Source of the DNA: Flavobacterium psychrolimnae
Lineage (GTDB): Bacteria > Bacteroidota > Bacteroidia > Flavobacteriales > Flavobacteriaceae
DNA: 64,000 nucleotides
Direction: 5' to 3'
Assembly: GCF_003312425.1 (NCBI RefSeq)
Contig: NZ_QNUX01000006.1
Coordinates: forward strand, 163,683 to 227,682
Shown here: positions 1 through 64,000 of the stretch, piece by piece
Layout of the letters: each line of letters starts with the position of its first letter
Numbering within the stretch: the first letter of the stretch is position 1
Notes under the pieces: model-generated
Databases searched by the model: none
What the model was told of the DNA's origin: nothing
Seen by the model: only the letters and a program-made list of their open reading frames with translations
Made by a program: the position numbers and the translations under genes

Positions 1-430
1 TAAGGACATCAATCCTTTTTGTGGTGTTGACAACCAACTGGGAATTGTCATAACCTTGTAATAATTGATACCTGTTTTTTCCTGGTAATCCCGCTTTCCG
101 AATTGAATCCGGAATCGCTGATTTATTAAAATACACCCGATATAAATTATTATCTCTATCCTGAATAGCCTCAACAACGCCATTTACCTGATCCATTTTT
201 TTATTTAACAGCGCATAATTTAATCTCAAATTTTCAATTTCACGCGCTTGCAAACGATCTTTTGGTGTTTCAAAATAAGGAGTATTCAATAAAACGATAA
301 AACTCAAAAAACCAAACAACGCCGATGCCAATAAAAACAAGATAATAACACCAAATTTTCTTCTTTTTCGTGTTTTTATTTTTCTATAGGCTAGATTTTC
401 GGAATCGTAATAATATTTTACTTTCGACAT
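1..430 (-). CDS. M23-type metallopeptidase, N-terminal part (cut by window start)
   Basis: The reading frame is open from the ATG at 430 to the window edge, so only about 143 residues are visible. They show a basic N-terminus (MSKVKYYYDSENLAYRKIK), one strong membrane segment at about residues 27-47, and a region of coiled-coil character rich in Leu/Asn/Lys. This is the usual start of the membrane-anchored M23 peptidases that Flavobacterium carries divergently from alaS; these enzymes cut peptidoglycan cross-links in the periplasm. The catalytic domain lies outside the window, so the family call rests on the N-terminal region and on the alaS neighbourhood. Confidence 0.7.
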   Translation of the reverse strand, partial: MSKVKYYYDSENLAYRKIKTRKRRKFGVIILFLLASALFGFLSFIVLLNTPYFETPKDRLQAREIENLRLNYALLNKKMDQVNGVVEAIQDRDNNLYRVYFNKSAIPDSIRKAGLPGKNRYQLLQGYDNSQLVVNTTKRIDVL

Positions 431-444
431 ATTTTAAAATACCC

Positions 445-452
445 TATTTTTG
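445..452 (+). promoter_or_regulatory. candidate -7 element TATTTTTG upstream of alaS
   Basis: An exact TAnnTTTG match facing alaS. No TTG is found at the usual 18-23 base distance upstream. Use of this site would give alaS a leader of about 290 bases running through the repeat at 531-676. Inference only. Confidence 0.35.
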
Positions 453-475
453 CACACTGTAAAAGGTTAGACGAA

Positions 476-483
476 CAAATTTA
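476..483 (-). promoter_or_regulatory. candidate -7 element TAAATTTG for the M23 peptidase gene
   Basis: An exact TAnnTTTG match on the minus strand, 46 bases before the ATG at 430. No clear TTG partner is seen upstream. Confidence 0.35.
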
Positions 484-530
484 AGAAATGTTTCATTTGT
501 TACACCCTTTTTTCAGTAATAAATAAAATA

Positions 531-676
531 ATGTGCCTGTTCCAGCTATTCGTTGCAAGTTCTCGTTTATACCTCTTTTTTTCTAATGAGCCAGCAGGAG
601 CTTCCTCCGGTCGCTCTGCCACCTCAAGAAAAAATAGATGTATAAATCTCGAAGCTTTTCACTTTTATCTGGGGCA
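531..676. repeat. dispersed intergenic repeat, copy 1
   Basis: Most of the 319-base gap between the M23 gene and alaS is this element. It shares its left end (CCAGCTATTCGTTGCAAG), its core GGAGCTTCCTCCGGTCGCTC followed by an AAGAAAAA run, and its right end (AGCTTTTCAC...ATCTGGGGC) with copies at 9005-9150 and 34505-34648. A short open frame (531-716) runs through it but is most likely chance. The rest of the gap shows no gene. Confidence 0.8.
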
Positions 677-749
677 AAAAATGAATAGTAAAAGATGTAG
701 TTTCAGGGATAATTAACTTTAAACCTTAAACTTTAAACTAAAATTAATA

Positions 750-3386
750 ATGAAATCACAAGACGTACGTAAACAATTTCTGGATTTTTTCGCATCAAAA
801 GGACACTTAATTGTTCCATCAGCACCTATAGTTCTTAAGGACGATCCAACATTGATGTTCAATAACTCAGGAATGGCACAGTTCAAAGAATATTTTTTGG
901 GGAACGGAACTCCAAAAAGCACCAGAATTGCCGATACGCAAAAATGTCTTCGTGTTTCAGGAAAACATAATGATTTAGAGGATGTAGGTTTTGATACTTA
1001 TCATCACACCATGTTTGAGATGTTGGGGAACTGGTCTTTTGGAGATTATTTCAAGAAAGAAGCAATCAACTGGGCTTGGGAACTTTTGACAGAAGTGTAT
1101 AAAATTCCAAAAGAAAATTTATACGTTTCCGTTTTCGAAGGAAATCGGGATGAAAACGTACCTTTCGATCAGGAAGCTTGGGATATTTGGAAGGAATTGA
1201 TTGACGAAGACCGAATCATTCTTGGAAACAAGAAAGACAACTTCTGGGAAATGGGCGACCAAGGACCTTGCGGACCATGTTCAGAAATTCATGTTGACAT
1301 TCGTTCTGCAGAAGAAAAAGCGTTAGTTTCAGGAAAGAGCTTGGTGAACAATGACCATCCGCAAGTTGTAGAAATTTGGAACAATGTATTTATGGAATTC
1401 AACCGTAAAGCCGATGGTTCTCTGGAAAAACTGCCTGCAAAACACGTTGATACCGGAATGGGATTTGAGCGTTTGTGTATGGCATTACAAGGAAAAACTT
1501 CTAATTATGATACCGATGTTTTTACGCCACTTATTGAAAAAGTAGAGCAAATTACAGGATTAAAATACACTTCAAACGAAGTTTTAAATATTAGCGAAGA
1601 ACAAAACAAAACCAATATTGCTATTCGCGTAATCGTCGATCACGTTCGTGCTGTAGCTTTTGCTATTGCCGACGGACAATTGCCATCAAACACGGGTGCT
1701 GGTTATGTAATTCGTAGAATTTTACGTCGTGCAATTCGTTACGGATTTACGTTCTTGAATACCAAAGAACCTTTCATCAATCAATTGGTTGCTGTTTTAG
1801 CGAATCAAATGGGGGAATTTTTCCCAGAAATCAAATCGCAACAACAATTGGTTACCAATGTGATTCGTGAAGAAGAAGCTTCTTTCTTGAGAACACTAGA
1901 CCAAGGATTACAATTATTAGAAAATGTAGTTGCCGAAACTAAAGGTTCAACTGTTTCTGGAACAAAAGCATTTGAATTATACGATACTTTCGGATTTCCA
2001 ATTGACTTAACAGCATTAATTCTGAGAGAAAAAGGATTCGAACTAGACGAAGCTGGTTTTAACGCAGCGATGCAAGAACAAAAAAATCGTTCCCGCGCAG
2101 CATCAGAAGTTTCTACCGAAGACTGGTCTGTATTGATTCCTGGAAATGTGGAAACATTTGTAGGTTACGATCAATCAGAAAGTAACGTGAAAATCACCCG
2201 AATCCGTAAAGTCGACAGTAAAAAAGACGGAGTTTTGTACCAAATCGTTTTAGACAATACGCCATTCTATCCGGAAGGCGGAGGACAAGTTGGAGATAAA
2301 GGAATGTTGGTTTCTGCAAATGAAACTATCGAAATCATCGACACTAAAAAAGAAAATAATCTGATTTTACATTTTACAAAACAATTACCAGAAAATGTAA
2401 ACGCTGGTTTTGTGGCTAAAGTAAATCAGGATTTGAGAAGTTTATCTTCCAGAAATCACTCGGCTACGCACTTGATGCACCAAGCCTTGAGAAGTATTTT
2501 AGGAACACATGTGGAACAAAAAGGTTCGTTAGTAAATCCAAACTATTTGCGTTTTGACTTTTCTCATTTTGCTAAAATGACGGAAACCGAATTGCAACAA
2601 GTGGAAGATTTTGTAAATGCAAGAATACAAGAGCAATTACCTCTTATTGAAAGACGAAACATTCCTTTTGCGCAAGCAGTCGAAGAAGGTGCAATGGCAC
2701 TTTTTGGAGAGAAATATGGCGATGAGGTTCGTGCAATAAAATTTGGCGAAAGCATGGAATTATGCGGTGGAATTCACGTGAAAAATACAGCTGAAATCTG
2801 GCATTTCAAAATCGTTTCTGAAGGAGCGGTTGCTGCGGGAATTCGTCGTATCGAAGCGATTACAAGTGATGCGGTAAAGGCACATTTTGCTTCGTATGAA
2901 AATACATTGAATGAAGTTAAATCAGCCTTGAAAAATCCTCAGGATATTTTGAAAGCCGTTCATTCGATGCAAGAAGAAAACGCCAAATTAGCGAAACAAA
3001 TTGAAGCTTTGGTAAAAGATAAAGTAAAAAACTTGAAAGCGAGTTTAGTTGCTGAAATTCAGGAAATAAACGGCGTGCAATTCTTAGCCAAACAAGTCGA
3101 TTTGAATCCGGAAGGAGCAAAAGATTTGGCTTACGAATTAGGGAATTTAGGGAATAACTTATTTTTAGTTTTGGCTACAGCCGACGAAGAAAAACCAATG
3201 ATAACCTGTTACGTTTCTAAAGAATTAGTTGCAGAGAAAAACCTAAATGCAGGACAAGTGGTTCGTGAATTGGGTAAATTTATCCAAGGTGGCGGTGGGG
3301 GACAACCATTTTTTGCGACAGCAGGAGGGAAGAATGTCGCAGGAATTCAGCAAGCTTTAGAAAAAGCAGTTGAGTTTGTAAAATAG
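750..3386 (+). CDS. alaS: alanine--tRNA ligase
   Basis: Charges tRNA-Ala with alanine in the cytoplasm and edits mischarged Ser/Gly. The 878-residue protein is full length. The N-terminal class II catalytic domain starts with [19 protein letters not shown] and contains the [10 protein letters not shown] segment. The editing domain carries the zinc-binding HxxxH ([10 protein letters not shown], about residues 566-575) and the CGGIH motif (about 672-676). The C-Ala region ends with the glycine-rich segment [14 protein letters not shown]. The ATG at 750 follows an A-rich spacer. A strong terminator follows at 3410, so it is probably a single-gene transcript. Confidence 0.98.
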
Positions 3387-3409
3387 AACAAATTTATTTT
3401 TAGTAATAG

Positions 3410-3448
3410 AAACCCTTTTAGGACATAAGTTCAAAAGGGTTTTTTTTT
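3410..3448 (+). terminator. intrinsic terminator of alaS
   Basis: Arms AACCCTTTT and AAAAGGGTT enclose a loop and are followed by eight T residues. Confidence 0.85.
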
Positions 3449-3564
3449 GCCAAAAACCTTGTCTTTGTATGTTTATCTTGCATTGAAATTCGCTTCAAAA
3501 GGAGTAGTTCAACCGAAATATAAGGATTATAACGATGAATTTTTTAGTAAAAATTCTATTTGGC

Positions 3565-3572
3565 TAAGTTTG
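3565..3572 (+). promoter_or_regulatory. candidate -7 element TAAGTTTG for the lipoprotein at 3618
   Basis: An exact TAnnTTTG match 46 bases before the ATG. No good TTG partner is visible. Confidence 0.4.
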
Positions 3573-3617
3573 CAGACTTTTGTACCAAAATTAAATGGTA
3601 GAAGCGATTGATTTATT

Positions 3618-4397
3618 ATGAAAAATAAAATAGTTCTACTTTTATTCTTTTCGTTTTTTGTGTTTACACTTACCTCGTGTACAAATGATACAGACGAGAG
3701 TTTCAAATTAATTACAAAAGTTGTGGAAACAACCAATAAAGGCACTTCACAAACTTATTTATATGCGTATAATGGGAATCAGATAGTGAGTATTGATGGA
3801 ATTCAAGACCGCATGGATTTTACATACACTGATGGTTTGATTTCTAAAATGGTAATGCTAAATAAAACAAATCAGCTTCGTGAAACTACTGAATACAGTT
3901 ATCTTAAAGGTAAATTAGTGAGAGTTCTTTCTTTAGGGAATTATAAAATAAACTATATTCATAATTCAGACAAAATAGTTTCTTACGAGAGATTCACATT
4001 AGGTTCAGGCAATGAGGAAATTAGAGAATATCACGGAATATTATACTTCGATAATGAAAATTTGATTAAAGAGGAGAGAACCTACGACAATATGCCTGTT
4101 GGTGTTGACTCAAAATACAGCATTAGTTTTGATTATGACGCTAAGAAAAATCCATTATTTAACATTTTGGGATTCAAAGAATTATTAAATCAAAACGATA
4201 AAGTTTCAATAAATAATACTTTAATCAGTACTGTAATTACAAGTGTTTCCAAAGACGACCAAATAACATCATCGGCTTATTTATACAAAAACTCATTTAC
4301 GTACGATTTAGATAATTACCCAACTGAGCGGGTTTCTGAAAATACTGTTGCTACTAATGGAAATGTTGGTTATTTAAAAACAGAGTATTTCTATTAG
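3618..4397 (+). CDS. lipoprotein of unknown function, paralogue of the next gene
   Basis: 259 residues. It has a signal peptide with a lipobox (FTLTSC, Cys at about residue 21), so the mature protein is predicted to be lipid-anchored. After the anchor come repeated short beta-strand phrases such as YLYAYNGNQIVSIDG and FTYTDGLISKM, which resemble the YD-type strands of beta-rich surface proteins. The downstream protein at 4533 has the same plan (VYNGNKIV, YTYSGNLITSIKV, a shared KxxPxxDxLG-like segment and a C-terminal YPxE phrase), so the pair looks like an old tandem duplication. Family unknown. A terminator follows, so the two genes may be transcribed separately. Confidence 0.75.
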   Translation: MKNKIVLLLFFSFFVFTLTSCTNDTDESFKLITKVVETTNKGTSQTYLYAYNGNQIVSIDGIQDRMDFTYTDGLISKMVMLNKTNQLRETTEYSYLKGKLVRVLSLGNYKINYIHNSDKIVSYERFTLGSGNEEIREYHGILYFDNENLIKEERTYDNMPVGVDSKYSISFDYDAKKNPLFNILGFKELLNQNDKVSINNTLISTVITSVSKDDQITSSAYLYKNSFTYDLDNYPTERVSENTVATNGNVGYLKTEYFY

Positions 4398-4436
4398 GGT
4401 AACAAATGTTTACTTATAAAACAAGATGTAAATCAA

Positions 4437-4475
4437 AACTCAAATATCTTAGGAACGGGATATTTGAGTTTTTTT
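4437..4475 (+). terminator. intrinsic terminator between the paralogous lipoproteins
   Basis: Arms AACTCAAATATC and GATATTTGAGTT followed by a T run. Confidence 0.8.
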
Positions 4476-4532
4476 ATGCAATTAATAGTGTTAAATTGTT
4501 TTTTTATCCATTAATTTATTAAAAATTATAAC

Positions 4533-5390
4533 ATGAAAAAAATAAATTTAATCTTAGGGGTTTTGATGTTAGTTTTATCATCTTGTTCAAGCGATAGTGG
4601 TGAAACTGATACACCTGCAACTGCATCAACTATACTCGTTAAGAAAATTGTTGAATTAGATAAGGATGGAAAAGAAATCAGCACGACTGATTTTGTTTAT
4701 AATGGAAATAAAATTGTTAGTGAAGTTACTGCAAAAAAAGATTTTTCGGTAGTTGGAAATATAGGTTTTTTGTATCAATACAAAACCGAATACACCTACA
4801 GTGGTAATTTAATTACAAGTATAAAAGTAAAAAACATTTTTGGTAATCAAGATAAGCTCGTTCTTAAAACAGATTTTTTGTACAACAGTAGCGAAGAATT
4901 AATTTCTTCTACCAGAGAACAATATTTTGATACGTTTAAAGGTATTTTGAGATTGGTTTATAATAAATTAGATGCTAATACGGTTAGTTGTAAAATGTAT
5001 TCCAGTGATTCTAGAGATAATATAGAAACTCAAATATGGGAAGGTAAATTTTCTTTTGATACAAATAAAAATCTTGTTAAGTCAGAGTCTTTGGATGCTA
5101 GTTTTCTTTTTGGCAGTTTTGAATATGATACGAAATCTAACCCCAAGAAAGATGTTTTAGGTTTAAATAAAATTATGTTTCAAGAGATTGCTCCTCTTTA
5201 TAATGCTTCCACATTACGATACCATTTGAATAGATTTAATAACATTTTGAAATCTAATATTTCAGGCTCTTTTCCTAGATACAATCAATATACTTATAGT
5301 GCTAATGGATATCCAAGTGAGATGAAAGAGTTTTATATTTATAATGGAAACAATATCCATGATGTAACTTTTCAATACTTTTACGAATAA
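4533..5390 (+). CDS. lipoprotein of unknown function, paralogue of the previous gene
   Basis: 285 residues with a clear lipoprotein signal (MKKINLILGVLMLVLSSC, Cys at about 18), then a short Ser/Thr/Asp-rich linker and a beta-rich body. It shares phrases with the 3618 gene: VYNGNKIVSEV against AYNGNQIVSIDG, and a late Asn-Pro-containing segment (SNPKKDVLGLNKI against KNPLFNILGFKEL). The mature protein is probably exposed on the outer membrane or in the periplasm. No enzymatic motif is seen. It is followed by its own terminator. Confidence 0.75.
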   Translation: MKKINLILGVLMLVLSSCSSDSGETDTPATASTILVKKIVELDKDGKEISTTDFVYNGNKIVSEVTAKKDFSVVGNIGFLYQYKTEYTYSGNLITSIKVKNIFGNQDKLVLKTDFLYNSSEELISSTREQYFDTFKGILRLVYNKLDANTVSCKMYSSDSRDNIETQIWEGKFSFDTNKNLVKSESLDASFLFGSFEYDTKSNPKKDVLGLNKIMFQEIAPLYNASTLRYHLNRFNNILKSNISGSFPRYNQYTYSANGYPSEMKEFYIYNGNNIHDVTFQYFYE

Positions 5391-5414
5391 ACATTTAAGA
5401 TTACAGGTTTATTT

Positions 5415-5453
5415 AACCCTTTCAGTGTTTTAAACTCTGAAAGGGTTTTTTTA
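5415..5453 (+). terminator. intrinsic terminator
   Basis: Arms AACCCTTTCAG and CTGAAAGGGTT followed by a T run. It resembles the alaS terminator in sequence. Confidence 0.85.
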
Positions 5454-5525
5454 TTCCAATGAAAAAAGAACTAAACCTCATTTAATTCGCTAAAATTATT
5501 CAAATTTGCAGCAAATAAAATAGTA

Positions 5526-6482
5526 ATGCAATTCAGAACCCAAATCCCCATTCCTAAAAGTAATTATCCAATAGATTATAGTTCAAAGATTATGTCTTTA
5601 GGTTCTTGTTTTGCGGTAAATATGGCGGAGAAACTGGACTATTTAAAATTTCAAAATAGCTGTAATCCAGTTGGTATTTTATTTCATCCGTTGGCGATTG
5701 AAAAACTAATAGATTTTGCTGTTTCCGAAAAGCAATTTACAGAAAACGACATTTTTTTTCACAATGAACGTTGGCATTGTTTTGATGTACATTCGGATTT
5801 AAGTAATTCAAATAAAGAAGAATTGTTGGCATCTTTAAATGACCTAATCAAATCAACTAACCAACAAATAACCGAATCAACACATTTTATCATCACTTAT
5901 GGAACCTCGTGGGTATATCGAAATATAGAAAGTGATTCTATTGTGGCGAATTGTCATAAAGTGTTACAAAAGCAGTTCAAGAAAGAATTACTTTCTGTCG
6001 AAGAAGTAAAAAAAAGTATTGCAAACACAATCAAATTAATTCATGCTGTAAATCCTAATTGCACTATTATTTTCACGGTTTCACCGGTGCGTCACATCAA
6101 AGACGGTTTTGTCGAAAATCAATGGAGCAAGGCCAACTTGATTTCAGCTATTCACAGTGTTATGAATACTGAACACTGCAAACTGAACACTGAATACTTT
6201 CCTAGCTACGAAATCATGATGGATGAACTTCGGGATTACCGTTTTTATGCCGAAGATATGTTGCATCCCAATCAAGTGGCAATCGATTATATTTGGAAAC
6301 GTTTCAAAGAAACTACCATTTCAGAAACTGCTTTTACTGTGATGGATGAAATAGAGACTGTCCAAAAAAGCCTTTCTCACAAACCTTTTAACCCAAATTC
6401 TGAAAGTCATTTGAAGTTTAAGTCCAAAGTCAGAGAAAAAATCACTAAATTGGAAAATCAATATTCATTTATGAAATTTTAA
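5526..6482 (+). CDS. GSCFA domain-containing protein
   Basis: 318 residues. The family's name motif GSCFA is present at about residues 26-30 (MSLGSCFAVNMAEKL). Further family-like features are the NPVGILFHP segment, the FIITYGTSWVY block, a TVSPVRH block, and a closing DMLHPN motif, which fits an SGNH-hydrolase-like fold. The family is widespread in Bacteroidota and its substrate is not established. The next gene begins two bases after the stop, so the two are co-transcribed. A near-match -7 element (CAAATTTG, 5501-5508) lies just upstream. Confidence 0.9.
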   Translation: MQFRTQIPIPKSNYPIDYSSKIMSLGSCFAVNMAEKLDYLKFQNSCNPVGILFHPLAIEKLIDFAVSEKQFTENDIFFHNERWHCFDVHSDLSNSNKEELLASLNDLIKSTNQQITESTHFIITYGTSWVYRNIESDSIVANCHKVLQKQFKKELLSVEEVKKSIANTIKLIHAVNPNCTIIFTVSPVRHIKDGFVENQWSKANLISAIHSVMNTEHCKLNTEYFPSYEIMMDELRDYRFYAEDMLHPNQVAIDYIWKRFKETTISETAFTVMDEIETVQKSLSHKPFNPNSESHLKFKSKVREKITKLENQYSFMKF

Positions 6483-6484
6483 TT

Positions 6485-7105
6485 ATGCTTAAAAGAATAC
6501 TTATTGGAATAGCAGTTATTGCCGGAATATTTTTATTGTTCAAATACTGCGATTTTAAGAAAAACGATGATGAAGATATCACGTACAACACGAATCTTAT
6601 TCAGCAACAAATCCTAAACGTAGGGAAATTGGTAGTTACTGAAGGTCATTTTTCGGAAGTCATCACCTATAAAAATCAACAAAAATACTTGATGGACATG
6701 CTTTCTTTCGAGAAAAAAGCTTTGGTTGTTGTCAATGCCGATGTAACTGTTGCGTATGATTTGCACAAAATGAAATACGATATCGATGAAAAAAATAAAA
6801 TCATCACGATTGTTAGTATTCCAAAAGAAGAAATAAAAATCAGCCCTGATATTCAATTTTATGATGTCGAACAAAGTAAACTGAATCCGTTTACTGGCGA
6901 TGATTATAATAAAATCAACAAATCGGTAAAAGCAAATCTGGCTAAGAAAATAGAAAAATCGTCCTTAAAAACAAATGCTCAAAACCGACTGATCAGCGAG
7001 TTGTCTAAACTATTAATCACAACGAGTCAGTTGGGTTGGACTTTAAAATACGAAGGAAAAGTTATCGAAACCGAGAAAGATTTCGGAAAGCAAATAAAAT
7101 TATAA
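6485..7105 (+). CDS. DUF4230 domain-containing membrane protein
   Basis: 206 residues. One N-terminal membrane segment (about residues 4-21) is followed by a soluble domain with the DUF4230 pattern: VGKLVVTEGHFSEVITY early on, an alternating VVVNADVTVAYDL strand region, then basic helices and a closing LGWTLKYEG strand. Function is unknown. It starts two bases after the GSCFA stop codon, so the two form a tight operon. Transcription probably ends at the large inverted repeat at 7114-7196. Confidence 0.85.
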   Translation: MLKRILIGIAVIAGIFLLFKYCDFKKNDDEDITYNTNLIQQQILNVGKLVVTEGHFSEVITYKNQQKYLMDMLSFEKKALVVVNADVTVAYDLHKMKYDIDEKNKIITIVSIPKEEIKISPDIQFYDVEQSKLNPFTGDDYNKINKSVKANLAKKIEKSSLKTNAQNRLISELSKLLITTSQLGWTLKYEGKVIETEKDFGKQIKL

Positions 7106-7113
7106 AGACTTCT

Positions 7114-7196
7114 TTGTCAGGTTGAGCGCAGTCGAAACCATCTTTAGGGGTCTTTATTTATAGACCTAATAATCTCGACTGCGCTCGATTTGACAA
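7114..7196. repeat. large inverted repeat between convergent genes, probable bidirectional terminator
   Basis: Outer arms TTGTCAGGTTGAGCGCAGTC and GACTGCGCTCGATTTGACAA pair with few mismatches. An inner pair GGTCT/AGACC (7149-7153 and 7162-7166) extends the structure. Sequences of this type (GAGCGCAGTCGA) recur between convergent genes in many Flavobacteriia genomes. Here it separates the DUF4230 gene (plus) from the hydroxylase gene (minus). Confidence 0.75.
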
Positions 7197-7205
7197 AAAT
7201 AAGAT

Positions 7206-8963
7206 TTAAGCTTTCTCTTTATCAAAAATCAAGTCTAAACCACCAGCAATCAAATGCGTTACTTCGGGTCTTTTTACTTTCAATTGATCCAGATAAACCA
7301 TTATTTCCTGCAATAATTGAGGTTCGTTTCGATCTTTTAAAAGCTCAGTAATTTCAACAGCCAACAGCCAGTCGTTTGGATGATTGGTTCGTAATTTATC
7401 AAAAATTGGAGCTAAGTAAGTTTCGGTATCCTTTGTTTCTCTTATGTTCCGAATTGTTTGGTATAAAACCTCTAAATCATCACGTTCTGCAGTATGTTTC
7501 GCCTTAATGGTTTTGCTTGTTGGTACATGCGAAATCAAATCAAAACTATTCACATCAGCAGGACCAGAAAAAGCAGAAATCACTTTTTTACCTACAGCCA
7601 TATCATAAATTCCCCATTCTGGTTGAAACAAGATCTTTTCTCCGTGCGTTACAGTACAATTTTTAAAGCGAATCAGAATAATTTCTCCCTGTAAGTTTCT
7701 GGAACCTGTTATGATTTCACCTTCTACAGTAATACCACCTTCAAATTCTAGTTTTACCGTTTTAGATTCCAGAATATCATAGGCATTCAAGTCTTTTGGA
7801 CTCATGTCCTCAATTGCCAGATTGATGCCTTCCAGTTTTCCTATTGGACTTCCAAAACCCTCGGGATGTGTCAAAGTTCCATGACCTACTAGTTCTTTTT
7901 CTCTGTAAGCTAAAGCCGTTTTTCCGGAGGTTTGTATGTAAATTGGCTTTCCTTCATGTTCAATTACGGAACTGAAAACACCCGAAATTTGTATACCAGT
8001 ACTCAATTCAATTGTTCCAAGCGCATTCGAATCAATTAATTTTTCTATTCCCGATAAACCGCCTGTTCTAAGTGCCATTTTGTTCGCAAACTCTTCTAAA
8101 ACTAAGCTTAAATAAGCAAAATCGGGAGTTACGTAAAGTTGTGGTTGCAGTTTTGTAATGTCAAAACTTTGGTTGGCTGCCGATATATCATAAGGGATTT
8201 TTTTTACCTCATTGGTCATGCAATGTGCACTTTCGCCAATTGATGACAACAAACCGGCGCCGTATATTTTTGGATTTTCTACTGTGCCAATCAATCCGTA
8301 CTCGACAGTCCACCAATGCAGGTTTCTGATTTGCGCCATTTCAGATAATTCGCCCATGTTATTTTGCAAATCCTCCACCGCTTTTTCAGCAGCATCAATA
8401 GTTGCTTGGGGAGTATCTTCAGCTTCTTTCACGATTGAAAGCAATCGGATGGCTTCGTACATTTGGTAATCCTTATCCGAAGAAATCGCTTTACAGCCTA
8501 TTTCTCCAAAACGTCGCAAATATTCTGCGTATTCCGGATTGGCAATAATGGGAGCGTGACCGGCACCTTCGTGAATAATGTCCGGTGCAGGCGTATATTC
8601 AATATGTTCGAGCTGGCGAATGTCAGAAGCAATTACAAGCACATTATAGGCCTGAAATTCCATAAAAGCATTCGGTGGAATAAATCCGTCCACTGCAACT
8701 GCAGCCCAGCCTATTTCAGTCAAAATACGGTTCATACCGTACATACTCGGGATATTGTCAATCTCTATTCCGGTTTTTTTCAACCCTTGGAGGTAGGAAC
8801 TATGTGCTACTTTTGATAAATAATCTACATTTTTGCGCATCACATAACGCCAAACCGCTTGGTTTATGGGCGTGTAATCACTATAATCCTGAGGCTTAAT
8901 GAATTGTTTTAAGTGCTTTGGCAATCGGTCTAATAACGGATTGCTTTCTATAGTTGAGTTCAT
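7206..8963 (-). CDS. biopterin-dependent aromatic amino acid hydroxylase
   Basis: 585 residues. The N-terminal half matches the iron- and pterin-dependent aromatic amino acid hydroxylases, which turn phenylalanine (or a related amino acid) into its hydroxylated form. The metal-binding motif PAPDIIHEGAGH gives His131 and His136, and the third ligand is probably Glu221 in WWTVEYGL. Bacterial phenylalanine hydroxylases are often under 300 residues; this one carries about 270 extra C-terminal residues with no recognised domain, as is usual for the flavobacterial form. The exact substrate (Phe rather than Trp or Tyr) cannot be fixed from sequence alone. A TACTTTTG promoter element lies just upstream. 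Confidence 0.9.
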   Translation of the reverse strand: MNSTIESNPLLDRLPKHLKQFIKPQDYSDYTPINQAVWRYVMRKNVDYLSKVAHSSYLQGLKKTGIEIDNIPSMYGMNRILTEIGWAAVAVDGFIPPNAFMEFQAYNVLVIASDIRQLEHIEYTPAPDIIHEGAGHAPIIANPEYAEYLRRFGEIGCKAISSDKDYQMYEAIRLLSIVKEAEDTPQATIDAAEKAVEDLQNNMGELSEMAQIRNLHWWTVEYGLIGTVENPKIYGAGLLSSIGESAHCMTNEVKKIPYDISAANQSFDITKLQPQLYVTPDFAYLSLVLEEFANKMALRTGGLSGIEKLIDSNALGTIELSTGIQISGVFSSVIEHEGKPIYIQTSGKTALAYREKELVGHGTLTHPEGFGSPIGKLEGINLAIEDMSPKDLNAYDILESKTVKLEFEGGITVEGEIITGSRNLQGEIILIRFKNCTVTHGEKILFQPEWGIYDMAVGKKVISAFSGPADVNSFDLISHVPTSKTIKAKHTAERDDLEVLYQTIRNIRETKDTETYLAPIFDKLRTNHPNDWLLAVEITELLKDRNEPQLLQEIMVYLDQLKVKRPEVTHLIAGGLDLIFDKEKA

Positions 8964-8987
8964 ATCGAAAACGTTGTAGTTCTACTG

Positions 8988-8995
8988 CAAAAGTA
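8988..8995 (-). promoter_or_regulatory. -7 promoter element TACTTTTG of the hydroxylase gene
   Basis: An exact TAnnTTTG match on the minus strand, 25 bases before the ATG at 8963. The TTG element is not obvious. Confidence 0.5.
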
Positions 8996-9004
8996 CGAAT
9001 TTCA

Positions 9005-9150
9005 GGAGCTATTTCCCGCTTTTCATTGCAAGTTTTTGTAAACCTGTTTGTTTTTCTAGTGTTCCAGTAGGAGCTTCCTCCGGTCGCTCTGCAGCAACAA
9101 GAAAAACCAAAACGGCTTTCGCAAAAAGCTTTTCATTGCAATCGGGGCTA
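9005..9150. repeat. dispersed intergenic repeat, copy 2
   Basis: Left end GGAGCTATTTCCCGCTTTTC, core GGAGCTTCCTCCGGTCGCTC, right end ending ATCGGGGCTA. CTTTTCATTGCAA occurs in both end segments. It lies between the hydroxylase promoter and the stop codon of the esterase-like gene. It is the best-preserved of the long copies. Confidence 0.85.
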
Positions 9151-9185
9151 GGGGAGTTGGGGTTGAAAGATGTTCTTTGGATTTA

Positions 9186-10319
9186 CTACTTCACCAACTC
9201 AAAAACCAATACCTGCGTTTTCTGTTTATCAGAAAAATTATTATCCGAAACAAAAATGAGAGATGGATTGCCATTTGTCAGTTTTGGTCCAAAAGTAAGC
9301 CCTTCGATGTTATCAATGAAAATTCCCAAATCATCCATGTTTAGAATCAGTTTTTTAGAAGCCAATTTTAGTTCTTGGTTTTGCAATGAAGGATAATTTT
9401 TAACGTCAGTTGCCTTTTTCAAGTCACACAAAAATATTTTTACTGTGCAGGCTTGTGTTCCGGTCGAGTAGGAACGTTCTACTACCAATAACTGATTTTT
9501 ACCATAATACTGAATCGCTGAAACTCCATTTACAGCAAAAGCTCCTTTAGGATTGGGTTCAAGTGCAATTGGTTCTAGTTGGTAGCCGAATTGAGCGGTG
9601 TTCTTTTTTGTTTTGGCATCAAATTGATACAATCTGATTAAACCTCCTTTACTTGTATTGGCCTGGTCGCCGTCTTCAAATAAAGGTTCTTCAATGTTGG
9701 TGTAGATATTTTTATACTTTTTGTCAAAAGTAATTCCTTCTAAAGTCCCATTGTTTCTCGGGCCTTTTTCTAGTTTTTGCATTTTTAAATTTTCAGGTAA
9801 GGTAACATTGCCTAGAAAGTCACCTTTTAAATCCATGAAATTCAAAGAAGGATTTTCTAGAACTTCTTTCTCTGCGGTAATCACTCGCGCGCCCTCGGTG
9901 CTCCAAATTAAAGAATTCGTCTTTGGATTATAACGCATATCTTCTGGATCTGCAGAAGTAGTTGGTGTTGTGGTCCAATTGCCATACGCTTTCTCAGTTT
10001 CATCTTTCAAATAAGTTACGTTTTGAAAAGCAAAACTTTTTATCTTGTCTTCAGACAAATTAATCTTAGCGGTGTAAAATCTGGAATCGTTAAAGACAGA
10101 TCTATCGTCACATATCAGATAATATAAATCATTTTTTGCATCATAATCTATTCCGGATAATCCGCCCACTTTTGTATTCTGAAATGTTTCCTCAAAAGGA
10201 ATTTCAATCGAACTGATTAGCTTTAAACTTGGCGTTGCATTGTTTTCAGCGGTTTGTTTTAAATTGGAACAAGAAAATAGAAAAGCTGGAAATACTGCAA
10301 GAAATAATAATTTACGCAT
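9186..10319 (-). CDS. esterase-like activity of phytase family lipoprotein
   Basis: About 377 residues from the ATG at 10319, which gives a textbook lipoprotein signal (MRKLLFLAVFPAFLFSCS). An in-frame ATG at 10343 would add eight residues and spoil the signal. The body matches the phytase-like beta-propeller family (GGLSGIDYDAKNDLYYLICDDR near the start, DPEDMRYNP and GTLEGITFD in the middle, NIEGLTFGP near the end). Such proteins are predicted extracytoplasmic phosphoesterases; the substrate is unknown. It begins about 60 bases after the truncated haemoglobin gene and is probably transcribed with it. Confidence 0.8.
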   Translation of the reverse strand: MRKLLFLAVFPAFLFSCSNLKQTAENNATPSLKLISSIEIPFEETFQNTKVGGLSGIDYDAKNDLYYLICDDRSVFNDSRFYTAKINLSEDKIKSFAFQNVTYLKDETEKAYGNWTTTPTTSADPEDMRYNPKTNSLIWSTEGARVITAEKEVLENPSLNFMDLKGDFLGNVTLPENLKMQKLEKGPRNNGTLEGITFDKKYKNIYTNIEEPLFEDGDQANTSKGGLIRLYQFDAKTKKNTAQFGYQLEPIALEPNPKGAFAVNGVSAIQYYGKNQLLVVERSYSTGTQACTVKIFLCDLKKATDVKNYPSLQNQELKLASKKLILNMDDLGIFIDNIEGLTFGPKLTNGNPSLIFVSDNNFSDKQKTQVLVFELVK

Positions 10320-10381
10320 AAAGGAATGTGTTGCTGTTTGCAAAAAAGAACTGATTTTGGATTAAAAACCCACTTCAAAAA

Positions 10382-10783
10382 CTAGGAATTGTTCGTTTGA
10401 TTTTTCTCAAGATTGCGGAAATAGTCAATTTTGTAATTAAACATTTCAGCCATATTTTTAGCGCGAAGCTTTGCTTCTTCGGCTAATGGACCTACAAATA
10501 GACTATCAGTAGTTTTAGTGAAAATTTCCATCCAGCGGTCAAAATGTTCTTTGGCAACTGGTAATTGTTTGTGTGGCGGAAATGGACTTCCGGAATACGA
10601 ATGCACTTCAAGTAAAATAGTTTGCCAAAAACGGTACATTTTTTCCAGATGTTCGGGCCAGCGGTTGCCTATTTTTTCGTTGAATATAGGTCCAATAAAT
10701 TCGTCTTTTTGAACTTTAGAATAAAAAGTATCAACCAGTAATTTGATATCGTCGAATGTAGTAATGTCGGTTTGTGGTGTCAT
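10382..10783 (-). CDS. group III truncated haemoglobin
   Basis: 133 residues from the ATG at 10783 (MTPQTDITTFDDIK). A longer frame to a TTG at 10810 is unlikely because that codon lies inside a TACCTTTG promoter element. The sequence has the group III pattern: VDTFYSKVQKDEFIGPIF, then the PEHLEKMYRFWQTILL helix, a PPHKQLP segment, and the proximal-His region KEHFDRWMEIF. These small haem proteins bind O2, NO or related ligands; their physiological role is uncertain. A second one is encoded at the end of the nos operon (27022). Confidence 0.9.
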   Translation of the reverse strand: MTPQTDITTFDDIKLLVDTFYSKVQKDEFIGPIFNEKIGNRWPEHLEKMYRFWQTILLEVHSYSGSPFPPHKQLPVAKEHFDRWMEIFTKTTDSLFVGPLAEEAKLRAKNMAEMFNYKIDYFRNLEKNQTNNS

Positions 10784-10790
10784 GATGGGG

Positions 10791-10820
10791 TATAAAAAAA
10801 GCCTACGCAAAGGTAGACTT
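10791..10820 (-). terminator. terminator hairpin of the DUF4136 gene, overlapping the next promoter
   Basis: On the minus strand AGTCTAC and GTAGGCT form a stem followed by seven T residues. It lies just after the DUF4136 stop codon. The loop holds the TACCTTTG element of the downstream gene. Confidence 0.6.
10808..10815 (-). promoter_or_regulatory. -7 promoter element TACCTTTG of the truncated haemoglobin gene
   Basis: An exact and very typical Bacteroidota -7 sequence. The predicted start of transcription leaves a leader of about 20 bases before the ATG at 10783. Confidence 0.6.
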
Positions 10821-10843
10821 TTATGTTTGAATCTGATGGGAAA

Positions 10844-11380
10844 CTATTTTGCTTTAGGTGGAAATTGTTCTAAAATTTTAGCAACAAATTCGTTGATTCG
10901 TTTTTCTTTTTCACTGCGATTTTCCGTCAAATAACCAACGCCTTCTCCCTGCCAAACTAATTCTTTTTTCTTGGCATCAATTAAATCGATGTATAATCTT
11001 CCTTCTGTTGATGAAGAAACATAAGTGCTACGGCCTCCCCATAAATAAGGATTCCATCCCCATCCCCAACCGTAACCCCATCCTGCGTTGTATTGGTTTA
11101 CGTCAATTCGTTCTCTTTCTTTGGTAAGTATATTAATCAGCAAATCTGGATTTTCGCTTTTGGTCATGCCTTTTAAGCTTAATTCTCGGTCTATTGCATT
11201 GAGTATTCTTTTTTTATCTAATTCTGAAATCTCAACTTTATCGATGCCTTTTTTATGAAAAGCGTATGTTTTATATTGACTAAAATCTACCTTGTTATCA
11301 TAATCGGAATATACTCTTACGGAACTGCAAGATGCAACTACGAAAAGTAAAAGTACTGGGAGGAGTTTAATTGCTTTCAT
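10844..11380 (-). CDS. DUF4136 domain-containing lipoprotein
   Basis: 178 residues. The lipoprotein signal MKAIKLLPVLLLFVVASC is followed by the DUF4136 pattern: VYSDYDNKVDFSQYKTYAF at the start, the LLINILTK strand, a Gly/Trp/Tyr-rich stretch (GWGYGWGWGWNPY), and GRLYIDLIDAKKKELVWQGEG towards the end. The family consists of small envelope lipoproteins of unknown role. It starts 48 bases after the urocanate hydratase stop codon, so it may be read from the same transcript. Confidence 0.9.
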   Translation of the reverse strand: MKAIKLLPVLLLFVVASCSSVRVYSDYDNKVDFSQYKTYAFHKKGIDKVEISELDKKRILNAIDRELSLKGMTKSENPDLLINILTKERERIDVNQYNAGWGYGWGWGWNPYLWGGRSTYVSSSTEGRLYIDLIDAKKKELVWQGEGVGYLTENRSEKEKRINEFVAKILEQFPPKAK

Positions 11381-11428
11381 GGCTTGATTATTAGATTACT
11401 AAATGTTATTAAAGATACGTTCAAATTT

Positions 11429-13411
11429 TTAAAAATCCAACAAATTGTCGGCAACTATATTAGGGATGGTGACTTTCAACAAAGGTTGCGTTTCCATTGC
11501 TCTTTTGATGGCAAATAGTGCGCCTTCGTTTCTAGCCCAGCTTCTTCGGGAAATCCCATTGTTGACATCCCAGAAAAGCATTGATGCTAAACGTTTTGAC
11601 GCTTCTTTTGAACCATCAAGAACCATACCAAATCCACCGTTAATTACCTCGCCCCAGCCAACTCCTCCGCCATTATGAATGGAAACCCAAGTGGCGCCAC
11701 GAAAACTGTCTCCAATCACGTTTTGTATCGCCATATCTGCTGTAAAACGGGAGCCGTCATAAATATTTGAAGTTTCTCTGTACGGCGAATCAGTGCCGGA
11801 AACATCATGGTGATCGCGACCCAAAACGACAGTTCCTATTTCGCCTTTGGCAATAGCCTGATTAAAAGCTTCTGCAATTTTTACGCGTCCTTCAGCATCA
11901 GCATAAAGGATTCGGGCTTGGGAACCTACAACCAGTTTATTTTCCTGAGCGCCTTTTATCCAGTGAATGTTATCCTGCATTTGTTGCTGAATTTCTTCGG
12001 GAGCCGTTTTTGCCATTTCTTCTAGAACTTGGCAAGCAATTAAATCTGTTTTGGCTAAATCTTCCGGTTTTCCAGAAGCACAAACCCATCGAAAAGGACC
12101 AAACCCGTAATCAAAACACATGGGCCCCATGATATCCTGTACATAACTAGGATACCTGAAATCGATGTGATTTTCCGCCATTATATCAGCACCGGCGCGG
12201 GAAGCTTCCAATAAAAAAGCATTTCCGTAATCGAAGAAATACGTTCCTTTCGCAGTATGTTTATTGATAGCAGTCGTATGACGGCGTAATGTTTCTTGAA
12301 CTTTTATTTTAAATAATTCAGGATTATCAGCCATCATTATATTCGCTTCTTCAAAGGAAATATCAGCAGGATAATAACCGCCCGCCCAAGGATTGTGCAA
12401 CGAAGTCTGATCAGAGCCTAAATCGATATGGATGTTTTCTTCGTCAAATTTTTCCCAAACATCAACCACGTTTCCAAGATATCCGATGGAAACAATTTCA
12501 TTATTGGCTTGTGCCAAAGCAACTCTTTTCACTAGTTTATCCACATCATCAATCACTTCATTGATCCATCCTTGACTGTGGCGAATGTGCGTTATTTTTG
12601 GATTTACTTCGGCACATACGGTAATACAACCCGCAATATTTCCTGCTTTAGGTTGTGCGCCACTCATTCCGCCTAAACCAGAAGTGACGAATAAGCCGCC
12701 TTTTGGGCTGCGTTTTATTTTTCTAAAACCGTTCAAAACGGTAATGGTTGTTCCGTGTACAATTCCTTGCGGACCAATGTACATGTAACTTCCTGCCGTC
12801 ATTTGTCCGTATTGAGAAACGCCCAAGGCATTCATTTTTTCCCAATCGTCCGGTTTAGAATAATTAGGAATTACCATTCCGTTTGTTACAACAACTCGCG
12901 GAGCTTCTTTATGTGAAGGAAACAATCCCATTGGATGACCGGAATACATGGTTAAGGTTTGCTCATCGGTCATTTCCGATAAGTATTGCATCGTCAATAA
13001 ATACTGTGCCCAGTTTTGGAAAACGGCGCCATTCCCACCATAGGTAATTAACTCATGCGGATGTTGTGCCACGGCATAATCCAAGTTATTTTGAATCATC
13101 AGCATAATCGCTTTTGCCTGTTCGCATTTTCCAGGATATTCAGTAATTGGTCTTGCATACATTTTATAATCCGGACGCAAACGGTACATGTAAATACGTC
13201 CGTAGGTTTCTAGTTCTTCTGAGAATTCTTTGATTAATTCAGTGTGATGTTGCGGTTCAAAATACCGTAAAGCATTGCGCAAAGCCAGTTTTTTTTCTTC
13301 TGTAGAAAGTATTTCTTTACGCTTTGGTGCGTGATTGATGTCGGTTTCGTATGGTTTTGGTTTTGGTAAAACCGAAGGAATTCCCTGTTGTATTTGTTCT
13401 TGAAAAGTCAT
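11429..13411 (-). CDS. hutU: urocanate hydratase
   Basis: 660 residues. Converts urocanate to imidazolone propionate, the second step of histidine breakdown, using tightly bound NAD. Recognised by the family blocks YGGNGAVFQNWAQYLLTM, LYSGHPMGLFPSH-like (here TMYSGHPMGLFPSHKEAP), SYMYIGPQGIVHGT, GGLFVTSGLGGMSGAQPKA and GRDHHDVSGTDSPYRET. The protein is about 100 residues longer than the proteobacterial HutU, as is normal for the Bacteroidota form. No hutH, hutI or hutG is in the window, so the rest of the pathway lies elsewhere. The DUF5522 gene lies 77 bases upstream. Confidence 0.96.
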   Translation of the reverse strand: MTFQEQIQQGIPSVLPKPKPYETDINHAPKRKEILSTEEKKLALRNALRYFEPQHHTELIKEFSEELETYGRIYMYRLRPDYKMYARPITEYPGKCEQAKAIMLMIQNNLDYAVAQHPHELITYGGNGAVFQNWAQYLLTMQYLSEMTDEQTLTMYSGHPMGLFPSHKEAPRVVVTNGMVIPNYSKPDDWEKMNALGVSQYGQMTAGSYMYIGPQGIVHGTTITVLNGFRKIKRSPKGGLFVTSGLGGMSGAQPKAGNIAGCITVCAEVNPKITHIRHSQGWINEVIDDVDKLVKRVALAQANNEIVSIGYLGNVVDVWEKFDEENIHIDLGSDQTSLHNPWAGGYYPADISFEEANIMMADNPELFKIKVQETLRRHTTAINKHTAKGTYFFDYGNAFLLEASRAGADIMAENHIDFRYPSYVQDIMGPMCFDYGFGPFRWVCASGKPEDLAKTDLIACQVLEEMAKTAPEEIQQQMQDNIHWIKGAQENKLVVGSQARILYADAEGRVKIAEAFNQAIAKGEIGTVVLGRDHHDVSGTDSPYRETSNIYDGSRFTADMAIQNVIGDSFRGATWVSIHNGGGVGWGEVINGGFGMVLDGSKEASKRLASMLFWDVNNGISRRSWARNEGALFAIKRAMETQPLLKVTIPNIVADNLLDF

Positions 13412-13488
13412 GTTTTAGATGTGTATTGTGTTGTTGTAAATGCGAATTTATCCAATTAATGATACTGAATAATACGACTTAACACTGC

Positions 13489-13665
13489 TTACTTTTTATT
13501 ACTTCCTGTTTTTTTATCAAAACCATACGGACAATGACGACAACCACTTTTACAGCAATATCCTCGCTTTAAATGGTGTTTTTCGGTAAAACATTTATAT
13601 CCTTCCGGTGTGTAATAGAAATCTTCCCCTTCTATCAATTTATTTTCATTACTTTGGTCAATCAT
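13489..13665 (-). CDS. small DUF5522 protein with a Cys/His cluster
   Basis: 58 residues. From the ATG at 13663-13665 the frame reads MIDQSNENKLIEGEDFYYTP and ends at the TAA at 13489. It carries a compact cluster YCCKSGCRHCPYGF with four Cys and one His in nine residues. This is the signature of the small DUF5522 family, often annotated as hypothetical in Flavobacteriia. The cluster suggests binding of a metal ion, but this is inference. It sits directly upstream of hutU on the same strand. Confidence 0.8.
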   Translation of the reverse strand: MIDQSNENKLIEGEDFYYTPEGYKCFTEKHHLKRGYCCKSGCRHCPYGFDKKTGSNKK

Positions 13666-13766
13666 ATTTGGGAATGTTCTATTGTAAAATTCATTTAGTT
13701 TTTATGATTCAGCGACGTCAACTCAAACGATTGAGTATTTCATTAAATAGAACCATTTTATCATTA

Positions 13767-13774
13767 CAAATTTA
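13767..13774 (-). promoter_or_regulatory. candidate -7 element TAAATTTG for the DUF5522-hutU genes
   Basis: An exact TAnnTTTG match on the minus strand, about 100 bases before the DUF5522 ATG. Other evidence is lacking. Confidence 0.3.
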
Positions 13775-13789
13775 TAAATTTTATAGCGA

Positions 13790-14128
13790 ATGTTTCTGAT
13801 TGTTGCTAAATATTTAATTCCAAAAGGATTTCGTGGATTCACACTATTTCCTTTTGTATTGGTAAAATATCCGGAAGACAAACAAAATATAATTTTAGTC
13901 AATCACGAAAAAATCCATCTTCGACAACAGCTTGAATTATTAATACTTCCTTTTTTTATTTGGTATCTGTTGGAATATCTTTTTCGCTTGGTTCAGTATC
14001 AAAATGCAAATTTGGCTTATAGAAATATCAGTTTCGAGCGGGAAGCGTATTCGAATGAATCAAATTTAGACTATTTAAAAAACCGATCTATTTTTCAATT
14101 TTGTAACTACTTGTTTTTGAAAAAATAG
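13790..14128 (+). CDS. small membrane-associated protein with an HExxH motif
   Basis: 112 residues. The frame contains NHEKIHLRQQLELL (HExxH at about residues 42-46), one hydrophobic segment right after it (LILPFFIWYLLEYLF), and a conserved-looking FEREAYSNE block about 45 residues later that could give the third metal ligand. This is the plan of a minimal gluzincin or M56-like metallopeptidase core, but the protein is too short for any standard family. I cannot name it. It has an ATG start, no clear signal peptide, and no close partner gene. Confidence 0.65.
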   Translation: MFLIVAKYLIPKGFRGFTLFPFVLVKYPEDKQNIILVNHEKIHLRQQLELLILPFFIWYLLEYLFRLVQYQNANLAYRNISFEREAYSNESNLDYLKNRSIFQFCNYLFLKK

Positions 14129-14602
14129 CTTTTTGTACACAAACTGAATTTTTTGTTGGAAGAATCTAATTTTTTTTTAATCAAAAAAAAATACTTTTCT
14201 CACAGCTAGATCTTATTCTATTTTAAAAGACAATCACTTCAAAATTAAAGCACTTTTTTTACAAAAAATCACTGTTTAACAATTAGGATTATTTTCTTCT
14301 GTTTTTAAATTTAATTATGTAAGAAATTATATATTTAAAATACAAAAAGATGTATTTAAACGATTATTTGTACTTTTTATCGGTATTTGTACAGTTTGCT
14401 AATGTGTTTTTTTCGTAGATTTAACCCATAAAAGGAATTATTCTATTAGTTTCATTGAAAATGGGAAGAAAAAGGCTTAAAAACTATAAAAAATTATGTC
14501 TAATAGATTCATAGTAAGTTTTTTAAATGCTTTATGATAATTGGAAAAACATAGGATTAATAAATAAAATATTGGTTACAAATTAATTTAAATCAACCGC
14601 TT
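14129..14602. other. 474-base intergenic region, AT-rich, no gene seen
   Basis: Very AT-rich with many T and A runs. No reading frame, tRNA or clear inverted repeat was found. It probably holds the promoter of the T9SS cargo gene at 14603, but no exact TAnnTTTG element was found near the start (closest: TACAGTTTG near 14390, one base too long). Confidence 0.5.
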
Positions 14603-16435
14603 ATGAACTCAAAAATACTTAAAAAAACACTGCTAGTTGTGACTGGTTTTTTAATTCAGAGTAATGTAAATGCACAAATGTATGTAAGTCCAAATACTTA
14701 CGTTTTTGCAAGTAATGAAGTTGTTTTTATAAAACAACAACTAGAGTTAAATGCGGCAACCAGCAATTTTTATCTAAGGGAAAATGCGCAGTTGTTGCAG
14801 GGTTCAATTACGGCTGGGGCAAATAAAGGTCTGGGAAGTTTGTCTGTTTTTCAAGAAGGGAATACTAATAATTTTCAATATGATTACTGGTGTTCTCCAG
14901 TGGGAGGAACTATTGCTGCGGCTGGAAATTCTCCTTTTGGAGTGACTCAACTTAAGGATGTGAGTGGTTTAGTAACTTTTAATGAACCTTCGATATTGTC
15001 AATGAATAATTATAACGGTACCGCAAGTCCATTAGCGATAGCACCGTTTTGGATTAATAAATTAACAGTTTCATCACAATATTCAAGTTGGATTCAGGTA
15101 GGATCTAATTCCAGTTTGAATGCTGGAGAAGGATTTACTATGAAAGGTACGTCAGGCACAAATGGATTTACTATAAACGGAGTTCAGAATAATCCCGGAA
15201 GTAAACAGCGTTATGATTTTAGAGGAAAACCAAATGATGGGACCATAAGTATTCCTGTTGCAATTGAGCAATTTACATTGACAGGGAATCCGTATCCATC
15301 AGCAATCGATTTATCTGCTTTTTTAATTGAACAAACAAATTGTAGCGGAATAGCTTATTTTTGGGAGCAGGATAAAACTGTGAATTCGCATTATATAGCG
15401 GATTACAAAGGAGGTTATTCTACTTTTGCCCCTGGTAATTTGGGAAGCACAGGAGTTTATGTTCCTGCCACTTTTTATTCGTATGATGGCTCAGGAAATG
15501 AAGGCAGTGCAGGTGGAACTGGAGGAACTTATGAAAGACGTTTTTCACCGATTGGTCAGGGGTTTCTAATCGATGGCATCGCAAACGGTTTTGTCGAGAT
15601 GAAAAACAGTTACCGAATGTTTGTCAAAGAGCCAGCAAGCAGTCCTGCACCTGAAAAAATGATAAAATCTACCAAAACAAGAAACAATACTGGTTTCATG
15701 GAGCCGGTGCAAGCGGTATCGGGATTTGACTACACAACAGTAAGTTTAGCACCTACGCCACAAATAAAGTTCAATACGTTGATGAACAATCAAGGGGTGC
15801 GTCAATTGGCTTTGGCGTTGATTCCTGAAGCCACTGATGGGATTGATCGTGCGATGGATGCCATGTCTTCAAGTGACAGCACTCCGGCTGATGTTTACTT
15901 TGTTTTAGAAGGATCAGATTTTGTGATTAATGCTGTAAATTTTGACATTGATAAAAAAATCCCAATTGGTTTTAGAAATGCAAAAGCAGCCAATTACAAA
16001 ATTACGGTTCAGGAAATGATTAATTTCACGGCTGCCAACACCGTTTATCTACACGATAAAGTAAGGGATTTATATTATGATATTACAAATGACTTTCATG
16101 AATTAGAATTGCCGGCAGGAGAAAATAATACTCAGTTTGAAATTACTTTTAAAACGAACACTACTTTAGGAGTAGAGGAAACAGCCAAGCAAAGTTTTGT
16201 GATTTTTCAAAATAATTCAACAAAAAATTTAACAATCGATAATCCTTTATTGATGGATCTTGAGACTTGTGGTTTATACGATGTAGCGGGTAAATTGATT
16301 TTTGTTAAACAAGATTTAGGGGTTGATGCCTCGTATAAATTTTCAACTTCAGGTTTAGGAGATGGAATATACATTGTAAAATTGAGTACCAAAGACAAAT
16401 TGGTTGTTGGTAAAAAAGTGATTATTAAAAACTAG
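14603..16435 (+). CDS. T9SS type A sorting domain-containing protein
   Basis: 610 residues. It has a cleavable signal peptide (MNSKILKKTLLVVTGFLIQSNVNAQ) and a long Ser/Gly/Asn-rich body containing the phrase YDYWCSPVGG, often seen in secreted flavobacterial proteins. The C-terminal T9SS sorting domain covers about the last 75 residues (VFIFQN-type start, LYDVAGKLI strand, DGIYIVKLSTKDKLVVGKKVII end). It is predicted to be exported through the type IX system and attached to the surface or released. No catalytic domain was recognised; an adhesion role is possible. Confidence 0.88.
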   Translation: MNSKILKKTLLVVTGFLIQSNVNAQMYVSPNTYVFASNEVVFIKQQLELNAATSNFYLRENAQLLQGSITAGANKGLGSLSVFQEGNTNNFQYDYWCSPVGGTIAAAGNSPFGVTQLKDVSGLVTFNEPSILSMNNYNGTASPLAIAPFWINKLTVSSQYSSWIQVGSNSSLNAGEGFTMKGTSGTNGFTINGVQNNPGSKQRYDFRGKPNDGTISIPVAIEQFTLTGNPYPSAIDLSAFLIEQTNCSGIAYFWEQDKTVNSHYIADYKGGYSTFAPGNLGSTGVYVPATFYSYDGSGNEGSAGGTGGTYERRFSPIGQGFLIDGIANGFVEMKNSYRMFVKEPASSPAPEKMIKSTKTRNNTGFMEPVQAVSGFDYTTVSLAPTPQIKFNTLMNNQGVRQLALALIPEATDGIDRAMDAMSSSDSTPADVYFVLEGSDFVINAVNFDIDKKIPIGFRNAKAANYKITVQEMINFTAANTVYLHDKVRDLYYDITNDFHELELPAGENNTQFEITFKTNTTLGVEETAKQSFVIFQNNSTKNLTIDNPLLMDLETCGLYDVAGKLIFVKQDLGVDASYKFSTSGLGDGIYIVKLSTKDKLVVGKKVIIKN

Positions 16436-16458
16436 AATGTATTTAAAAAAAGCACCAA

Positions 16459-16487
16459 AAATGCAATCTGTAGAGGTTGCATTTTTT
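16459..16487 (+). terminator. intrinsic terminator of the T9SS cargo gene
   Basis: Arms AATGCAA and TTGCATT followed by a T run. The TTG in the 3' arm (16477-16479) may double as the -33 element of the next promoter. Confidence 0.75.
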
Positions 16488-16502
16488 ATTATAGATTAAT
16501 TT

Positions 16503-16510
16503 TACCTTTG
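16503..16510 (+). promoter_or_regulatory. -7 promoter element TACCTTTG of the desulfhydrase/deaminase gene
   Basis: An exact match. A TTG lies 23 bases upstream inside the terminator hairpin. The leader would be about 10 bases before the TTG start codon at 16527. Confidence 0.6.
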
Positions 16511-16526
16511 TAAAAAATAAAATGGT

Positions 16527-17423
16527 TTGAATCAAAAGGTACTAACATCATTTCCGAAGGCTATTTCTGTCCAAATCAAAAGGGAAGATTTGATACATCC
16601 TTTCGTTTCGGGAAACAAATTCAGAAAGCTAAAATACAATTTGCTTCAGGCAAAAACAGAAAATTACGAAACGCTGTTGACTTTTGGCGGCGCTTTTTCA
16701 AATCATATTGCCGCAGTGGCTTTTGCAGGAAAAGAGAAAGGATTTAAAACCATAGGAATTATTCGTGGAGATGAATTAGGTAGTAAAATCGCGGAGAATC
16801 CCACGTTATCATTCGCTCAAAATTGCGGCATGCAACTGGAATTTATTTCAAGAGAAGAATACCGTTTGAAAAGTGAGAGTTCATTTTTAGAAAATTTAAA
16901 AGTAAAATTTGGCAGTTTTTATCATATTCCAGAGGGTGGAACTAATGCGTTAGCTATCAAAGGCTGTCAGGAAATTCTAACTGAAGATGATGCTGAATTT
17001 GATTATATTTGTTGCTCAATTGGAACTGGCGGAACCATTTCGGGAATTATTAACAGCGTTTTACCGCATCAAAAAGTTTTAGGTTTTCCCGCCTTAAAAG
17101 GTGATTTTTTAAAAGAGGAAATTCATAATTTCACCCAAAATGAGAATTGGGAGGTAATTACCGAGTATCATTTTGGTGGATACGGAAAAGTAAATGAAGC
17201 ATTAATCGGATTCATCAATCAGTTTTATACCGAAAATCAAATTCCCTTGGATCCCATTTATACGGGAAAGATGGTTTTTGGCGTTATAGATTTAATCAAA
17301 AAAAACTATTTTCCGGCTAAATCAAAAATTTTACTAATTCATACGGGTGGAATTCAGGGAATCCAAGGAATGAACATTAAATTAAAAAGCAAACAATTAC
17401 CAACAATAGATATCTATGTTTAA
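16527..17423 (+). CDS. PLP-dependent ACC deaminase / D-cysteine desulfhydrase family protein
   Basis: 298 residues from a TTG start codon; the only nearby ATG (16522) is out of frame and stops at once. The family pattern is clear: IKREDLIHPFVSGNKFRKLKYNL holds the PLP-binding Lys, TFGGAFSNHIAAVAF follows, and CCSIGTGGTISGI forms the phosphate-binding loop. Members open 1-aminocyclopropane-1-carboxylate or release H2S from D-cysteine; the sequence does not decide between them. Its last 8 bases overlap the next gene, so the two are translationally coupled. Confidence 0.88.
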   Translation: MNQKVLTSFPKAISVQIKREDLIHPFVSGNKFRKLKYNLLQAKTENYETLLTFGGAFSNHIAAVAFAGKEKGFKTIGIIRGDELGSKIAENPTLSFAQNCGMQLEFISREEYRLKSESSFLENLKVKFGSFYHIPEGGTNALAIKGCQEILTEDDAEFDYICCSIGTGGTISGIINSVLPHQKVLGFPALKGDFLKEEIHNFTQNENWEVITEYHFGGYGKVNEALIGFINQFYTENQIPLDPIYTGKMVFGVIDLIKKNYFPAKSKILLIHTGGIQGIQGMNIKLKSKQLPTIDIYV

Positions 17424-18336
17424 AAAAATCCTACTAGCTTTTACAATAATTTCTTTGATTGGTTGTAATGCCACAAAGCCGGTTATTGTAACTTCAAAAA
17501 AAGCGCCTTTAAAACAAAGAACAGAAATAGTTCAGACTACCAAAAAAACTGCTGCTATACGTTCTAACACAACGAAACAAATACTTTCAAAACCAGTAAA
17601 ACAACAACAGCAACAACAGAGTAATCAAGAAACGGAGGTAATCGTTTCAACTTCAAAAACACTTGTCACGAATGATGTAATTAAAACTTATATTTATCAA
17701 TTTAAGGATATTGCAATGGGAAACATGAAGAATTATGGAATTCCTGCAAGTATTATTTTAGCTCAAGGAATTCTTGAATCTGGCGCTGGAAGAGGTGATT
17801 TAGCCAAAAACTCCAATAATCATTTTGGAATAAAATGCCATGCTGGCTGGACAGGAGAAAGTGTGAAACACGATGATGATGCCGCACAGGAATGTTTTAG
17901 AAAATACGATAATCCATCAGAATCGTACAAAGATCATGCGTTATTTTTAACTGGCAGAAGCAGATATGCTAAGCTTTTTGGATTTTCAAAAGGAGATTAC
18001 AAAGCTTGGGCAAAGGGGCTTAGAGCTGCGGGATATGCTACTGATCCAAAATATCCAGACAAATTAATTTCTTATATTGAGCGGTATAATTTGCACGAGT
18101 ATGACAATCAGGTTTTAGATGTAAATTACGTGTCGAATGAAAAACAAATGGTGCAGGAATTAACAATAGAATCTAAAAAGCCAATAGATCAAGGTTTAAC
18201 TTCATATGTGGTTCAAAAAGGAGATACGCTGTATTCTATTTCGAAAAAATTTGAGTTAAGGGTTGAGGATTTAAAACAAAGAAATAATCTTTCGGACAAT
18301 GCCCTTTCTATTGGACAAAAATTGGTAGTAAAATAA
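17416..18336 (+). CDS. glucosaminidase domain-containing LysM lipoprotein
   Basis: 306 residues. Lipoprotein signal with Cys at about residue 17 (TIISLIGCNAT), then a Lys/Gln/Thr-rich linker including a poly-Gln run (about residues 54-60). The glycoside hydrolase 73-type glucosaminidase domain covers about residues 90-230 (ASIILAQGILESGAGRGDLA holds the catalytic Glu; NNHFGIKC; ATDPKYPDKLISYIERY). A C-terminal LysM domain covers about residues 260-306 (YVVQKGDTLYSISKKF). It should trim peptidoglycan glycan strands in the periplasm. It overlaps the upstream gene by 8 bases; hemL follows 30 bases later. Confidence 0.93.
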   Translation: MFKKILLAFTIISLIGCNATKPVIVTSKKAPLKQRTEIVQTTKKTAAIRSNTTKQILSKPVKQQQQQQSNQETEVIVSTSKTLVTNDVIKTYIYQFKDIAMGNMKNYGIPASIILAQGILESGAGRGDLAKNSNNHFGIKCHAGWTGESVKHDDDAAQECFRKYDNPSESYKDHALFLTGRSRYAKLFGFSKGDYKAWAKGLRAAGYATDPKYPDKLISYIERYNLHEYDNQVLDVNYVSNEKQMVQELTIESKKPIDQGLTSYVVQKGDTLYSISKKFELRVEDLKQRNNLSDNALSIGQKLVVK

Positions 18337-18366
18337 TTTTAAATAACTATAATTCATAATTCATAA

Positions 18367-19653
18367 ATGTTGTATAAAAGAAGCAGTCAGCTTTTTGCTG
18401 AAGCAGAAAAAGTAATTCCGGGAGGTGTAAATTCACCAGTAAGAGCTTTTAAAGCAGTGGGTGGAACTCCAATTTTTGTCAAAAGTGCCAAAGGTGCTTA
18501 TTTGTACGATGAAGATGGAAACCGTTTGATTGACTATATCAATTCTTGGGGGCCAATGATTTTAGGACATGCTTACGAACCGGTAGTACATGCCGTGATA
18601 GAGAAAGCGAAGTTAGGAACCTCGTTTGGAATGCCAACAGAATTGGAAACACAAATTGCTGCTTTAGCCGTTGCGATGGTTCCAAATATTGATAAAATTA
18701 GATTTGTAAACTCGGGTACCGAAGCTTGTATGAGTGCTGTAAGACTAGCTCGCGGATTTACCAAAAGAGATAAAATAATAAAATTTGCCGGTTGTTACCA
18801 CGGTCATTCGGATTCGTTTTTAATCCAAGCCGGAAGTGGAGCCATTACTTTTGGTTCACCAAACAGCCCTGGAGTTACGGCAGGAACAGCCAAGGATACT
18901 TTGCTTGCAAAATACAATAACTTAGAAAATGTAGCTACTTTAATAGAAGCCAATAAAAATGAAATTGCAGCTATAATCGTAGAACCTGTTGCGGGGAATA
19001 TGGGTTGTATTCCGCCCAATAAAGGCTTTTTGGAAGGCTTACGCCAATTGTGTACCGATAACGGAATTCTGTTGATTTTTGATGAGGTTATGACTGGTTT
19101 CAGACTCGCTGCCGGCGGTGTTCAGGAATTATTCAATATTACGGCTGATATCGTTTGCTTCGGGAAAGTAATCGGTGGAGGATTGCCTGTTGGTGCCTTT
19201 GCCGCCCGCGAAGAAATTATGAATTATCTAGCTCCGTTAGGTCCTGTTTATCAGGCAGGAACATTGTCTGGAAATCCGTTGGCAATGGCTGCAGGATTAG
19301 CAATGCTGCAAGCTTTAGATACTGATCGTGCTATTTTTCAAAGATTAGAGGAAAAAACAGCGTATTTGGCTGCAGGAATTGATAAAGTGTTGAAAGCAAA
19401 TAATGTTACCTTTACAATCAACAGCATTGGCTCGATGATTTCAGTTCATTTTGACGCTGCTCCTGTTATAGACTTTCAAACCGCTGCAAATGGCGATAAC
19501 GAAACGTTCAAGAAATTCTTCCACGGATTATTGCAGGAAGGAATTTATATTGCGCCATCCGCTTATGAAACGTGGTTTATTACCGATGCATTAACGTATG
19601 AGGATTTAGATTTTACCATTCGAGCGATAGATAAAGTTTCGAAAACATTTTAA
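18367..19653 (+). CDS. hemL: glutamate-1-semialdehyde 2,1-aminomutase
   Basis: 428 residues. Converts glutamate-1-semialdehyde to 5-aminolevulinate, an early step of tetrapyrrole (haem) synthesis in the cytoplasm. Family blocks are [19 protein letters not shown] at the N-terminus, [36 protein letters not shown], and [15 protein letters not shown] with the PLP-binding Lys at about 267. Length is normal. It ends at a perfect bidirectional terminator and is probably the last gene of an operon with the two genes before it. Confidence 0.97.
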
Positions 19654-19654
19654 T

Positions 19655-19686
19655 AAAAAAAGCCCCAAATTTGGGGCTTTTTTATG
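19655..19686. terminator. perfect bidirectional terminator between hemL and the Spy-like gene
   Basis: AAAAAAGCCCC and GGGGCTTTTTT form a perfect palindrome with A and T runs on both sides, so it can end transcription from both convergent genes. Confidence 0.9.
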
Positions 19687-19716
19687 AACTAAGATGAAAT
19701 AGTTTAAGTAAACGGA

Positions 19717-20181
19717 TTATTTTTTATCACTCATTTCTGCAGGTTTTCCATCTTTATGGTGCATCATTCTTTTTTTCATTCCGTGATGTCTTTTCCCTTT
19801 CATGTCATCCCATTTTTTGTATTGGTCTGCTGAAAGAATTTTTTTCATTCTTTCTTTCATCACAATTTGCTCGTCTAACATTTTACTTTTTTTAGCAAAA
19901 CGTTCGTCAGCAGTAAGTTGTTTTTTAGCCGAATCTTTACTTGCTTTTCGTTCTGCCATTCTAGCTTCTCTTTTTGCACTTTGTTCCGCAATGATTTTAC
20001 TCATTTCTTTTTGTTGTGAAGCATTCAAATCTAATTCCAAAGTCATCTTTTTTAAGTGCAATTGGTTTCTTTGCTCCGGAGTCATTTGCTCCATTTGAGC
20101 TCTCTCTGGTCTTGCTTTTCTTTCTTGTGCAAAGCTTGTCATTCCGACAACTAATAATGCAACGATAAATAATTTTTTCAT
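19717..20181 (-). CDS. periplasmic helical protein, Spy/CpxP-like (DUF4890-type)
   Basis: 154 residues. A Sec signal peptide (MKKLFIVALLVVGMTSFAQ) is followed by a highly charged all-helical body rich in Lys, Met, Glu and Arg. Spy/CpxP-like phrases occur twice (MTPEQRNQLHLKKM and LSADQYKKWDDMKG), close to the LTxxQ motif. The C-terminus is rich in His, Met and Lys (HHGMKKRMMHHKDG), which could bind copper or another metal. It is probably an envelope chaperone or stress protein. It is next to, and divergent from, the nos operon. Confidence 0.75.
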   Translation of the reverse strand: MKKLFIVALLVVGMTSFAQERKARPERAQMEQMTPEQRNQLHLKKMTLELDLNASQQKEMSKIIAEQSAKREARMAERKASKDSAKKQLTADERFAKKSKMLDEQIVMKERMKKILSADQYKKWDDMKGKRHHGMKKRMMHHKDGKPAEMSDKK

Positions 20182-20306
20182 GTGTATTGTTTTAAGTTTT
20201 ATAGATATAAGATAAGGATTGGTTTGAAAAGTTTAATCGTTAACAAAAGTTTATCGTTTGGTTTTTTGATTAAAAGTATAAAAATGACAAAAAATACTTG
20301 ATTAAG

Positions 20307-20322
20307 TATGATTCCAGTCATA
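20307..20322. promoter_or_regulatory. FNR-like box upstream of the nos operon
   Basis: TATGATTCCAGTCATA has the form of an FNR/DNR site (consensus TTGATnnnnATCAA or TTGATnnnnGTCAA). It matches 13 of 16 bases with the site at 30016-30031. Its centre lies 29.5 bases before the near-consensus -7 element CAAATTTG, that is at about -43, a normal activating position. The Spy-like gene is divergent, so an effect on it is possible. Confidence 0.65.
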
Positions 20323-20343
20323 ATTAATGCGCTAATCTAATCG

Positions 20344-20351
20344 CAAATTTG
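20344..20351 (+). promoter_or_regulatory. near-consensus -7 element CAAATTTG of the nos operon
   Basis: One mismatch to TAnnTTTG. The weak element and lack of a good TTG fit an activator-dependent promoter. The start of the cytochrome gene is 26 bases downstream. Confidence 0.5.
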
Positions 20352-20376
20352 TTAAACAATTCTAAAAACAATTTCT

Positions 20377-20865
20377 ATGTACAAATTAACTTTTTTTGTA
20401 GTTGCATTCGTAATGTTGACTTCATGTGGTGATAAAACCAAAACTAATGATGACTTTTCAAAAGATACTGCTGCGCCTTCTGAGGAATCTGCGACAAACC
20501 CAACAGATGCAGTTACGTATGATCCAAATAGAGGTATTGGAAAACACACCTCAGTAGATTTAGGCGATAAATTGGATGTGGCAATGGCTGCCGAAGGAGA
20601 AAAAATCCAATCCGTTAAATGTTCTTCTTGTCACAAATTGACCGATGAGAAATTAGTAGGTCCAGGATGGAAAGGAGTTACTCAAAGACAAAAACCAGAA
20701 TGGATTATGAACTTTATCACCAATCCTGACCCAATGATTGATAAAGACCCAAAACTTCAAGCACAATTAGAACTTTGCTTGGTTCGTATGCCAAATCAAG
20801 CTTTGACAGATGTTGATGCAAGAAACTTGTTGGAATACATGCGTAAAAACGATGGGGTAAAATAA
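20377..20865 (+). CDS. c-type cytochrome lipoprotein of the nos operon
   Basis: 162 residues. Lipoprotein signal (FVMLTSCGDK, Cys at about residue 17), an acidic Ser/Thr-rich linker, then a single-haem cytochrome c domain: CxxCH at KCSSCHKL (about residues 85-91) and a Met-containing C-terminal half (CLVRMPNQALTDVDARNLLEYM) with the likely axial Met. It is the first gene of the operon, 16 bases before nosZ. It is probably the periplasmic electron donor to NosZ, as in other clade II nos clusters; this is inference from position. Confidence 0.9.
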   Translation: MYKLTFFVVAFVMLTSCGDKTKTNDDFSKDTAAPSEESATNPTDAVTYDPNRGIGKHTSVDLGDKLDVAMAAEGEKIQSVKCSSCHKLTDEKLVGPGWKGVTQRQKPEWIMNFITNPDPMIDKDPKLQAQLELCLVRMPNQALTDVDARNLLEYMRKNDGVK

Positions 20866-20881
20866 TTTAATTCAAAATAAA

Positions 20882-22855
20882 ATGAACAATATTTTTATAA
20901 AAACAAGTCTTGCCATAGTTTTGGTTGGTGCATTTTTTGGCTCTTGCAGACCTAAAGATACAGCTGATGCCGTAGGTGGTGACGCAGCTCAAAAAGTCTA
21001 TGTTGCTCCGGGAAAATATGACGAATTCTATAATTTCGTTTCAGGTGGTTTTAGCGGACAAATGAGCGTGTATGGTTTGCCAAGTGCACGATTGTTGAGA
21101 GTAGTTCCAATATTTTCTCAAGATCCACAAAGTGGTTACGGATACAGCGAAGAAACGAAACCAATGTTGAATACTTCTCACGGTTATGTGCCTTGGGATG
21201 ATCAGCACCATTTAGAATTGTCTCAAACCAATGGTGAAGTTGATGGTCGTTGGATTTTTGCTAATGCCAATAACACACCCAGAATTGCCCGTGTTGATTT
21301 GAAAACGTTCAAAACAGTTGAAATAATTGAATTACCGAATAGTGCAGGAAACCACTCTTCTCCATTTATTACTGAAAACACAGAATATGTGGTAGCTGGA
21401 ACCCGATTCAGCGTTCCTACTGATGAAGCTAACGGTGATGTGCCTATTAATACCTACAAAAAAAATTTCAAAGCCTATTTGAGTTTTGTAAAAGTAGGAA
21501 AGGCAGGTGAGATGGATATTGCTTTCCAAATTGAAGCGCCGGGAGTAAATTTCGACTTAAGTCATGCCGGTAAAGGTAAATCTCACGGTTGGTTTTTCTT
21601 CTCTTGTTATAATACAGAACAAGCCAATACTTTGCTGGAAGTGAATGCTTCACAGAATGACAAAGATTATATTATGGCGGTAAACTGGAAAAAAGCTGAA
21701 GAATATATCAAAGCTGGAAAAGGAAAAAAAGTGAAAACTAAATATGTACACAATACTTGGGACGAAAAAACGCATACTGCAAAATCTGAAATGAGAACTG
21801 AAGTATTAGTTTTGGATTCTAAAGTGTTAAAAGACATTTGCTACATGATTCCTTGTCCAAAATCACCTCACGGATGTGATGTTGATCCTACTGGAGAATA
21901 CATCATAGGCAGCGGAAAATTAGCGGCTTTAATTCCTGTCTTTAGTTTTGACAAAATAAAAAATGCTATTGCAAAAAAACAATTTGATGGCGAATATGAA
22001 GGTATTCCTGTTATCAAATATGAGGCTGCTTTATATGGTGAGGTAAAAAAACCGGGATTAGGACCCTTGCACACTGAGTTTGATGGAAAAGGGAATGCGT
22101 ATACCACTTTCTTTGTTTCTTCAGAAGTGGTGAAATGGGACATTAAATCATTGAAAATTTTGGACAGAGTACCTGTTTATTATTCTCCTGGACATCTTTC
22201 TATTCCTGGTGGAGACAGTAAAAAACCATTTGGAAAATACATGGTAGTTTATAATAAAATTACAAAAGACAGATACTTACCAACAGGTCCTGAATTAGCT
22301 CAAAGTGCACAATTGTTTGATATTAGCGGTGTTAAAATGAAGCTTTTGCTGGACTATCCAACTATTGGAGAACCGCATTATGCACAATCTGCTCCAGCTG
22401 ATTTGATTAGAAACAATGGTCAGCTGAAATTTTATAAAATCGAAGAAAATAATCACCCTTTTGTTGCCAAAGGAGAAAAGGAAGCTAAAGTAATCAGAAA
22501 AGGAAACCAAGTTCATGTCTACATGACTTCCATACGTTCTCACTTTGCTTCTGATAATATCGAAGGGGTCAAAGTAGGGGATGAGGTGTATTTTCATGTC
22601 ACTAATTTAGAACAAGATTGGGATGTACCCCATGGATTTGCTATAAAAGGTGCTGATAATGCCGAGTTGTTAATCATGCCGGGTGAAACAGCCACTTTGA
22701 AATGGATACCAAAAAAAATCGGGATATTTCCTTTTTATTGTACTGATTTTTGTAGTGCGTTGCATCAGGAAATGTCAGGATATCTAAGAGTTTCTCCTGC
22801 GGGAAGTAGTGTTCCTTTAACGTTTAGCTTAGGAACAAATATGCCGGCTAAATAA
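20882..22855 (+). CDS. nosZ: nitrous oxide reductase, clade II type
   Basis: 657 residues. Reduces N2O to N2 at a four-copper CuZ centre, with electrons passing through CuA. The signal is a Sec/lipoprotein type (FGSCRPK) with no twin arginines, as in clade II enzymes. CuZ His segments are visible: DDQHHLEL, GNHSSP, SHAGKGKSHG, SPHGCDVDPTG, GPLHTEF and SPGHLSI. The C-terminal cupredoxin domain holds the CuA motif CTDFCSALHQEM (about residues 620-631). A hairpin with a T run follows the stop, so the genes after it may be transcribed less. Confidence 0.97.
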   Translation: MNNIFIKTSLAIVLVGAFFGSCRPKDTADAVGGDAAQKVYVAPGKYDEFYNFVSGGFSGQMSVYGLPSARLLRVVPIFSQDPQSGYGYSEETKPMLNTSHGYVPWDDQHHLELSQTNGEVDGRWIFANANNTPRIARVDLKTFKTVEIIELPNSAGNHSSPFITENTEYVVAGTRFSVPTDEANGDVPINTYKKNFKAYLSFVKVGKAGEMDIAFQIEAPGVNFDLSHAGKGKSHGWFFFSCYNTEQANTLLEVNASQNDKDYIMAVNWKKAEEYIKAGKGKKVKTKYVHNTWDEKTHTAKSEMRTEVLVLDSKVLKDICYMIPCPKSPHGCDVDPTGEYIIGSGKLAALIPVFSFDKIKNAIAKKQFDGEYEGIPVIKYEAALYGEVKKPGLGPLHTEFDGKGNAYTTFFVSSEVVKWDIKSLKILDRVPVYYSPGHLSIPGGDSKKPFGKYMVVYNKITKDRYLPTGPELAQSAQLFDISGVKMKLLLDYPTIGEPHYAQSAPADLIRNNGQLKFYKIEENNHPFVAKGEKEAKVIRKGNQVHVYMTSIRSHFASDNIEGVKVGDEVYFHVTNLEQDWDVPHGFAIKGADNAELLIMPGETATLKWIPKKIGIFPFYCTDFCSALHQEMSGYLRVSPAGSSVPLTFSLGTNMPAK

Positions 22856-22875
22856 GAATCACTTCAAATTCAAGA

Positions 22876-22907
22876 GGGAACAAATTATCTAGTTTGTTCC
22901 CTTTTTT
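22876..22907 (+). terminator. hairpin with T run inside the nos operon (partial terminator)
   Basis: Arms GGGAACAAA and TTTGTTCCC followed by TTTTTT, between nosZ and the nosL fusion gene. It has the form of an intrinsic terminator but lies within the operon, so it may act as an attenuator. Alternatively it may protect the 3' end of a short nosZ transcript. Confidence 0.75.
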
Positions 22908-22919
22908 AATAAAAAAATC

Positions 22920-23936
22920 ATGAATAATCCAAAAATTTCAACGCTTTCAAAAGTGATGCTTTTGTTGGTGATGGTGCTATTAGTGTCATCTGTTTTTGTT
23001 CCAATGTGGAGAATTGAATTGTCAGCTCCTCAATATCCCGAAGGTTTAGTATTGCAGTTACATGCTAATAAAATTGGTGGTGATGTCGAGATTATTAATG
23101 GATTGAACCATTACATTGGCATGAAAACCCTGCATAAAGAAGATTTTATAGAGTTTACCGTATTGCCTTATATTATTGGTTTTTTTGCATTGTGTGCTTT
23201 GGCAGTTGCGGTAATTGCTAAGAAAAAAGGACTTTATGCTTTGTTCATTTCATTTATTCTTTTTGGAATATTAGCAGGAATCGATTTTTACCGATGGAAC
23301 TATGAATATGGGCATAATCTGGATCCTAATGCTGCTATTCAAGTACCCGGAATGTCGTATCAGCCACCATTAATAGGATACAAACAACTCCTGAATTTTG
23401 GAGCGTATTCTATTCCGGATATTGGAGGATGGATGTTAATTGCTTCGGGATTTTTATTGTTTTTATTGGTTATCAAAGAGACTAATCTGTTACAGAAATT
23501 CAAAAAATCAAATCCAACAACAGCTTTGTTTGTCTTTTTATCTTTATCTTTTTTTTCTTGTGCGAAAACAGAAGTGGTTCCCATTAAATTGAACGTTGAT
23601 ACGTGCGATTTTTGCAAAATGACAATCGCCGATGGTAAATATGCGGCAGAAGTGATTAGTGAAAAAGGAAGAGTTTTCAAATTTGACGACATCATGTGTA
23701 TGATACATTATGGAAAAGAAAATGCCAACACAAAAATGGCGGCTCATTATGTGAATGATTATACGCAAGACAATGTTTTAATTCCTGCCAAAACTGCTTT
23801 CTTCCTTTCCGAAGGAACGATTCAAAGCCCTATGAGGGGCGGAATTATTGCTTTTTCTTCTGAAAATGAGGCAAAGGAATTTGGAATAAAATTAAAAGCA
23901 AAACCAGTTACTTGGGGAGCTGTAATTACAAAATAA
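22920..23936 (+). CDS. nosL: NosL copper chaperone fused to an N-terminal membrane domain
   Basis: 338 residues. The first 200 residues form a membrane domain with about four segments (about 12-30, 80-100, 103-122, 170-187) and a periplasmic loop. Then comes a hydrophobic stretch ending in a lipobox-like LSLSFFSCAK (about 206-215), which looks like the old signal of a separate NosL lipoprotein. The NosL domain follows, with the Cu(I)-binding motif CDFCKM (about 228-233) and a FDDIMCMIHY segment. NosL delivers copper for the CuZ centre. The fused form is the usual one in Bacteroidota nos clusters. Confidence 0.9.
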   Translation: MNNPKISTLSKVMLLLVMVLLVSSVFVPMWRIELSAPQYPEGLVLQLHANKIGGDVEIINGLNHYIGMKTLHKEDFIEFTVLPYIIGFFALCALAVAVIAKKKGLYALFISFILFGILAGIDFYRWNYEYGHNLDPNAAIQVPGMSYQPPLIGYKQLLNFGAYSIPDIGGWMLIASGFLLFLLVIKETNLLQKFKKSNPTTALFVFLSLSFFSCAKTEVVPIKLNVDTCDFCKMTIADGKYAAEVISEKGRVFKFDDIMCMIHYGKENANTKMAAHYVNDYTQDNVLIPAKTAFFLSEGTIQSPMRGGIIAFSSENEAKEFGIKLKAKPVTWGAVITK

Positions 23937-23962
23937 ACCAGTCGTTTTTTGAATCAGTAAAA

Positions 23963-23989
23963 AATTAAGAAAAGTGTGTTTTCTTAATT
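23963..23989. repeat. perfect inverted repeat between nosL and nosD
   Basis: AATTAAGAAAA and TTTTCTTAATT around the loop GTGTG, an 11-base perfect stem inside the 81-base spacer. There is no long T run, so it is more likely an RNA-processing or stability hairpin than a terminator. Confidence 0.6.
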
Positions 23990-24017
23990 AAATTCAGATG
24001 GTTTAATTTTAAAAATA

Positions 24018-25247
24018 ATGAAAAAACTCATCTACATATTTCTGTTTTTTTCTTCATTCCTTCATGCGCATGTGATTGAAGTTGGCGCTAATAAACCTGT
24101 AAAATCAATAAAAAAAGCCATTAGTCTGGCTAAAATTGGTGACACGGTTTTAGTTCATAAAGGTGTTTATCGAGAAGGCAATATTGTTATTGATAAAAGA
24201 ATTGTTTTTCTGGGTAAAGGATATCCGGTTTTAGATGGACAAAAAAAGTATGAAGTACTTTCCATTAAAGCGGATAGTGTGGTTGTGCAAGGTTTTAAAG
24301 TGATAAAATCAGGGTATGCTTCACTCGAAGATCCCTGTGCGATTAAAGTGTACAATAAAAGCCATGTTATTATTCAGAACAATATTCTAGATGATAATTT
24401 CTTTGGAATTTATATCCAAAATGGTAAAAACTGCCTGATAAAAAACAATACCATTGTAGCGTATGGCAAAGAAGAACAGCAAATAGGCAACGGAATTCAT
24501 TGTTGGAAAAGTGAAAATCTCCAAATTATCGCCAACACTATTTCTGGTCACCGGGATGGGATTTATTTTGAATTTGTGACCAATTCCGTTATCTGGAGAA
24601 ATATTTCAACTAACAATATTCGGTATGGTTTGCATTTTATGTTCTCTAATGACGACGCTTATATTACCAATATTTTCAAGAATAACGGTGCCGGCGTTGC
24701 GGTAATGTTTACCAAAAATGTCAAGATGTTCAATAACTATTTCGAAGAAAATTGGGGCGATGGCGCTTATGGATTATTCCTCAAGGAAATCACGGACAGT
24801 CACATCATTGGAAATAAATTTTCTAAAAACACTTCTGGAATTCATATGGAAGGAACCAATCGGATTCGGGTTGAAAAAAATGTATTTGAAGCCAATGGTT
24901 GGGCCATGAAAATCCAGGCCAGTTGCGTAGACAATGAAATCGTGAATAATAATTTTATTGGAAATACTTTTGATATGGGAACTAACGGAAGTTTAGTTTT
25001 AAACAAGTTCGATACCAATTATTGGGATAAATACGAAGGATACGATTTGGACAAAAATGGAGTTGGCGATGTGCCGTATCATCCGTTGAGTTTATTTGCC
25101 GTTTTAGTTGAAAATAATCCCTCGGCGATGTTGCTGTTCCGGAGTTTCATGATCACACTTTTGGATAAATCCGAAAAAGTGTTGCCTAGTATAACCCCAG
25201 ATAATTTTATTGACAATTCGCCATTAATGCATTCATTACCATTATGA
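24018..25247 (+). CDS. nosD: nitrous oxide reductase maturation protein NosD
   Basis: 409 residues. Sec signal (MKKLIYIFLFFSSFLHAHV), then a right-handed beta-helix of carbohydrate-binding/sugar-hydrolase (CASH) type with many repeated Asn-rich turns (VIIQNNILDDNFFGIYIQ, CLIKNNTIV, LQIIANTISGHRDGIYFE and others). It ends with the NosD-type segment DTNYWDKYEGYDLDKNGVGDVPYHP. NosD is a periplasmic factor that works with the NosFY transporter in building CuZ. The last 4 bases overlap the start of nosF (ATGA). Confidence 0.95.
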   Translation: MKKLIYIFLFFSSFLHAHVIEVGANKPVKSIKKAISLAKIGDTVLVHKGVYREGNIVIDKRIVFLGKGYPVLDGQKKYEVLSIKADSVVVQGFKVIKSGYASLEDPCAIKVYNKSHVIIQNNILDDNFFGIYIQNGKNCLIKNNTIVAYGKEEQQIGNGIHCWKSENLQIIANTISGHRDGIYFEFVTNSVIWRNISTNNIRYGLHFMFSNDDAYITNIFKNNGAGVAVMFTKNVKMFNNYFEENWGDGAYGLFLKEITDSHIIGNKFSKNTSGIHMEGTNRIRVEKNVFEANGWAMKIQASCVDNEIVNNNFIGNTFDMGTNGSLVLNKFDTNYWDKYEGYDLDKNGVGDVPYHPLSLFAVLVENNPSAMLLFRSFMITLLDKSEKVLPSITPDNFIDNSPLMHSLPL

Positions 25248-25966
25248 TTGAAATAAAAAATATATATAAAAAATTTGGAAAATTAGAGGTTTTAAATAAT
25301 GTCAATCTTTCTTTTAAAAAAGGAGAATGCATTGCTCTAATTGGTCCAAATGGCTGTGGAAAAACCACTTTGATAAAAAGTATTTTGGGAATGGTCATTC
25401 CTTCTAAAGGCGATATTTTATTCAATGAAAAATCAATTTTAAGGGAATTTAAATATCGGGAACAAATAGGCTACATGCCGCAAATAGGGCGTTATCCGGA
25501 TTATATGACAGTTGGGCAAATCATCGAAATGATAAAGAAAATTCGAAATTCGGATCAGGTTTTAGATGAGGATTTAGTCCATGCATTTCAACTCGAAAAA
25601 ATAGTAGACAAACAAATGCGGACACTTTCGGGTGGAACAACGCAAAAAGTAAGTGCTACGTTGGCTTTTTTGTTTAATCCTGAGGTGTTGATTTTAGACG
25701 AACCTACAGCGGGATTAGATCCATTGGCTTCCGAAATATTAAAAGAGAAAATTATAAAAGAAAAAGAAAAGGGAAAACTAATCTTGATTACTTCCCATCT
25801 TTTGAGCGAATTAGATGATTTGATTACGCAAATTATTTACATGCAAGACGGAACAGTGCATTTTCATCAAACCATCGCCGATTTATTGGAAACAACAAAC
25901 GAACAAAAAATATCCAAAGCAATTGCCAAAATTCTAAAAAACAAAAGCAATGAACAGAATCATTAA
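25244..25966 (+). CDS. nosF: ABC transporter ATP-binding protein NosF
   Basis: 240 residues. All ABC ATPase motifs are present: Walker A GPNGCGKTT (about residues 34-42), Q-loop YMPQIG, signature LSGGTTQKV (about 127-135), Walker B VLILDEPTAGLDP, and the H-loop TSHLLSELDD. It pairs with NosY to drive the step that matures the CuZ site of NosZ. It overlaps nosD by 4 bases and nosY by 17, so the three are translationally coupled. Confidence 0.95.
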   Translation: MIEIKNIYKKFGKLEVLNNVNLSFKKGECIALIGPNGCGKTTLIKSILGMVIPSKGDILFNEKSILREFKYREQIGYMPQIGRYPDYMTVGQIIEMIKKIRNSDQVLDEDLVHAFQLEKIVDKQMRTLSGGTTQKVSATLAFLFNPEVLILDEPTAGLDPLASEILKEKIIKEKEKGKLILITSHLLSELDDLITQIIYMQDGTVHFHQTIADLLETTNEQKISKAIAKILKNKSNEQNH

Positions 25967-26717
25967 AATCATTTTTCTAGACATTCTGAAGAACAAGATT
26001 ATATTGGCGTACACGCTTATTTTAGCCATTCTTTCGTGGAGTTCATTTGGGCTGGAAGACAATTCTGCCAAAGGATTACTTACCATTTTGAATATAATTT
26101 TATTCACGGTTCCGCTAGTTTCCATTCTTTTTGCCACGATTTATTTGTACAATAGTACAGAGTTTATTGAGCTTTTATTAAGCCAGCCCATTAAACGCAA
26201 GAAAATTTGGTTGAGTCTGTTTCTCGGACTTTCGTTAGCAATGGTTTTAGCCTTTTTTATTGGTGCCGGAATTCCGCTTTTAATCAATGCGCCGGATAGC
26301 GTAGGCATTATGATGCTCGTCATAGGTTGTCTGATTACGTTGGTCTTCGTGGCTTTGGCATTTTTAAGTTCGATACTCACCAGAGACAAGGCAAAAGGAA
26401 TAGGTATTGCCATCATGGGTTGGTTGTATTTTGCACTGCTTTTTGATGGAATAATTTTGTATTTGCTGTTTCAATTTTCAGATTACCCAATAGAGAAAGC
26501 AATGATTGTTGTTACGGCGTTCAGCCCAATTGATTTAGCCCGAATTCAAATCCTGTTGCATCTGGATGTTTCGGCAATGATGGGATATACCGGAGCAATT
26601 TTTAAAGATTTTTTCGGGACATCATTGGGACTGCTTCTTTCTTTTTCGTTATTGTGTTTGTGGATTATTATTCCATTTTTCATTTCATTAATTAAATTTA
26701 AAAACAAAGATTTATAA
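25950..26717 (+). CDS. nosY: ABC transporter permease NosY
   Basis: 255 residues with six likely membrane segments and the ABC-2/NosY pattern (LSQPIKRKKIWLSLFLGLSLAM, then a cytoplasmic RDKAKGIGIAIMGWLYFALLFDGI block, and SPIDLARIQILLHLDVSAMMGYTGA). The NosFY pair acts with NosD in CuZ assembly. Its stop codon shares an A with the ATG of the next gene (TAATG). Confidence 0.93.
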   Translation: MNRIIKIIFLDILKNKIILAYTLILAILSWSSFGLEDNSAKGLLTILNIILFTVPLVSILFATIYLYNSTEFIELLLSQPIKRKKIWLSLFLGLSLAMVLAFFIGAGIPLLINAPDSVGIMMLVIGCLITLVFVALAFLSSILTRDKAKGIGIAIMGWLYFALLFDGIILYLLFQFSDYPIEKAMIVVTAFSPIDLARIQILLHLDVSAMMGYTGAIFKDFFGTSLGLLLSFSLLCLWIIIPFFISLIKFKNKDL

Positions 26718-27010
26718 TGTTTAAAGATATACTTCAAAAACTAGAAAATGCTGCTAATCCAGTGGCGCAAGTGGTTCAAAATACTTCTTGCAGTAAAGTA
26801 ATGGTAATTGCTTTCAAAAAAGGAATGATTCTCAAGGAGCATAAAACTGATGTTCCTGCTAAATTATTAGTGATAAAAGGTAACGTGATTTATAAAGAGG
26901 AGAACCAACAAAACGAACTCTTTCTTTATGACGAACAAGAAATTCCGGTAGCAGTTTTGCATTCCGTAGAAGCATTGGAAGACAGTTTGTGTTTATTGTT
27001 TAAAGGCTAA
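26717..27010 (+). CDS. small cupin-like protein
   Basis: 97 residues. A single small cupin-like barrel is suggested by FKKGMILKEHKTDVPAKLLVIKGNVIYKEENQQ. Some typical metal-binding His residues are missing; only EHKTD and a later LHSVEA remain. It is translationally coupled to nosY. Small cupins occur beside N-oxide genes in Bacteroidota, perhaps as sensors or haem/NO-related accessory proteins. Function unknown. Confidence 0.75.
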   Translation: MFKDILQKLENAANPVAQVVQNTSCSKVMVIAFKKGMILKEHKTDVPAKLLVIKGNVIYKEENQQNELFLYDEQEIPVAVLHSVEALEDSLCLLFKG

Positions 27011-27021
27011 AAAATCTAGAA

Positions 27022-27393
27022 ATGAAAACAGATATAAAAAACAGAAACGACATTGAGAAGCTGATAAACACTTTCTACGGTAAAATAAAAACAGATACTA
27101 AAATCGGTTATTTTTTTACGGATGTAGCCAAGTTGAATTGGGAAGAGCACTTGCCGAAAATGTATGATTTCTGGGAGAATATTATGTTTTCGAAAGGGAA
27201 TTATACCGGAAACCCGATGACTAAGCATAAAGAATTACATCAAAAAAGTGAAATGAAAGAAGCTCATTTTAAGCATTGGAATGCCTTGTTCAATGAAACT
27301 GTTGATGAGTTATTCACAGGAGAAAAAGCTGAAGAAATCAAACAAAGAGCGATGAATATTTCGGGTGTATTGATGTACAAAACAATAGGTTGA
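27022..27393 (+). CDS. group III truncated haemoglobin (second copy in window)
   Basis: 123 residues. Same pattern as the protein at 10382: INTFYGKIKTDTKIGYFF, EEHLPKMYDFWENIMF, MTKHKELHQ, and the proximal-His segment EAHFKHWNALF. It starts 11 bases after the cupin gene and ends just before a terminator, so it is the last gene of the nos operon. That position suggests a role in NO or O2 handling during N2O respiration. The two copies are clearly diverged and are not a recent duplication. Confidence 0.9.
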   Translation: MKTDIKNRNDIEKLINTFYGKIKTDTKIGYFFTDVAKLNWEEHLPKMYDFWENIMFSKGNYTGNPMTKHKELHQKSEMKEAHFKHWNALFNETVDELFTGEKAEEIKQRAMNISGVLMYKTIG

Positions 27394-27401
27394 AAAGCAT
27401 A

Positions 27402-27436
27402 AAAAAAGCGTGAACTATTTTAGTTTACGCTTTTTT
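27402..27436. terminator. terminator at the end of the nos operon (bidirectional)
   Basis: AAAAAAGCGTGAACT and AGTTTACGCTTTTTT pair with one G-T wobble. A and T runs on both sides serve the convergent fasciclin gene as well. Confidence 0.85.
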
Positions 27437-27462
27437 CAATCTGGCAAAATGAATTAATAATA

Positions 27463-28020
27463 TTATTTTTTTGGAAGTAAAACATCATTGATTACGTGTA
27501 TAATTCCGTTTGATGTTGGGATTGAAGTTACTATTTCGGAACCATTTACAAATACTTTATCACCTACTTTGGTGATTTTTATTTTTCCGGCATTTACTTG
27601 TTCATATTCCTGCCCGTCTTGCATGTACTCTGTTTTTAGATTTCCTACGTAAGTATGATACTCTAATATGTTTTTCAAATCATCTTTTTTCTCGGGTTTC
27701 AATAGTTCTTCAACGGTTCCCTTTGGGAGTTTATCAAAAGCAGCGTTTGTTGGTGCAAAAACGGTAAACGGTCCGGCATTGCTCAATACATCCACTAATC
27801 CTGCTGCTTTTACGGCTGTTACAAGTGTGGAGTGATCTTTGCTTCCGGAGGCTGTCTGAACGATATTTGGACTAGAAGCTTCGTCGACCACGGCAGACTG
27901 TCCAGGACCTTGGGTTGCTGTATTTTCTGTTGTTGTTTCAGATGGAGCTTCGCTATTTTGTTTGCAGCCAAAAATGGTAAAGAAACAAACGACGGCTACT
28001 AATTGAATTGATTTTTTCAT
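27463..28020 (-). CDS. fasciclin domain lipoprotein
   Basis: 185 residues from the ATG at 28020, which gives the proper lipoprotein signal MKKSIQLVAVVCFFTIFGC. An upstream in-frame start at 28050 would only add a non-signal-like extension. After a Ser/Thr/Glu-rich linker comes one fasciclin (FAS1) domain at about residues 55-185, with the two conserved blocks GPFTVFAPTNAAFDKLP and NGIIHVINDVLLP. FAS1 domains usually mediate adhesion. Proteins of this kind also occur beside denitrification genes in Bacteroidota, but their role there is unknown. Confidence 0.9.
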   Translation of the reverse strand: MKKSIQLVAVVCFFTIFGCKQNSEAPSETTTENTATQGPGQSAVVDEASSPNIVQTASGSKDHSTLVTAVKAAGLVDVLSNAGPFTVFAPTNAAFDKLPKGTVEELLKPEKKDDLKNILEYHTYVGNLKTEYMQDGQEYEQVNAGKIKITKVGDKVFVNGSEIVTSIPTSNGIIHVINDVLLPKK

Positions 28021-28087
28021 AATTAAGGTTACTTTGGTTTTATATAGCAAAGTACTTAATTATCAATTGTTTATTCTATGCGTTCAA

Positions 28088-29320
28088 TCATAAAGGCGGG
28101 TTGTTTTTAACTTTTTTGATAGAAAAATAAGTAGTAAACCCGATTCCTAAAAGCAAGAGTAAGGCGACAACGAAAAGAAGTTCATTTACATACGGAATAA
28201 TAGTATAAGTGAACGATGCAATACCTTGAATGGCGAGAACCAACTCGTTTAATAGAACGCCAATGGAAAATAGAACCAAGCCAATTTTTATCTTTTTATT
28301 GATAATAATCAGATGACTGGCATAGATGTAAAACAACAAGAACAACGTGATTACCGCCAATAAAACCAAGTGTAAATAGGCGATTACAATTGGTCTGAAA
28401 CCAAAGGCAAGCTGGCTTAAAGATGGGATTGTTGAACCCAATTGCAGAATGAATTTTATGCTTAATGCCAAACAGGAAAAGAGTAAAATATAGCGTAACA
28501 ATGAAGCGAAATTTTTCAGATACTCTTTTTGTTTTTGTATTAAAATTAAAAGAAGTTTAAACCATGCAAAAACCTGAATTATTGCTGCAAAGACAGAGAT
28601 TGTGTAAAGCCAAACGGGTAAATCCAACCAAAGTGTGGACAAAAAATAGGCAGGAATACAAGAAACAGCAAACAGCTTAAAGGAAGTTTCGTAAAAGGAA
28701 TGTTCTGATTTTTTTAGATTTAAAAAGCCAAAAAACAAACCAATACAACCAAAGAAAAACCAACCGTTATATTGAAAATGGAGAAAATAATAGATAGATG
28801 ATAAGTACAAATCCTGAATGACATTTTTACTTGCCATCATGTAAGCCAAGTAAAAAGTTCCGAAAGAAGAAATAATATTAAAAAATAAGGCGGCCTTAAG
28901 CCAGTTTATTGCAGCAAAATCAGCATCCAGTTTTCTTAAATCTTTGATGTAATAATAGCCAAAAACATAGGAAACCAAGATCGATGCTGTTGAGAAAAAG
29001 ATGGAAATCATTCCGTAGCCCTGAAAGATAAAGAAAATCAGCATCCCGTAAGAACAAATTAGATTGGCTATGAGTATTTTTCGGTATTTATGTACTTGAA
29101 AGTTGGCAGTTTTATTCTGAAGATAATACACCATCAACGTCATCAAAGTATGGGTGATCCATCCTGAAAATGCAAAATGGGAATGGGAATGTAATATGTT
29201 TTTTTGATTGAAATAAGGGAATTCAAAACCAATTTTATAACGCATTAAAACCCCAAGTGAGGCGACAATACATAGATTTAGCAACGAAAATTTTAGCCAG
29301 AATTGTATGTTTAATTTCAT
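28088..29320 (-). CDS. polytopic membrane protein, haem-copper oxidase-like
   Basis: 410 residues with about twelve hydrophobic segments and little else. His residues lie where a haem-copper oxidase subunit I or NnrS-like protein would have metal ligands: HSHSHFAFSGWITHTLMTLM (first third), YYFLHFQYNGWFFFGCIGLFF (middle) and AYLHLVLLAVITLFL (late). The HPEVY and HH motifs of true oxidases are not seen, so it is unlikely to be a complete oxidase. It lies 6 bases after the Crp/Fnr gene and is probably transcribed with it. A role in N-oxide or NO response is inferred. Confidence 0.7.
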   Translation of the reverse strand: MKLNIQFWLKFSLLNLCIVASLGVLMRYKIGFEFPYFNQKNILHSHSHFAFSGWITHTLMTLMVYYLQNKTANFQVHKYRKILIANLICSYGMLIFFIFQGYGMISIFFSTASILVSYVFGYYYIKDLRKLDADFAAINWLKAALFFNIISSFGTFYLAYMMASKNVIQDLYLSSIYYFLHFQYNGWFFFGCIGLFFGFLNLKKSEHSFYETSFKLFAVSCIPAYFLSTLWLDLPVWLYTISVFAAIIQVFAWFKLLLILIQKQKEYLKNFASLLRYILLFSCLALSIKFILQLGSTIPSLSQLAFGFRPIVIAYLHLVLLAVITLFLLFYIYASHLIIINKKIKIGLVLFSIGVLLNELVLAIQGIASFTYTIIPYVNELLFVVALLLLLGIGFTTYFSIKKVKNNPPL

Positions 29321-29326
29321 TTTTTT

Positions 29327-29920
29327 TTAATAAAATATTTTGTGATTGATGATGTCAACTTTGTTGCAATCATTCATTTTCGAAAAAACCCGAATCACCG
29401 TTTCGACTCTCAAACCGGTAAAATTTGCAATTTCCTGACGCGTGTAAGGAATTAATACTTTTTGGTCATTACATTCCGATTTTCTTTTGTGTGTGTTCAA
29501 AAAAGCAAGAATTCTAAACTCCGGTTTCTGGTTGATGATCTCTTTTGAAGTATTGGATTTTGAATGAATTTTATTGGCAAGTAAAACCAAAAATGATTTT
29601 TGAATTAAAGGATATTCATCAAGAATTTTTAAAAATTTATCTTTTGATAACTTCATAATGGTACAATCTTGAATGCAAACTGCTTTTGACGGATATGGTT
29701 GGTCAATAAACAATGGAGGTTCGCCAAAACTCTCTCCTTTACAAAAAAGTCCTTGTGTGAACTCTTTTCCTTCGTCATTTGAATTAAACATTCTCACGCT
29801 TCCATCAATAATTTGATAATAAAAATGGGCCACTTCATCTTCATTAAAAACTACTTCGTTTTTTTTGTATTTTTTCGCAACAGCACCCCAAGAAAAAAGT
29901 AAATCTATGTCTATTTGCAT
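29327..29920 (-). CDS. Crp/Fnr family transcriptional regulator
   Basis: 197 residues from the ATG at 29920 (MQIDIDLLFSWG). A longer frame to 29971 runs into the promoter region and is rejected. N-terminal cyclic-nucleotide-type sensor barrel (VVFNEDEVAHFYYQIIDGSVRM, CKGESFGEPPLF), a long dimer helix, then a C-terminal helix-turn-helix (YTRQEIANFTGLRVETVIRVFSKM) whose recognition helix has the E-T-V-I-R pattern of the FNR/DNR group. No N-terminal Cys cluster is seen, so it should not carry an FNR-type Fe-S centre; a DNR-like NO/haem sensor is possible. It lies between the nos genes and the divergent gene at 30195, with an FNR-like box in the gap. Confidence 0.92.
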   Translation of the reverse strand: MQIDIDLLFSWGAVAKKYKKNEVVFNEDEVAHFYYQIIDGSVRMFNSNDEGKEFTQGLFCKGESFGEPPLFIDQPYPSKAVCIQDCTIMKLSKDKFLKILDEYPLIQKSFLVLLANKIHSKSNTSKEIINQKPEFRILAFLNTHKRKSECNDQKVLIPYTRQEIANFTGLRVETVIRVFSKMNDCNKVDIINHKIFY

Positions 29921-29969
29921 AATTAAAGTGGATTTAAGAATGTGTTTTTTTTGCAAGTAATTAGGACGC

Positions 29970-29992
29970 ATATTTGCAATTGCTGCAAATAT
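29970..29992. promoter_or_regulatory. perfect palindrome overlapping the regulator promoter
   Basis: Arms ATATTTGCA and TGCAAATAT around a 5-base centre. The right arm contains most of the regulator's own -7 element, so binding here could block it. It differs from the FNR-like boxes. Confidence 0.5.
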
Positions 29993-29993
29993 A
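29986..29993 (-). promoter_or_regulatory. -7 promoter element TATATTTG of the Crp/Fnr gene
   Basis: An exact TAnnTTTG match on the minus strand. The FNR-like box at 30016-30031 is centred 30.5 bases upstream, nearly the same spacing as at the nos promoter. Confidence 0.6.
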
Positions 29994-30015
29994 ATTTCTA
30001 TAAATTTAACAATAT

Positions 30016-30031
30016 TATGATTGTAATCATA
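30016..30031. promoter_or_regulatory. FNR-like box between the regulator and the gene at 30195
   Basis: TATGATTGTAATCATA: seven-base arms TATGATT and AATCATA around two bases. It fits the FNR consensus at 8 of 10 defined positions. It is placed symmetrically between two divergent -7 elements (29993 and 30053), so it could activate both genes. Confidence 0.7.
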
Positions 30032-30052
30032 CTAGAGAAGTGTAAAATATAT

Positions 30053-30060
30053 TGTTTTTG
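30053..30060 (+). promoter_or_regulatory. near-consensus -7 element TGTTTTTG for the gene at 30195
   Basis: One mismatch to TAnnTTTG. Its start is 29.5 bases from the centre of the FNR-like box, exactly as at the nos operon. The leader to the ATG would be about 130 bases. Confidence 0.45.
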
Positions 30061-30194
30061 AAATAATCTTAAAATAGTGACTAAAATGGCTAAAGTATTT
30101 TATTAAAGTATTATAGCGTATGATATTTATCAGTTTTTATAGTTTTTAGTTTCTCGACTTTTGTGGTTTATTTATTTATTTAAATCATTTTAAC

Positions 30195-32009
30195 ATGACA
30201 ACACGTAAACCACTACATACTTTTCATATCCCCGTTATGGGACTTGCTTATACGATTGATAGTCCGATACGAGTGGCAAAGTATGGAATTTCGTCTGTGA
30301 TTTCAATTATGGATGATGAACTTATCGAAAAAATGAATGCTTTTTATAGCAAGAAATTCGATTTGCCGTATCAGGAAATTACCCAAAAAATACATGATTA
30401 CCGCGCAGAACGCATTACTTCTTATTTGAATTTGGTAGACAAAATCGTGAAGGAAAAATTTGAAAACTTTAAGACGGAATTATCCGAAAGCAAATCAGCT
30501 TTGGAAAATTACATCGCGATGCTACCCAACAAATCAGCCATTAAAGCAGGCCTGCAAAACTTGATGGAAGACGGTTTCGCTTTCAAAGAAAACATCAAAA
30601 ATTATCTGGAGAAAAATCTTTATCCGGGCGATATTGATGTCAATATTATGACCAAATTAGATAAGGATAATTTCATCAAAGAGGAACAATTACCCATTAT
30701 TTTTAATGACGCACATGCCGCGCTTCGTGGGTTTGTGAACAGTACATTAGAATCTTCAGTAGTTTTATCGGCTGGGATGAATCCAAGATTATACAGCTAT
30801 TTTGAAAGTTTTTCGGCCTTCTTTCCGGATGCGAATAATGCACTGAAAAAGAAAATTACGCTGAAAGTAAGCGACTTTCGTTCGGCAATGATTCAAGGGA
30901 ATTTTTTAGCTAAAAAAGGACTTTGGGTTTCTGAATATCGAATCGAATCCGGACTGAATTGTGGCGGACATGCTTTTGCTACCGAAGGCTATTTGTTGGG
31001 ACCGATTCTAGAAGAATTCAAACAGAAAAAAGAACAATTAATTCAATCTGCTCATGAGTTGATGGTGAAAGCATTGGGACAAAAAGAAATGCATGTTCCA
31101 GAACAGCCTTTGGATTTAAAAATCACGGTTCAAGGCGGCGTGGGAACTGCTGAAGAACACGATTTTCTATTGGATCATTATGAGGTGGATTCTGTGGGTT
31201 GGGGTTCGCCTTTTTTATTGGTTCCTGAAGCCACTTCGGTAGATAAACACACCAGAGATTTATTGGCTGGAGCCAAAGAAGATGATTTATATTTAAGTCA
31301 TATTTCTCCGTTGGGAATTCCTTTCAATACTTTGCGAGGCACGACGAATGAAAAATTGAAATTGAAACGAATTGAAGAAAGCAAAGCAGGAAGTTCGTGT
31401 CCAAAACGATTTTTGGCGTTAAGCAAAGAATACGATGCGAAAGGAATTTGTACATCTTCCAAGAAATATCAAGACTTAAAACTGGAAGAATTACTACTTC
31501 AAAAAGATATTTTACCGGCAGAAATTTTTGAAAAAAAGAAAAATAGTATTACTGAGAAAGCCTGTCTTTGTGTGGGTTTAGCCAATGCTTCGTATCTTGA
31601 AAATGACATTAAGATAAAAGGGCAGGCGCAGGGTGTAATCATTTGTCCAGGACCTAATATGGCTTATTTTGACAAAGAAGTTTCACTGTTAAAAATGGTG
31701 CAGCACATTTATGGAAACGCATCTGTATTGACGGTTACCAATCGACCAAATCTATTTGTGAAAGAGTTAAAAATGTATTTGGATTATCTGAAAAATGAAA
31801 TCACAGCGGTTACGGAAGAAATCACTGTGGGACAGATTAAAAAATGGAATTCGTTCAAAAATAATTTGCTGCAAGGAATTGGATATTATGAAGATTTATT
31901 TTCAACAACTCCTTTTTTCGAAAGCACTAAAAATGAGATTTTCAGTCAATTCGATTGCTATAAAACGGAATTAAACGAGATTGAAATTCCCGAATTGAAA
32001 TTGGCATAA
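30195..32009 (+). CDS. conserved protein of unknown function with Cys motifs, probable Fnr regulon member
   Basis: 604 residues, no signal peptide or membrane segment, so cytoplasmic. I do not recognise the family with certainty. The N-terminal 200 residues are mostly helical and charged. The middle has LNCGGHAFATEGYLLGPI and ITVQGGVGTAEEHDFLL, followed by VDSVGWGSPFLLVPEAT, which looks like part of a TIM-barrel flavin enzyme. Further Cys lie in SSCPKRF, GICTSSKKY and KACLCVGLAN; together they could bind an iron-sulfur cluster. The FNR-like box upstream and the nos neighbourhood suggest an anaerobic redox role (inference). It is followed by a strong terminator. Confidence 0.75.
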   Translation: MTTRKPLHTFHIPVMGLAYTIDSPIRVAKYGISSVISIMDDELIEKMNAFYSKKFDLPYQEITQKIHDYRAERITSYLNLVDKIVKEKFENFKTELSESKSALENYIAMLPNKSAIKAGLQNLMEDGFAFKENIKNYLEKNLYPGDIDVNIMTKLDKDNFIKEEQLPIIFNDAHAALRGFVNSTLESSVVLSAGMNPRLYSYFESFSAFFPDANNALKKKITLKVSDFRSAMIQGNFLAKKGLWVSEYRIESGLNCGGHAFATEGYLLGPILEEFKQKKEQLIQSAHELMVKALGQKEMHVPEQPLDLKITVQGGVGTAEEHDFLLDHYEVDSVGWGSPFLLVPEATSVDKHTRDLLAGAKEDDLYLSHISPLGIPFNTLRGTTNEKLKLKRIEESKAGSSCPKRFLALSKEYDAKGICTSSKKYQDLKLEELLLQKDILPAEIFEKKKNSITEKACLCVGLANASYLENDIKIKGQAQGVIICPGPNMAYFDKEVSLLKMVQHIYGNASVLTVTNRPNLFVKELKMYLDYLKNEITAVTEEITVGQIKKWNSFKNNLLQGIGYYEDLFSTTPFFESTKNEIFSQFDCYKTELNEIEIPELKLA

Positions 32010-32023
32010 AGCCCTCAGATATT

Positions 32024-32076
32024 TGTTTTTAAATAGAATGATTTTTTCAGGATTATTCTATTTAAAAACATTTTTT
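32024..32076 (+). terminator. strong intrinsic terminator
   Basis: Perfect 16-base arms TGTTTTTAAATAGAAT and ATTCTATTTAAAAACA followed by TTTTTT. The stem is unusually long and AT-rich. Confidence 0.85.
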
Positions 32077-32093
32077 ATCAAACAATCATTTAG

Positions 32094-32101
32094 TAATTTT
32101 G
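32094..32101 (+). promoter_or_regulatory. -7 promoter element TAATTTTG, four bases before a GTG start
   Basis: An exact TAnnTTTG match. The predicted transcription start falls on or next to the GTG at 32106, so the mRNA may have almost no leader. Confidence 0.5.
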
Positions 32102-32105
32102 CACC

Positions 32106-32480
32106 GTGAAAAAAATCATATTCATAATTGTATTAATCATGCTTATAAAGCCAGTTCTTCCGGTTTTAGAGTATGTCGTGAATTATGAATACATTTCAAA
32201 AGTACTTTGTATTAATAAGGACAAACCTAAAATGCAATGTAACGGAAAATGTCATTTGATGAAAGAATTAGCCAAAGCTTCTGAGGCTGAAAAGCCACTT
32301 TCTTCCGATAAAAAAGGAAATGCTCCTATACTTGATGTGATCATTTTTGAGGAAATTAAATCTTTCGAAATTGTAACAGTTTTTTTTGATACCAAAGAAA
32401 AAATAAACCCGCATTATTCTAATTTATATGCTCGCTTGAATAGTGCTTCTGTTTTTCACCCACCCACTTTCATTTCATAA
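32106..32480 (+). CDS. small membrane-anchored protein with CxxxC copper-like motif
   Basis: 124 residues from a GTG start (MKKIIFIIVLIMLIKP). One N-terminal membrane segment, then the compact Cys motif MQCNGKCHLMKEL (about residues 43-55; Cys, Cys, His and Met close together), as would suit Cu(I) binding. The C-terminal half is Lys/Asp-rich and ends with FHPPTFIS. Proteins of this plan occur beside copper genes in Flavobacteriia. It is the first gene of a block with MbnP-like, MbnH-like and outer-membrane proteins. Confidence 0.75.
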   Translation: MKKIIFIIVLIMLIKPVLPVLEYVVNYEYISKVLCINKDKPKMQCNGKCHLMKELAKASEAEKPLSSDKKGNAPILDVIIFEEIKSFEIVTVFFDTKEKINPHYSNLYARLNSASVFHPPTFIS

Positions 32481-32616
32481 ATTTTTTAAGCATGTAGTAT
32501 GCTTTATTTCTTCCGTTCTAAACAACGGATGAAAATTTGTTTGCTTTTTTTGGAAATAATAATCCAAATATGGCATGCGAAACAGTACTTATATTCAAAA
32601 TAAAAAACTTTAAGAA

Positions 32617-33399
32617 ATGAAATTTCAATTAAAAAATATACTAGCTGTAATGGCTATCTCAGTTACCTTGTTTTCTTGCTCTAATGATTATGATAATGAA
32701 ATGATTACCGGAAACGGAAATTTAAAATTAGAATTTGACAACGTGTATAAATCGGCTAATTTTGCTTTCAATACGAACTATACCAATTCGAATGCTGAGG
32801 TTGTAGCGGTTTCAAAAGTGAAGTACATCGTGAGTAATATTGTCTTGACAAAAGAGGATGGAACTACCTTTACATACCCAAAAAGTCAAAGCTATTTTAT
32901 TGTAGATGAAGCTACGCCTGCAACATTAGTATTGAATCTTTCAAACATTCCTGCTGGAAATTACACTAAAGTAAAATACGGAATTGGAGTCGATAAAACG
33001 CAGTGGGAAGCAGGAGCAACGGGTCAAGGAGATTTCTTGGCAACAGCCCAAACTGCCGGAATGATGTGGTCTTGGAGTGCAGGTTATAAGTTTGTGGCTT
33101 TCGAAGGTACTTTTACAGCTCCTACGGTAACAACGGCAAAAGAGTTTAAAGTACATACCGGACAAACTGGAACTGATTATAATTATGCTGAAGTTACTTT
33201 GAGTTTTCCTGAAAATGCTTTGGTACGAACTACAATTACACCTCAGGTTCACATCATGACGGATTTGTCTCAAGTTATAGATGGAACTAATAAAATCAAT
33301 CTTACGGAAGCGGCAACTGTTATGGGAGGCGCTAAACTGGCTTTGGTTACTACTAACGTTTCTTCTATGTTCAAAATAGACCACGTTCACAACGATTAA
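32617..33399 (+). CDS. MbnP family lipoprotein
   Basis: 260 residues. Lipoprotein signal (MAISVTLFSCSND, Cys at about residue 21), then the MbnP pattern: GNLKLEFDNV, VKYIVSNIVLTKEDGT, YGIGVDKTQWEAG, MMWSWSAGYKFVAFEGTF, and a C-terminal KIDHVHND tail with two His. MbnP proteins work with a di-haem enzyme (MbnH) that oxidises a Trp of MbnP to create a copper-binding site. The next gene is exactly such an enzyme. The phrase MWSWSAGYKF contains the likely Trp region. Confidence 0.9.
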   Translation: MKFQLKNILAVMAISVTLFSCSNDYDNEMITGNGNLKLEFDNVYKSANFAFNTNYTNSNAEVVAVSKVKYIVSNIVLTKEDGTTFTYPKSQSYFIVDEATPATLVLNLSNIPAGNYTKVKYGIGVDKTQWEAGATGQGDFLATAQTAGMMWSWSAGYKFVAFEGTFTAPTVTTAKEFKVHTGQTGTDYNYAEVTLSFPENALVRTTITPQVHIMTDLSQVIDGTNKINLTEAATVMGGAKLALVTTNVSSMFKIDHVHND

Positions 33400-33408
33400 T
33401 TTTTAATC

Positions 33409-33446
33409 AAAAAGCGGTTGGAAATTAAATCTCCGACCGCTTTTTT
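33409..33446 (+). terminator. hairpin with T run between the MbnP-like and MbnH-like genes
   Basis: AAAAAGCGGT and ACCGCTTTTT, extended by GGA/TCC with one wobble. A terminator within the pair may reduce expression of the second gene. Confidence 0.75.
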
Positions 33447-33459
33447 AAAAAAATATAAA

Positions 33460-34500
33460 ATGAAAGCAAAATATATCATATTGCTCATTTTTCCGTTGCT
33501 GTGGTCTTGTTCTGCTGATGAAAGCGAAGACTATCAGGACATTCCTCTGAACTTTCAAGTTCCGGCAAATTTCCCGCCTTTGGCATACGATCTGATGAAT
33601 AATCCACCTACAGAAAAAGGATTTGAACTGGGGAAAAAACTTTTCTACGACGGTCGATTGGCTTCGGACGGGATTGTTTCCTGCGGATTTTGTCACATTC
33701 AGGAAGATGCATTTACGCATCACGGCCATACTTTGAGTCATGGAGTAGATGACGCTATTGGAACCCGAAACACGCCACCAATCCAGAATTTGGCCTATCA
33801 AACCACTTTTATGTATGATGGTGCAGCATCGCATTTGGATTTACAGCCTATTATTCCGTTCACAAGTCCTGTAGAAATGAATGGCGATTTTGCAAAAGCG
33901 ATTGCTATGATGAAAGGCGATCCAGTGTATCAGAAATTATTCAAAGTTGCTTTTACGGATGGACAAATCAATTCCGAAAACATGCTCAAAGCCTTGGGAC
34001 AGTTTATGGTCATGGTTACGTCCTCGAATTCCCGTTTCGATAAGTACCGCCGAAATGAATCTGGCGGAACGCTCACGCAAGACGAGAAGGACGGTTATGC
34101 AATTTTCAACCAAAAATGTTCCAGTTGTCACGCCACAGATTTGTTTACGGACAATTCTTTTAGAAACAATGGCTTGCCAATTGATCCCGCGTACAATGAT
34201 ATCGGTCGTTTTCGTGTGACGGAGTTGCCTCAGGATAAGTATAAATTCAAAGTGCCAAGTCTAAGAAATATAGAAAAAACAGCGCCTTACATGCACGATG
34301 GACGCTTATTTACATTGGAAGCCGTGATGGATCATTACAATTCCGGTGTAGTCAATTCAGCTACTTTAGACCCCATTTTGAATAAATACGGGTCACTCGG
34401 AATCCCTTTGACAGCGACAGAAAAATCAAAAATTATTGCTTTTCTAAAAACATTGACAGACACGCAATACCTAACAGACAAGCGCTTTTCTGAATATTAA
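33460..34500 (+). CDS. MbnH-like di-haem cytochrome c peroxidase family protein
   Basis: 346 residues from the ATG at 33460, which gives a lipoprotein signal (KYIILLIFPLLWSCSAD). A longer frame starts with a TTG inside the terminator hairpin and is rejected. Two haem-binding motifs are present: CGFCH (about residue 72) and CSSCH (about 217), plus the family blocks GKKLFYDGRLASDG, GTRNTPPIQNLAYQ, MYDGAASHLDLQ and KVPSLRNIEKTAPYMHDGR. It probably oxidises its MbnP neighbour to build a copper site, rather than acting on peroxide in general. Confidence 0.92.
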   Translation: MKAKYIILLIFPLLWSCSADESEDYQDIPLNFQVPANFPPLAYDLMNNPPTEKGFELGKKLFYDGRLASDGIVSCGFCHIQEDAFTHHGHTLSHGVDDAIGTRNTPPIQNLAYQTTFMYDGAASHLDLQPIIPFTSPVEMNGDFAKAIAMMKGDPVYQKLFKVAFTDGQINSENMLKALGQFMVMVTSSNSRFDKYRRNESGGTLTQDEKDGYAIFNQKCSSCHATDLFTDNSFRNNGLPIDPAYNDIGRFRVTELPQDKYKFKVPSLRNIEKTAPYMHDGRLFTLEAVMDHYNSGVVNSATLDPILNKYGSLGIPLTATEKSKIIAFLKTLTDTQYLTDKRFSEY

Positions 34501-34504
34501 TTTT

Positions 34505-34648
34505 AGAAGCTATTTCCTGCTGTACACTGCAAGTCCTCGCTACAAAAGCCGTTTTTCTATGTTCTGAAAAGAGCTTCCTCCGGTCGCTTTTTCAGGACAA
34601 GAAAAACAAGCTTTTACCGCTCCGAGCTTTCCGTTTCCATCAGGGCTA
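34505..34648. repeat. dispersed intergenic repeat, copy 3
   Basis: Left end AGAAGCTATTTCCTGCT, core GAGCTTCCTCCGGTCGCTTT followed by CAGGACAAGAAAAA, right end CATCAGGGCTA. It fills the spacer between the MbnH-like gene and the outer-membrane protein gene. Confidence 0.8.
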
Positions 34649-34660
34649 AAAACAACAAAC

Positions 34661-35620
34661 ATGAAAAAATACACATTGCTTTTAGTACTTCTTTTTCAAT
34701 TGGCAAACGCCGCCGAAAAAGACAGTTTAAATACCGTAAATCCATTTACAAAATACCATTCCTTCCTTGAAGAAGAGGATTTCTGCGATGCCTGCGGTTG
34801 CTCCGCCAGTGGCGGAAGCATGGGATTCGCCTCGATGTTGAACTCTAATTTCGTTGGGATTCGGTATTTCAATCAACAATACAAATCCATGGATGGCTTG
34901 TACAGCAATTCGCCTTGGTACAAAGAAAATTTCAACACCGTTCAGGTTTGGGGCCGAATCCCGGTTAGCGAAAAGGTTCAGGTTTCAGCATTATTGCCGT
35001 ATCATTTTCATGAAAGAGAAACCGCAACTGGCAACAAAAGCATCAATGGGATAGGTGATATTACTGTTTTGGCAATGTATCGTTTGTATCAAACCCATAA
35101 AGACAGCACTTTCTTAGTACATACATTACAATTGGGAGGTGGAATCAAAGCGCCGACAGGAAAGTTTAATGAGGCAAATTCCGGTAGTATAAATCCAAGT
35201 TTTCAGGTAGGAACAGGAAGTTGGGATTATCTTTTGGCAACTGAATATGTTATTAAAAGAAAACAATTTGGTTTAAACACGATGCTGAATTATGTAATAA
35301 AAACAGAAAACCAAAAGAGTTATCGTTTTGGAAATCAACTTAATTACGCCGGAACTTTTTTCTATTTTTACGAGAAAAATAGTTTTTCTATTGTTCCACA
35401 AATCGGTTTTGCCGGTGAAGTTTATGAAAGTAATTATCAGTACAATCAAAAATTAAGGAATACAAACGGCGATATTCTTTTTGGTAAAGTTGGTTTTGAG
35501 GTTGGGAAAGACAGACTTTCTTTTGGAGCTAATGCCATGTTGCCCATCAATCAAAATCTTACCGGAGGCAATGTAGAAGCGAATTACAGGTGGAGTGTAA
35601 ACTTCAATTACAGTTTGTAA
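34661..35620 (+). CDS. outer-membrane beta-barrel protein with CxxCxC N-terminus, copper-associated
   Basis: 319 residues. Sec signal (MKKYTLLLVLLFQLANAAEK), then a short acidic segment with FCDACGCSASGGSMG (CxxCxC at about residues 42-47), a plausible metal-binding site. The rest is a beta-barrel with aromatic-ended strands and the pattern of the MetA-pathway/transporter-like outer-membrane family (LLPYHFHER, GIGDITVLAMYRL, LGGGIKAPTGKFNE) and a C-terminal Tyr/Phe-rich strand. It closes the probable copper block and may pass copper or a small ligand across the outer membrane. Confidence 0.8.
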   Translation: MKKYTLLLVLLFQLANAAEKDSLNTVNPFTKYHSFLEEEDFCDACGCSASGGSMGFASMLNSNFVGIRYFNQQYKSMDGLYSNSPWYKENFNTVQVWGRIPVSEKVQVSALLPYHFHERETATGNKSINGIGDITVLAMYRLYQTHKDSTFLVHTLQLGGGIKAPTGKFNEANSGSINPSFQVGTGSWDYLLATEYVIKRKQFGLNTMLNYVIKTENQKSYRFGNQLNYAGTFFYFYEKNSFSIVPQIGFAGEVYESNYQYNQKLRNTNGDILFGKVGFEVGKDRLSFGANAMLPINQNLTGGNVEANYRWSVNFNYSL

Positions 35621-35820
35621 AATCATAAAAGTTCATTGAATTTTTAGTTATTGGTATTATGTTTTCAAAATGACTTGAGTCCGCTTATACCGTACAAGTT
35701 GAAAGTGTTTTTTACTCTTGTTATACGTTACGATTTAGTAGTTATGTAAGTTTTTTTTAAAATTTTAAAACCATAATGAAGTATGTTTCGTATGTAAATA
35801 CATAACTAAATAAATAAACG

Positions 35821-37344
35821 ATGAAAAACAAACAACAAAATTTGGGATTTGCGTCCATAATTGGACTAGCACTGTTATCTATTACTGCAATTTCATGTAA
35901 TGATGATGATAGTAATGAAATGATGATGCCTGTATCGGCACCAGATGTAAATTTTACTGCATTAGCCAGTAATAATACGATTCTTACATTCAATGCACGA
36001 AATTTAGGAACTCCAACTTCAACCACTCCAATTGTTGGTCTACCTACATCAGAGAGTATCGTAAGTATTGATTACAGACCTGCAACAGGACAGTTATATG
36101 CAGTAGGATCGTCTAGTCGTTTGTATTTTATAAATGAGAAAAGTGGAGTTGCAACAGCATTGGGCGCTGGGTCGTTTTCACCTATTGTTGCCGGAGCTAA
36201 TGCCTCATTGGATTTTAATCCAACAGTAGATAGAATTCGTTTGGTAACAGAATCTGGTCAAAATTTAAGATTGCACCCGGAATTGGGAACTGTTGTATCA
36301 ACTGATGGAGTTATTAATGGTGGTACAAATCCTAAAATTGGTGCAGTAGCTTATACAAATAGTATGGCTGGTGCAACAGCAACCATGTTGTATGATATAG
36401 ATTTCGAACAAGATAAATTGTATATGCAAACACCTCCAAATGATGGTGGATTGCAACTTGTTGGTGACTTAGGCGTGAACTTTCAAGGTGTAGGTGACAT
36501 GGATATTTTAGCAGATAATTCTACTGCTCTTGCTGTAACAAACAATGCTAGTGTATCTACATTATATACAATTGATTTGACTACTGGAAAAGCGGTTGAT
36601 GTTGGTAAATTCACAGCTCCAGTAATAAGCATTGCGTTTAAGACTAACCCAATTGCTTATGCTACAACTTCCGGAAATATGTTGGTTCGTTTTAATCCTA
36701 CAAACGGAAGTAATAATTCTGTTGCATTAACTGGTTTGGCTACCAATGAAAGTATTGTAGGTTTAGATTTTAGACCTGCAAACGGAGGTTTATATGCTAT
36801 TTCAAATCAAAGCAGATTGTTTTCTGTGAATACAGCTAGCGGAGCATTAACAATAATTGGGTCTCCTTTGTTAACTGCATTGTCAGGTACTTCTTTTGGT
36901 TTTGATTTTAATCCAACAGTAGATAGAATCAGGTTGGTGAGTAATACAGGTCAAAACTTACGTTTACACCCAGATTTAGGAACAGTAGTATTAGTTGATG
37001 GTAATCTAAATCCTGGAACACCATTTGTGAATGGAGCTGCTTACACCAATAATATTGCTGGAGCTACAACAACTACTTTATTTGTAATTGACTCACAAAC
37101 AGATATGATGTATCGTCAAGATCCACCAAACAACGGGACATTAGTTGCTATTGGGAATTTAGGAGTAAATGTTGATGCTGATAGCGGATTTGATATCGGT
37201 GGAAACAGTGCTGCTGCATTTGCTTTGTTGAAAGTAAATAATGTTACATCAGTGTACAGTATTAACTTGGCAACTGGCGCAGCTACTAAAGTTTCGGATA
37301 TAAATATTCAAGCTACAGCTATGGCTGTTGGTTTAGGATTCTAA
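35821..37344 (+). CDS. lipoprotein with two DUF4394 domains
   Basis: 507 residues. Lipoprotein signal (ALLSITAISCNDDD, Cys at about residue 26). Two tandem DUF4394 domains follow: each has ESIVSIDYRPATGQLYA or ESIVGLDFRPANGGLYA, then LDFNPTVDRIRLVTESGQNLRLHP or FDFNPTVDRIRLVSNTGQNLRLHP, then AYTNxxAGATxTxLxxID and NLGVN. The near identity of the two blocks shows an internal duplication. It is probably a beta-propeller on the cell surface; function unknown. The preceding 200-base spacer has no gene. Confidence 0.92.
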   Translation: MKNKQQNLGFASIIGLALLSITAISCNDDDSNEMMMPVSAPDVNFTALASNNTILTFNARNLGTPTSTTPIVGLPTSESIVSIDYRPATGQLYAVGSSSRLYFINEKSGVATALGAGSFSPIVAGANASLDFNPTVDRIRLVTESGQNLRLHPELGTVVSTDGVINGGTNPKIGAVAYTNSMAGATATMLYDIDFEQDKLYMQTPPNDGGLQLVGDLGVNFQGVGDMDILADNSTALAVTNNASVSTLYTIDLTTGKAVDVGKFTAPVISIAFKTNPIAYATTSGNMLVRFNPTNGSNNSVALTGLATNESIVGLDFRPANGGLYAISNQSRLFSVNTASGALTIIGSPLLTALSGTSFGFDFNPTVDRIRLVSNTGQNLRLHPDLGTVVLVDGNLNPGTPFVNGAAYTNNIAGATTTTLFVIDSQTDMMYRQDPPNNGTLVAIGNLGVNVDADSGFDIGGNSAAAFALLKVNNVTSVYSINLATGAATKVSDINIQATAMAVGLGF

Positions 37345-37363
37345 AACTAAAATATTCTTAAAT

Positions 37364-37399
37364 AAAAAGTCAGCTCTTTGATTAGAGCCGACTTTTTTT
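37364..37399 (+). terminator. intrinsic terminator of the DUF4394 gene
   Basis: AAAAGTCAGCTCT and AGAGCCGACTTTT (one mismatch) followed by a T run. It lies between convergent genes. Confidence 0.8.
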
Positions 37400-37457
37400 G
37401 TTTTACAAAAGCATAATCGTTAATGATTTTTTTTGTTATGATTTTGCACTTACTATT

Positions 37458-37973
37458 TTAAAAATGCAAAGCAAAACCAATATTAAATTGCAAACTGTTA
37501 TCGTAATATTGTTTGTGAGTAGCTAGGTTATAACGAATACCAGGTTCGATACTTACATTTTTTCCTAAAAATACTGCATAACCAATTTGCGCGCCAACGT
37601 ATGTTGGATTGGCATCTGCGTCACCAAAACCTACTCCATTATAAGAAAGTTCGATAGGAATCATCGTTTTTAAATAATATTTTGCTCCAATTTTGTAAGC
37701 AATCGGTTCTCCATTTCCATCTATTTCACCGTAGCCTAATCCTAATTTAAGCGCCAGATTATCTTTGATAAAATAACCTCCTTCAGCTCCAATATTGTAG
37801 GAAGTAATACCGTCCGAAGAACTAAAATACATTGCAGTAGTTCCTACGTTTCTACCAAAACCAGTGTTGGCCTCAATAAGCCATTTTCCTTTTGATACTT
37901 GACCTTCTTTGGCTTGACCATTAGCAAAGGCAAAAGCAAATAAGGCTAAGATCGATACAGTAATTTTTTTCAT
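37458..37973 (-). CDS. small outer-membrane beta-barrel protein
   Basis: 171 residues. Sec signal (MKKITVSILALFAFAFANGQ), then about eight amphipathic beta-strands (KWLIEANTGFGRNVG, YNIGAEGGYFIKDNLALKLGLGYG, YKIGAKYYLKTMIPIEL, VGAQIGYAVFLGKNVSIEPGIRYN) ending with the outer-membrane type C-terminal Phe (FNIGFALHF). It resembles the small eight-stranded OmpX/porin-like barrels. Role unknown. Confidence 0.85.
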   Translation of the reverse strand: MKKITVSILALFAFAFANGQAKEGQVSKGKWLIEANTGFGRNVGTTAMYFSSSDGITSYNIGAEGGYFIKDNLALKLGLGYGEIDGNGEPIAYKIGAKYYLKTMIPIELSYNGVGFGDADANPTYVGAQIGYAVFLGKNVSIEPGIRYNLATHKQYYDNSLQFNIGFALHF

Positions 37974-38111
37974 GTTTTTTTGTTTTTTGTTCCTCCAAAA
38001 ATAGTTTTAAAATTGATTAACGTATGAATTTTATGACTTATTTAACCTTGTGTAATTATCGGTGTAATTTTTTATCAAAAGGGAAGTATTTGAAATGGCA
38101 AATAGGCATAA

Positions 38112-38142
38112 AAAAAAGGAACTCCATTACGAAGTTCCTTTT
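38112..38142 (-). terminator. terminator after the lysS remnant (minus strand)
   Basis: On the minus strand AAGGAACT and AGTTCCTT form a stem followed by a T run. It now ends the IWKNG-repeat gene, but may originally have belonged to the lysS copy. Confidence 0.75.
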
Positions 38143-38163
38143 AATATTCTTAAATATAATAAA

Positions 38164-38252
38164 TTACTCTTTCAATATACACGGTTTAGTATCGCCATTC
38201 ACGGCAACTTCAGTCAATCCAAGAGAAGATACCTTTTCATGGCTTTGTCTCA
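38164..38252 (-). pseudogene. decayed copy of the lysS 3' end
   Basis: Aligned with the last 30 codons of the intact lysS (39467 onward), this stretch matches at about four of five bases, including the GACAAAGCCATGAAAA start and the TTGAAAGAGTAA end. A one-base deletion after the GCCATGAAAAGG segment breaks the frame; beyond it the residues read SSLGLTEVAVNGDTKPCILKE. A few bases after the stop also match (TATAATA). It lies 12 bases after the stop codon of the lipoprotein gene at 38264. The rest of lysS is missing here. Confidence 0.85.
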
Positions 38253-38263
38253 ATTAGAATATA

Positions 38264-39361
38264 TCAATTGGTAGTTATATACATAGTATTTGTGTAATTA
38301 TATCCTGCTTTAGGTGCTATATCTTGATAAAAACTCCCGTTTTTCCAAATACTCAGTTTTCCTTTTACTTCCACTAAAGCAAAAACATCATTTCCAACGG
38401 CTTTTAAATCACATACTTTAGCTACAGAACCTAGATCATTATCATTTATTAAATAAGTCGGGATTCCATTTTTCCAAATAGTAACTTTATTACCAATTTT
38501 GACAGGGTTTGGTGTACTATTATCAAATATTGTAGTATATCCGCCTACATAGCAATCATTATTTATTACGCATATAGCATTCATAGAAATTACTCCTTTC
38601 TCATCTGATAAAGTAGTAGCTACTCCATTTTTCCAAAGAGTTGCTTTATAAAAACCATTAATTTGAGCATACCCAGCTACATAAACGTCAGATTTTGTTG
38701 TGTAAAGTGCCTTAATATCTTCATAACTAGATCCTTTTGTAAAATCGTAAACTAATCCATCTTTTACAATTTTTGTTCTGTAATCATAATTTGGCAAGCT
38801 GCCACCGGATGTTTTTGAAGTGCTAATTGAGGTATAGATAATATTGTTTGAAACAGAAATTGCTTCTACAGTGCTAAAGGTAGGAGCAGGTGGTGTCATT
38901 ATGTTACTATTTGGTACACCATTTTTCCATATAGTTGCTACACCAGAAATATCACCACCAATATAGACATCATTATTCGCTACTGTGATTACATTGGCGT
39001 GAGAATATGTACCATTGCTTTCAATATATGTGGGAACACCATTTTTCCAAATAGTTCCAGCATTAGTAGAAGTACTATTCACTCTAAAGCCAACAACATA
39101 AATGTCATTTCCGTTGATACACATTTGATTTGCATGAGAAACAGTGTTAAGTGATGGGTCTAATCCATCGTCTAATGTTATTGCTTTTCCATTCTTCCAG
39201 ATAGTTGCAACTCCATTTAAATCACTACCACAAACATAGATATCTTTTGCAGTTGCAATTTTATCAGTATTTTGGCTGTTTTCTTCTTTTGAACAGGAAT
39301 TTAAAAAGAAACATAGTGTAAATAGTACAGAAATTACTTTTGGAATTGATTTGGTTATCAT
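38264..39361 (-). CDS. IWKNG-repeat lipoprotein
   Basis: 365 residues. Lipoprotein signal (LFTLCFFLNSCSKEE, Cys at about residue 23). The body consists of about six or seven repeats of roughly 50 residues, each with a DIYVxG strand and a conserved ATIWKNGxxT phrase (VATIWKNGKAI, AGTIWKNGVPT, VATIWKNGVPN, KATLWKNGVAT, VTIWKNGIPT, LSIWKNG). This suggests a beta-propeller. It is a surface lipoprotein of unknown function. It lies between the intact lysS and a decayed lysS tail, so it was probably inserted there. Confidence 0.85.
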   Translation of the reverse strand: MITKSIPKVISVLFTLCFFLNSCSKEENSQNTDKIATAKDIYVCGSDLNGVATIWKNGKAITLDDGLDPSLNTVSHANQMCINGNDIYVVGFRVNSTSTNAGTIWKNGVPTYIESNGTYSHANVITVANNDVYIGGDISGVATIWKNGVPNSNIMTPPAPTFSTVEAISVSNNIIYTSISTSKTSGGSLPNYDYRTKIVKDGLVYDFTKGSSYEDIKALYTTKSDVYVAGYAQINGFYKATLWKNGVATTLSDEKGVISMNAICVINNDCYVGGYTTIFDNSTPNPVKIGNKVTIWKNGIPTYLINDNDLGSVAKVCDLKAVGNDVFALVEVKGKLSIWKNGSFYQDIAPKAGYNYTNTMYITTN

Positions 39362-39399
39362 GTTGTAGATTTTTTTTATTTTCTAAAAGTAGTATTTTA

Positions 39400-39443
39400 T
39401 TTTCAAAAGAAAACCCAATAGTTTTGAACAAACTATTGGGTTT
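39400..39443 (-). terminator. terminator of lysS (minus strand)
   Basis: Perfect arms AAACCCAATAGTTT and AAACTATTGGGTTT with a U-rich tail on the minus strand. Confidence 0.8.
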
Positions 39444-39466
39444 CTTTTGCTATAATAAGTAAATAA

Positions 39467-41176
39467 TTACTCTTTCAATCTACACGCTTTAGTATCTCCA
39501 TCAACAACTACTTCAGTTAATCCCAACGAAGATAAGTTTTTCATGGCTTTGTCCCATTTTTTACCACTCAATCCAGAATTAATTTTAAGTAGACCAAATT
39601 CCATTTGGTTATTGTTAGTTTGCAATAACACAACAATCAATTTCTCGTCATCTTCCAGTTCAATTTTAACTTGTTTTTTCTCTGGTCTCATTTGCGGAAA
39701 TAACAATACTTCTTGGATAGAAGAATTATTGGTCAGGAACATCATCAAACGGTCCATTCCAATTCCCATTCCAGATGTTGGAGGCATTCCGTATTCCAAA
39801 GCTCTCAAGAAATCCTCATCAATAGTTCCGGTAGCTTCATCATCTCCTTTTTCAGCCAATCTCATTTGGTCTTCAAAACGTTCTCTTTGGTCAATTGGGT
39901 CATTCAATTCAGAATATGCGTTTGCAACTTCTTTACCGCAAATCATTAGCTCAAAACGTTCTGTCAATTCCGGATTGTCGCGGTGTTGCTTACACAATGG
40001 TGACATTTCCTTTGGATAATCCGTGATGTAAGTAGGCTGAATATAATTTCCTTCGCATTTAGCGCCAAAGATTTCGTCAATCAGTTTTCCTTTCCCCATG
40101 GTGGCATCCACATCAATTCCCATACTTCTGGCGGCGTCAAATAACTCTGTTTCACTTTTTCCTGAAATATCAAATCCAGTGAAATGTTTGATAGAATCAG
40201 TCATCGTAACGCGGGCATAAGGCGCTTTAAAATTGATAGTATGTTCCCCAAAAGTTACTTCTGAACTTCCATTTACGGCAATCGCGCAATGTTCCAAAAG
40301 GTCTTCGGCAAATTTCATCATCCAGTTGTAGTCTTTGTAGGCTACATATATTTCCATGGCAGTAAATTCTGGGTTGTGCGTACGGTCCATTCCTTCATTA
40401 CGGAAGTTTTTTGAAAATTCATACACTCCTTCAAAACCACCAACAATCAATCTTTTTAAGTACAATTCGTTTGCAATACGCATATAAAGCGGAATGTCAA
40501 GCGAGTTGTGGTGCGTGATAAAAGGACGCGCTGCAGCTCCACCGGGAATCGGTTGCAAAACAGGCGTTTCTACCTCTAAATATCCTTTGTCATTAAAGAA
40601 TGAACGCATTGCATTAAACAATTTTGTTCTCTTGATAAACGTTTCTTTCACATGATCGTTTACCGTTAAATCTACGTAACGACGACGGTATCTTTGTTCT
40701 GGATCAGCAAAAGCATCATGCGTTTTTCCATCAGCGTCTGTTTTTACTACAGGAAGTGGTTTCAAGGCTTTCGCCAAAACCGTTAATCCATAAACATGAA
40801 CCGAAATTTCACCCACTTGTGTTTTGAAAACCGTTCCGCGAACCCCAATAAAATCCCCAATATCCAATAGTTTTTTGAAAACCACATTGTACATTGTTTT
40901 CTCTTCATCAGTCGAAATATCATCTCTCGAAACATATACTTGAATACGTCCTTCGGCATCTTTCAATTCCGCAAATGAAGCCTTTCCCATGATACGCTTA
41001 CCCATCAAACGACCTGCTAAAACAACTTCTTTTCCTTCGTACTTCTCGAAATCGGCTAGGATTTCGCTAGAATAAGCGGTTGTGATAAATTCGGCTGCTG
41101 GATAAGGCTCAATACCTAAATTGCGTAATTCAGTAAGTGCTTCTCTGCGTAATATTTCTTGTTCGGATAATGCCAT
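39467..41176 (-). CDS. lysS: lysine--tRNA ligase, class II
   Basis: 569 residues. Charges tRNA-Lys. The N-terminal anticodon-binding OB domain (GKEVVLAGRLMGKRIMGKASFAELKD) is followed by the class II catalytic domain: motif 2 FRNEGMDRTHNPEFTAMEIYVAYKD and motif 3 GMPPTSGMGIGMDRLMM. About 60 residues follow motif 3; this extension is normal in Flavobacteriia, and it is the part that is duplicated and decayed at 38164-38252. The promoter at 41198 is well formed. Confidence 0.97.
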   Translation of the reverse strand: MALSEQEILRREALTELRNLGIEPYPAAEFITTAYSSEILADFEKYEGKEVVLAGRLMGKRIMGKASFAELKDAEGRIQVYVSRDDISTDEEKTMYNVVFKKLLDIGDFIGVRGTVFKTQVGEISVHVYGLTVLAKALKPLPVVKTDADGKTHDAFADPEQRYRRRYVDLTVNDHVKETFIKRTKLFNAMRSFFNDKGYLEVETPVLQPIPGGAAARPFITHHNSLDIPLYMRIANELYLKRLIVGGFEGVYEFSKNFRNEGMDRTHNPEFTAMEIYVAYKDYNWMMKFAEDLLEHCAIAVNGSSEVTFGEHTINFKAPYARVTMTDSIKHFTGFDISGKSETELFDAARSMGIDVDATMGKGKLIDEIFGAKCEGNYIQPTYITDYPKEMSPLCKQHRDNPELTERFELMICGKEVANAYSELNDPIDQRERFEDQMRLAEKGDDEATGTIDEDFLRALEYGMPPTSGMGIGMDRLMMFLTNNSSIQEVLLFPQMRPEKKQVKIELEDDEKLIVVLLQTNNNQMEFGLLKINSGLSGKKWDKAMKNLSSLGLTEVVVDGDTKACRLKE

Positions 41177-41197
41177 TTTATGCTGTTTTTAAGAGTG

Positions 41198-41228
41198 CAA
41201 AGATACTGTATAAGTAGCAAAGTAGCAA
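41198..41228 (-). promoter_or_regulatory. lysS: promoter of lysS (TTG-N20-TATCTTTG)
   Basis: On the minus strand TATCTTTG (41198-41205) is an exact -7 element, with TTG at 41226-41228, 20 bases upstream. This matches the Bacteroidota housekeeping promoter. Confidence 0.75.
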
Positions 41229-41245
41229 AGTGCTAAAGGTTTTTT

Positions 41246-41325
41246 GGAGCTATTTCCAGCTTTCCGTTGCAATCTTTTTATTTTTAAAGAAAAAATAAAA
41301 AGGATTTTTACTTTAATCTGGGCTA
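41246..41325. repeat. dispersed intergenic repeat, copy 4 (short hairpin form)
   Basis: GGAGCTATTTCCAGCTTTCC at the left and ATCTGGGCTA at the right match the ends of copies 1-3. The GC-rich core is replaced by a long AT hairpin: AATCTTTTTATTTTT pairs with AAAAATAAAAAGGATT. It lies between lysS and the lipoprotein gene at 41381. Confidence 0.8.
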
Positions 41326-41344
41326 TGAATTGTAGTTATTATTT

Positions 41345-41352
41345 TACATTTG
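41345..41352 (+). promoter_or_regulatory. -7 element TACATTTG for the lipoprotein gene at 41381
   Basis: An exact TAnnTTTG match 28 bases before the TTG start codon. Confidence 0.5.
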
Positions 41353-41380
41353 GTAAAAATAACGATTCAAAATCATAAAA

Positions 41381-42112
41381 TTGAAAAATAAAATTTACAC
41401 TTTTTTGCTTTTAGGGCTACTCGCTACAAGCTGTCAAGTCACAGAAACCATACATTTAAACGAAGATGGAACTGGAAAAATTGAAATAAATGAGTTGCGA
41501 GACGAGCACAGTTTTATGCAATTGATGGGTGAAAATTACTCCAAAGAAGAAGTTTTTCGTGATACAACTTATGTTTTCAAGGATTTTATAACAAAACATT
41601 CCGAAACGTTTTCCAGATTGCCAGCATCCGAAAAAGCCATTTTTCAAAAATTTGCTACGGTAAAAGTACATATCAAGAAAAGTTCATTCGAGAAAGAATT
41701 TCGCACAACAATCAGTCAAAATTTCAATAAAATAGAGGAAGTTGCAGATTTATACAAAACCGAAGAATATGCGGATGATATAGAAAATAATTATGCACTG
41801 GTTGCCGAAGAACATTATTATAGTGTGAACTATGCTTTTAACGGAAGTGTTTTCAAAAGAATAGTGAAAATTACTGATTCCGTAGAATTAAAGAAACAAC
41901 AGGATAAGATTGAAGGATATAAAACGCAAGTTTCTAAATTCAAAATCACGCAGCCTTATGTTTTAAAGTATCATTTTCCCAGAAAAATAAAGGCGGTATC
42001 AAATCCAAAAGCAAAAATTAGTGAAGATAAAAAATCATTGGAATTACAATTTCTGATAGCGGATTGTTTGGTAAATCCGGAGAGCACTAATCTGGAAGTT
42101 GTTTTAGAGTAA
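41381..42112 (+). CDS. lipoprotein of unknown function
   Basis: 243 residues from a TTG start codon, which places a good lipoprotein signal at the front (YTFLLLGLLATSCQVTET, Cys at about residue 18). No ATG is nearby. It continues with an ETIHLNEDGTGKIEI strand pair, then a charged helical middle part and a C-terminal YVLKYHFPRKIKAVSNPKAKIS segment. This resembles small lipoproteins common in Flavobacterium but without a named domain. No signal for function is seen. Confidence 0.75.
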   Translation: MKNKIYTFLLLGLLATSCQVTETIHLNEDGTGKIEINELRDEHSFMQLMGENYSKEEVFRDTTYVFKDFITKHSETFSRLPASEKAIFQKFATVKVHIKKSSFEKEFRTTISQNFNKIEEVADLYKTEEYADDIENNYALVAEEHYYSVNYAFNGSVFKRIVKITDSVELKKQQDKIEGYKTQVSKFKITQPYVLKYHFPRKIKAVSNPKAKISEDKKSLELQFLIADCLVNPESTNLEVVLE

Positions 42113-42157
42113 TTCATTGGAAGCTTTTCTTGTCTGCAACTTCTCTTAAAAACTTTG

Positions 42158-42165
42158 TACCTTTG
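42158..42165 (+). promoter_or_regulatory. -7 promoter element TACCTTTG of lipB
   Basis: An exact match, 29 bases before the lipB ATG. A TTG lies 25 bases upstream, slightly further than usual. Confidence 0.6.
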
Positions 42166-42194
42166 CCGCACTTAACCTTTGCATCTTTCAAGAA

Positions 42195-42899
42195 ATGAAC
42201 AAAACAATCCAACTTCAAGATTTAGGAACTAAAGATTACAAAGAAACTTGGGAATACCAAGAAGAATTGTTCAAAGAAATTGTTGACTTGAAAATTCGAA
42301 ATCGCAGAGAAGAACTCGATATAGAAACGCCTAATTACTTTCTTTTTGTGGAGCATCCGCATGTGTATACGCTAGGAAAAAGCGGTGATTTGAGTAATTT
42401 ACTATTATCTGAAAAGCAATTGGAAGCCAAAGGAGCGACTTTCTATAAAATCAATCGTGGTGGAGATATTACGTATCACGGTCCTGGACAAATCGTAGGT
42501 TATCCTATTATAGATTTGGAAAATTTCTTTACTGATATTCATAAATACTTGCGTTTTCTGGAAGAAGCTATCATTCTTACTCTTAATGAATATGGAATTG
42601 CTTGCGGTAGAAGCGAAGGTGAAACCGGAGTTTGGTTAGGCGCAGGAACTCCATTTGCCAGAAAAATTTGTGCTATGGGCGTTCGCGCTTCGCGTTGGGT
42701 AACCATGCACGGATTCGCTTTAAACGTAAATGCTGATTTGGGTTATTTTGACAATATCATTCCGTGTGGAATTCGCGGGAAAGCCGTAACTTCTTTAAAT
42801 GTAGAACTTGGCGTAGAAAAAGTTAATGAAGAAGAAGCCAAAGAAAAAATCCTGAAACATTTTTCTCATTTGTTTGAAGCTACATTTGAGAAATCATAA
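42195..42899 (+). CDS. lipB: octanoyl-[acyl-carrier-protein]--protein octanoyltransferase
   Basis: 234 residues. Transfers octanoyl from ACP to the lipoyl domains of 2-oxoacid dehydrogenases, the first step of lipoate synthesis. Family blocks are FVEHPHVYTLGKSGD, INRGGDITYHGPGQIVGYPI, GVRASRWVTMHGFALNVN and FDNIIPCGIRGKAVTSL, which contains the catalytic Cys and Lys. Length is normal. It converges with rnhB, with one base between the two stop codons and no clear terminator. Confidence 0.96.
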   Translation: MNKTIQLQDLGTKDYKETWEYQEELFKEIVDLKIRNRREELDIETPNYFLFVEHPHVYTLGKSGDLSNLLLSEKQLEAKGATFYKINRGGDITYHGPGQIVGYPIIDLENFFTDIHKYLRFLEEAIILTLNEYGIACGRSEGETGVWLGAGTPFARKICAMGVRASRWVTMHGFALNVNADLGYFDNIIPCGIRGKAVTSLNVELGVEKVNEEEAKEKILKHFSHLFEATFEKS

Positions 42900-42900
42900 A

Positions 42901-43560
42901 TCAAAAATCAAAAGAATATTGTTCCGGCAATAACCGAAATGTCATTCGGTGGTATTTTGTAACCCCGTAGATTCGGATTGCTTCTCGGTGTTCTTTGGTA
43001 GGATAACCTTTATTTTGTTTCCAATTGTACATTGGGAATTCCTCATGAATACGGTTCATGTATTCATCCCGATACGTTTTTGCCAACACAGAAGCGGCTG
43101 CAATACTCATGTATTTTGAATCTCCTTTAATAATACTCGCATTCGGAATCGAGTTTAGAATTTCAATTTCAGCATCGGTAAATATTTTTCCTCCACGGTT
43201 TTTAATTCCACCTTTAGGAATTAAAGGACTATTTCCGTCTACAATGATGAATTCAGGTCTCGGATCTAATTTTAAAATACTCTCCTGCATTGCTTTTATG
43301 GAGGCATTCAGAATGTTTATTTCGTCAATAACTAAAGGTTCCAAATGTGTTACTGCAAATGAAATGCATTCTTGCTCAATAATAGGTCTTAATTTTTCTC
43401 TCGCTTTTTCTGATAATTGCTTACTGTCATTCAGTAGCTCGTTTTGAAAATTTTCTGGTAATAGTACAGCGGCAGCAGTAACAGGTCCTGCAAGGCAGCC
43501 TCTGCCGGCTTCATCAGTTCCAGTCTCTAAATATTGTGTTAAAAAAAAGGAGCTTAACAT
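42901..43560 (-). CDS. rnhB: ribonuclease HII
   Basis: 219 residues. Cuts the RNA strand of RNA-DNA hybrids and removes single ribonucleotides from DNA. The active-site segment [22 protein letters not shown] is near the N-terminus, followed by [14 protein letters not shown] and the late Asp region [24 protein letters not shown]. Length is normal. It converges with lipB. Confidence 0.96.
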
Positions 43561-43699
43561 TAAATTAATTTTGGCAAAAATATAGTAAAATATCTAATTC
43601 ACTAGCTATAATTAATAATAGAAATTAAAAATTGATGGTTTCTGTTTATTTTGGTAAAGAATGTTGATAAAAATTAAATGTATTAATTTTTATAAATAG

Positions 43700-43730
43700 T
43701 TGGTTCTTTAAGAAATTATTATGATTTTTG
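43700..43730 (+). promoter_or_regulatory. promoter of SusC/SusD system 1 (TTG-N20-GATTTTTG)
   Basis: TTG at 43700-43702 and GATTTTTG (one mismatch to TAnnTTTG) at 43723-43730. The block TATGATTTTTGCTAAATAAC is identical to that before the second SusC gene. Confidence 0.65.
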
Positions 43731-43758
43731 CTAAATAACTAATTCAAAACAAATTAAT

Positions 43759-46700
43759 ATGAGATCAAAATTCAAATGGATTTTTTCGTTGCTGTTGGCG
43801 TTGTCAATGCAATTTGCGTTTGCACAGGAGAAAACGGTTAGTGGTGTCGTTTCTGATGCTTCTGGGCCAGTTCCTGGAGCAAATGTTTTAATTAAGGGTA
43901 CTAAATTAGGTGTCCAGACAGACTTTGATGGTAAGTATGCTATCAAAGCGAAAAGTGGAGATGTTTTGGTGTTTTCTTTTATTGGGATGGATAATACATC
44001 TGTTACGATAGGAGCTTCTAATACAATTAATGTAAAGTTGACATCAGGTTCTCAAACATTAAATGAGGTTGTTATTACTTCTTTTGGAATAAAAAGAGAT
44101 AAGAAATCACTTGGTTATTCTACTCCCAAAATTGATGCAGCTGAATTAACTGCTGCAAAATCTACTAACGTAACAAACCAACTAGCTGGAAAAGTTGCAG
44201 GTCTACGTGTCTCTGGTTCTGGAGGTGCATTTACAGGTTCAAGTGTTATCATAAGGGGATTTACAACTTTTACAGGAAGTAACCAGCCTCTGTACGTTGT
44301 GGATGGGGTGCCTATTGATAATAGTGGTGGAGGTGCAGCTTTACAAAGAGGAGCGTCACCATCAAATCGTGCTATTGATATTAATTCGGAAGACGTTGAA
44401 AGTGTTGTTGTTTTAAAAGACGCTGCTTCAACAGCTCTTTATGGTTCAAGAGGAGCCTCAGGAGTTATTTTAATTACAACTAAGAAAGGTAAAAAAGGTG
44501 AAAAATCTTCAATCACCTTTAGCTCAAGCTACAATGTAGGAAATGTAAATCGCTTGCCAGATTATCAAAATGAATATGCTCAAGGATTAAATGGGACGTT
44601 AACACCCGCTCAGATAGGTACTGCTACTGCTAATGTTCCTGGAACAATGACAGCCTCATCATGGGGTCCAAGAATTATGGGGCAAACTATTGTGAATTCT
44701 TATGGTCAGTCAGAAGTTTTGCAGGCTTACCGAAATAATGTTAAAGATATTTTTCAAACAGCTTACAATGCTCAAAATAACTTAAGTTTTAGTGGTGGCT
44801 CTGAAAAATCTTCTTTTAGACTTGCTCTTGGTAATACTGAGGAGACCTACGTTATTGATAATAACAAGTTACTTCGTAGCAATATATCTTTTTCAGGAAA
44901 TACTCAAATGACAGACAAATTAAATGTGGGAGCTAATATTACTTATACGAATACAAGTTCTAGAAGAACCTTGCAGGGTAATAATTTATCAAATCCCCTT
45001 TTTAGAGGATATTTTACTCCAAGATCTTATAATTTATCTGGTTTGCCTTTTGAAAATGCAAATGGACAACAGTTGTATGCTGGTGGTGAAGATAATCCAT
45101 ATTGGACAATCAAGAATAACACATATAAGGATAAGGTAAATAGAGTTTTAGCTAATTTTAATGCAAAATATGATTTTACTAGCTGGTTGAATGCAGATTT
45201 TAGAATTGGAACAGATTTTTATAATCTAAATAGTGCCGGATTTGACGAAGTTGGAAACAGAGGCGCTGGTAATGTTCAAGGATCAACTCTTGTAGGAGGA
45301 TTAGTTGAAAGCACTACTAATGTACACAATTTGAACTCTTATTTTACTTTAAATGCTAATAAAAAGTTTGGGGACTTCACATTGTCAGGATCGCTAGGTA
45401 ATGAGTTCAATAATAACTACAGCTTTGCTTCAACTGTTACTGGTATAAGTTTGGTTATTCCAGGATTTGCAAATTTATCTAATGCTGTTACTTTTAACCC
45501 TTCTTCTGCAATAGGTAATACTAAATTATTTGGAGTGTTTGCAGATGCTGTTATTGAGTATAAAAATTTCTTATCTTTGAATGTTAAAGCAAGAAATGAT
45601 TGGTCTTCTACATTGGCGCCAGCAAATAATTCTATATTTTATCCTGCTGTTTCAGGAAGTTTTGTTTTAACAGAGGCATTTCCTGGAATTAAACTTGATG
45701 GTAAAATTAATTTAATCAAATTTAGAGCGAGTTTAGGTGAAGTTGGTAAAGGTGCGCCCGCTTATGCTACTGATTCATATTTTGCTCGAGCAAGTGCTGC
45801 TGATGGCTTTGGGCCTCAAATTGTATTCCCTTTTAATGGTAATGCTGGTTTTTCTCTTTCAGATGTAGCTGGAAACCAGGCGCTGACTCCAGAATTTACA
45901 AGAGAGTTTGCAGTTGGTACTGAAATGGGATTTTTTAATAACCGATTAAATATTGATGCTACTTATTATAAGCGTAACACAAGAAATGTAATCTTAAGTG
46001 TGCCAGTTTCTGCCGCTTCTGGAGTAACTAATGTATTGCAAAATGCTGGGAAGCTTTCTACTAAAGGTGTTGAAATAGCGTTATCTGGAACACCAATAAA
46101 GACTCCTAATTTCTCTTGGGATTTAGGAGTAAATTACACCCAATTTAAATCTACTGTTGATGAACTTGCACCAGGTGTATCCAATATATTTTTGGGCGGT
46201 TTTACAACTCCAAACATTCGTTTAGTTGCAGGGGATCAGTATGGTCAAATTTATGGATCTGCTTATCAGAGAAATTCTGACGGGCAAATGTTGATTAATC
46301 CAGCTACAGGTTTGCCTCTTCAAACAGCCGGAGTAGAAAAAATTGGAAATCCAAATCCAGATTTCACGATGGGTATTACAAATACTTTTTCATACAAAAA
46401 TTTCAGTTTGTATGTTTTACTTGATATCCGTGAAGGTGGTGATCAGTATTCAAGAAACATTGCGGATGTTCAAAGAAATGGAGTTACAGCTGAGACTGCT
46501 GAGTTTCCAAGGTTTGAAGCTGATAACGTTACGCCAACAACTCCTTATCTATTTCAAGGTGTTTATGCATCAGGACCAAATGCAGGTCAGGTTAATACAA
46601 CCAGTGTTACTTCACAGGCATATTACGGAAATAATGGTAAGTATATAGCTGCTGAAGGTTTTATCTATGACACCTCATGGTTTAGAGTAAGGGAAGTTTC

Positions 46701-46917
46701 ATTGTCTTACAGATTAAGTTCTAAGTTATTGCAAAATTCACCTTTTAAACAGTTTGAAATTGGTGCATTTGGAAGAAACTTATTTTTAAGTGCTCCTAAT
46801 TATCCACATTTTGATCCAGAACAAAATGCCTTGGGAGTTAGCAACGCGCAAGGTCTTGAGTTCAACTCTTTGCCAAATACCAGAACAGTTGGTTTTAATC
46901 TTAAAGTAGTACTTTAG
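43759..46917 (+). CDS. SusC/RagA family TonB-linked outer-membrane protein, system 1
   Basis: 1052 residues. Sec signal ending at AFAQ, then a carboxypeptidase regulatory-like domain (about 22-108, with VSGVVSDASGPVPGANVLIKG), a TonB plug domain (about 115-235, with YVVDGVPIDNSGGG and SVVVLKDAASTALYGSRGASGVILITTKKG), and a beta-barrel ending in TRTVGFNLKVVL. It imports nutrients through the outer membrane together with its SusD partner 14 bases downstream. The substrate is not evident from sequence; no glycan enzymes are nearby. Confidence 0.96.
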   Translation: MRSKFKWIFSLLLALSMQFAFAQEKTVSGVVSDASGPVPGANVLIKGTKLGVQTDFDGKYAIKAKSGDVLVFSFIGMDNTSVTIGASNTINVKLTSGSQTLNEVVITSFGIKRDKKSLGYSTPKIDAAELTAAKSTNVTNQLAGKVAGLRVSGSGGAFTGSSVIIRGFTTFTGSNQPLYVVDGVPIDNSGGGAALQRGASPSNRAIDINSEDVESVVVLKDAASTALYGSRGASGVILITTKKGKKGEKSSITFSSSYNVGNVNRLPDYQNEYAQGLNGTLTPAQIGTATANVPGTMTASSWGPRIMGQTIVNSYGQSEVLQAYRNNVKDIFQTAYNAQNNLSFSGGSEKSSFRLALGNTEETYVIDNNKLLRSNISFSGNTQMTDKLNVGANITYTNTSSRRTLQGNNLSNPLFRGYFTPRSYNLSGLPFENANGQQLYAGGEDNPYWTIKNNTYKDKVNRVLANFNAKYDFTSWLNADFRIGTDFYNLNSAGFDEVGNRGAGNVQGSTLVGGLVESTTNVHNLNSYFTLNANKKFGDFTLSGSLGNEFNNNYSFASTVTGISLVIPGFANLSNAVTFNPSSAIGNTKLFGVFADAVIEYKNFLSLNVKARNDWSSTLAPANNSIFYPAVSGSFVLTEAFPGIKLDGKINLIKFRASLGEVGKGAPAYATDSYFARASAADGFGPQIVFPFNGNAGFSLSDVAGNQALTPEFTREFAVGTEMGFFNNRLNIDATYYKRNTRNVILSVPVSAASGVTNVLQNAGKLSTKGVEIALSGTPIKTPNFSWDLGVNYTQFKSTVDELAPGVSNIFLGGFTTPNIRLVAGDQYGQIYGSAYQRNSDGQMLINPATGLPLQTAGVEKIGNPNPDFTMGITNTFSYKNFSLYVLLDIREGGDQYSRNIADVQRNGVTAETAEFPRFEADNVTPTTPYLFQGVYASGPNAGQVNTTSVTSQAYYGNNGKYIAAEGFIYDTSWFRVREVSLSYRLSSKLLQNSPFKQFEIGAFGRNLFLSAPNYPHFDPEQNALGVSNAQGLEFNSLPNTRTVGFNLKVVL

Positions 46918-46931
46918 TAATAATTTATAAT

Positions 46932-48395
46932 ATGAAAAATATAAAAAATAAAATAGTGTCGGCACTATTCATAGTTGCTTTCTTTATGAGTAGTTGTGAG
47001 TTTGAAGGTACTAATGTTGATCCTAGCAGTGTAATAGATGCTCCTATAAATTTACAGATGACCTCATTAACCACAAATGTTGGTTTTCTAGCAGGCAGTG
47101 ATTTGAATAGGTACTCATCTTTAATCATGCAACAGTACTCAGGACAGTCCACTGGAGCCACAACTCAAACACAATTTTTTGAACAGTATCAAATAGTTGG
47201 ATCTGATTTAAATAATGTATGGTCAAGTATTTATGCTACTATTTTGAATGATGCCGAGAATATTATTAGGGGTGCTCAATCTACTAATAGTCCACATTAT
47301 TCAGGTGTTGCTAAAATTCTTAAGGCCTACACTTATCAGTTAGCTGTAGATACTTGGGGTAGTATACCGTATTCAGATACTCAAAAATTAGCTTCTAATG
47401 TTAAACCTAAGTATGATTTAGATGAAACTATTTATACCGATTTAATTAAGTTGCTTGATGAAGGTATTGCAGAGGTTAATGCTACAACATCAAACATTTC
47501 ACCAGGAATGAATAGCACTATTTACCCGGGTGCATTTGCTACATCGAAGCTTAATTGGGTTAAATTCGCTAATACATTAAAATTAAGAATTTTCTTACAT
47601 TATAGTGAAAAAAATCCAACATTTGCCAAAACTAAAATTGATGAGTTGGTAAATTCAAGTGCGGTATTTATGACGGGTAACGCTGACAGTTTTCAAATGA
47701 ATTTTATTAATGCTGGAAATGCAAGAAACCCTATTGATCAATTTGAAACAAATAGAGCAAATAACTTAGTAGCTAATGCTAAGTTGGTCTCTATGATGAA
47801 TGAAAAAGCGGATCCAAGAAGACAATTTTATTTCACACAATTACCAGCAAACTCTGGTCTATACGTCGGAGCTGTATCTGGTGCGCCTGCTGCTCCTGCT
47901 AATTATTCAAAAATACATACATACTTAAGAGGTATTCTTACCGGAACTGCCTATTCTGGTGCAGCTCCAATTCGAATGTTAACTTTTGCGGAATATAATT
48001 TTATTAGAGCTGAGGCTGCTTTGAGATTTAATTCACCGGGTACGGCTCAAACGTTCTTTCAAGCGGGTGTTAGAGCTTCAATGGAAAGCGCTGGTGTTGC
48101 TGCTGCTGATATTACAACTTATTTAGGAGCTAATGGTGTTTTAACTGGTTCGGCAACTCAACAATTAGAGCAAATTATAAATGAGAAGTACATTGCAAGT
48201 TATGGAGTTGTATCAGAGCCTTGGGCTGATTGGAGAAGAACTGGTTATCCTACTTTAGTTTTACCTGCAAACGCCGTGACTGCTTTTGTTCCTAGATCAT
48301 TATTCTATCCTCAATCTGAGATTGATTTGAATCCAGAAAATGCAACTCAAAAAGCTGGTATGAATACAAAAGTATTTTGGGATACTAGGCCATAA
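46932..48395 (+). CDS. SusD/RagB family nutrient-binding lipoprotein, system 1
   Basis: 487 residues. Lipoprotein signal (SALFIVAFFMSSCEFEG, Cys at about residue 18), then the helical SusD fold of the SusD-like type 2 family (LTTNVGFLAGSDLNRYSSLIMQQYSGQ, AKILKAYTYQLAVDTWGSIPYSDTQK, INEKYIASYGVVSEPWADWRRTGYP). It forms the lid of the SusC channel. The gene starts 14 bases after susC and is followed by a strong terminator. Confidence 0.95.
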   Translation: MKNIKNKIVSALFIVAFFMSSCEFEGTNVDPSSVIDAPINLQMTSLTTNVGFLAGSDLNRYSSLIMQQYSGQSTGATTQTQFFEQYQIVGSDLNNVWSSIYATILNDAENIIRGAQSTNSPHYSGVAKILKAYTYQLAVDTWGSIPYSDTQKLASNVKPKYDLDETIYTDLIKLLDEGIAEVNATTSNISPGMNSTIYPGAFATSKLNWVKFANTLKLRIFLHYSEKNPTFAKTKIDELVNSSAVFMTGNADSFQMNFINAGNARNPIDQFETNRANNLVANAKLVSMMNEKADPRRQFYFTQLPANSGLYVGAVSGAPAAPANYSKIHTYLRGILTGTAYSGAAPIRMLTFAEYNFIRAEAALRFNSPGTAQTFFQAGVRASMESAGVAAADITTYLGANGVLTGSATQQLEQIINEKYIASYGVVSEPWADWRRTGYPTLVLPANAVTAFVPRSLFYPQSEIDLNPENATQKAGMNTKVFWDTRP

Positions 48396-48413
48396 TTATT
48401 TTTATAATTTATT

Positions 48414-48453
48414 AAAACAGCTAGAAGATTTTATCTTCTAGCTGTTTTTTTTT
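48414..48453 (+). terminator. strong terminator of SusC/SusD system 1
   Basis: AAAACAGCTAGAAGAT and ATCTTCTAGCTGTTTT form a perfect 16-base stem followed by a T run. Confidence 0.9.
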
Positions 48454-50348
48454 GTTTGCAAATTTTTAGAATGATTGTTATCTAATAGTTTAAGTCCAAC
48501 AGTTTGTAAGTAATTAAATTATCAACTAATATACCAGTGAAAAAGTCGGTTTTTTAGAACTCTCTCATCCTCGCTCTTTTAGTATGTTTTTTGTTTTACA
48601 CTGATATGTGCAGTAGAATTGGTTTGTGCTGCTGTTAAAAAGTTTCACTTAATTTATTTAATAATTAAGCGATATTGTGTATGAGATATTAGTCAATCTT
48701 TTACATTAACATCCCTGCTCTTCTCTGTAACAAAGAGAAAATGTTAATTGTGCCATATTTCTGTAATCTAATAAAAATGTCGTTGCATCAATTAATTATA
48801 AGGTATTTTTTTACTCGGATATGTTGAAAATATGAGTTTAGTCCTCGCTTTTTGAATTGTGGTTTGTTTGTCATTTTTTTTGTACGTAGCGTGTTGTCGC
48901 GAAAACTTTCACCATAGTGCTTTTAGCAAGCTTGTATTAATTTATAGTTTTTTCTTGGTGGTCTTTTAAATCAATTACATTGTTGTATGCATGTGTTTGC
49001 TGAGTGTGATCGATTCTGTTTCTTTTTCAGTTAATTTTGTACGAGGCAAAAACCTTTTCTGGTGTCGCTTTTGCTAAAATGTTTTTTCTCTTATATTTTT
49101 AAATTAGCCTCATCGTTGTTCAAGTTATTTATCGTCTATTTTGAGCTGTAAATTTTAATGATATTTCAATTTTTTTTCTTTTTTTTGGCATGTGCTGTAA
49201 TGCCAACTAATTATCTTTTTATCAATTACAGTTGTTGTTATGTCGTAACATAAGATAAACTTCTGTTTGATATTTCTAAGTATCATTATTATAAGTACTT
49301 ATGTTATTTTTTGATGGATATTTTCGTAGTCTTTAATTTATCGAAGTTTCTTTGGTTGAAATTAAATAAGTTGTTTTGTTTTTTGAGTATTTTCAGAAAC
49401 AACAAATAATTCTCAATAGGTACAATTGTAAATATTTGTATTCTTTGCCAATTTTTTTTATCAAATACTGAGATTTTAGCCCTTATGGACTATCTATTAT
49501 TTATCTTGAGCCAGTTTTTTTTGAATCTCACGTTGTTTTTATTTTGGTTGAATGTACGCTCTATACTTAATCACGCGGGCTTTTGTACAAAGGATTATCG
49601 AAATTACTATTTCAAGTAAAAATAATTTTAAGAATAATGCTATAGCATAAAGTGCTTCGAAGTTTTGCTTTTCTCTGGAAGTCAGTATTGAGATTCTCAT
49701 GAAAATTTGCATTTTAATCTTGAGAATTTGATTAATTCGAAATAATAATGACCGATAGCTAATGGGCTAATGAGATTTTATTTATTTCCCTAGACTTACA
49801 TTTTTCTAGTAAATGATTTCAAATTTTATTTTGGTGATACTAAGAAAATCAATTGTTTTATTCTTCTAAGATTTTAAATAAAATGTCCCTTTGATGATAG
49901 AAATCACTTTGGAATTGATTTTAAAGTTCATTTAACTAACTATTTTTTTGTTCAAATCCAGGTACGTATCTATTTAAATGTTATTCTAATTGGATGCTTT
50001 TGCATATTTTTAGCTTTTAGTTTTGCTATTTTGTTTAACGTCTTTGGGGCTTTTAGATGATGTTTTATATAAAGGAAAAATATTTTTCTTAATTATATAA
50101 TCGGGAATAATATAAATATATCAGATATTGTTTGCAAAAAAAGATAATTTGTTACATGGTTTTGATGTAAAAGTGCGCTTTATGTATAAATGCTTACTTA
50201 TTAAGTAATTTTATTTGAAAATAAAAAGCATATATGTTTTTTTTATGGGAATACTTTGTCAATTGTTTTTTGTTAAATTATTTTAAAGATTTGTTTTTTT
50301 AAGATTTATTTATGATTTTTGCTAAATAACTAACTCAAATTATTACAT
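48454..50348. other. 1.9-kb gene-free T-rich region between the two SusC/SusD systems
   Basis: No reading frame of 60 or more residues occurs on either strand, and no tRNA or CRISPR was seen. The plus strand is very T-rich with many runs of five to eight T. Local hairpins can be seen: a nested one at 48706-48747 (TTAACAT/ATGTTAA around TTCTCT/AGAGAA) and a 7-base one at 49185-49206 (TTGGCAT/ATGCCAA). The last 60 bases carry the promoter of system 2. It could be decayed DNA or a long untranslated or regulatory region. Confidence 0.6.
50291..50321 (+). promoter_or_regulatory. promoter of SusC/SusD system 2 (TTG-N20-GATTTTTG)
   Basis: TTG at 50291-50293 and GATTTTTG at 50314-50321, with exactly the same spacing and the same downstream bases as the promoter at 43700-43730. 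Confidence 0.65.
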
Positions 50349-53300
50349 ATGAAATCAAAGTTTACATGGATTCTAACGCTATCCTTAGCGTTCTTTATTC
50401 AGTTTTCGTTTGCACAAGAAAAAACAGTTCAGGGTGTTGTCTCTGATAATGGACTTCCATTGCCTGGTGTTTCAATATCTGTAAAGGGAACTAAGAGAGG
50501 TGCTCAAACCGATTATGACGGAAAATATACTATTAGGGCTAGTGCTGGCGAAAAGCTAGAGTTTTCTTTTATAGGATACAAATCTAAAAGTGTTATTGTT
50601 GGTGCTTCCAGCACCATCAATGTTCAGATGGAAGATGATGTTCTACAATTGGAAGGTGTTGTGGTTACTGGTTATCAAACACTGAAAAAAGAGAGAGCAA
50701 CCTCCTCAATCGCATCTGTAAATGTTGAGGAACTTGAAGAAAGAGCGCAGGCATCTATTGTTCAAAACCTGCAAGGGATGGTTGCTGGACTTAATATTGC
50801 TACAGGTTCAGGGCAGCCTGGATCAGATAGTACTATATTATTAAGGGGTGTTGGTTCTTTGAATGGTAATATTGAACCGCTTATTATTGTGGATGGTATG
50901 CCTGTTGACGAGGATGGTTTTAGATCTATCACTCAAACGGATATTGTATCTACTTCTGTGTTGAAAGATGCTGCAGCTACTTCTATTTACGGAAATAGAG
51001 GTGCTAACGGTGTAATAATCATCGAGACTAGAAGAGGAAAATTTGATCAAGATCTTGATGTTAAATACCAAACTCAATATGGTATTTCTAATTTACAAGA
51101 TTTTAGAATAGATGTTATGAATACTTCTCAATTACTAAACTTTCAAAGAGCTAATAATAGAGGATTTGGAGGTACAGGTAATCCTGATCAACCAGGACAA
51201 CCTTTAACAGATGCGCAAATTGCATCTCAGTTAGATATCAATTGGAGAGATCAGTTTTTCAGAACTGGTACAACACAGCAGCACGATCTATCTTTTTCTT
51301 CAGGATCTAAAAACACTAAAAATTATACTTCTATTGGTTTCTTAGATCAACAAGGTATTTTTATTGCTTCTACTTTTAAGCGTTTTAATTTTAGAAATAA
51401 TTTTACAGGGAAAAGTAGTAATGGTAAATTTAATTACTCTTCAGGATTAAGTGCAAACTTTACAAGAAGTAACAACGTTGCTGGTGCTGGTGGAAATTCT
51501 ACCTTTTTCCAACCGTTTACTGCTGCAATTAGAGGTTTACCTTACTTAGATCCGTCTACCGCGTTAACTTTAACAGGAGCTCCGATTGTTGATAATGCTC
51601 CATTGATTCTTTTAAATTCACTTGCTTTTAATGACAATTTTGATGATGAGCTTAAGATATTAGCAAATTTCACTGCCGATTATAAAATTACAAAAAATCT
51701 TACTGCTGGAATTAACTTAGGTGTTGATTATTCATCATTTACTACTCTTAGTGTTACTGACCCAAGAAGTTTCCTTGGTCCATACCAAGTGAATATTAAT
51801 GCACAGTATGGTGGTATCTTTGGAGAGTCATATTCACGTGACTTTAGATTTAACAGTAATACTTACCTTAAATATAGCAAAACTTTTGCTGATAAACACA
51901 CTTTTGATGCGGGTCTATATTTAGAGTATTACAAAGCTCATTTTAACGGATTTAACTACCAAAAGCGTGGTTTAGATCCAAGAGCGTTAGGTACAGGTGC
52001 AGCTTTTATTACTCCTGTAATAGAGCCTGCTGTTGATGCGGTTGCAACCCAGTATATTCCTACTGTTGGTTCTTTTAAAGTTCAGGAAGGTTTATTTTCT
52101 TATTTTGGTGCAATCAATTACGACTACGATAGTACTTATGGTTTAAGTTTAACTGTAAGAAGAGATGCTTCTTTTAGATTCGTTGAGGATAATAAGTGGG
52201 GTACTTTTTGGTCAGTTGGAGGTCGTTGGAATTTATCCAAAGAGGAGTTTTTAGAGGATTCTAAAGTTTTTAGTGCCTTGAAATTACGTGCTTCTTATGG
52301 TACTTCTGGTAATCAACGTGTGAATAATGCACAGTATAGTGCACTTTTATTACCATATACAACTTATGCAGTAGGAACAGGTTATAACGGTACAGCTTCA
52401 ACAGTATTGTCGCAAATCGCTAATCCTGATGTAAGATGGGAAGAAATTTCTCAGGCTAACATTGGTCTTGATTTTGCATTATTTAATTCTAAAGTTAGCG
52501 GAAGTCTAGATGTGTACAGAAAACTTACTGAAGATCTATATCAAAGTAATCCGGTTTCTCCTGTCCAAGGTACATCATCAATTGATGCTAACGTAGGGTC
52601 TTTAGAAAACAGAGGAGTCGAATTGGCTCTTAACTACGATGTATATAGTAAAGATTCTTGGAAAATTGGTGTAGGAGGTAATGTGTCTTACAACAAAAAC
52701 AAAATTCTTGAGTTGCCAGAATCTGCTAATGGACTAATTTTTGCAGGTGGGTCTACAGCAATCGCTGAGGGTCAGCCAGTTGGCGCATATTATGTGAATG
52801 AATATGCAGGGGTAAATCCTGCAAACGGTAATCCTTTATTCAAAACAGCAAATGGTGGATTAACCGAAATTTTAGCAGATGCAAATAGAGTTTTCAATGG
52901 TGAGCAACTTTATCCTATTTGGCAAGGTGGTTTTACTTCTAGTGTCTCTTACAAAGGATTTAACCTTTATACACAATGGAGTTTCGTTGCAGATCTTGCT
53001 AGAAATAACTTAGATTTAGCAACATTAGAGAATGTTACAAATATTGCAGATGGTGGTAACCGTGCTGTTTCTATTCAAAACGCGTGGACTACTCCAGGTC
53101 AAATTACATCAATGCCAAGAATTGGTAACGGTTTAAACGAGATCAGTTATATCAACAGTACTGACAGATATTTAGATGATGCATCTTATTTAAGATTGAG
53201 AAACGTAAGTTTTTCTTATGCTTTTGATAAGAAAACGTTGGCAGATATTTCTTTTCTAAAAGGATTGAAATTTTATGTACAAGCAGAAAATTTAGTAACC

Positions 53301-53408
53301 TTTTCAAAATGGAGAGGTTGGGATCCTGAAGCTGGATTTAGAGGAACAGATAGAGGGAATTATCCAACGCCTAGAATTGTAACTTTTGGTACAGTAATTA
53401 ATTTTTAA
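50349..53408 (+). CDS. SusC/RagA family TonB-linked outer-membrane protein, system 2
   Basis: 1019 residues. Signal ends at FAQ; then a carboxypeptidase regulatory-like domain (VQGVVSDNGLPLPGVSISVKG), a TonB plug (LIIVDGMPVDEDGF, TSVLKDAAATSIYGNRGANGVIIIETRRG), and a barrel ending in RIVTFGTVINF. The leader and signal are like those of system 1, but the barrel is clearly different, so the substrate is probably different. The susD gene follows after 9 bases. Neighbouring genes include a secreted protease, so peptides are a possible substrate (inference). Confidence 0.96.
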   Translation: MKSKFTWILTLSLAFFIQFSFAQEKTVQGVVSDNGLPLPGVSISVKGTKRGAQTDYDGKYTIRASAGEKLEFSFIGYKSKSVIVGASSTINVQMEDDVLQLEGVVVTGYQTLKKERATSSIASVNVEELEERAQASIVQNLQGMVAGLNIATGSGQPGSDSTILLRGVGSLNGNIEPLIIVDGMPVDEDGFRSITQTDIVSTSVLKDAAATSIYGNRGANGVIIIETRRGKFDQDLDVKYQTQYGISNLQDFRIDVMNTSQLLNFQRANNRGFGGTGNPDQPGQPLTDAQIASQLDINWRDQFFRTGTTQQHDLSFSSGSKNTKNYTSIGFLDQQGIFIASTFKRFNFRNNFTGKSSNGKFNYSSGLSANFTRSNNVAGAGGNSTFFQPFTAAIRGLPYLDPSTALTLTGAPIVDNAPLILLNSLAFNDNFDDELKILANFTADYKITKNLTAGINLGVDYSSFTTLSVTDPRSFLGPYQVNINAQYGGIFGESYSRDFRFNSNTYLKYSKTFADKHTFDAGLYLEYYKAHFNGFNYQKRGLDPRALGTGAAFITPVIEPAVDAVATQYIPTVGSFKVQEGLFSYFGAINYDYDSTYGLSLTVRRDASFRFVEDNKWGTFWSVGGRWNLSKEEFLEDSKVFSALKLRASYGTSGNQRVNNAQYSALLLPYTTYAVGTGYNGTASTVLSQIANPDVRWEEISQANIGLDFALFNSKVSGSLDVYRKLTEDLYQSNPVSPVQGTSSIDANVGSLENRGVELALNYDVYSKDSWKIGVGGNVSYNKNKILELPESANGLIFAGGSTAIAEGQPVGAYYVNEYAGVNPANGNPLFKTANGGLTEILADANRVFNGEQLYPIWQGGFTSSVSYKGFNLYTQWSFVADLARNNLDLATLENVTNIADGGNRAVSIQNAWTTPGQITSMPRIGNGLNEISYINSTDRYLDDASYLRLRNVSFSYAFDKKTLADISFLKGLKFYVQAENLVTFSKWRGWDPEAGFRGTDRGNYPTPRIVTFGTVINF

Positions 53409-53417
53409 TACACAATT

Positions 53418-54869
53418 ATGAAAAAAATAAGTAAAATAGTTTATTTACTATTGTTCGCTACAATGTTTTCTTGTAATGATGCTACTGATATAGTTCAGGA
53501 GGGGATCATATTTGAAGAAGATGCATACATCACATTAAAAGATTTAAATACGGGCCTTAATGGAGCTTATGCTGCTTACAGCCCTGATGCAGGAAATGGC
53601 TCAATTTTATTCAACGATCTTTTCACTGACAACATGATACGTGGGGCCAGTAACACTGGTGGTGGTACAGAAACATATCAGTGGCTTATACAGCCAAATT
53701 CAGCTACGCCTACGCAGATTTGGGGTAATAGATATGCTGCTATAAATAGAATTAACCGTACTCTTGCGGCATATGATCGCATTTTTCCAACTCTTTCTAC
53801 AGTTGCAGACAAAAATGCTGCAGCTCATACTAAAGCAAATTTGTTAGCTTTGAGAGCTTTGTGTCATTTTGATCTCTTTCAGTACTTTACTCCGGAATAT
53901 CAAAACCCAGATGGATTATCTGTAATCAAAATGGATTTTGTTCCTGCAAATTATGCGTTGGTATATCCACGTAATACTGTTAGTGAGATTTTAGATTTTG
54001 TATCTGCTGATTTGAATGAAGCTTTGACTTTATTTAATCCAACTTCAACGGCTTATACAGGTAAGTTTTATTTAGGGGTTAATGCAGTCAATTTCATTAA
54101 ATTAAAAATTGCATTACTAAAAGGACAATATCCTATTGCACAAACGCTTGCGCAGACACTTATCACTGCACCTGGCGTACCTGCTTTGACCATTAAAACT
54201 GCGTATCCAAATATGTTTTTAGATACCGCTGACGGTGAATCTTTTTTCACGCTTTCACGATTGGCAGGAAACAATACTATAGGTTCGTTGTATTACTTTA
54301 ACGCAGGCCCTACGACGCCAATATTCGAGGGTTCTAGACAATTGTACAATTTGTATGATGCAGCGGACGTTCGTCGTTCCGTTAACTACAGAGCTGTAAA
54401 TGTCAACGCGGGTAGTTATCAACTTAATAAATATAAAGGAAAAGGTACTAGTACGAACCTTCTTAATGATATTAAAGTTTTTAGAACTTCGGAAATTAAG
54501 TTAATTTTAGCGGAGTGTAAGGCTAGAAATGGCGATTTAACTGGTGCTGCAGCGGATGTTAGGGATTTGAGAGTGTTGAGAATTGCTCCCACTGTTCCAT
54601 TACCAGTTTATGCTAATTTAAATGCCGCATTAACCGATATATTGTTAGAAAGAAGAAAAGAGTTTGCTTTTGAAGGGCATAGATACCTTGATATCAAGAG
54701 AATTGGTGCTGAGATAAATGTCGGAATTAACAGAGATCCGAGTGACGCTGCTTCTTTTGCTGCTGACGTAGCATTAAGTCCAACGGATTATAGATTTACT
54801 CTTCCAATCCCACAAACCGAGATTTTTGCTAATCCTACAATCCAGCAAAACCCTGGGTATAATCAATAA
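53418..54869 (+). CDS. SusD/RagB family nutrient uptake lipoprotein, system 2
   Basis: 483 residues. Lipoprotein signal (YLLLFATMFSCNDA, Cys at about residue 19), then the typical SusD fold (YITLKDLNTGLNGAYAAYSP, RYAAINRINRTLAAYDRI, AKANLLALRALCHFDLFQYFTPEY) and the C-terminal block LLERRKEFAFEGHRYLDIKRIG, ending TIQQNPGYNQ. It belongs to the main RagB/SusD group, unlike the type 2 protein of system 1. Operon with the SusC gene before and the lipoprotein after it. Confidence 0.96.
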   Translation: MKKISKIVYLLLFATMFSCNDATDIVQEGIIFEEDAYITLKDLNTGLNGAYAAYSPDAGNGSILFNDLFTDNMIRGASNTGGGTETYQWLIQPNSATPTQIWGNRYAAINRINRTLAAYDRIFPTLSTVADKNAAAHTKANLLALRALCHFDLFQYFTPEYQNPDGLSVIKMDFVPANYALVYPRNTVSEILDFVSADLNEALTLFNPTSTAYTGKFYLGVNAVNFIKLKIALLKGQYPIAQTLAQTLITAPGVPALTIKTAYPNMFLDTADGESFFTLSRLAGNNTIGSLYYFNAGPTTPIFEGSRQLYNLYDAADVRRSVNYRAVNVNAGSYQLNKYKGKGTSTNLLNDIKVFRTSEIKLILAECKARNGDLTGAAADVRDLRVLRIAPTVPLPVYANLNAALTDILLERRKEFAFEGHRYLDIKRIGAEINVGINRDPSDAASFAADVALSPTDYRFTLPIPQTEIFANPTIQQNPGYNQ

Positions 54870-54884
54870 TTAATATTTATACAA

Positions 54885-55691
54885 ATGAAAAAATTTATTT
54901 TATCTCTCGTTGTTATAGCGGTTCTTGCGGGCTGTAGTGCCGATGAGCAAGCTACTTATCAGGACGATTTAGCTTATGTTGGTTTTGTTAGTAGTGCAGT
55001 CGATTTGAAAGTGCCTATCAATTCCACAAGTAGCGTAGACTTAGTATTGCGTGCTAGTAATAAATCTAACGTAGCCCGTACATACAATGTTGCAGCAATC
55101 GCAGCACAAACTGATGCCAATAGTGCAACGTATTCTTTCCCTGCAACTTTCACTATTCCTGCGGATAGCTATACAGGAACGTTAACTATTACCGGAACAG
55201 ATAACAATTTAATTAATTCCACTATTAAAAAACTAACGCTGAAAATATCTGGTTTTGGAGCTAACGAAAGCTTTGATAACGATAAAGTTGTAATTAATAT
55301 TGTTGAGGTTTGCCCAGTCAATTCGGTAAATTTCCCTGGTAATTTTAGTTCAGCTAATTTTTATAACGATGGTATATCTACAGTTTATCAAGTTGTTGCT
55401 GGTCCACAACCTAACACTTTTATCATTCGTAATTTCTTTGAGGGTGCTACGAGTCCAGATCTTACGATTACTTATGATCCTAGTAACAATAGAGTAACTT
55501 TCGTTCCAAAAGCCTTAGGTATTAACTTTGGTAATGGACCTGTTTCCATTCGTGTTCCTACTTCAGGTTCAAATTTCTCTTCAATAGACGGTTGCACTGG
55601 TAGAATTTCTTTATGGATTGAGTACTGGCTTCCTAATACTAACCAAACATATCGTGCGGCTGGGTATAATGAGATATTCGCCAGAACATAA
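54885..55691 (+). CDS. surface lipoprotein linked to SusC/SusD system 2
   Basis: 268 residues. Lipoprotein signal (LVVIAVLAGCSADE, Cys at about residue 17), then a beta-sandwich-like domain with AYVGFVSSAVDLKVPINSTSSVDLVLRAS and FTIPADSYTGTLTITG (like the DUF1735/DUF4843 domains of SusE/SusF-type proteins), and a C-terminal beta-rich domain ending in RAAGYNEIFART. It starts 15 bases after susD and is probably a surface-exposed partner that helps bind the substrate. A strong terminator follows. Confidence 0.85.
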   Translation: MKKFILSLVVIAVLAGCSADEQATYQDDLAYVGFVSSAVDLKVPINSTSSVDLVLRASNKSNVARTYNVAAIAAQTDANSATYSFPATFTIPADSYTGTLTITGTDNNLINSTIKKLTLKISGFGANESFDNDKVVINIVEVCPVNSVNFPGNFSSANFYNDGISTVYQVVAGPQPNTFIIRNFFEGATSPDLTITYDPSNNRVTFVPKALGINFGNGPVSIRVPTSGSNFSSIDGCTGRISLWIEYWLPNTNQTYRAAGYNEIFART

Positions 55692-55710
55692 ATATTATTT
55701 TCAAATTTTA

Positions 55711-55742
55711 AAAACCGTTTCAGTAATGAAACGGTTTTTTTT
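55711..55742 (+). terminator. terminator of SusC/SusD system 2
   Basis: AAAACCGTTTCA and TGAAACGGTTTT with a 4-base loop and a T run. Confidence 0.9.
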
Positions 55743-55825
55743 AATTACACGACTTCTTTTTCTATTCATTCTAATATTTAACATTATTTTTATAGTTGTT
55801 TGATTTCGTTTTAGAATATTTAATT

Positions 55826-55833
55826 TAGATTTG
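55826..55833 (+). promoter_or_regulatory. -7 promoter element TAGATTTG of the S8 protease gene
   Basis: An exact TAnnTTTG match. It rules out the upstream TTG at 55831 as a start codon and leaves a leader of about 13 bases before the ATG at 55852. Confidence 0.6.
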
Positions 55834-55851
55834 TTTATTAACAATTATATT

Positions 55852-57735
55852 ATGAATAAATACTTTTACTTATTTATTTTTTATTCGGTTTTTTCTTACT
55901 CTCAGTCTATAGAACAGAGAAAAGCTGTAATTGAAAAATCTGATATCCCTACATTAAAGCAGTTGTCTGAGCAATTTCACGTTGCATTTTTAGCTCGGCA
56001 AGAAAGAGTTGATAGATTTTTACTTAGAAATCCTCAAGTAGTACCTAGAAATAGTAGTGATGGCGTTCTTGAAGAGATTTATGATATTTCTCCAGTCGGG
56101 GAAATTGCATACTACAAGACCTATAATGATGGTGCTGCTACAACCGCTAGAGCAACCGCCTTGTATTCCGGCGGTAATTTAGGTTTGAATTTGCAAGGTC
56201 AAGGAATGGTAGCTTACGTTTGGGATGGTGGTTCTGCTAGGACTACGCATAAAGAGTATCCAAATGGGAAAGTAATTAATGCCGACGGCTCGACGCAATT
56301 GGAGCACGCTGGTCATGTGATGGGTACGATTGTTGCTCAGGGAATTGACGCTGGTTTAAGAGGTATTGCTTTTGATGCCAGTGGTGTTTCTTATAAATGG
56401 GATGATGACTTAAATGAAATGGCTACTGAAGCTGCTAATGGTATGCTAGTGTCTAATCATTCGTATGGGCCTGGAGAGAATCCTAGATATCTTCTAGGTG
56501 CCTATAATTCAACTGCTAGATCGTTTGATAATATAGCTTCTGCAGCTCCTTATTACCTTGCTGTTGCTGCAGCTGGTAATGATAGGAACGAATTTTTTGA
56601 TGATGATCTTAGGCCCTATTTAGAAGAAAAAGGTGGTTATAACTTGATAAAAGGAATGGCAAATGCTAAGAACATTTTAACTGTAGGTGCAGTTAATCAA
56701 GTATCAAATTATAGTTCTGCTGGCAATGTTACTATGACCGCGTTTAGTAGTTTTGGGCCTACGGATGATGGTAGAATTAAACCTGATTTAGTAACTAAAG
56801 GACAAAATGTAAGATCCACAACAGTTCAGACTGATGAATCTAATAGAATTTTATCAGGATCATCCATGGCATCACCTGGTATTGCAGGGGTGGCACTTCT
56901 ATTACAGCAATATTATTATTCATTAAATAATGAATTTATGAGGGCTGCTACTCTGAAAGGTTTGATGCTTCACACTACTGATGAGGCAGGAGATTTTGAG
57001 GGTCCAGATTATGCGTTTGGATGGGGTTTAGTAAATGCAGAAAGAGCAGCTTCTTTAATAAAGTCGGATAATGAAGCAGTAGCTGCGATTGAAGAGTTAG
57101 AGTTGGTAGAAGGAGAAACTTATACAAAAACCATTGCTGCCTCAGGCTCAAGCCCACTCTTAATATCAATTTCATGGACTGATAGGTTTGGGAGTGCTAA
57201 TAATTCTGTTGTAGATCCGACAAAATTGGATTTAGTGAACGATTTAGATGTTAGAGTTACTAAAGGTGAAGAAATTTTTTATCCATGGACATTAAATCCT
57301 ATTGTTCCTACCGATCCAGCCGTTCGTAGTTCTGATAACTTTCGTGATAATTACGAAAAAGTCCAAATAGATAATCCGAATGGGACCTACACGATTACAG
57401 TAAGTCATAAAGGTGTCCTAGGAGGCGGAGGTAAACAGAAGTATTCATTAATTGTGTCTGGACCACCCGTAACACTTTCTGCTCTAGATTTTGCAGCTGA
57501 CAAAGATGTAAGTAGCATTTTTCCTAACCCTACGGATTCTAAATTAAGTATTGATAGTAGTAATTTCAATGAAATTACAAGTGTTGAAATTTTGGACATT
57601 AGCGGAAAGGTAATTGATAGAATTTCAGATTTAAGTCAAAAATCTATTGATGTATCTAAATTGAATAGTGGACTTTATTTTATTAGATTTTCTACAAGCG
57701 ATGGAATTATCGTTAAAAAGTTCATTAAGAAATAA
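55852..57735 (+). CDS. S8 family serine peptidase with T9SS sorting domain
   Basis: 627 residues from the ATG at 55852 (MNKYFYLFIFYSVFSYSQ signal). The subtilisin-like triad is Asp in AYVWDGG (about residue 124), His in EHAGHVMGTI (about 151) and Ser in SGSSMASPGIAG (about 338); the oxyanion Asn is in AAAGNDRNE. Then comes a beta-sandwich domain (LLISISWTDRFGSANNSV, NGTYTITVSHKG), and the last 75 residues are a T9SS domain (SIFPNPTDSKLSI ... GLYFIRFSTSDGIIVKKFI). It is predicted to be secreted and to degrade proteins outside the cell, possibly feeding the SusC/SusD system before it. Confidence 0.94.
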   Translation: MNKYFYLFIFYSVFSYSQSIEQRKAVIEKSDIPTLKQLSEQFHVAFLARQERVDRFLLRNPQVVPRNSSDGVLEEIYDISPVGEIAYYKTYNDGAATTARATALYSGGNLGLNLQGQGMVAYVWDGGSARTTHKEYPNGKVINADGSTQLEHAGHVMGTIVAQGIDAGLRGIAFDASGVSYKWDDDLNEMATEAANGMLVSNHSYGPGENPRYLLGAYNSTARSFDNIASAAPYYLAVAAAGNDRNEFFDDDLRPYLEEKGGYNLIKGMANAKNILTVGAVNQVSNYSSAGNVTMTAFSSFGPTDDGRIKPDLVTKGQNVRSTTVQTDESNRILSGSSMASPGIAGVALLLQQYYYSLNNEFMRAATLKGLMLHTTDEAGDFEGPDYAFGWGLVNAERAASLIKSDNEAVAAIEELELVEGETYTKTIAASGSSPLLISISWTDRFGSANNSVVDPTKLDLVNDLDVRVTKGEEIFYPWTLNPIVPTDPAVRSSDNFRDNYEKVQIDNPNGTYTITVSHKGVLGGGGKQKYSLIVSGPPVTLSALDFAADKDVSSIFPNPTDSKLSIDSSNFNEITSVEILDISGKVIDRISDLSQKSIDVSKLNSGLYFIRFSTSDGIIVKKFIKK

Positions 57736-57753
57736 ATCTGTTGTTTAGTAATA

Positions 57754-57789
57754 AGCGGTTATCGTAGTTATTCGATAACCGTTTTTTTT
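57754..57789 (+). terminator. terminator of the S8 protease gene
   Basis: CGGTTATCG and CGATAACCG around an 8-base loop, followed by a T run. Confidence 0.88.
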
Positions 57790-57880
57790 GTCTATTGTTG
57801 ATATTTAAAAGAAGGGTACACTTCTGTTTGATTTCATATAGTTGTAGTGAAATTTTATCTACCGGGAGACATATTTTTTG

Positions 57881-57912
57881 TTGTCCATTTGTTCAAAAAA
57901 AGCTTACCTTTG
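57881..57912 (+). promoter_or_regulatory. promoter of the porin gene (TTG-N21-TACCTTTG)
   Basis: TTG at 57881-57883 and an exact TACCTTTG at 57905-57912. The leader is about 12 bases before the ATG at 57930. Confidence 0.7.
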
Positions 57913-57929
57913 ACGACTAAAATTAAGTA

Positions 57930-59915
57930 ATGCTCAAATTTTTTTTATATTTTGTGGTTCTTCTCTCTTCGATCTTTTGTTTCGCACAAAGAAAACCTCT
58001 TATAAATAATGTACCTAACAATAATTTTGTTAAAAGCCCAGTAGATGGTCATACTATCAAAAAATCACAAACTACTACAACAAAATTTAAAATAGCTCCC
58101 ATCGATCTCTATAAGGTTATCACTATTGAAAACGACACAACTTATATTGATACTTCTCTTAGCATTCAAAAAGAATACAGCCACAACTATTTGCGAAAAG
58201 ACATTTTTGGACTTTTGCCTTTTGCAAATGATGGGCAAACCTACAATACGCTGCAGTATAGTTTAACTGATTTTTCACCGTATCCGGAATTTGGTTTTAA
58301 AGCAAAACATTTTAATTTTTTAGAAGCAAATCAAATACGCTATTATTCCGTTGCTACACCCGTTACCGAATTATACTTTAAAACTACTGTCAGAAAAGGG
58401 CAGTCTGTAGATGCTTTTATTACATTAAATACTTCTGAAAATCTTAATTTTTCGATAGCCTACAAAGGATTGCGTTCAGAGGGTGAGTATATCAATCAAT
58501 TGTCTAGTACCGGTAATTTTAGATTCACCACAAATTACAACACTAAAAACAAACGCTATTTTGCGAAAGCACATTACACTTTTCAAGATATTTTGAATGA
58601 GGAAAATGGCGGAATCACAACTATTGAAGATTTTGAAAGCGAGGATCCAAATTACAACAACCGACAACGTTTTGAAGTCTATTTTAATGACGCCAAATCA
58701 TTTTTAAAAGGCAAAAGGATTTTTCTGGATCACAATTTTAGAATTAATCCTAAAAAGGGTGATAATAATTTGTACTTGACACATCAATTTAACTACGAGA
58801 ATAAGTTTTTTGAATACAATCAGGCAACGGTTCCATCAATAGTAGGTTCGGAGACAGTCTTCCGTTTTGGAGAATCATTTTTGGACAGTGGTATAAATGA
58901 TCAAACTCGATATAACAAAATGTATAACAAAGTTGGACTTATATATGAGAATACTACTTTGGGAACTTTCCAGTTTTTTGTAGATGATTTCAGATCAAAT
59001 TATTATTATAATCAAATCCTTATTTTTGACAATCGAACGATACCTAGTTCTTTCAGTCAGCAAATCAATAGCGCTGGTGGACAATATGAATATCGACGCA
59101 ATAAGTGGAATGGTAAATTTTTATACTCCAGATCGGTAACAGCACAATCGCTGTCTAATTTAGATGCTAAATTACAATACGAGCTGAATGATGAAATTCA
59201 ACTTGCTTTTCAGTATCAAAATATTAATAAACTACCCAATAATAATTATAATTTGCATCAAAGCAGTTTTGTACAATACAATTGGTCAAATGACTTCAAA
59301 AATGAAAAAATCAATACAATAAAAGCAAATGCCATTTCCCCTTGGGTTGATGCCGAGGTACAGTTTTCAGTTTTAAATGATCATTTGTATTTTAGTAACA
59401 TTTCAAACTCAGAGCAAATCCTTGCCAAAACACAAATTTTGGCACCAACGCAATACGATGGAACTATCAATTATTTATCGGTTAAAATCAGCAGAGAATT
59501 AAAATTTGGAAATTTTGCTTTGGATAATACAATTTTATATCAAAAAACGGAGCAAGACGAAGCTGTTTTAAACGTTCCTGAAATTGTCACCCGAAACACG
59601 TTTTATTATTCCAATTATTTGTTCAAAAATGCGCTATTTCTTCAAACCGGGATTTCACTGAATTATTTTTCCAAGTATTATACAAATGATTATAATCCTG
59701 TAATAGGAGAGTTTTTTGTGCAAAATGATAAACAAATTGGTAATCATCCGAACCTGGATTTTTTCATCAATGCAAAAGTGCAGCGAACAAGGATTTATTT
59801 TAAAGTAGAACATTTTAATTCGGCATTAACTGGAAACAATTTTTATGCTTCTCCCAACAATCCATCTCGTGATTTCACGATTCGATTTGGTTTGATTTGG
59901 AACTTCTTCAATTAA
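57930..59915 (+). CDS. putative outer-membrane porin
   Basis: 661 residues. Sec signal (FVVLLSSIFCFAQRK), then a long Asn/Tyr/Phe-rich beta-barrel with the pattern of the Bacteroidota putative-porin family (LLPFANDGQTYNTL, FGFKAKHFNFLEANQIRYYSVATPVTELYFKT, a KLQYELNDEIQLAFQYQ barrel part, and a C-terminal RDFTIRFGLIWNFFN ending in an outer-membrane type strand). It is predicted to form a diffusion channel; the substrate is unknown. It stands alone with its own promoter. Confidence 0.85.
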   Translation: MLKFFLYFVVLLSSIFCFAQRKPLINNVPNNNFVKSPVDGHTIKKSQTTTTKFKIAPIDLYKVITIENDTTYIDTSLSIQKEYSHNYLRKDIFGLLPFANDGQTYNTLQYSLTDFSPYPEFGFKAKHFNFLEANQIRYYSVATPVTELYFKTTVRKGQSVDAFITLNTSENLNFSIAYKGLRSEGEYINQLSSTGNFRFTTNYNTKNKRYFAKAHYTFQDILNEENGGITTIEDFESEDPNYNNRQRFEVYFNDAKSFLKGKRIFLDHNFRINPKKGDNNLYLTHQFNYENKFFEYNQATVPSIVGSETVFRFGESFLDSGINDQTRYNKMYNKVGLIYENTTLGTFQFFVDDFRSNYYYNQILIFDNRTIPSSFSQQINSAGGQYEYRRNKWNGKFLYSRSVTAQSLSNLDAKLQYELNDEIQLAFQYQNINKLPNNNYNLHQSSFVQYNWSNDFKNEKINTIKANAISPWVDAEVQFSVLNDHLYFSNISNSEQILAKTQILAPTQYDGTINYLSVKISRELKFGNFALDNTILYQKTEQDEAVLNVPEIVTRNTFYYSNYLFKNALFLQTGISLNYFSKYYTNDYNPVIGEFFVQNDKQIGNHPNLDFFINAKVQRTRIYFKVEHFNSALTGNNFYASPNNPSRDFTIRFGLIWNFFN

Positions 59916-59949
59916 TTTCTTCTTAGAATTATAGGGTGCCAATAATGTT

Positions 59950-60036
59950 TTCTGGGGCTTTTTATCGTGCTATCCGCTATAGCTGCCGCTTGCTTAAAGG
60001 AAGCAAAGAAAGGATGTCGCTTTTATCACGAACGCA
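59950..60036. repeat. dispersed intergenic repeat, copy 5 (divergent)
   Basis: GGGGCTTTTTATCGTGCTATCC at the left and CTTTTATCACGAACGC at the right, with the inner pair TTGCTT/AAGCAA. It resembles the other copies in layout (CGCTATAGC, AAGGATGTCGCTTTT) but the sequence is rather different, so it may be a related subfamily. Confidence 0.5.
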
Positions 60037-60072
60037 AAATCCCGTAAATCATAATATTTTATAACAAAATAC

Positions 60073-60080
60073 TATCTTTG
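60073..60080 (+). promoter_or_regulatory. -7 promoter element TATCTTTG of the cystathionine beta-synthase gene
   Basis: An exact TAnnTTTG match, 43 bases before the ATG at 60124. TTG is not obvious. Confidence 0.5.
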
Positions 60081-60123
60081 CAGCAGTATTTACAACAAAT
60101 CACAATCTTAAAATAAAACTATA

Positions 60124-61485
60124 ATGCGCTACGCAGAAAATATATTAGGAACAATAGGCAATACACCATTAGTAAAAATCAATAAAGTAACTGCCGAAGT
60201 AGAGGCTTTGGTACTTGCAAAAGTCGAAACCTTCAATCCTGGAAATTCTGTTAAAGACAGAATGGCCGTAAAAATGATTGCAGATGCTGAGGCTGATGGA
60301 CGTTTAAAGCCAGGTGGAACCATTATCGAAGGGACCTCGGGGAATACCGGAATGGGATTGGCTTTAGTAGCCATTATTAAAGGATACAAACTGATTTGTG
60401 TGATTTCAGACAAACAGTCCAAAGAAAAAATGGATATTCTTCGTGCCGTTGGAGCCAAAGTTGTGGTTTGTCCCACGGATGTAGAACCAACTGATCCGCG
60501 TTCCTATTATTCGGTTTCTAAACGATTGGCAGAAGAAACACCTAATTCCTGGTATGTAAATCAATACGATAATCCTTCAAATGCAATAGCGCACTACGAG
60601 CAAACTGGTCCTGAAATTTGGGAGCAAACGGAAGGTAAAATCACTCATTTTGTTGTTGGTGTCGGGACTGGAGGAACAATTTCAGGAGTAGCTAAATATT
60701 TGAAAGAGAAAAATCCTAATATTAAAATCTGGGGAATAGATACCTATGGTTCTGTGTTCAAAAAGTACCATGAAACTGGAATTTTTGACGAAAATGAAAT
60801 CTATTCGTATATTACTGAAGGAATCGGAGAAGATATATTACCAAAAAATGTAGACTTTTCTCTAATTGATGGTTTCACAAAAGTAACCGATAAAGATGCT
60901 GCGGTTTATACTCGTAAAATTGCGCTCGAAGAAGGAATATTTGTAGGTAATTCAGCTGGAGCAGCAATAAAAGGATTATTGCAACTTAAAGAACATTTCA
61001 AACCCGAAGATGTTGTTGTGGTACTTTTCCATGATTCAGGAAGCCGTTATGTAGGTAAAATGTTCAATGATGACTGGATGCGTGAACGTGGTTTTCTGGA
61101 AGAAGAAATCACAAAGGCTGAAGATGTCATCAAAGATCATATAGATAAACCATTGATTGTGGTTCGTACAGAAGAATTAGTTTCGCATGCTATTGAGAGA
61201 ATGCGTAAATACAAGATTTCTCAAATTCCGGTGATTGATATCACAGGATTTGTAGGTTCTGTTGATGAAAGTGATTTGTTTCAAAGTTACGTAGCTGACA
61301 AAGATGTAGCCGATAAACCAATTAAAGACGTAATGGGGAAACCTTTTCCAATTGTGAAACACGGAACACCCATTGAAGAAGTTTCTAAATTATTTACTAA
61401 AGAAAATGAAGCTGTTTTAGTGGAATTAGAAAATGGAAGTCACCATATTATTACCAAATATGATATTATTGGTTCTATAAAATAA
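60124..61485 (+). CDS. cystathionine beta-synthase
   Basis: 453 residues. Condenses serine and homocysteine to cystathionine with PLP. The catalytic domain (about 1-320) has the PLP Lys in NPGNSVKDRMAVK (Lys44), EGTSGNTGMGLALV and VGTGGTISGVAKYL. The C-terminal 120 residues hold a CBS domain pair (VSHAIERMRKYKISQIPVID, IEEVSKLFTKENEAVLVE), as in the eukaryotic-type enzyme but without a haem-binding N-terminus. A cysteine synthase function cannot be ruled out. Confidence 0.92.
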   Translation: MRYAENILGTIGNTPLVKINKVTAEVEALVLAKVETFNPGNSVKDRMAVKMIADAEADGRLKPGGTIIEGTSGNTGMGLALVAIIKGYKLICVISDKQSKEKMDILRAVGAKVVVCPTDVEPTDPRSYYSVSKRLAEETPNSWYVNQYDNPSNAIAHYEQTGPEIWEQTEGKITHFVVGVGTGGTISGVAKYLKEKNPNIKIWGIDTYGSVFKKYHETGIFDENEIYSYITEGIGEDILPKNVDFSLIDGFTKVTDKDAAVYTRKIALEEGIFVGNSAGAAIKGLLQLKEHFKPEDVVVVLFHDSGSRYVGKMFNDDWMRERGFLEEEITKAEDVIKDHIDKPLIVVRTEELVSHAIERMRKYKISQIPVIDITGFVGSVDESDLFQSYVADKDVADKPIKDVMGKPFPIVKHGTPIEEVSKLFTKENEAVLVELENGSHHIITKYDIIGSIK

Positions 61486-61515
61486 ATTTAAAACAAAAAT
61501 TTATTTTTTAATTAT

Positions 61516-61553
61516 ACTCCTGCAAGGTTTTTTAACCTTGCAGGATTTTTTTT
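61516..61553 (+). terminator. terminator of the cystathionine beta-synthase gene
   Basis: TCCTGCAAGGTT and AACCTTGCAGGA form a perfect 12-base stem with a 4-T loop and a T run after it. Confidence 0.9.
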
Positions 61554-61627
61554 AATTAGTTTGTTGCTGTAAAAATTTTGGAGACTAAAATTTGCAACAA
61601 GAAATAAAAAGAAAGTTATCGAATGCT

Positions 61628-61656
61628 TTGAACTTTTGTAATTGATAGTACTTTTG
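61628..61656 (+). promoter_or_regulatory. promoter of the exonuclease gene (TTG-N18-TACTTTTG)
   Basis: TTG at 61628-61630 and an exact TACTTTTG at 61649-61656, about 44 bases before the TTG start codon at 61700. Confidence 0.6.
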
Positions 61657-61699
61657 TAAATCTATTATCTAAACCGTTAACCTTTAGTCCTGAATCAAA

Positions 61700-62182
61700 T
61701 TGACCTTTACTGCTATAGATTTTGAAACCGCAATTGGATATCATCCCTGTTCCGTAGGTATCGTAACCGTAGAAAACGGAATAATTGTCGACGAGTTTGT
61801 TACCTTAATAAAACCGCCAAACAATTTATACTCTCCTTTTACCATTCAAGTGCATGGGATATATCCTCGCGATACAGTGAATGCTAAATCATTTGCTCAA
61901 GTGTATCCTGAAATTCAAAAAAGACTCCAAAATAGAGTATTAGTGGCGCACAATGAAAGTTTTGACAGGAATGTTTTGGCGAAATCAATGGCGCTTTATA
62001 ATCTGGATTACGCTGATTTGAATATCGCTTCTCGTTGGGAATGTACCGTCAAAATTTATAAAGCTAAAGGATTGAAGCCAACCAAATTGAGTGATTGTTG
62101 CCGAGAAATGAACATCTCTTTAAATCATCATGAAGCTTTATCGGATGCTCGGGCTTGCGCCAAATTGTATCTGATGAAATAA
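61700..62182 (+). CDS. DnaQ-like 3'-5' exonuclease domain protein
   Basis: 160 residues from a TTG start; a later start would cut into the first active-site motif. DEDDh motifs are complete: FTAIDFETA (Asp, Glu), VAHNESFDRNVL (Asp) and NHHEALSDARACAKL (His, Asp). A stand-alone exonuclease domain of this size resembles the DNA polymerase III epsilon proofreading domain or RNase T-like enzymes. It may act in DNA repair or RNA trimming. The following gene is 110 bases away and probably separate. Confidence 0.9.
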   Translation: MTFTAIDFETAIGYHPCSVGIVTVENGIIVDEFVTLIKPPNNLYSPFTIQVHGIYPRDTVNAKSFAQVYPEIQKRLQNRVLVAHNESFDRNVLAKSMALYNLDYADLNIASRWECTVKIYKAKGLKPTKLSDCCREMNISLNHHEALSDARACAKLYLMK

Positions 62183-62292
62183 AAACACTTAGATTTCATC
62201 AATTGTCCTAATTTTTTTTAGGGAAATTTCTGAATTTTTTATTTTAGATAATTTACTGTTTCTTTTTTTACTACATTAGTATTCAATATAAT

Positions 62293-63603
62293 ATGTCCAA
62301 TATGAAAGAAGATTTCCTTCATTACCTGTGGAAATTCAAGAAATTTGATTCCTTGAATTTGAAAACCTTCAATGGAGAGGAAATCACAATCATTAATGTT
62401 GGTCAATATTTAGAACTTGCCGGACCTGATTTTTTTAATGCCCAAATAACTATTGGGAATCAAAAATGGGCTGGAAATGTAGAAATTCATCTTAAATCTT
62501 CAGATTGGTATGTGCATCATCACGAAAGAGATGAAGCCTATGAAAACGTGATTCTTCATGTGGTATGGGAACACGACGCGGAAATTTTTAGAAAAAACAA
62601 TACTGAAATACCGGTTTTAGAACTTAAAAAATACGTTGATAAAAGTACCGTTGAGAACTACCAATCTTTAATGGCTCCAAAATCTTGGATTTTCTGCGAA
62701 AAACAAATCAAACATGTTGATGAATTTGTATTCAAAAATTGGCAGGAGCGCTTATTTTTTGAACGCTTGGAAAGAAAATCAAAACCGATATTTGATTTAT
62801 TAGAACAAACTAATCAAGATTGGGAAGCGGTTTTATTTTGTCTTTTGGCGAGGAATTTTGGATTAAATACTAACGGTGAAATCTTTTTGAAAATCGCAAA
62901 AAGCATTCCTTTTTCTGTTGTAAGAAAAGAAAGTTTTGAGGTTGAGAATCTGGAAGCTTTAATTTTTGGAACTGCTGGATTATTGGATTCGGAGAAAGAA
63001 GATAATTATTTTAAAGATTTAAAATTCAGGTATTTATATTTATTGCATAAATATCAGCAAGAAAAAAGTTGCATTGAACCGGTTCAGTTTTTCAAGCATC
63101 GTCCAGACAATTTTCCAACGATTCGGCTTTCTCAATTAGCTAATTTATATCATACGCATCAAAATCTATTTTCGAAAATCACTACGCTTAATTCTCTAAA
63201 AAGCACCTATGATTTGTTTCAAGTTTCAACTTCTGAATATTGGCTGAATCATTATCAATTTGATAAAGAAAGTCCCAAAAAAAAGAAAGCGCTTTCTAGA
63301 TCATTTGTAGATTTGATTCTTATAAATACTATAATTCCGCTACAGTTTGCTTTCGCAAAAAGTCAGGGAAAAGAAATCTCCGAGGATTTGATTCAACTCT
63401 TAAATGAAGTTTCACCAGAAAAAAATGCAATTATTGATAAGTTTCATTCTTTTGGAATTGTTTCTAAAAGTGCGTTTGAGACGCAATCATTGCTTCAACT
63501 CAAGAATGAATATTGTAACAAAAGTAAATGTTTGGAGTGCAGCGTAGGAATAGAATTACTCAAAAAAACAATTAGTGGTTTAGCTAAGGTGTCAATTAGA
63601 TAA
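62293..63603 (+). CDS. DUF2851 family protein
   Basis: 436 residues. Family blocks are EDFLHYLWKFKKFDSLNL, GPDFFNAQITIGNQKWAGNVEIHLKSSDWYVHHHERDEAYENVILHVVWEHD and a long helical C-terminal part (PDNFPTIRLSQLANLYH). The GNVEIH plus HHHERDxxYxNVILHVVW region looks like a nuclease-type active site. The C-terminus has a Cys cluster (NEYCNKSKCLECSVG, about 412-426), which may bind zinc or an iron-sulfur cluster. It is found in Bacteroidota and its role is unknown. A PspC gene follows closely. Confidence 0.92.
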   Translation: MSNMKEDFLHYLWKFKKFDSLNLKTFNGEEITIINVGQYLELAGPDFFNAQITIGNQKWAGNVEIHLKSSDWYVHHHERDEAYENVILHVVWEHDAEIFRKNNTEIPVLELKKYVDKSTVENYQSLMAPKSWIFCEKQIKHVDEFVFKNWQERLFFERLERKSKPIFDLLEQTNQDWEAVLFCLLARNFGLNTNGEIFLKIAKSIPFSVVRKESFEVENLEALIFGTAGLLDSEKEDNYFKDLKFRYLYLLHKYQQEKSCIEPVQFFKHRPDNFPTIRLSQLANLYHTHQNLFSKITTLNSLKSTYDLFQVSTSEYWLNHYQFDKESPKKKKALSRSFVDLILINTIIPLQFAFAKSQGKEISEDLIQLLNEVSPEKNAIIDKFHSFGIVSKSAFETQSLLQLKNEYCNKSKCLECSVGIELLKKTISGLAKVSIR

Positions 63604-63638
63604 TTTTGTAATTTCGCTTATCATTTAAAACTTATAAA

Positions 63639-63866
63639 ATGTCAGCAATTATCAAGCTCAAGTTTTTTTTTGAAAAACACGGTTTCCATGTTTCCTCCCG
63701 TTTAGCAGATACTTTGGGAATGCGTGCTAGTAGTGTCCGACTTTTTTTTATTTATTTATCGTTTGTTACGGCTGGATTATGGTTTGCAGTTTATTTAACA
63801 CTTGCTTTCTGGATACGATTAAAGGATTTGATAAGAGCAAAACGGACGTCTGTTTTTGATTTGTAA
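63639..63866 (+). CDS. small PspC domain protein
   Basis: 75 residues. A cytosolic amphipathic start (IIKLKFFFEKHGFHVSSRLADTLGMRASSVRLFFIYLSFVTAG) followed by one membrane segment. This is the PspC-type domain, here in its shortest form, linked to the membrane-stress response in other bacteria. It follows the DUF2851 gene by 35 bases, a pairing that is common in Flavobacterium. Confidence 0.85.
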   Translation: MSAIIKLKFFFEKHGFHVSSRLADTLGMRASSVRLFFIYLSFVTAGLWFAVYLTLAFWIRLKDLIRAKRTSVFDL

Positions 63867-63901
63867 ATGGTTTTAAATAGAAAAAGGGAAACGCTAGTAA
63901 A

Positions 63902-64000
63902 TAGACTGCCCCCAAAAGTTTAGACAAATTTATAATTAATTTTGATAATAATGAGCTCGATATTGTATCGGGCTCATTCCTTTTAAATTCAGTTTTATTC
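63902..64000. mobile_element. end of an IS3-family insertion sequence, cut by the window edge
   Basis: The end looks like the terminal repeat of Flavobacterium IS3-family elements (TGCCCCCAAAAGTTTAGACA at 63907). The minus strand then encodes the last 20 residues of a transposase. The other end, the target duplication and the rest of the transposase are outside the window. Confidence 0.8.
63936..64000 (-). CDS. IS3-family transposase (OrfB), C-terminal end only
   Basis: On the minus strand the frame reads IKLNLKGMSPIQYRAHYYQN and then stops at 63936. This is the typical C-terminus (LKGMSPIQYR) of the OrfB part of IS3-family transposases, which carry a DDE integrase core. The N-terminal part is beyond the window, so whether the copy is intact cannot be seen. 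Confidence 0.85.
   Translation of the reverse strand, partial: IKLNLKGMSPIQYRAHYYQN

What the first reader, a model, noticed from the sequence alone, without database searches (positions are those of the whole stretch)
20307..30060. Shared FNR-like box before the nos operon and an unknown gene, with identical spacing
TATGATTCCAGTCATA (20307) and TATGATTGTAATCATA (30016) agree at 13 of 16 bases. Each centre is exactly 29.5 bases from a one-mismatch -7 element (CAAATTTG at 20344, TGTTTTTG at 30053), which puts both near -43. The second box is also 30.5 bases from the -7 element of the divergent Crp/Fnr gene. Seen directly: the sites and spacing. Known: FNR/DNR proteins bind TTGATnnnnATCAA-like sites near -41.5 to activate. 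Inferred: the regulator at 29327 activates itself, the nos operon and the gene at 30195.
Basis: partly seen in the sequence, partly recalled or inferred. Interest (0 to 1): 0.75.

Follow-up and report, generated by a model that had tools for sequence, protein, structure and literature searches.

The report
Two look-alike switches for N2O breakdown
Matching DNA boxes sit before the N2O-reductase genes and before a nearby regulator gene and are likely read by that regulator, whereas the third gene said to share the switch has its own, subtly different box that is likely read by the cell's separate oxygen-type (FNR) regulator.

Summary
The sites and spacing are exactly as described, and far beyond chance. 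The box at 30016 is the only perfect TATGAT-N4-ATCATA in 3.65 Mb. Both boxes would be centred at -41.5, the classic class II activator position. The nos box has T at position 7 and A at position 10 ("T-class") in all 23 readable loci, window included. In 150 genomes of the genus, T-class promoters occur in 61 of 71 genomes with the regulator family and 4 of 79 without it. Their targets include nos, NorC-like, flavohaemoglobin and ScdA/RIC genes, so a nitrogen-oxide regulon is likely. Gene 30195 has its own box at 30119 with A7/T10 ("A-class", 21 of 21 loci with a box), kept also in genomes lacking the regulator family. A-class boxes mark cbb3-oxidase promoters and track a cysteine-rich FNR homologue. 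Both regulators carry an ExxIR recognition helix, so they probably share TATGA half-sites and are told apart by the inner flanking base. The regulator-plus-nos part of the reading is supported, self-activation mostly, and control of gene 30195 is not. There are no binding or expression data.

The parts
20307..20322 (+). T-class box TATGATTCCAGTCATA of the nos operon
   Evidence: T7/A10 in 23 of 23 readable loci
20344..20351 (+). -7 element CAAATTTG of the nos promoter; predicted start 20356, leader 21 nt
   Evidence: position rule from PMC9723704
20377..20865 (+). cytochrome c gene (likely lipoprotein), first gene of the nos operon
   Evidence: Pfam PF00034
20882..22855 (+). Sec-type N2O reductase NosZ (clade II, recalled equivalence)
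   Evidence: TIGR04246, 925.8 bits against cut-off 625
28088..29320 (-). 410-aa membrane protein downstream of the regulator; predicted haem-copper oxidase/NorB fold
29327..29920 (-). Crp/Fnr regulator (likely start at 29920; ORF to 29971), recognition helix RVETVIR
   Evidence: PF00027, PF13545; helix in 72 of 72 distinct relatives
29986..29993 (-). -7 element TATATTTG of the regulator promoter; predicted start 29981
30016..30031 (.). T-class box TATGATTGTAATCATA of the regulator promoter (palindrome)
   Evidence: only exact TATGATNNNNATCATA in the genome
30119..30134 (+).
   Evidence: A7/T10 in 21 of 21 loci with a box; kept in 7 of 7 aligned sequences
30156..30163 (+). -7-like element GACTTTTG of gene 30195, 21 bases after the box; predicted start 30168, leader 27 nt
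30195..32009 (+). 604-aa protein without Pfam domain; predicted FabK/FabX-type FMN barrel with invariant cysteines
32094..32101 (+). TAATTTTG before the small gene at 32106, with no box seen at promoter distance; in 12 of 14 relatives examined the homologue of this gene is divergent from the regulator

Best explanation
The boxes before the nos operon and before the regulator gene are likely sites of the Crp/Fnr regulator encoded at 29327, which would switch on N2O reductase from the class II (-41.5) position, probably in response to NO or a related nitrogen oxide. Gene 30195 carries a separate box (30119) of a second class, likely read by the cysteine-rich FNR homologue that sits beside the cbb3-oxidase operon elsewhere in the genome. 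The two proteins have similar recognition helices (RVETVIR and TATESCIR, both ExxIR). They would therefore share TATGA half-sites and be told apart mainly by the base just inside each half-site: T7/A10 for the nitrogen-oxide regulator, A7/T10 for FNR. Shown: sites, spacing, conservation, co-occurrence and helices. Inferred: binding, activation, signal and the discrimination rule.
For: T-class promoters: 139 matches in 65 of 150 genomes (control 2); in 61 of 71 genomes with the regulator family (best E 2.4e-40 or lower; the next genome is at 1.4e-16) and 4 of 79 without, Fisher p 2.8e-26. Split: 31 of 34 genomes with an orthologue (53% identity or more) and 30 of 37 with only a 36-43% paralogue. 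A-class: 105 of 150 genomes (control 6); in 101 of 135 genomes with FNR and 4 of 15 without, p 3e-4. Among 64 genomes with FNR but no regulator family, 45 have A-class and 3 have T-class. Targets of the 30 fetched T-class loci: nos cytochrome 5, flavohaemoglobin 4, NorC-like/ScdA-RIC 2, a 95-aa gene beside a regulator paralogue 14, others 5, none at cbb3. Of 30 A-class loci, 19 are at cbb3 operons and none at nos, nor or hmp (one representative of most kinds checked). Helices invariant within each group, 72/72 and 18/18; seven cysteines shared by 18 of 18 FNR relatives, none fixed in the regulator relatives. Near regulators with no adjacent nos lie NirK (L077), qNOR-type (L057), NorB-like, ScdA/RIC-like and anaerobic ribonucleotide-reductase-like genes.
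Against: No binding, expression or start-site data. The regulator's own box is T7/A10 in only 12 of 28 loci and missing in 5 relatives, so the classes are not watertight there and FNR may also act on it. Ten genomes with the regulator family lack a T-class match and four have a match without it. Nearly half (14 of 30) of the T-class loci examined lie beside the paralogue, not the orthologue. One A-class hit precedes a nirK gene (L163; TIGR02376 above cut-off), a nitrogen-oxide gene. The species are related, so the Fisher values overstate independence. The gene-30195 box has a CAGT/CAGG right half that differs from other A-class boxes, so a third reader is possible. In this genome the COX1 model finds no NorB-type protein, so the source of NO is unclear.
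Confidence: 0.72

Rival explanations
1. One regulator (the gene at 29327) reads all boxes, including that of gene 30195.
For: Same left half-site and same 21-base gap at all three; gene 30195 is adjacent in this clade.
Against: Gene 30195 orthologues keep the A-class box in genomes without the regulator family (G007, G010, G029, G094, G130). The box class is 23/23 T7/A10 at nos against 21/21 A7/T10 at gene 30195. The 30016 box is lost in 3 of 6 relatives with the gene adjacent.
Confidence: 0.08
2. The FNR homologue alone (low oxygen) controls everything, and the gene at 29327 plays another role.
For: Both recognition helices are ExxIR, and FNR is in 135 of 150 genomes.
Against: In 64 genomes with FNR but without the regulator family only 3 have T-class promoters, against 61 of 71 with both.
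Confidence: 0.1
3. Cascade with overlap: FNR helps to switch on the regulator gene (mixed-class boxes) and the regulator then drives nos. This is compatible with the best explanation for nos and gene 30195.
For: Regulator boxes are T/T, A/A or A/T in 5 of 28 loci. FnrL-Dnr cascades are described for Dinoroseobacter (PMC5398030, start of abstract, passages).
Against: 23 of 28 regulator boxes are T/A or T/G, and the window's own is a perfect T-class palindrome.
Confidence: 0.3

Closest known systems
DNR / NnrR (NO-responsive Crp/Fnr activators of denitrification in Proteobacteria)
   Same: Crp/Fnr protein with no fixed cysteines, encoded beside nos or nor-type genes, sites at the class II position before nos and NO-related genes
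   Different: Half-site TATGAT instead of TTGAT (DNR, recalled) or TTGcg (NnrR consensus in PMC1274295, passages seen); helix ExxIR; no curated family matches above cut-off; NO sensing untested
FNR / FixK-type oxygen regulators
   Same: The second regulator (226 aa) has an N-terminal CxxC and further conserved cysteines and sits beside cbb3 genes; its boxes precede cco and hemN, typical FNR targets (recalled)
   Different: TATGA half-site followed by A, ExxIR helix, and a cysteine layout that differs from E. coli FNR (recalled)
FnrL/DnrD pair of Dinoroseobacter shibae (PMC5398030)
   Different: Alphaproteobacterial, TTGAC-type half-sites, experimentally studied; here Bacteroidota with TATGA half-sites and inference only
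HcpR (PMC1274295, passages seen)
   Same: Crp/Fnr control of nitrogen-oxide genes, with helix and motif changing together
   Different: CRP-like or TTGAC motifs and hcp targets; not compared here by tree

Membership tests
Crp/Fnr superfamily (protein at 29327) | cNMP_binding plus HTH_Crp domains above curated cut-offs | tested here: met
   PF00027 70.3 bits (cut-off 27.5), PF13545 31.7 bits (cut-off 27)
DNR/NnrR | Encoded with, and boxes before, nir/nor/nos genes | tested here: met
   in the own genome only nos and the regulator carry T-class boxes
DNR/NnrR | Match to a curated family model at its cut-off | tested here: not met
   Best NCBIfam hit 56.7 bits against cut-off 266; closest solved structures 3h3z/3fx3, then DNR 3dkw at E 2.6e-12
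DNR/NnrR | Haem-based NO response | not testable with these tools
   needs purified protein
FNR (protein at 29327) | N-terminal cysteine cluster | tested here: not met
   No cysteine position common to the relatives; some have none at all
FNR (second regulator, P0002) | N-terminal cysteine cluster | tested here: inconclusive
   C4, C7, C53, C59, C106, C132 and one near residue 193 in 18 of 18 relatives; cluster not shown
Class II activation | Site centred near -41.5 | tested here: met
   -41.5 (nos, gene 30195) and -42.5 (regulator), given the -12 to -5 rule of PMC9723704; start sites not mapped
FabX/FabK (gene 30195) | FMN TIM-barrel fold with catalytic-histidine motif | tested here: inconclusive
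FabX (gene 30195) | [4Fe-4S] cysteines spaced as C300-C304-C308-C320 | tested here: not met
   Invariant cysteines are C256, C402, C419, C457, C459, C484; spacing from PMC8626469 (passages)

The most novel reading that the evidence does not exclude
Two Crp/Fnr regulators in one cell use the same TATGA half-sites and are insulated from each other by a single symmetric base. In this genome, where no NO reductase of the haem-copper type was found, the nitrogen-oxide regulon has shrunk to nos and itself, making it a dedicated N2O-reductase switch that senses outside NO or even N2O itself.
Probability: 0.15. Interest if true: 0.85.

Novelty: new variant of a known kind. Interest (0 to 1): 0.55.

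Why it matters
Clade II N2O reducers such as Flavobacterium are of interest as sinks for a greenhouse gas. The listings of my library searches (open-licence papers only) showed no paper on how they switch nos on. A predicted operator, its regulator and its promoter position make this directly testable. The pair also gives a clean natural case of how close paralogues may divide nearly identical sites.

Tried and rejected
Rejected: chance. Rejected: the right-hand -7 at 30053 as main promoter of gene 30195. It is kept in only 2 of the 6 relatives aligned (L045, L046), and a 130-nt leader is long beside 21 and 27 nt. Not found: a NO reductase in the own genome; the COX1 model finds three proteins, whose best NCBIfam matches are cbb3 or aa3 oxidases, two of them (C5 and C17) below the model cut-off. 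That model could miss divergent members: it also misses the 410-aa protein with the same fold. nirK/nirS were not searched in the own genome (cap reached). Weak spots: L069 carries a gene 30195 homologue without a box, behind a cytochrome c and a NorB-like gene. L048 was left out of the gene-30195 count because the N-terminus did not match, L070 out of the nos count (too little upstream sequence) and L073 out of the regulator count. One of the 23 nos-cytochrome loci (L056) has no nosZ in the locus. F. sandaracinum (L046) has a 9-base deletion between box and -7 of gene 30195. misread 12 of 30 loci that are stored in reverse; replace it: in the 8 genus-level loci of that set, own included, all 8 have the A7/T10 box before gene 30195; of 22 loci outside the genus 3 have any box (L194, L196, L197, same family), only L196 clearly A7/T10. 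A profile search of the gene-30195 family against PDB sequences found nothing, so its identity rests on fold alone. Gene labels not checked by a family model (ccoN in L165, nrdD-like, U32, most repeats of a kind) are my reading of the sequences; NorB labels for L069 and L077 rest on context, since NCBIfam gave only weak oxidase matches.
Full report
Observation. Both boxes, the -7-like elements and the distances are exactly as reported. Exact TATGATNNNNATCATA occurs once in the 3.65-Mb genome, at the 30016 box. Box plus NNNNTTTG after 19-23 bases gives 13 matches against 0 in the reversed control. Five of the 13 matches are at promoter distance: nos, the two directions of the 30016 box, hemN (TIGR00538 above cut-off) and a ccoI-type ATPase gene. 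Six of the rest lie inside reading frames and two were not assigned. With the Flavobacterium rule that the -7 element spans -12 to -5 (PMC9723704, passages seen), the nos box is centred at -41.5 and the regulator box at -42.5.

Conservation. The regulator was followed into 33 loci, mostly from records named Flavobacterium, 53-100% identical. The nos box is present in every readable nos-cytochrome promoter: 23 of 23 loci including the window, all T7/A10, nearly all followed by ATTTG at the -7 position. The regulator promoter has a box in 28 loci including the window (12 T/A, 11 T/G, 3 T/T, 1 A/A, 1 A/T), none in 5, and one was not testable. In 11 of 33 loci the box is flanked on both sides by TAnnTTTG at exactly 22 bases, that is, a symmetric divergent promoter.

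Gene 30195. In 12 of 14 relatives examined the gene divergent from the regulator is not this one but the homologue of the small gene at 32106, mostly followed by lipoprotein-like and TonB-receptor-like genes; in the window 32106 is followed by an MbnP protein and a MauG-type di-haem peroxidase. Gene 30195 has its own box at 30119 (TATGATATTTATCAGT, 21 bases, GACTTTTG), giving a 27-nt leader instead of 130 nt. This box is found 63-79 bases before the gene in 21 of 21 loci with a box, always A7/T10. One further homologue (L069) has none and one (L048) was not readable. In the alignment of seven sequences with the gene adjacent, 3 of the 6 relatives have lost the 30016 box while all 7 keep the 30119 box. 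In a genus-wide scan with this variant of the box, 16 of the 30 fetched loci are orthologues of gene 30195. Five of these are in genomes with no member of the regulator family (G007, G010, G029, G094, G130). In a separate phylum sample, 8 of 8 genus-level loci have the box, against 3 of 22 loci outside the genus.

Two classes, two regulators. Over 150 genomes of the genus, own included, the general box plus TTTG occurs in 123 (control matches 20 in all, matches not totalled). Split by the inner base, the T-class (T7/A10) is in 65 genomes with 139 matches (control 2), and the A-class (A7/T10) is in 105 (control 6). The regulator family is in 71 (best E 2.4e-40 or lower); T-class occurs in 61 of these and in 4 of the other 79 (Fisher p 2.8e-26). 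By kind: 31 of 34 genomes with an orthologue, 30 of 37 with only the paralogue. The FNR homologue is in 135 genomes; A-class is in 101 of these and 4 of the other 15 (p 3e-4). Of 64 genomes with FNR but no regulator family, 45 have A-class and 3 T-class. Of 71 with both, 56 have A-class and 61 T-class. Relatedness inflates these p values.

Targets. Of 30 fetched T-class loci: 5 nos cytochrome genes, 4 flavohaemoglobins (NF009805 above cut-off for L138), 2 with a NorC-like gene and ScdA/RIC on either side, 14 a 95-aa gene beside a ~42% regulator paralogue, 1 small Cys gene like 32106, 1 NarK-like MFS transporter, 1 Rrf2, 1 with no family, 1 without a near gene. None is at cbb3 genes. Of 30 A-class loci: 19 at cbb3 operons (8 ccoI-type, 10 FixS/ccoS-type, 1 ccoN-type), 3 MFS transporters, 1 nirK (TIGR02376), 1 Usp, 1 U32 peptidase-like, 1 HypA and 4 unassigned. 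One representative of most kinds was checked with family models. In the own genome the A-class users found are ccoI, ccoS, hemN and gene 30195, and the T-class users are nos and the regulator.

Verdict. Known: FNR/DNR logic, class II position. New here, as far as my searches show: a TATGA-type operator for nos in Bacteroidota, split between two regulators by one inner base. All binding and signal steps are inferred.

Noticed in passing
   Followed up: partly
window 28088-29320: 410-aa membrane protein present beside the regulator in 32 of 33 loci (not L067); predicted haem-copper oxidase fold, invariant H46, H57, H181, H317 but no adjacent His-His pair in the window's copy.
   Followed up: partly
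window 32094-34500: Small Cys gene, MbnP and MauG-type peroxidase: a possible copper-uptake set whose first gene faces the regulator's box in 12 of 14 relatives examined but is separated from it here by gene 30195.
   Followed up: partly
L081 and 13 similar loci: A regulator paralogue (about 42% identity) with a T-class box directly downstream of it, before a 95-aa membrane-type protein without Pfam domain; relatives in the 35-50% band share the RVETVIR helix.
   Followed up: no
L056:10001-13000: F. hiemivividum keeps the regulator and the nos cytochrome gene with its box, but no nosZ was found in the 20-kb locus.
   Followed up: no
own genome G000: The COX1 model finds only three proteins, all closest to cbb3 or aa3 oxidases, so this strain may reduce N2O without a haem-copper NO reductase.
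   Followed up: partly
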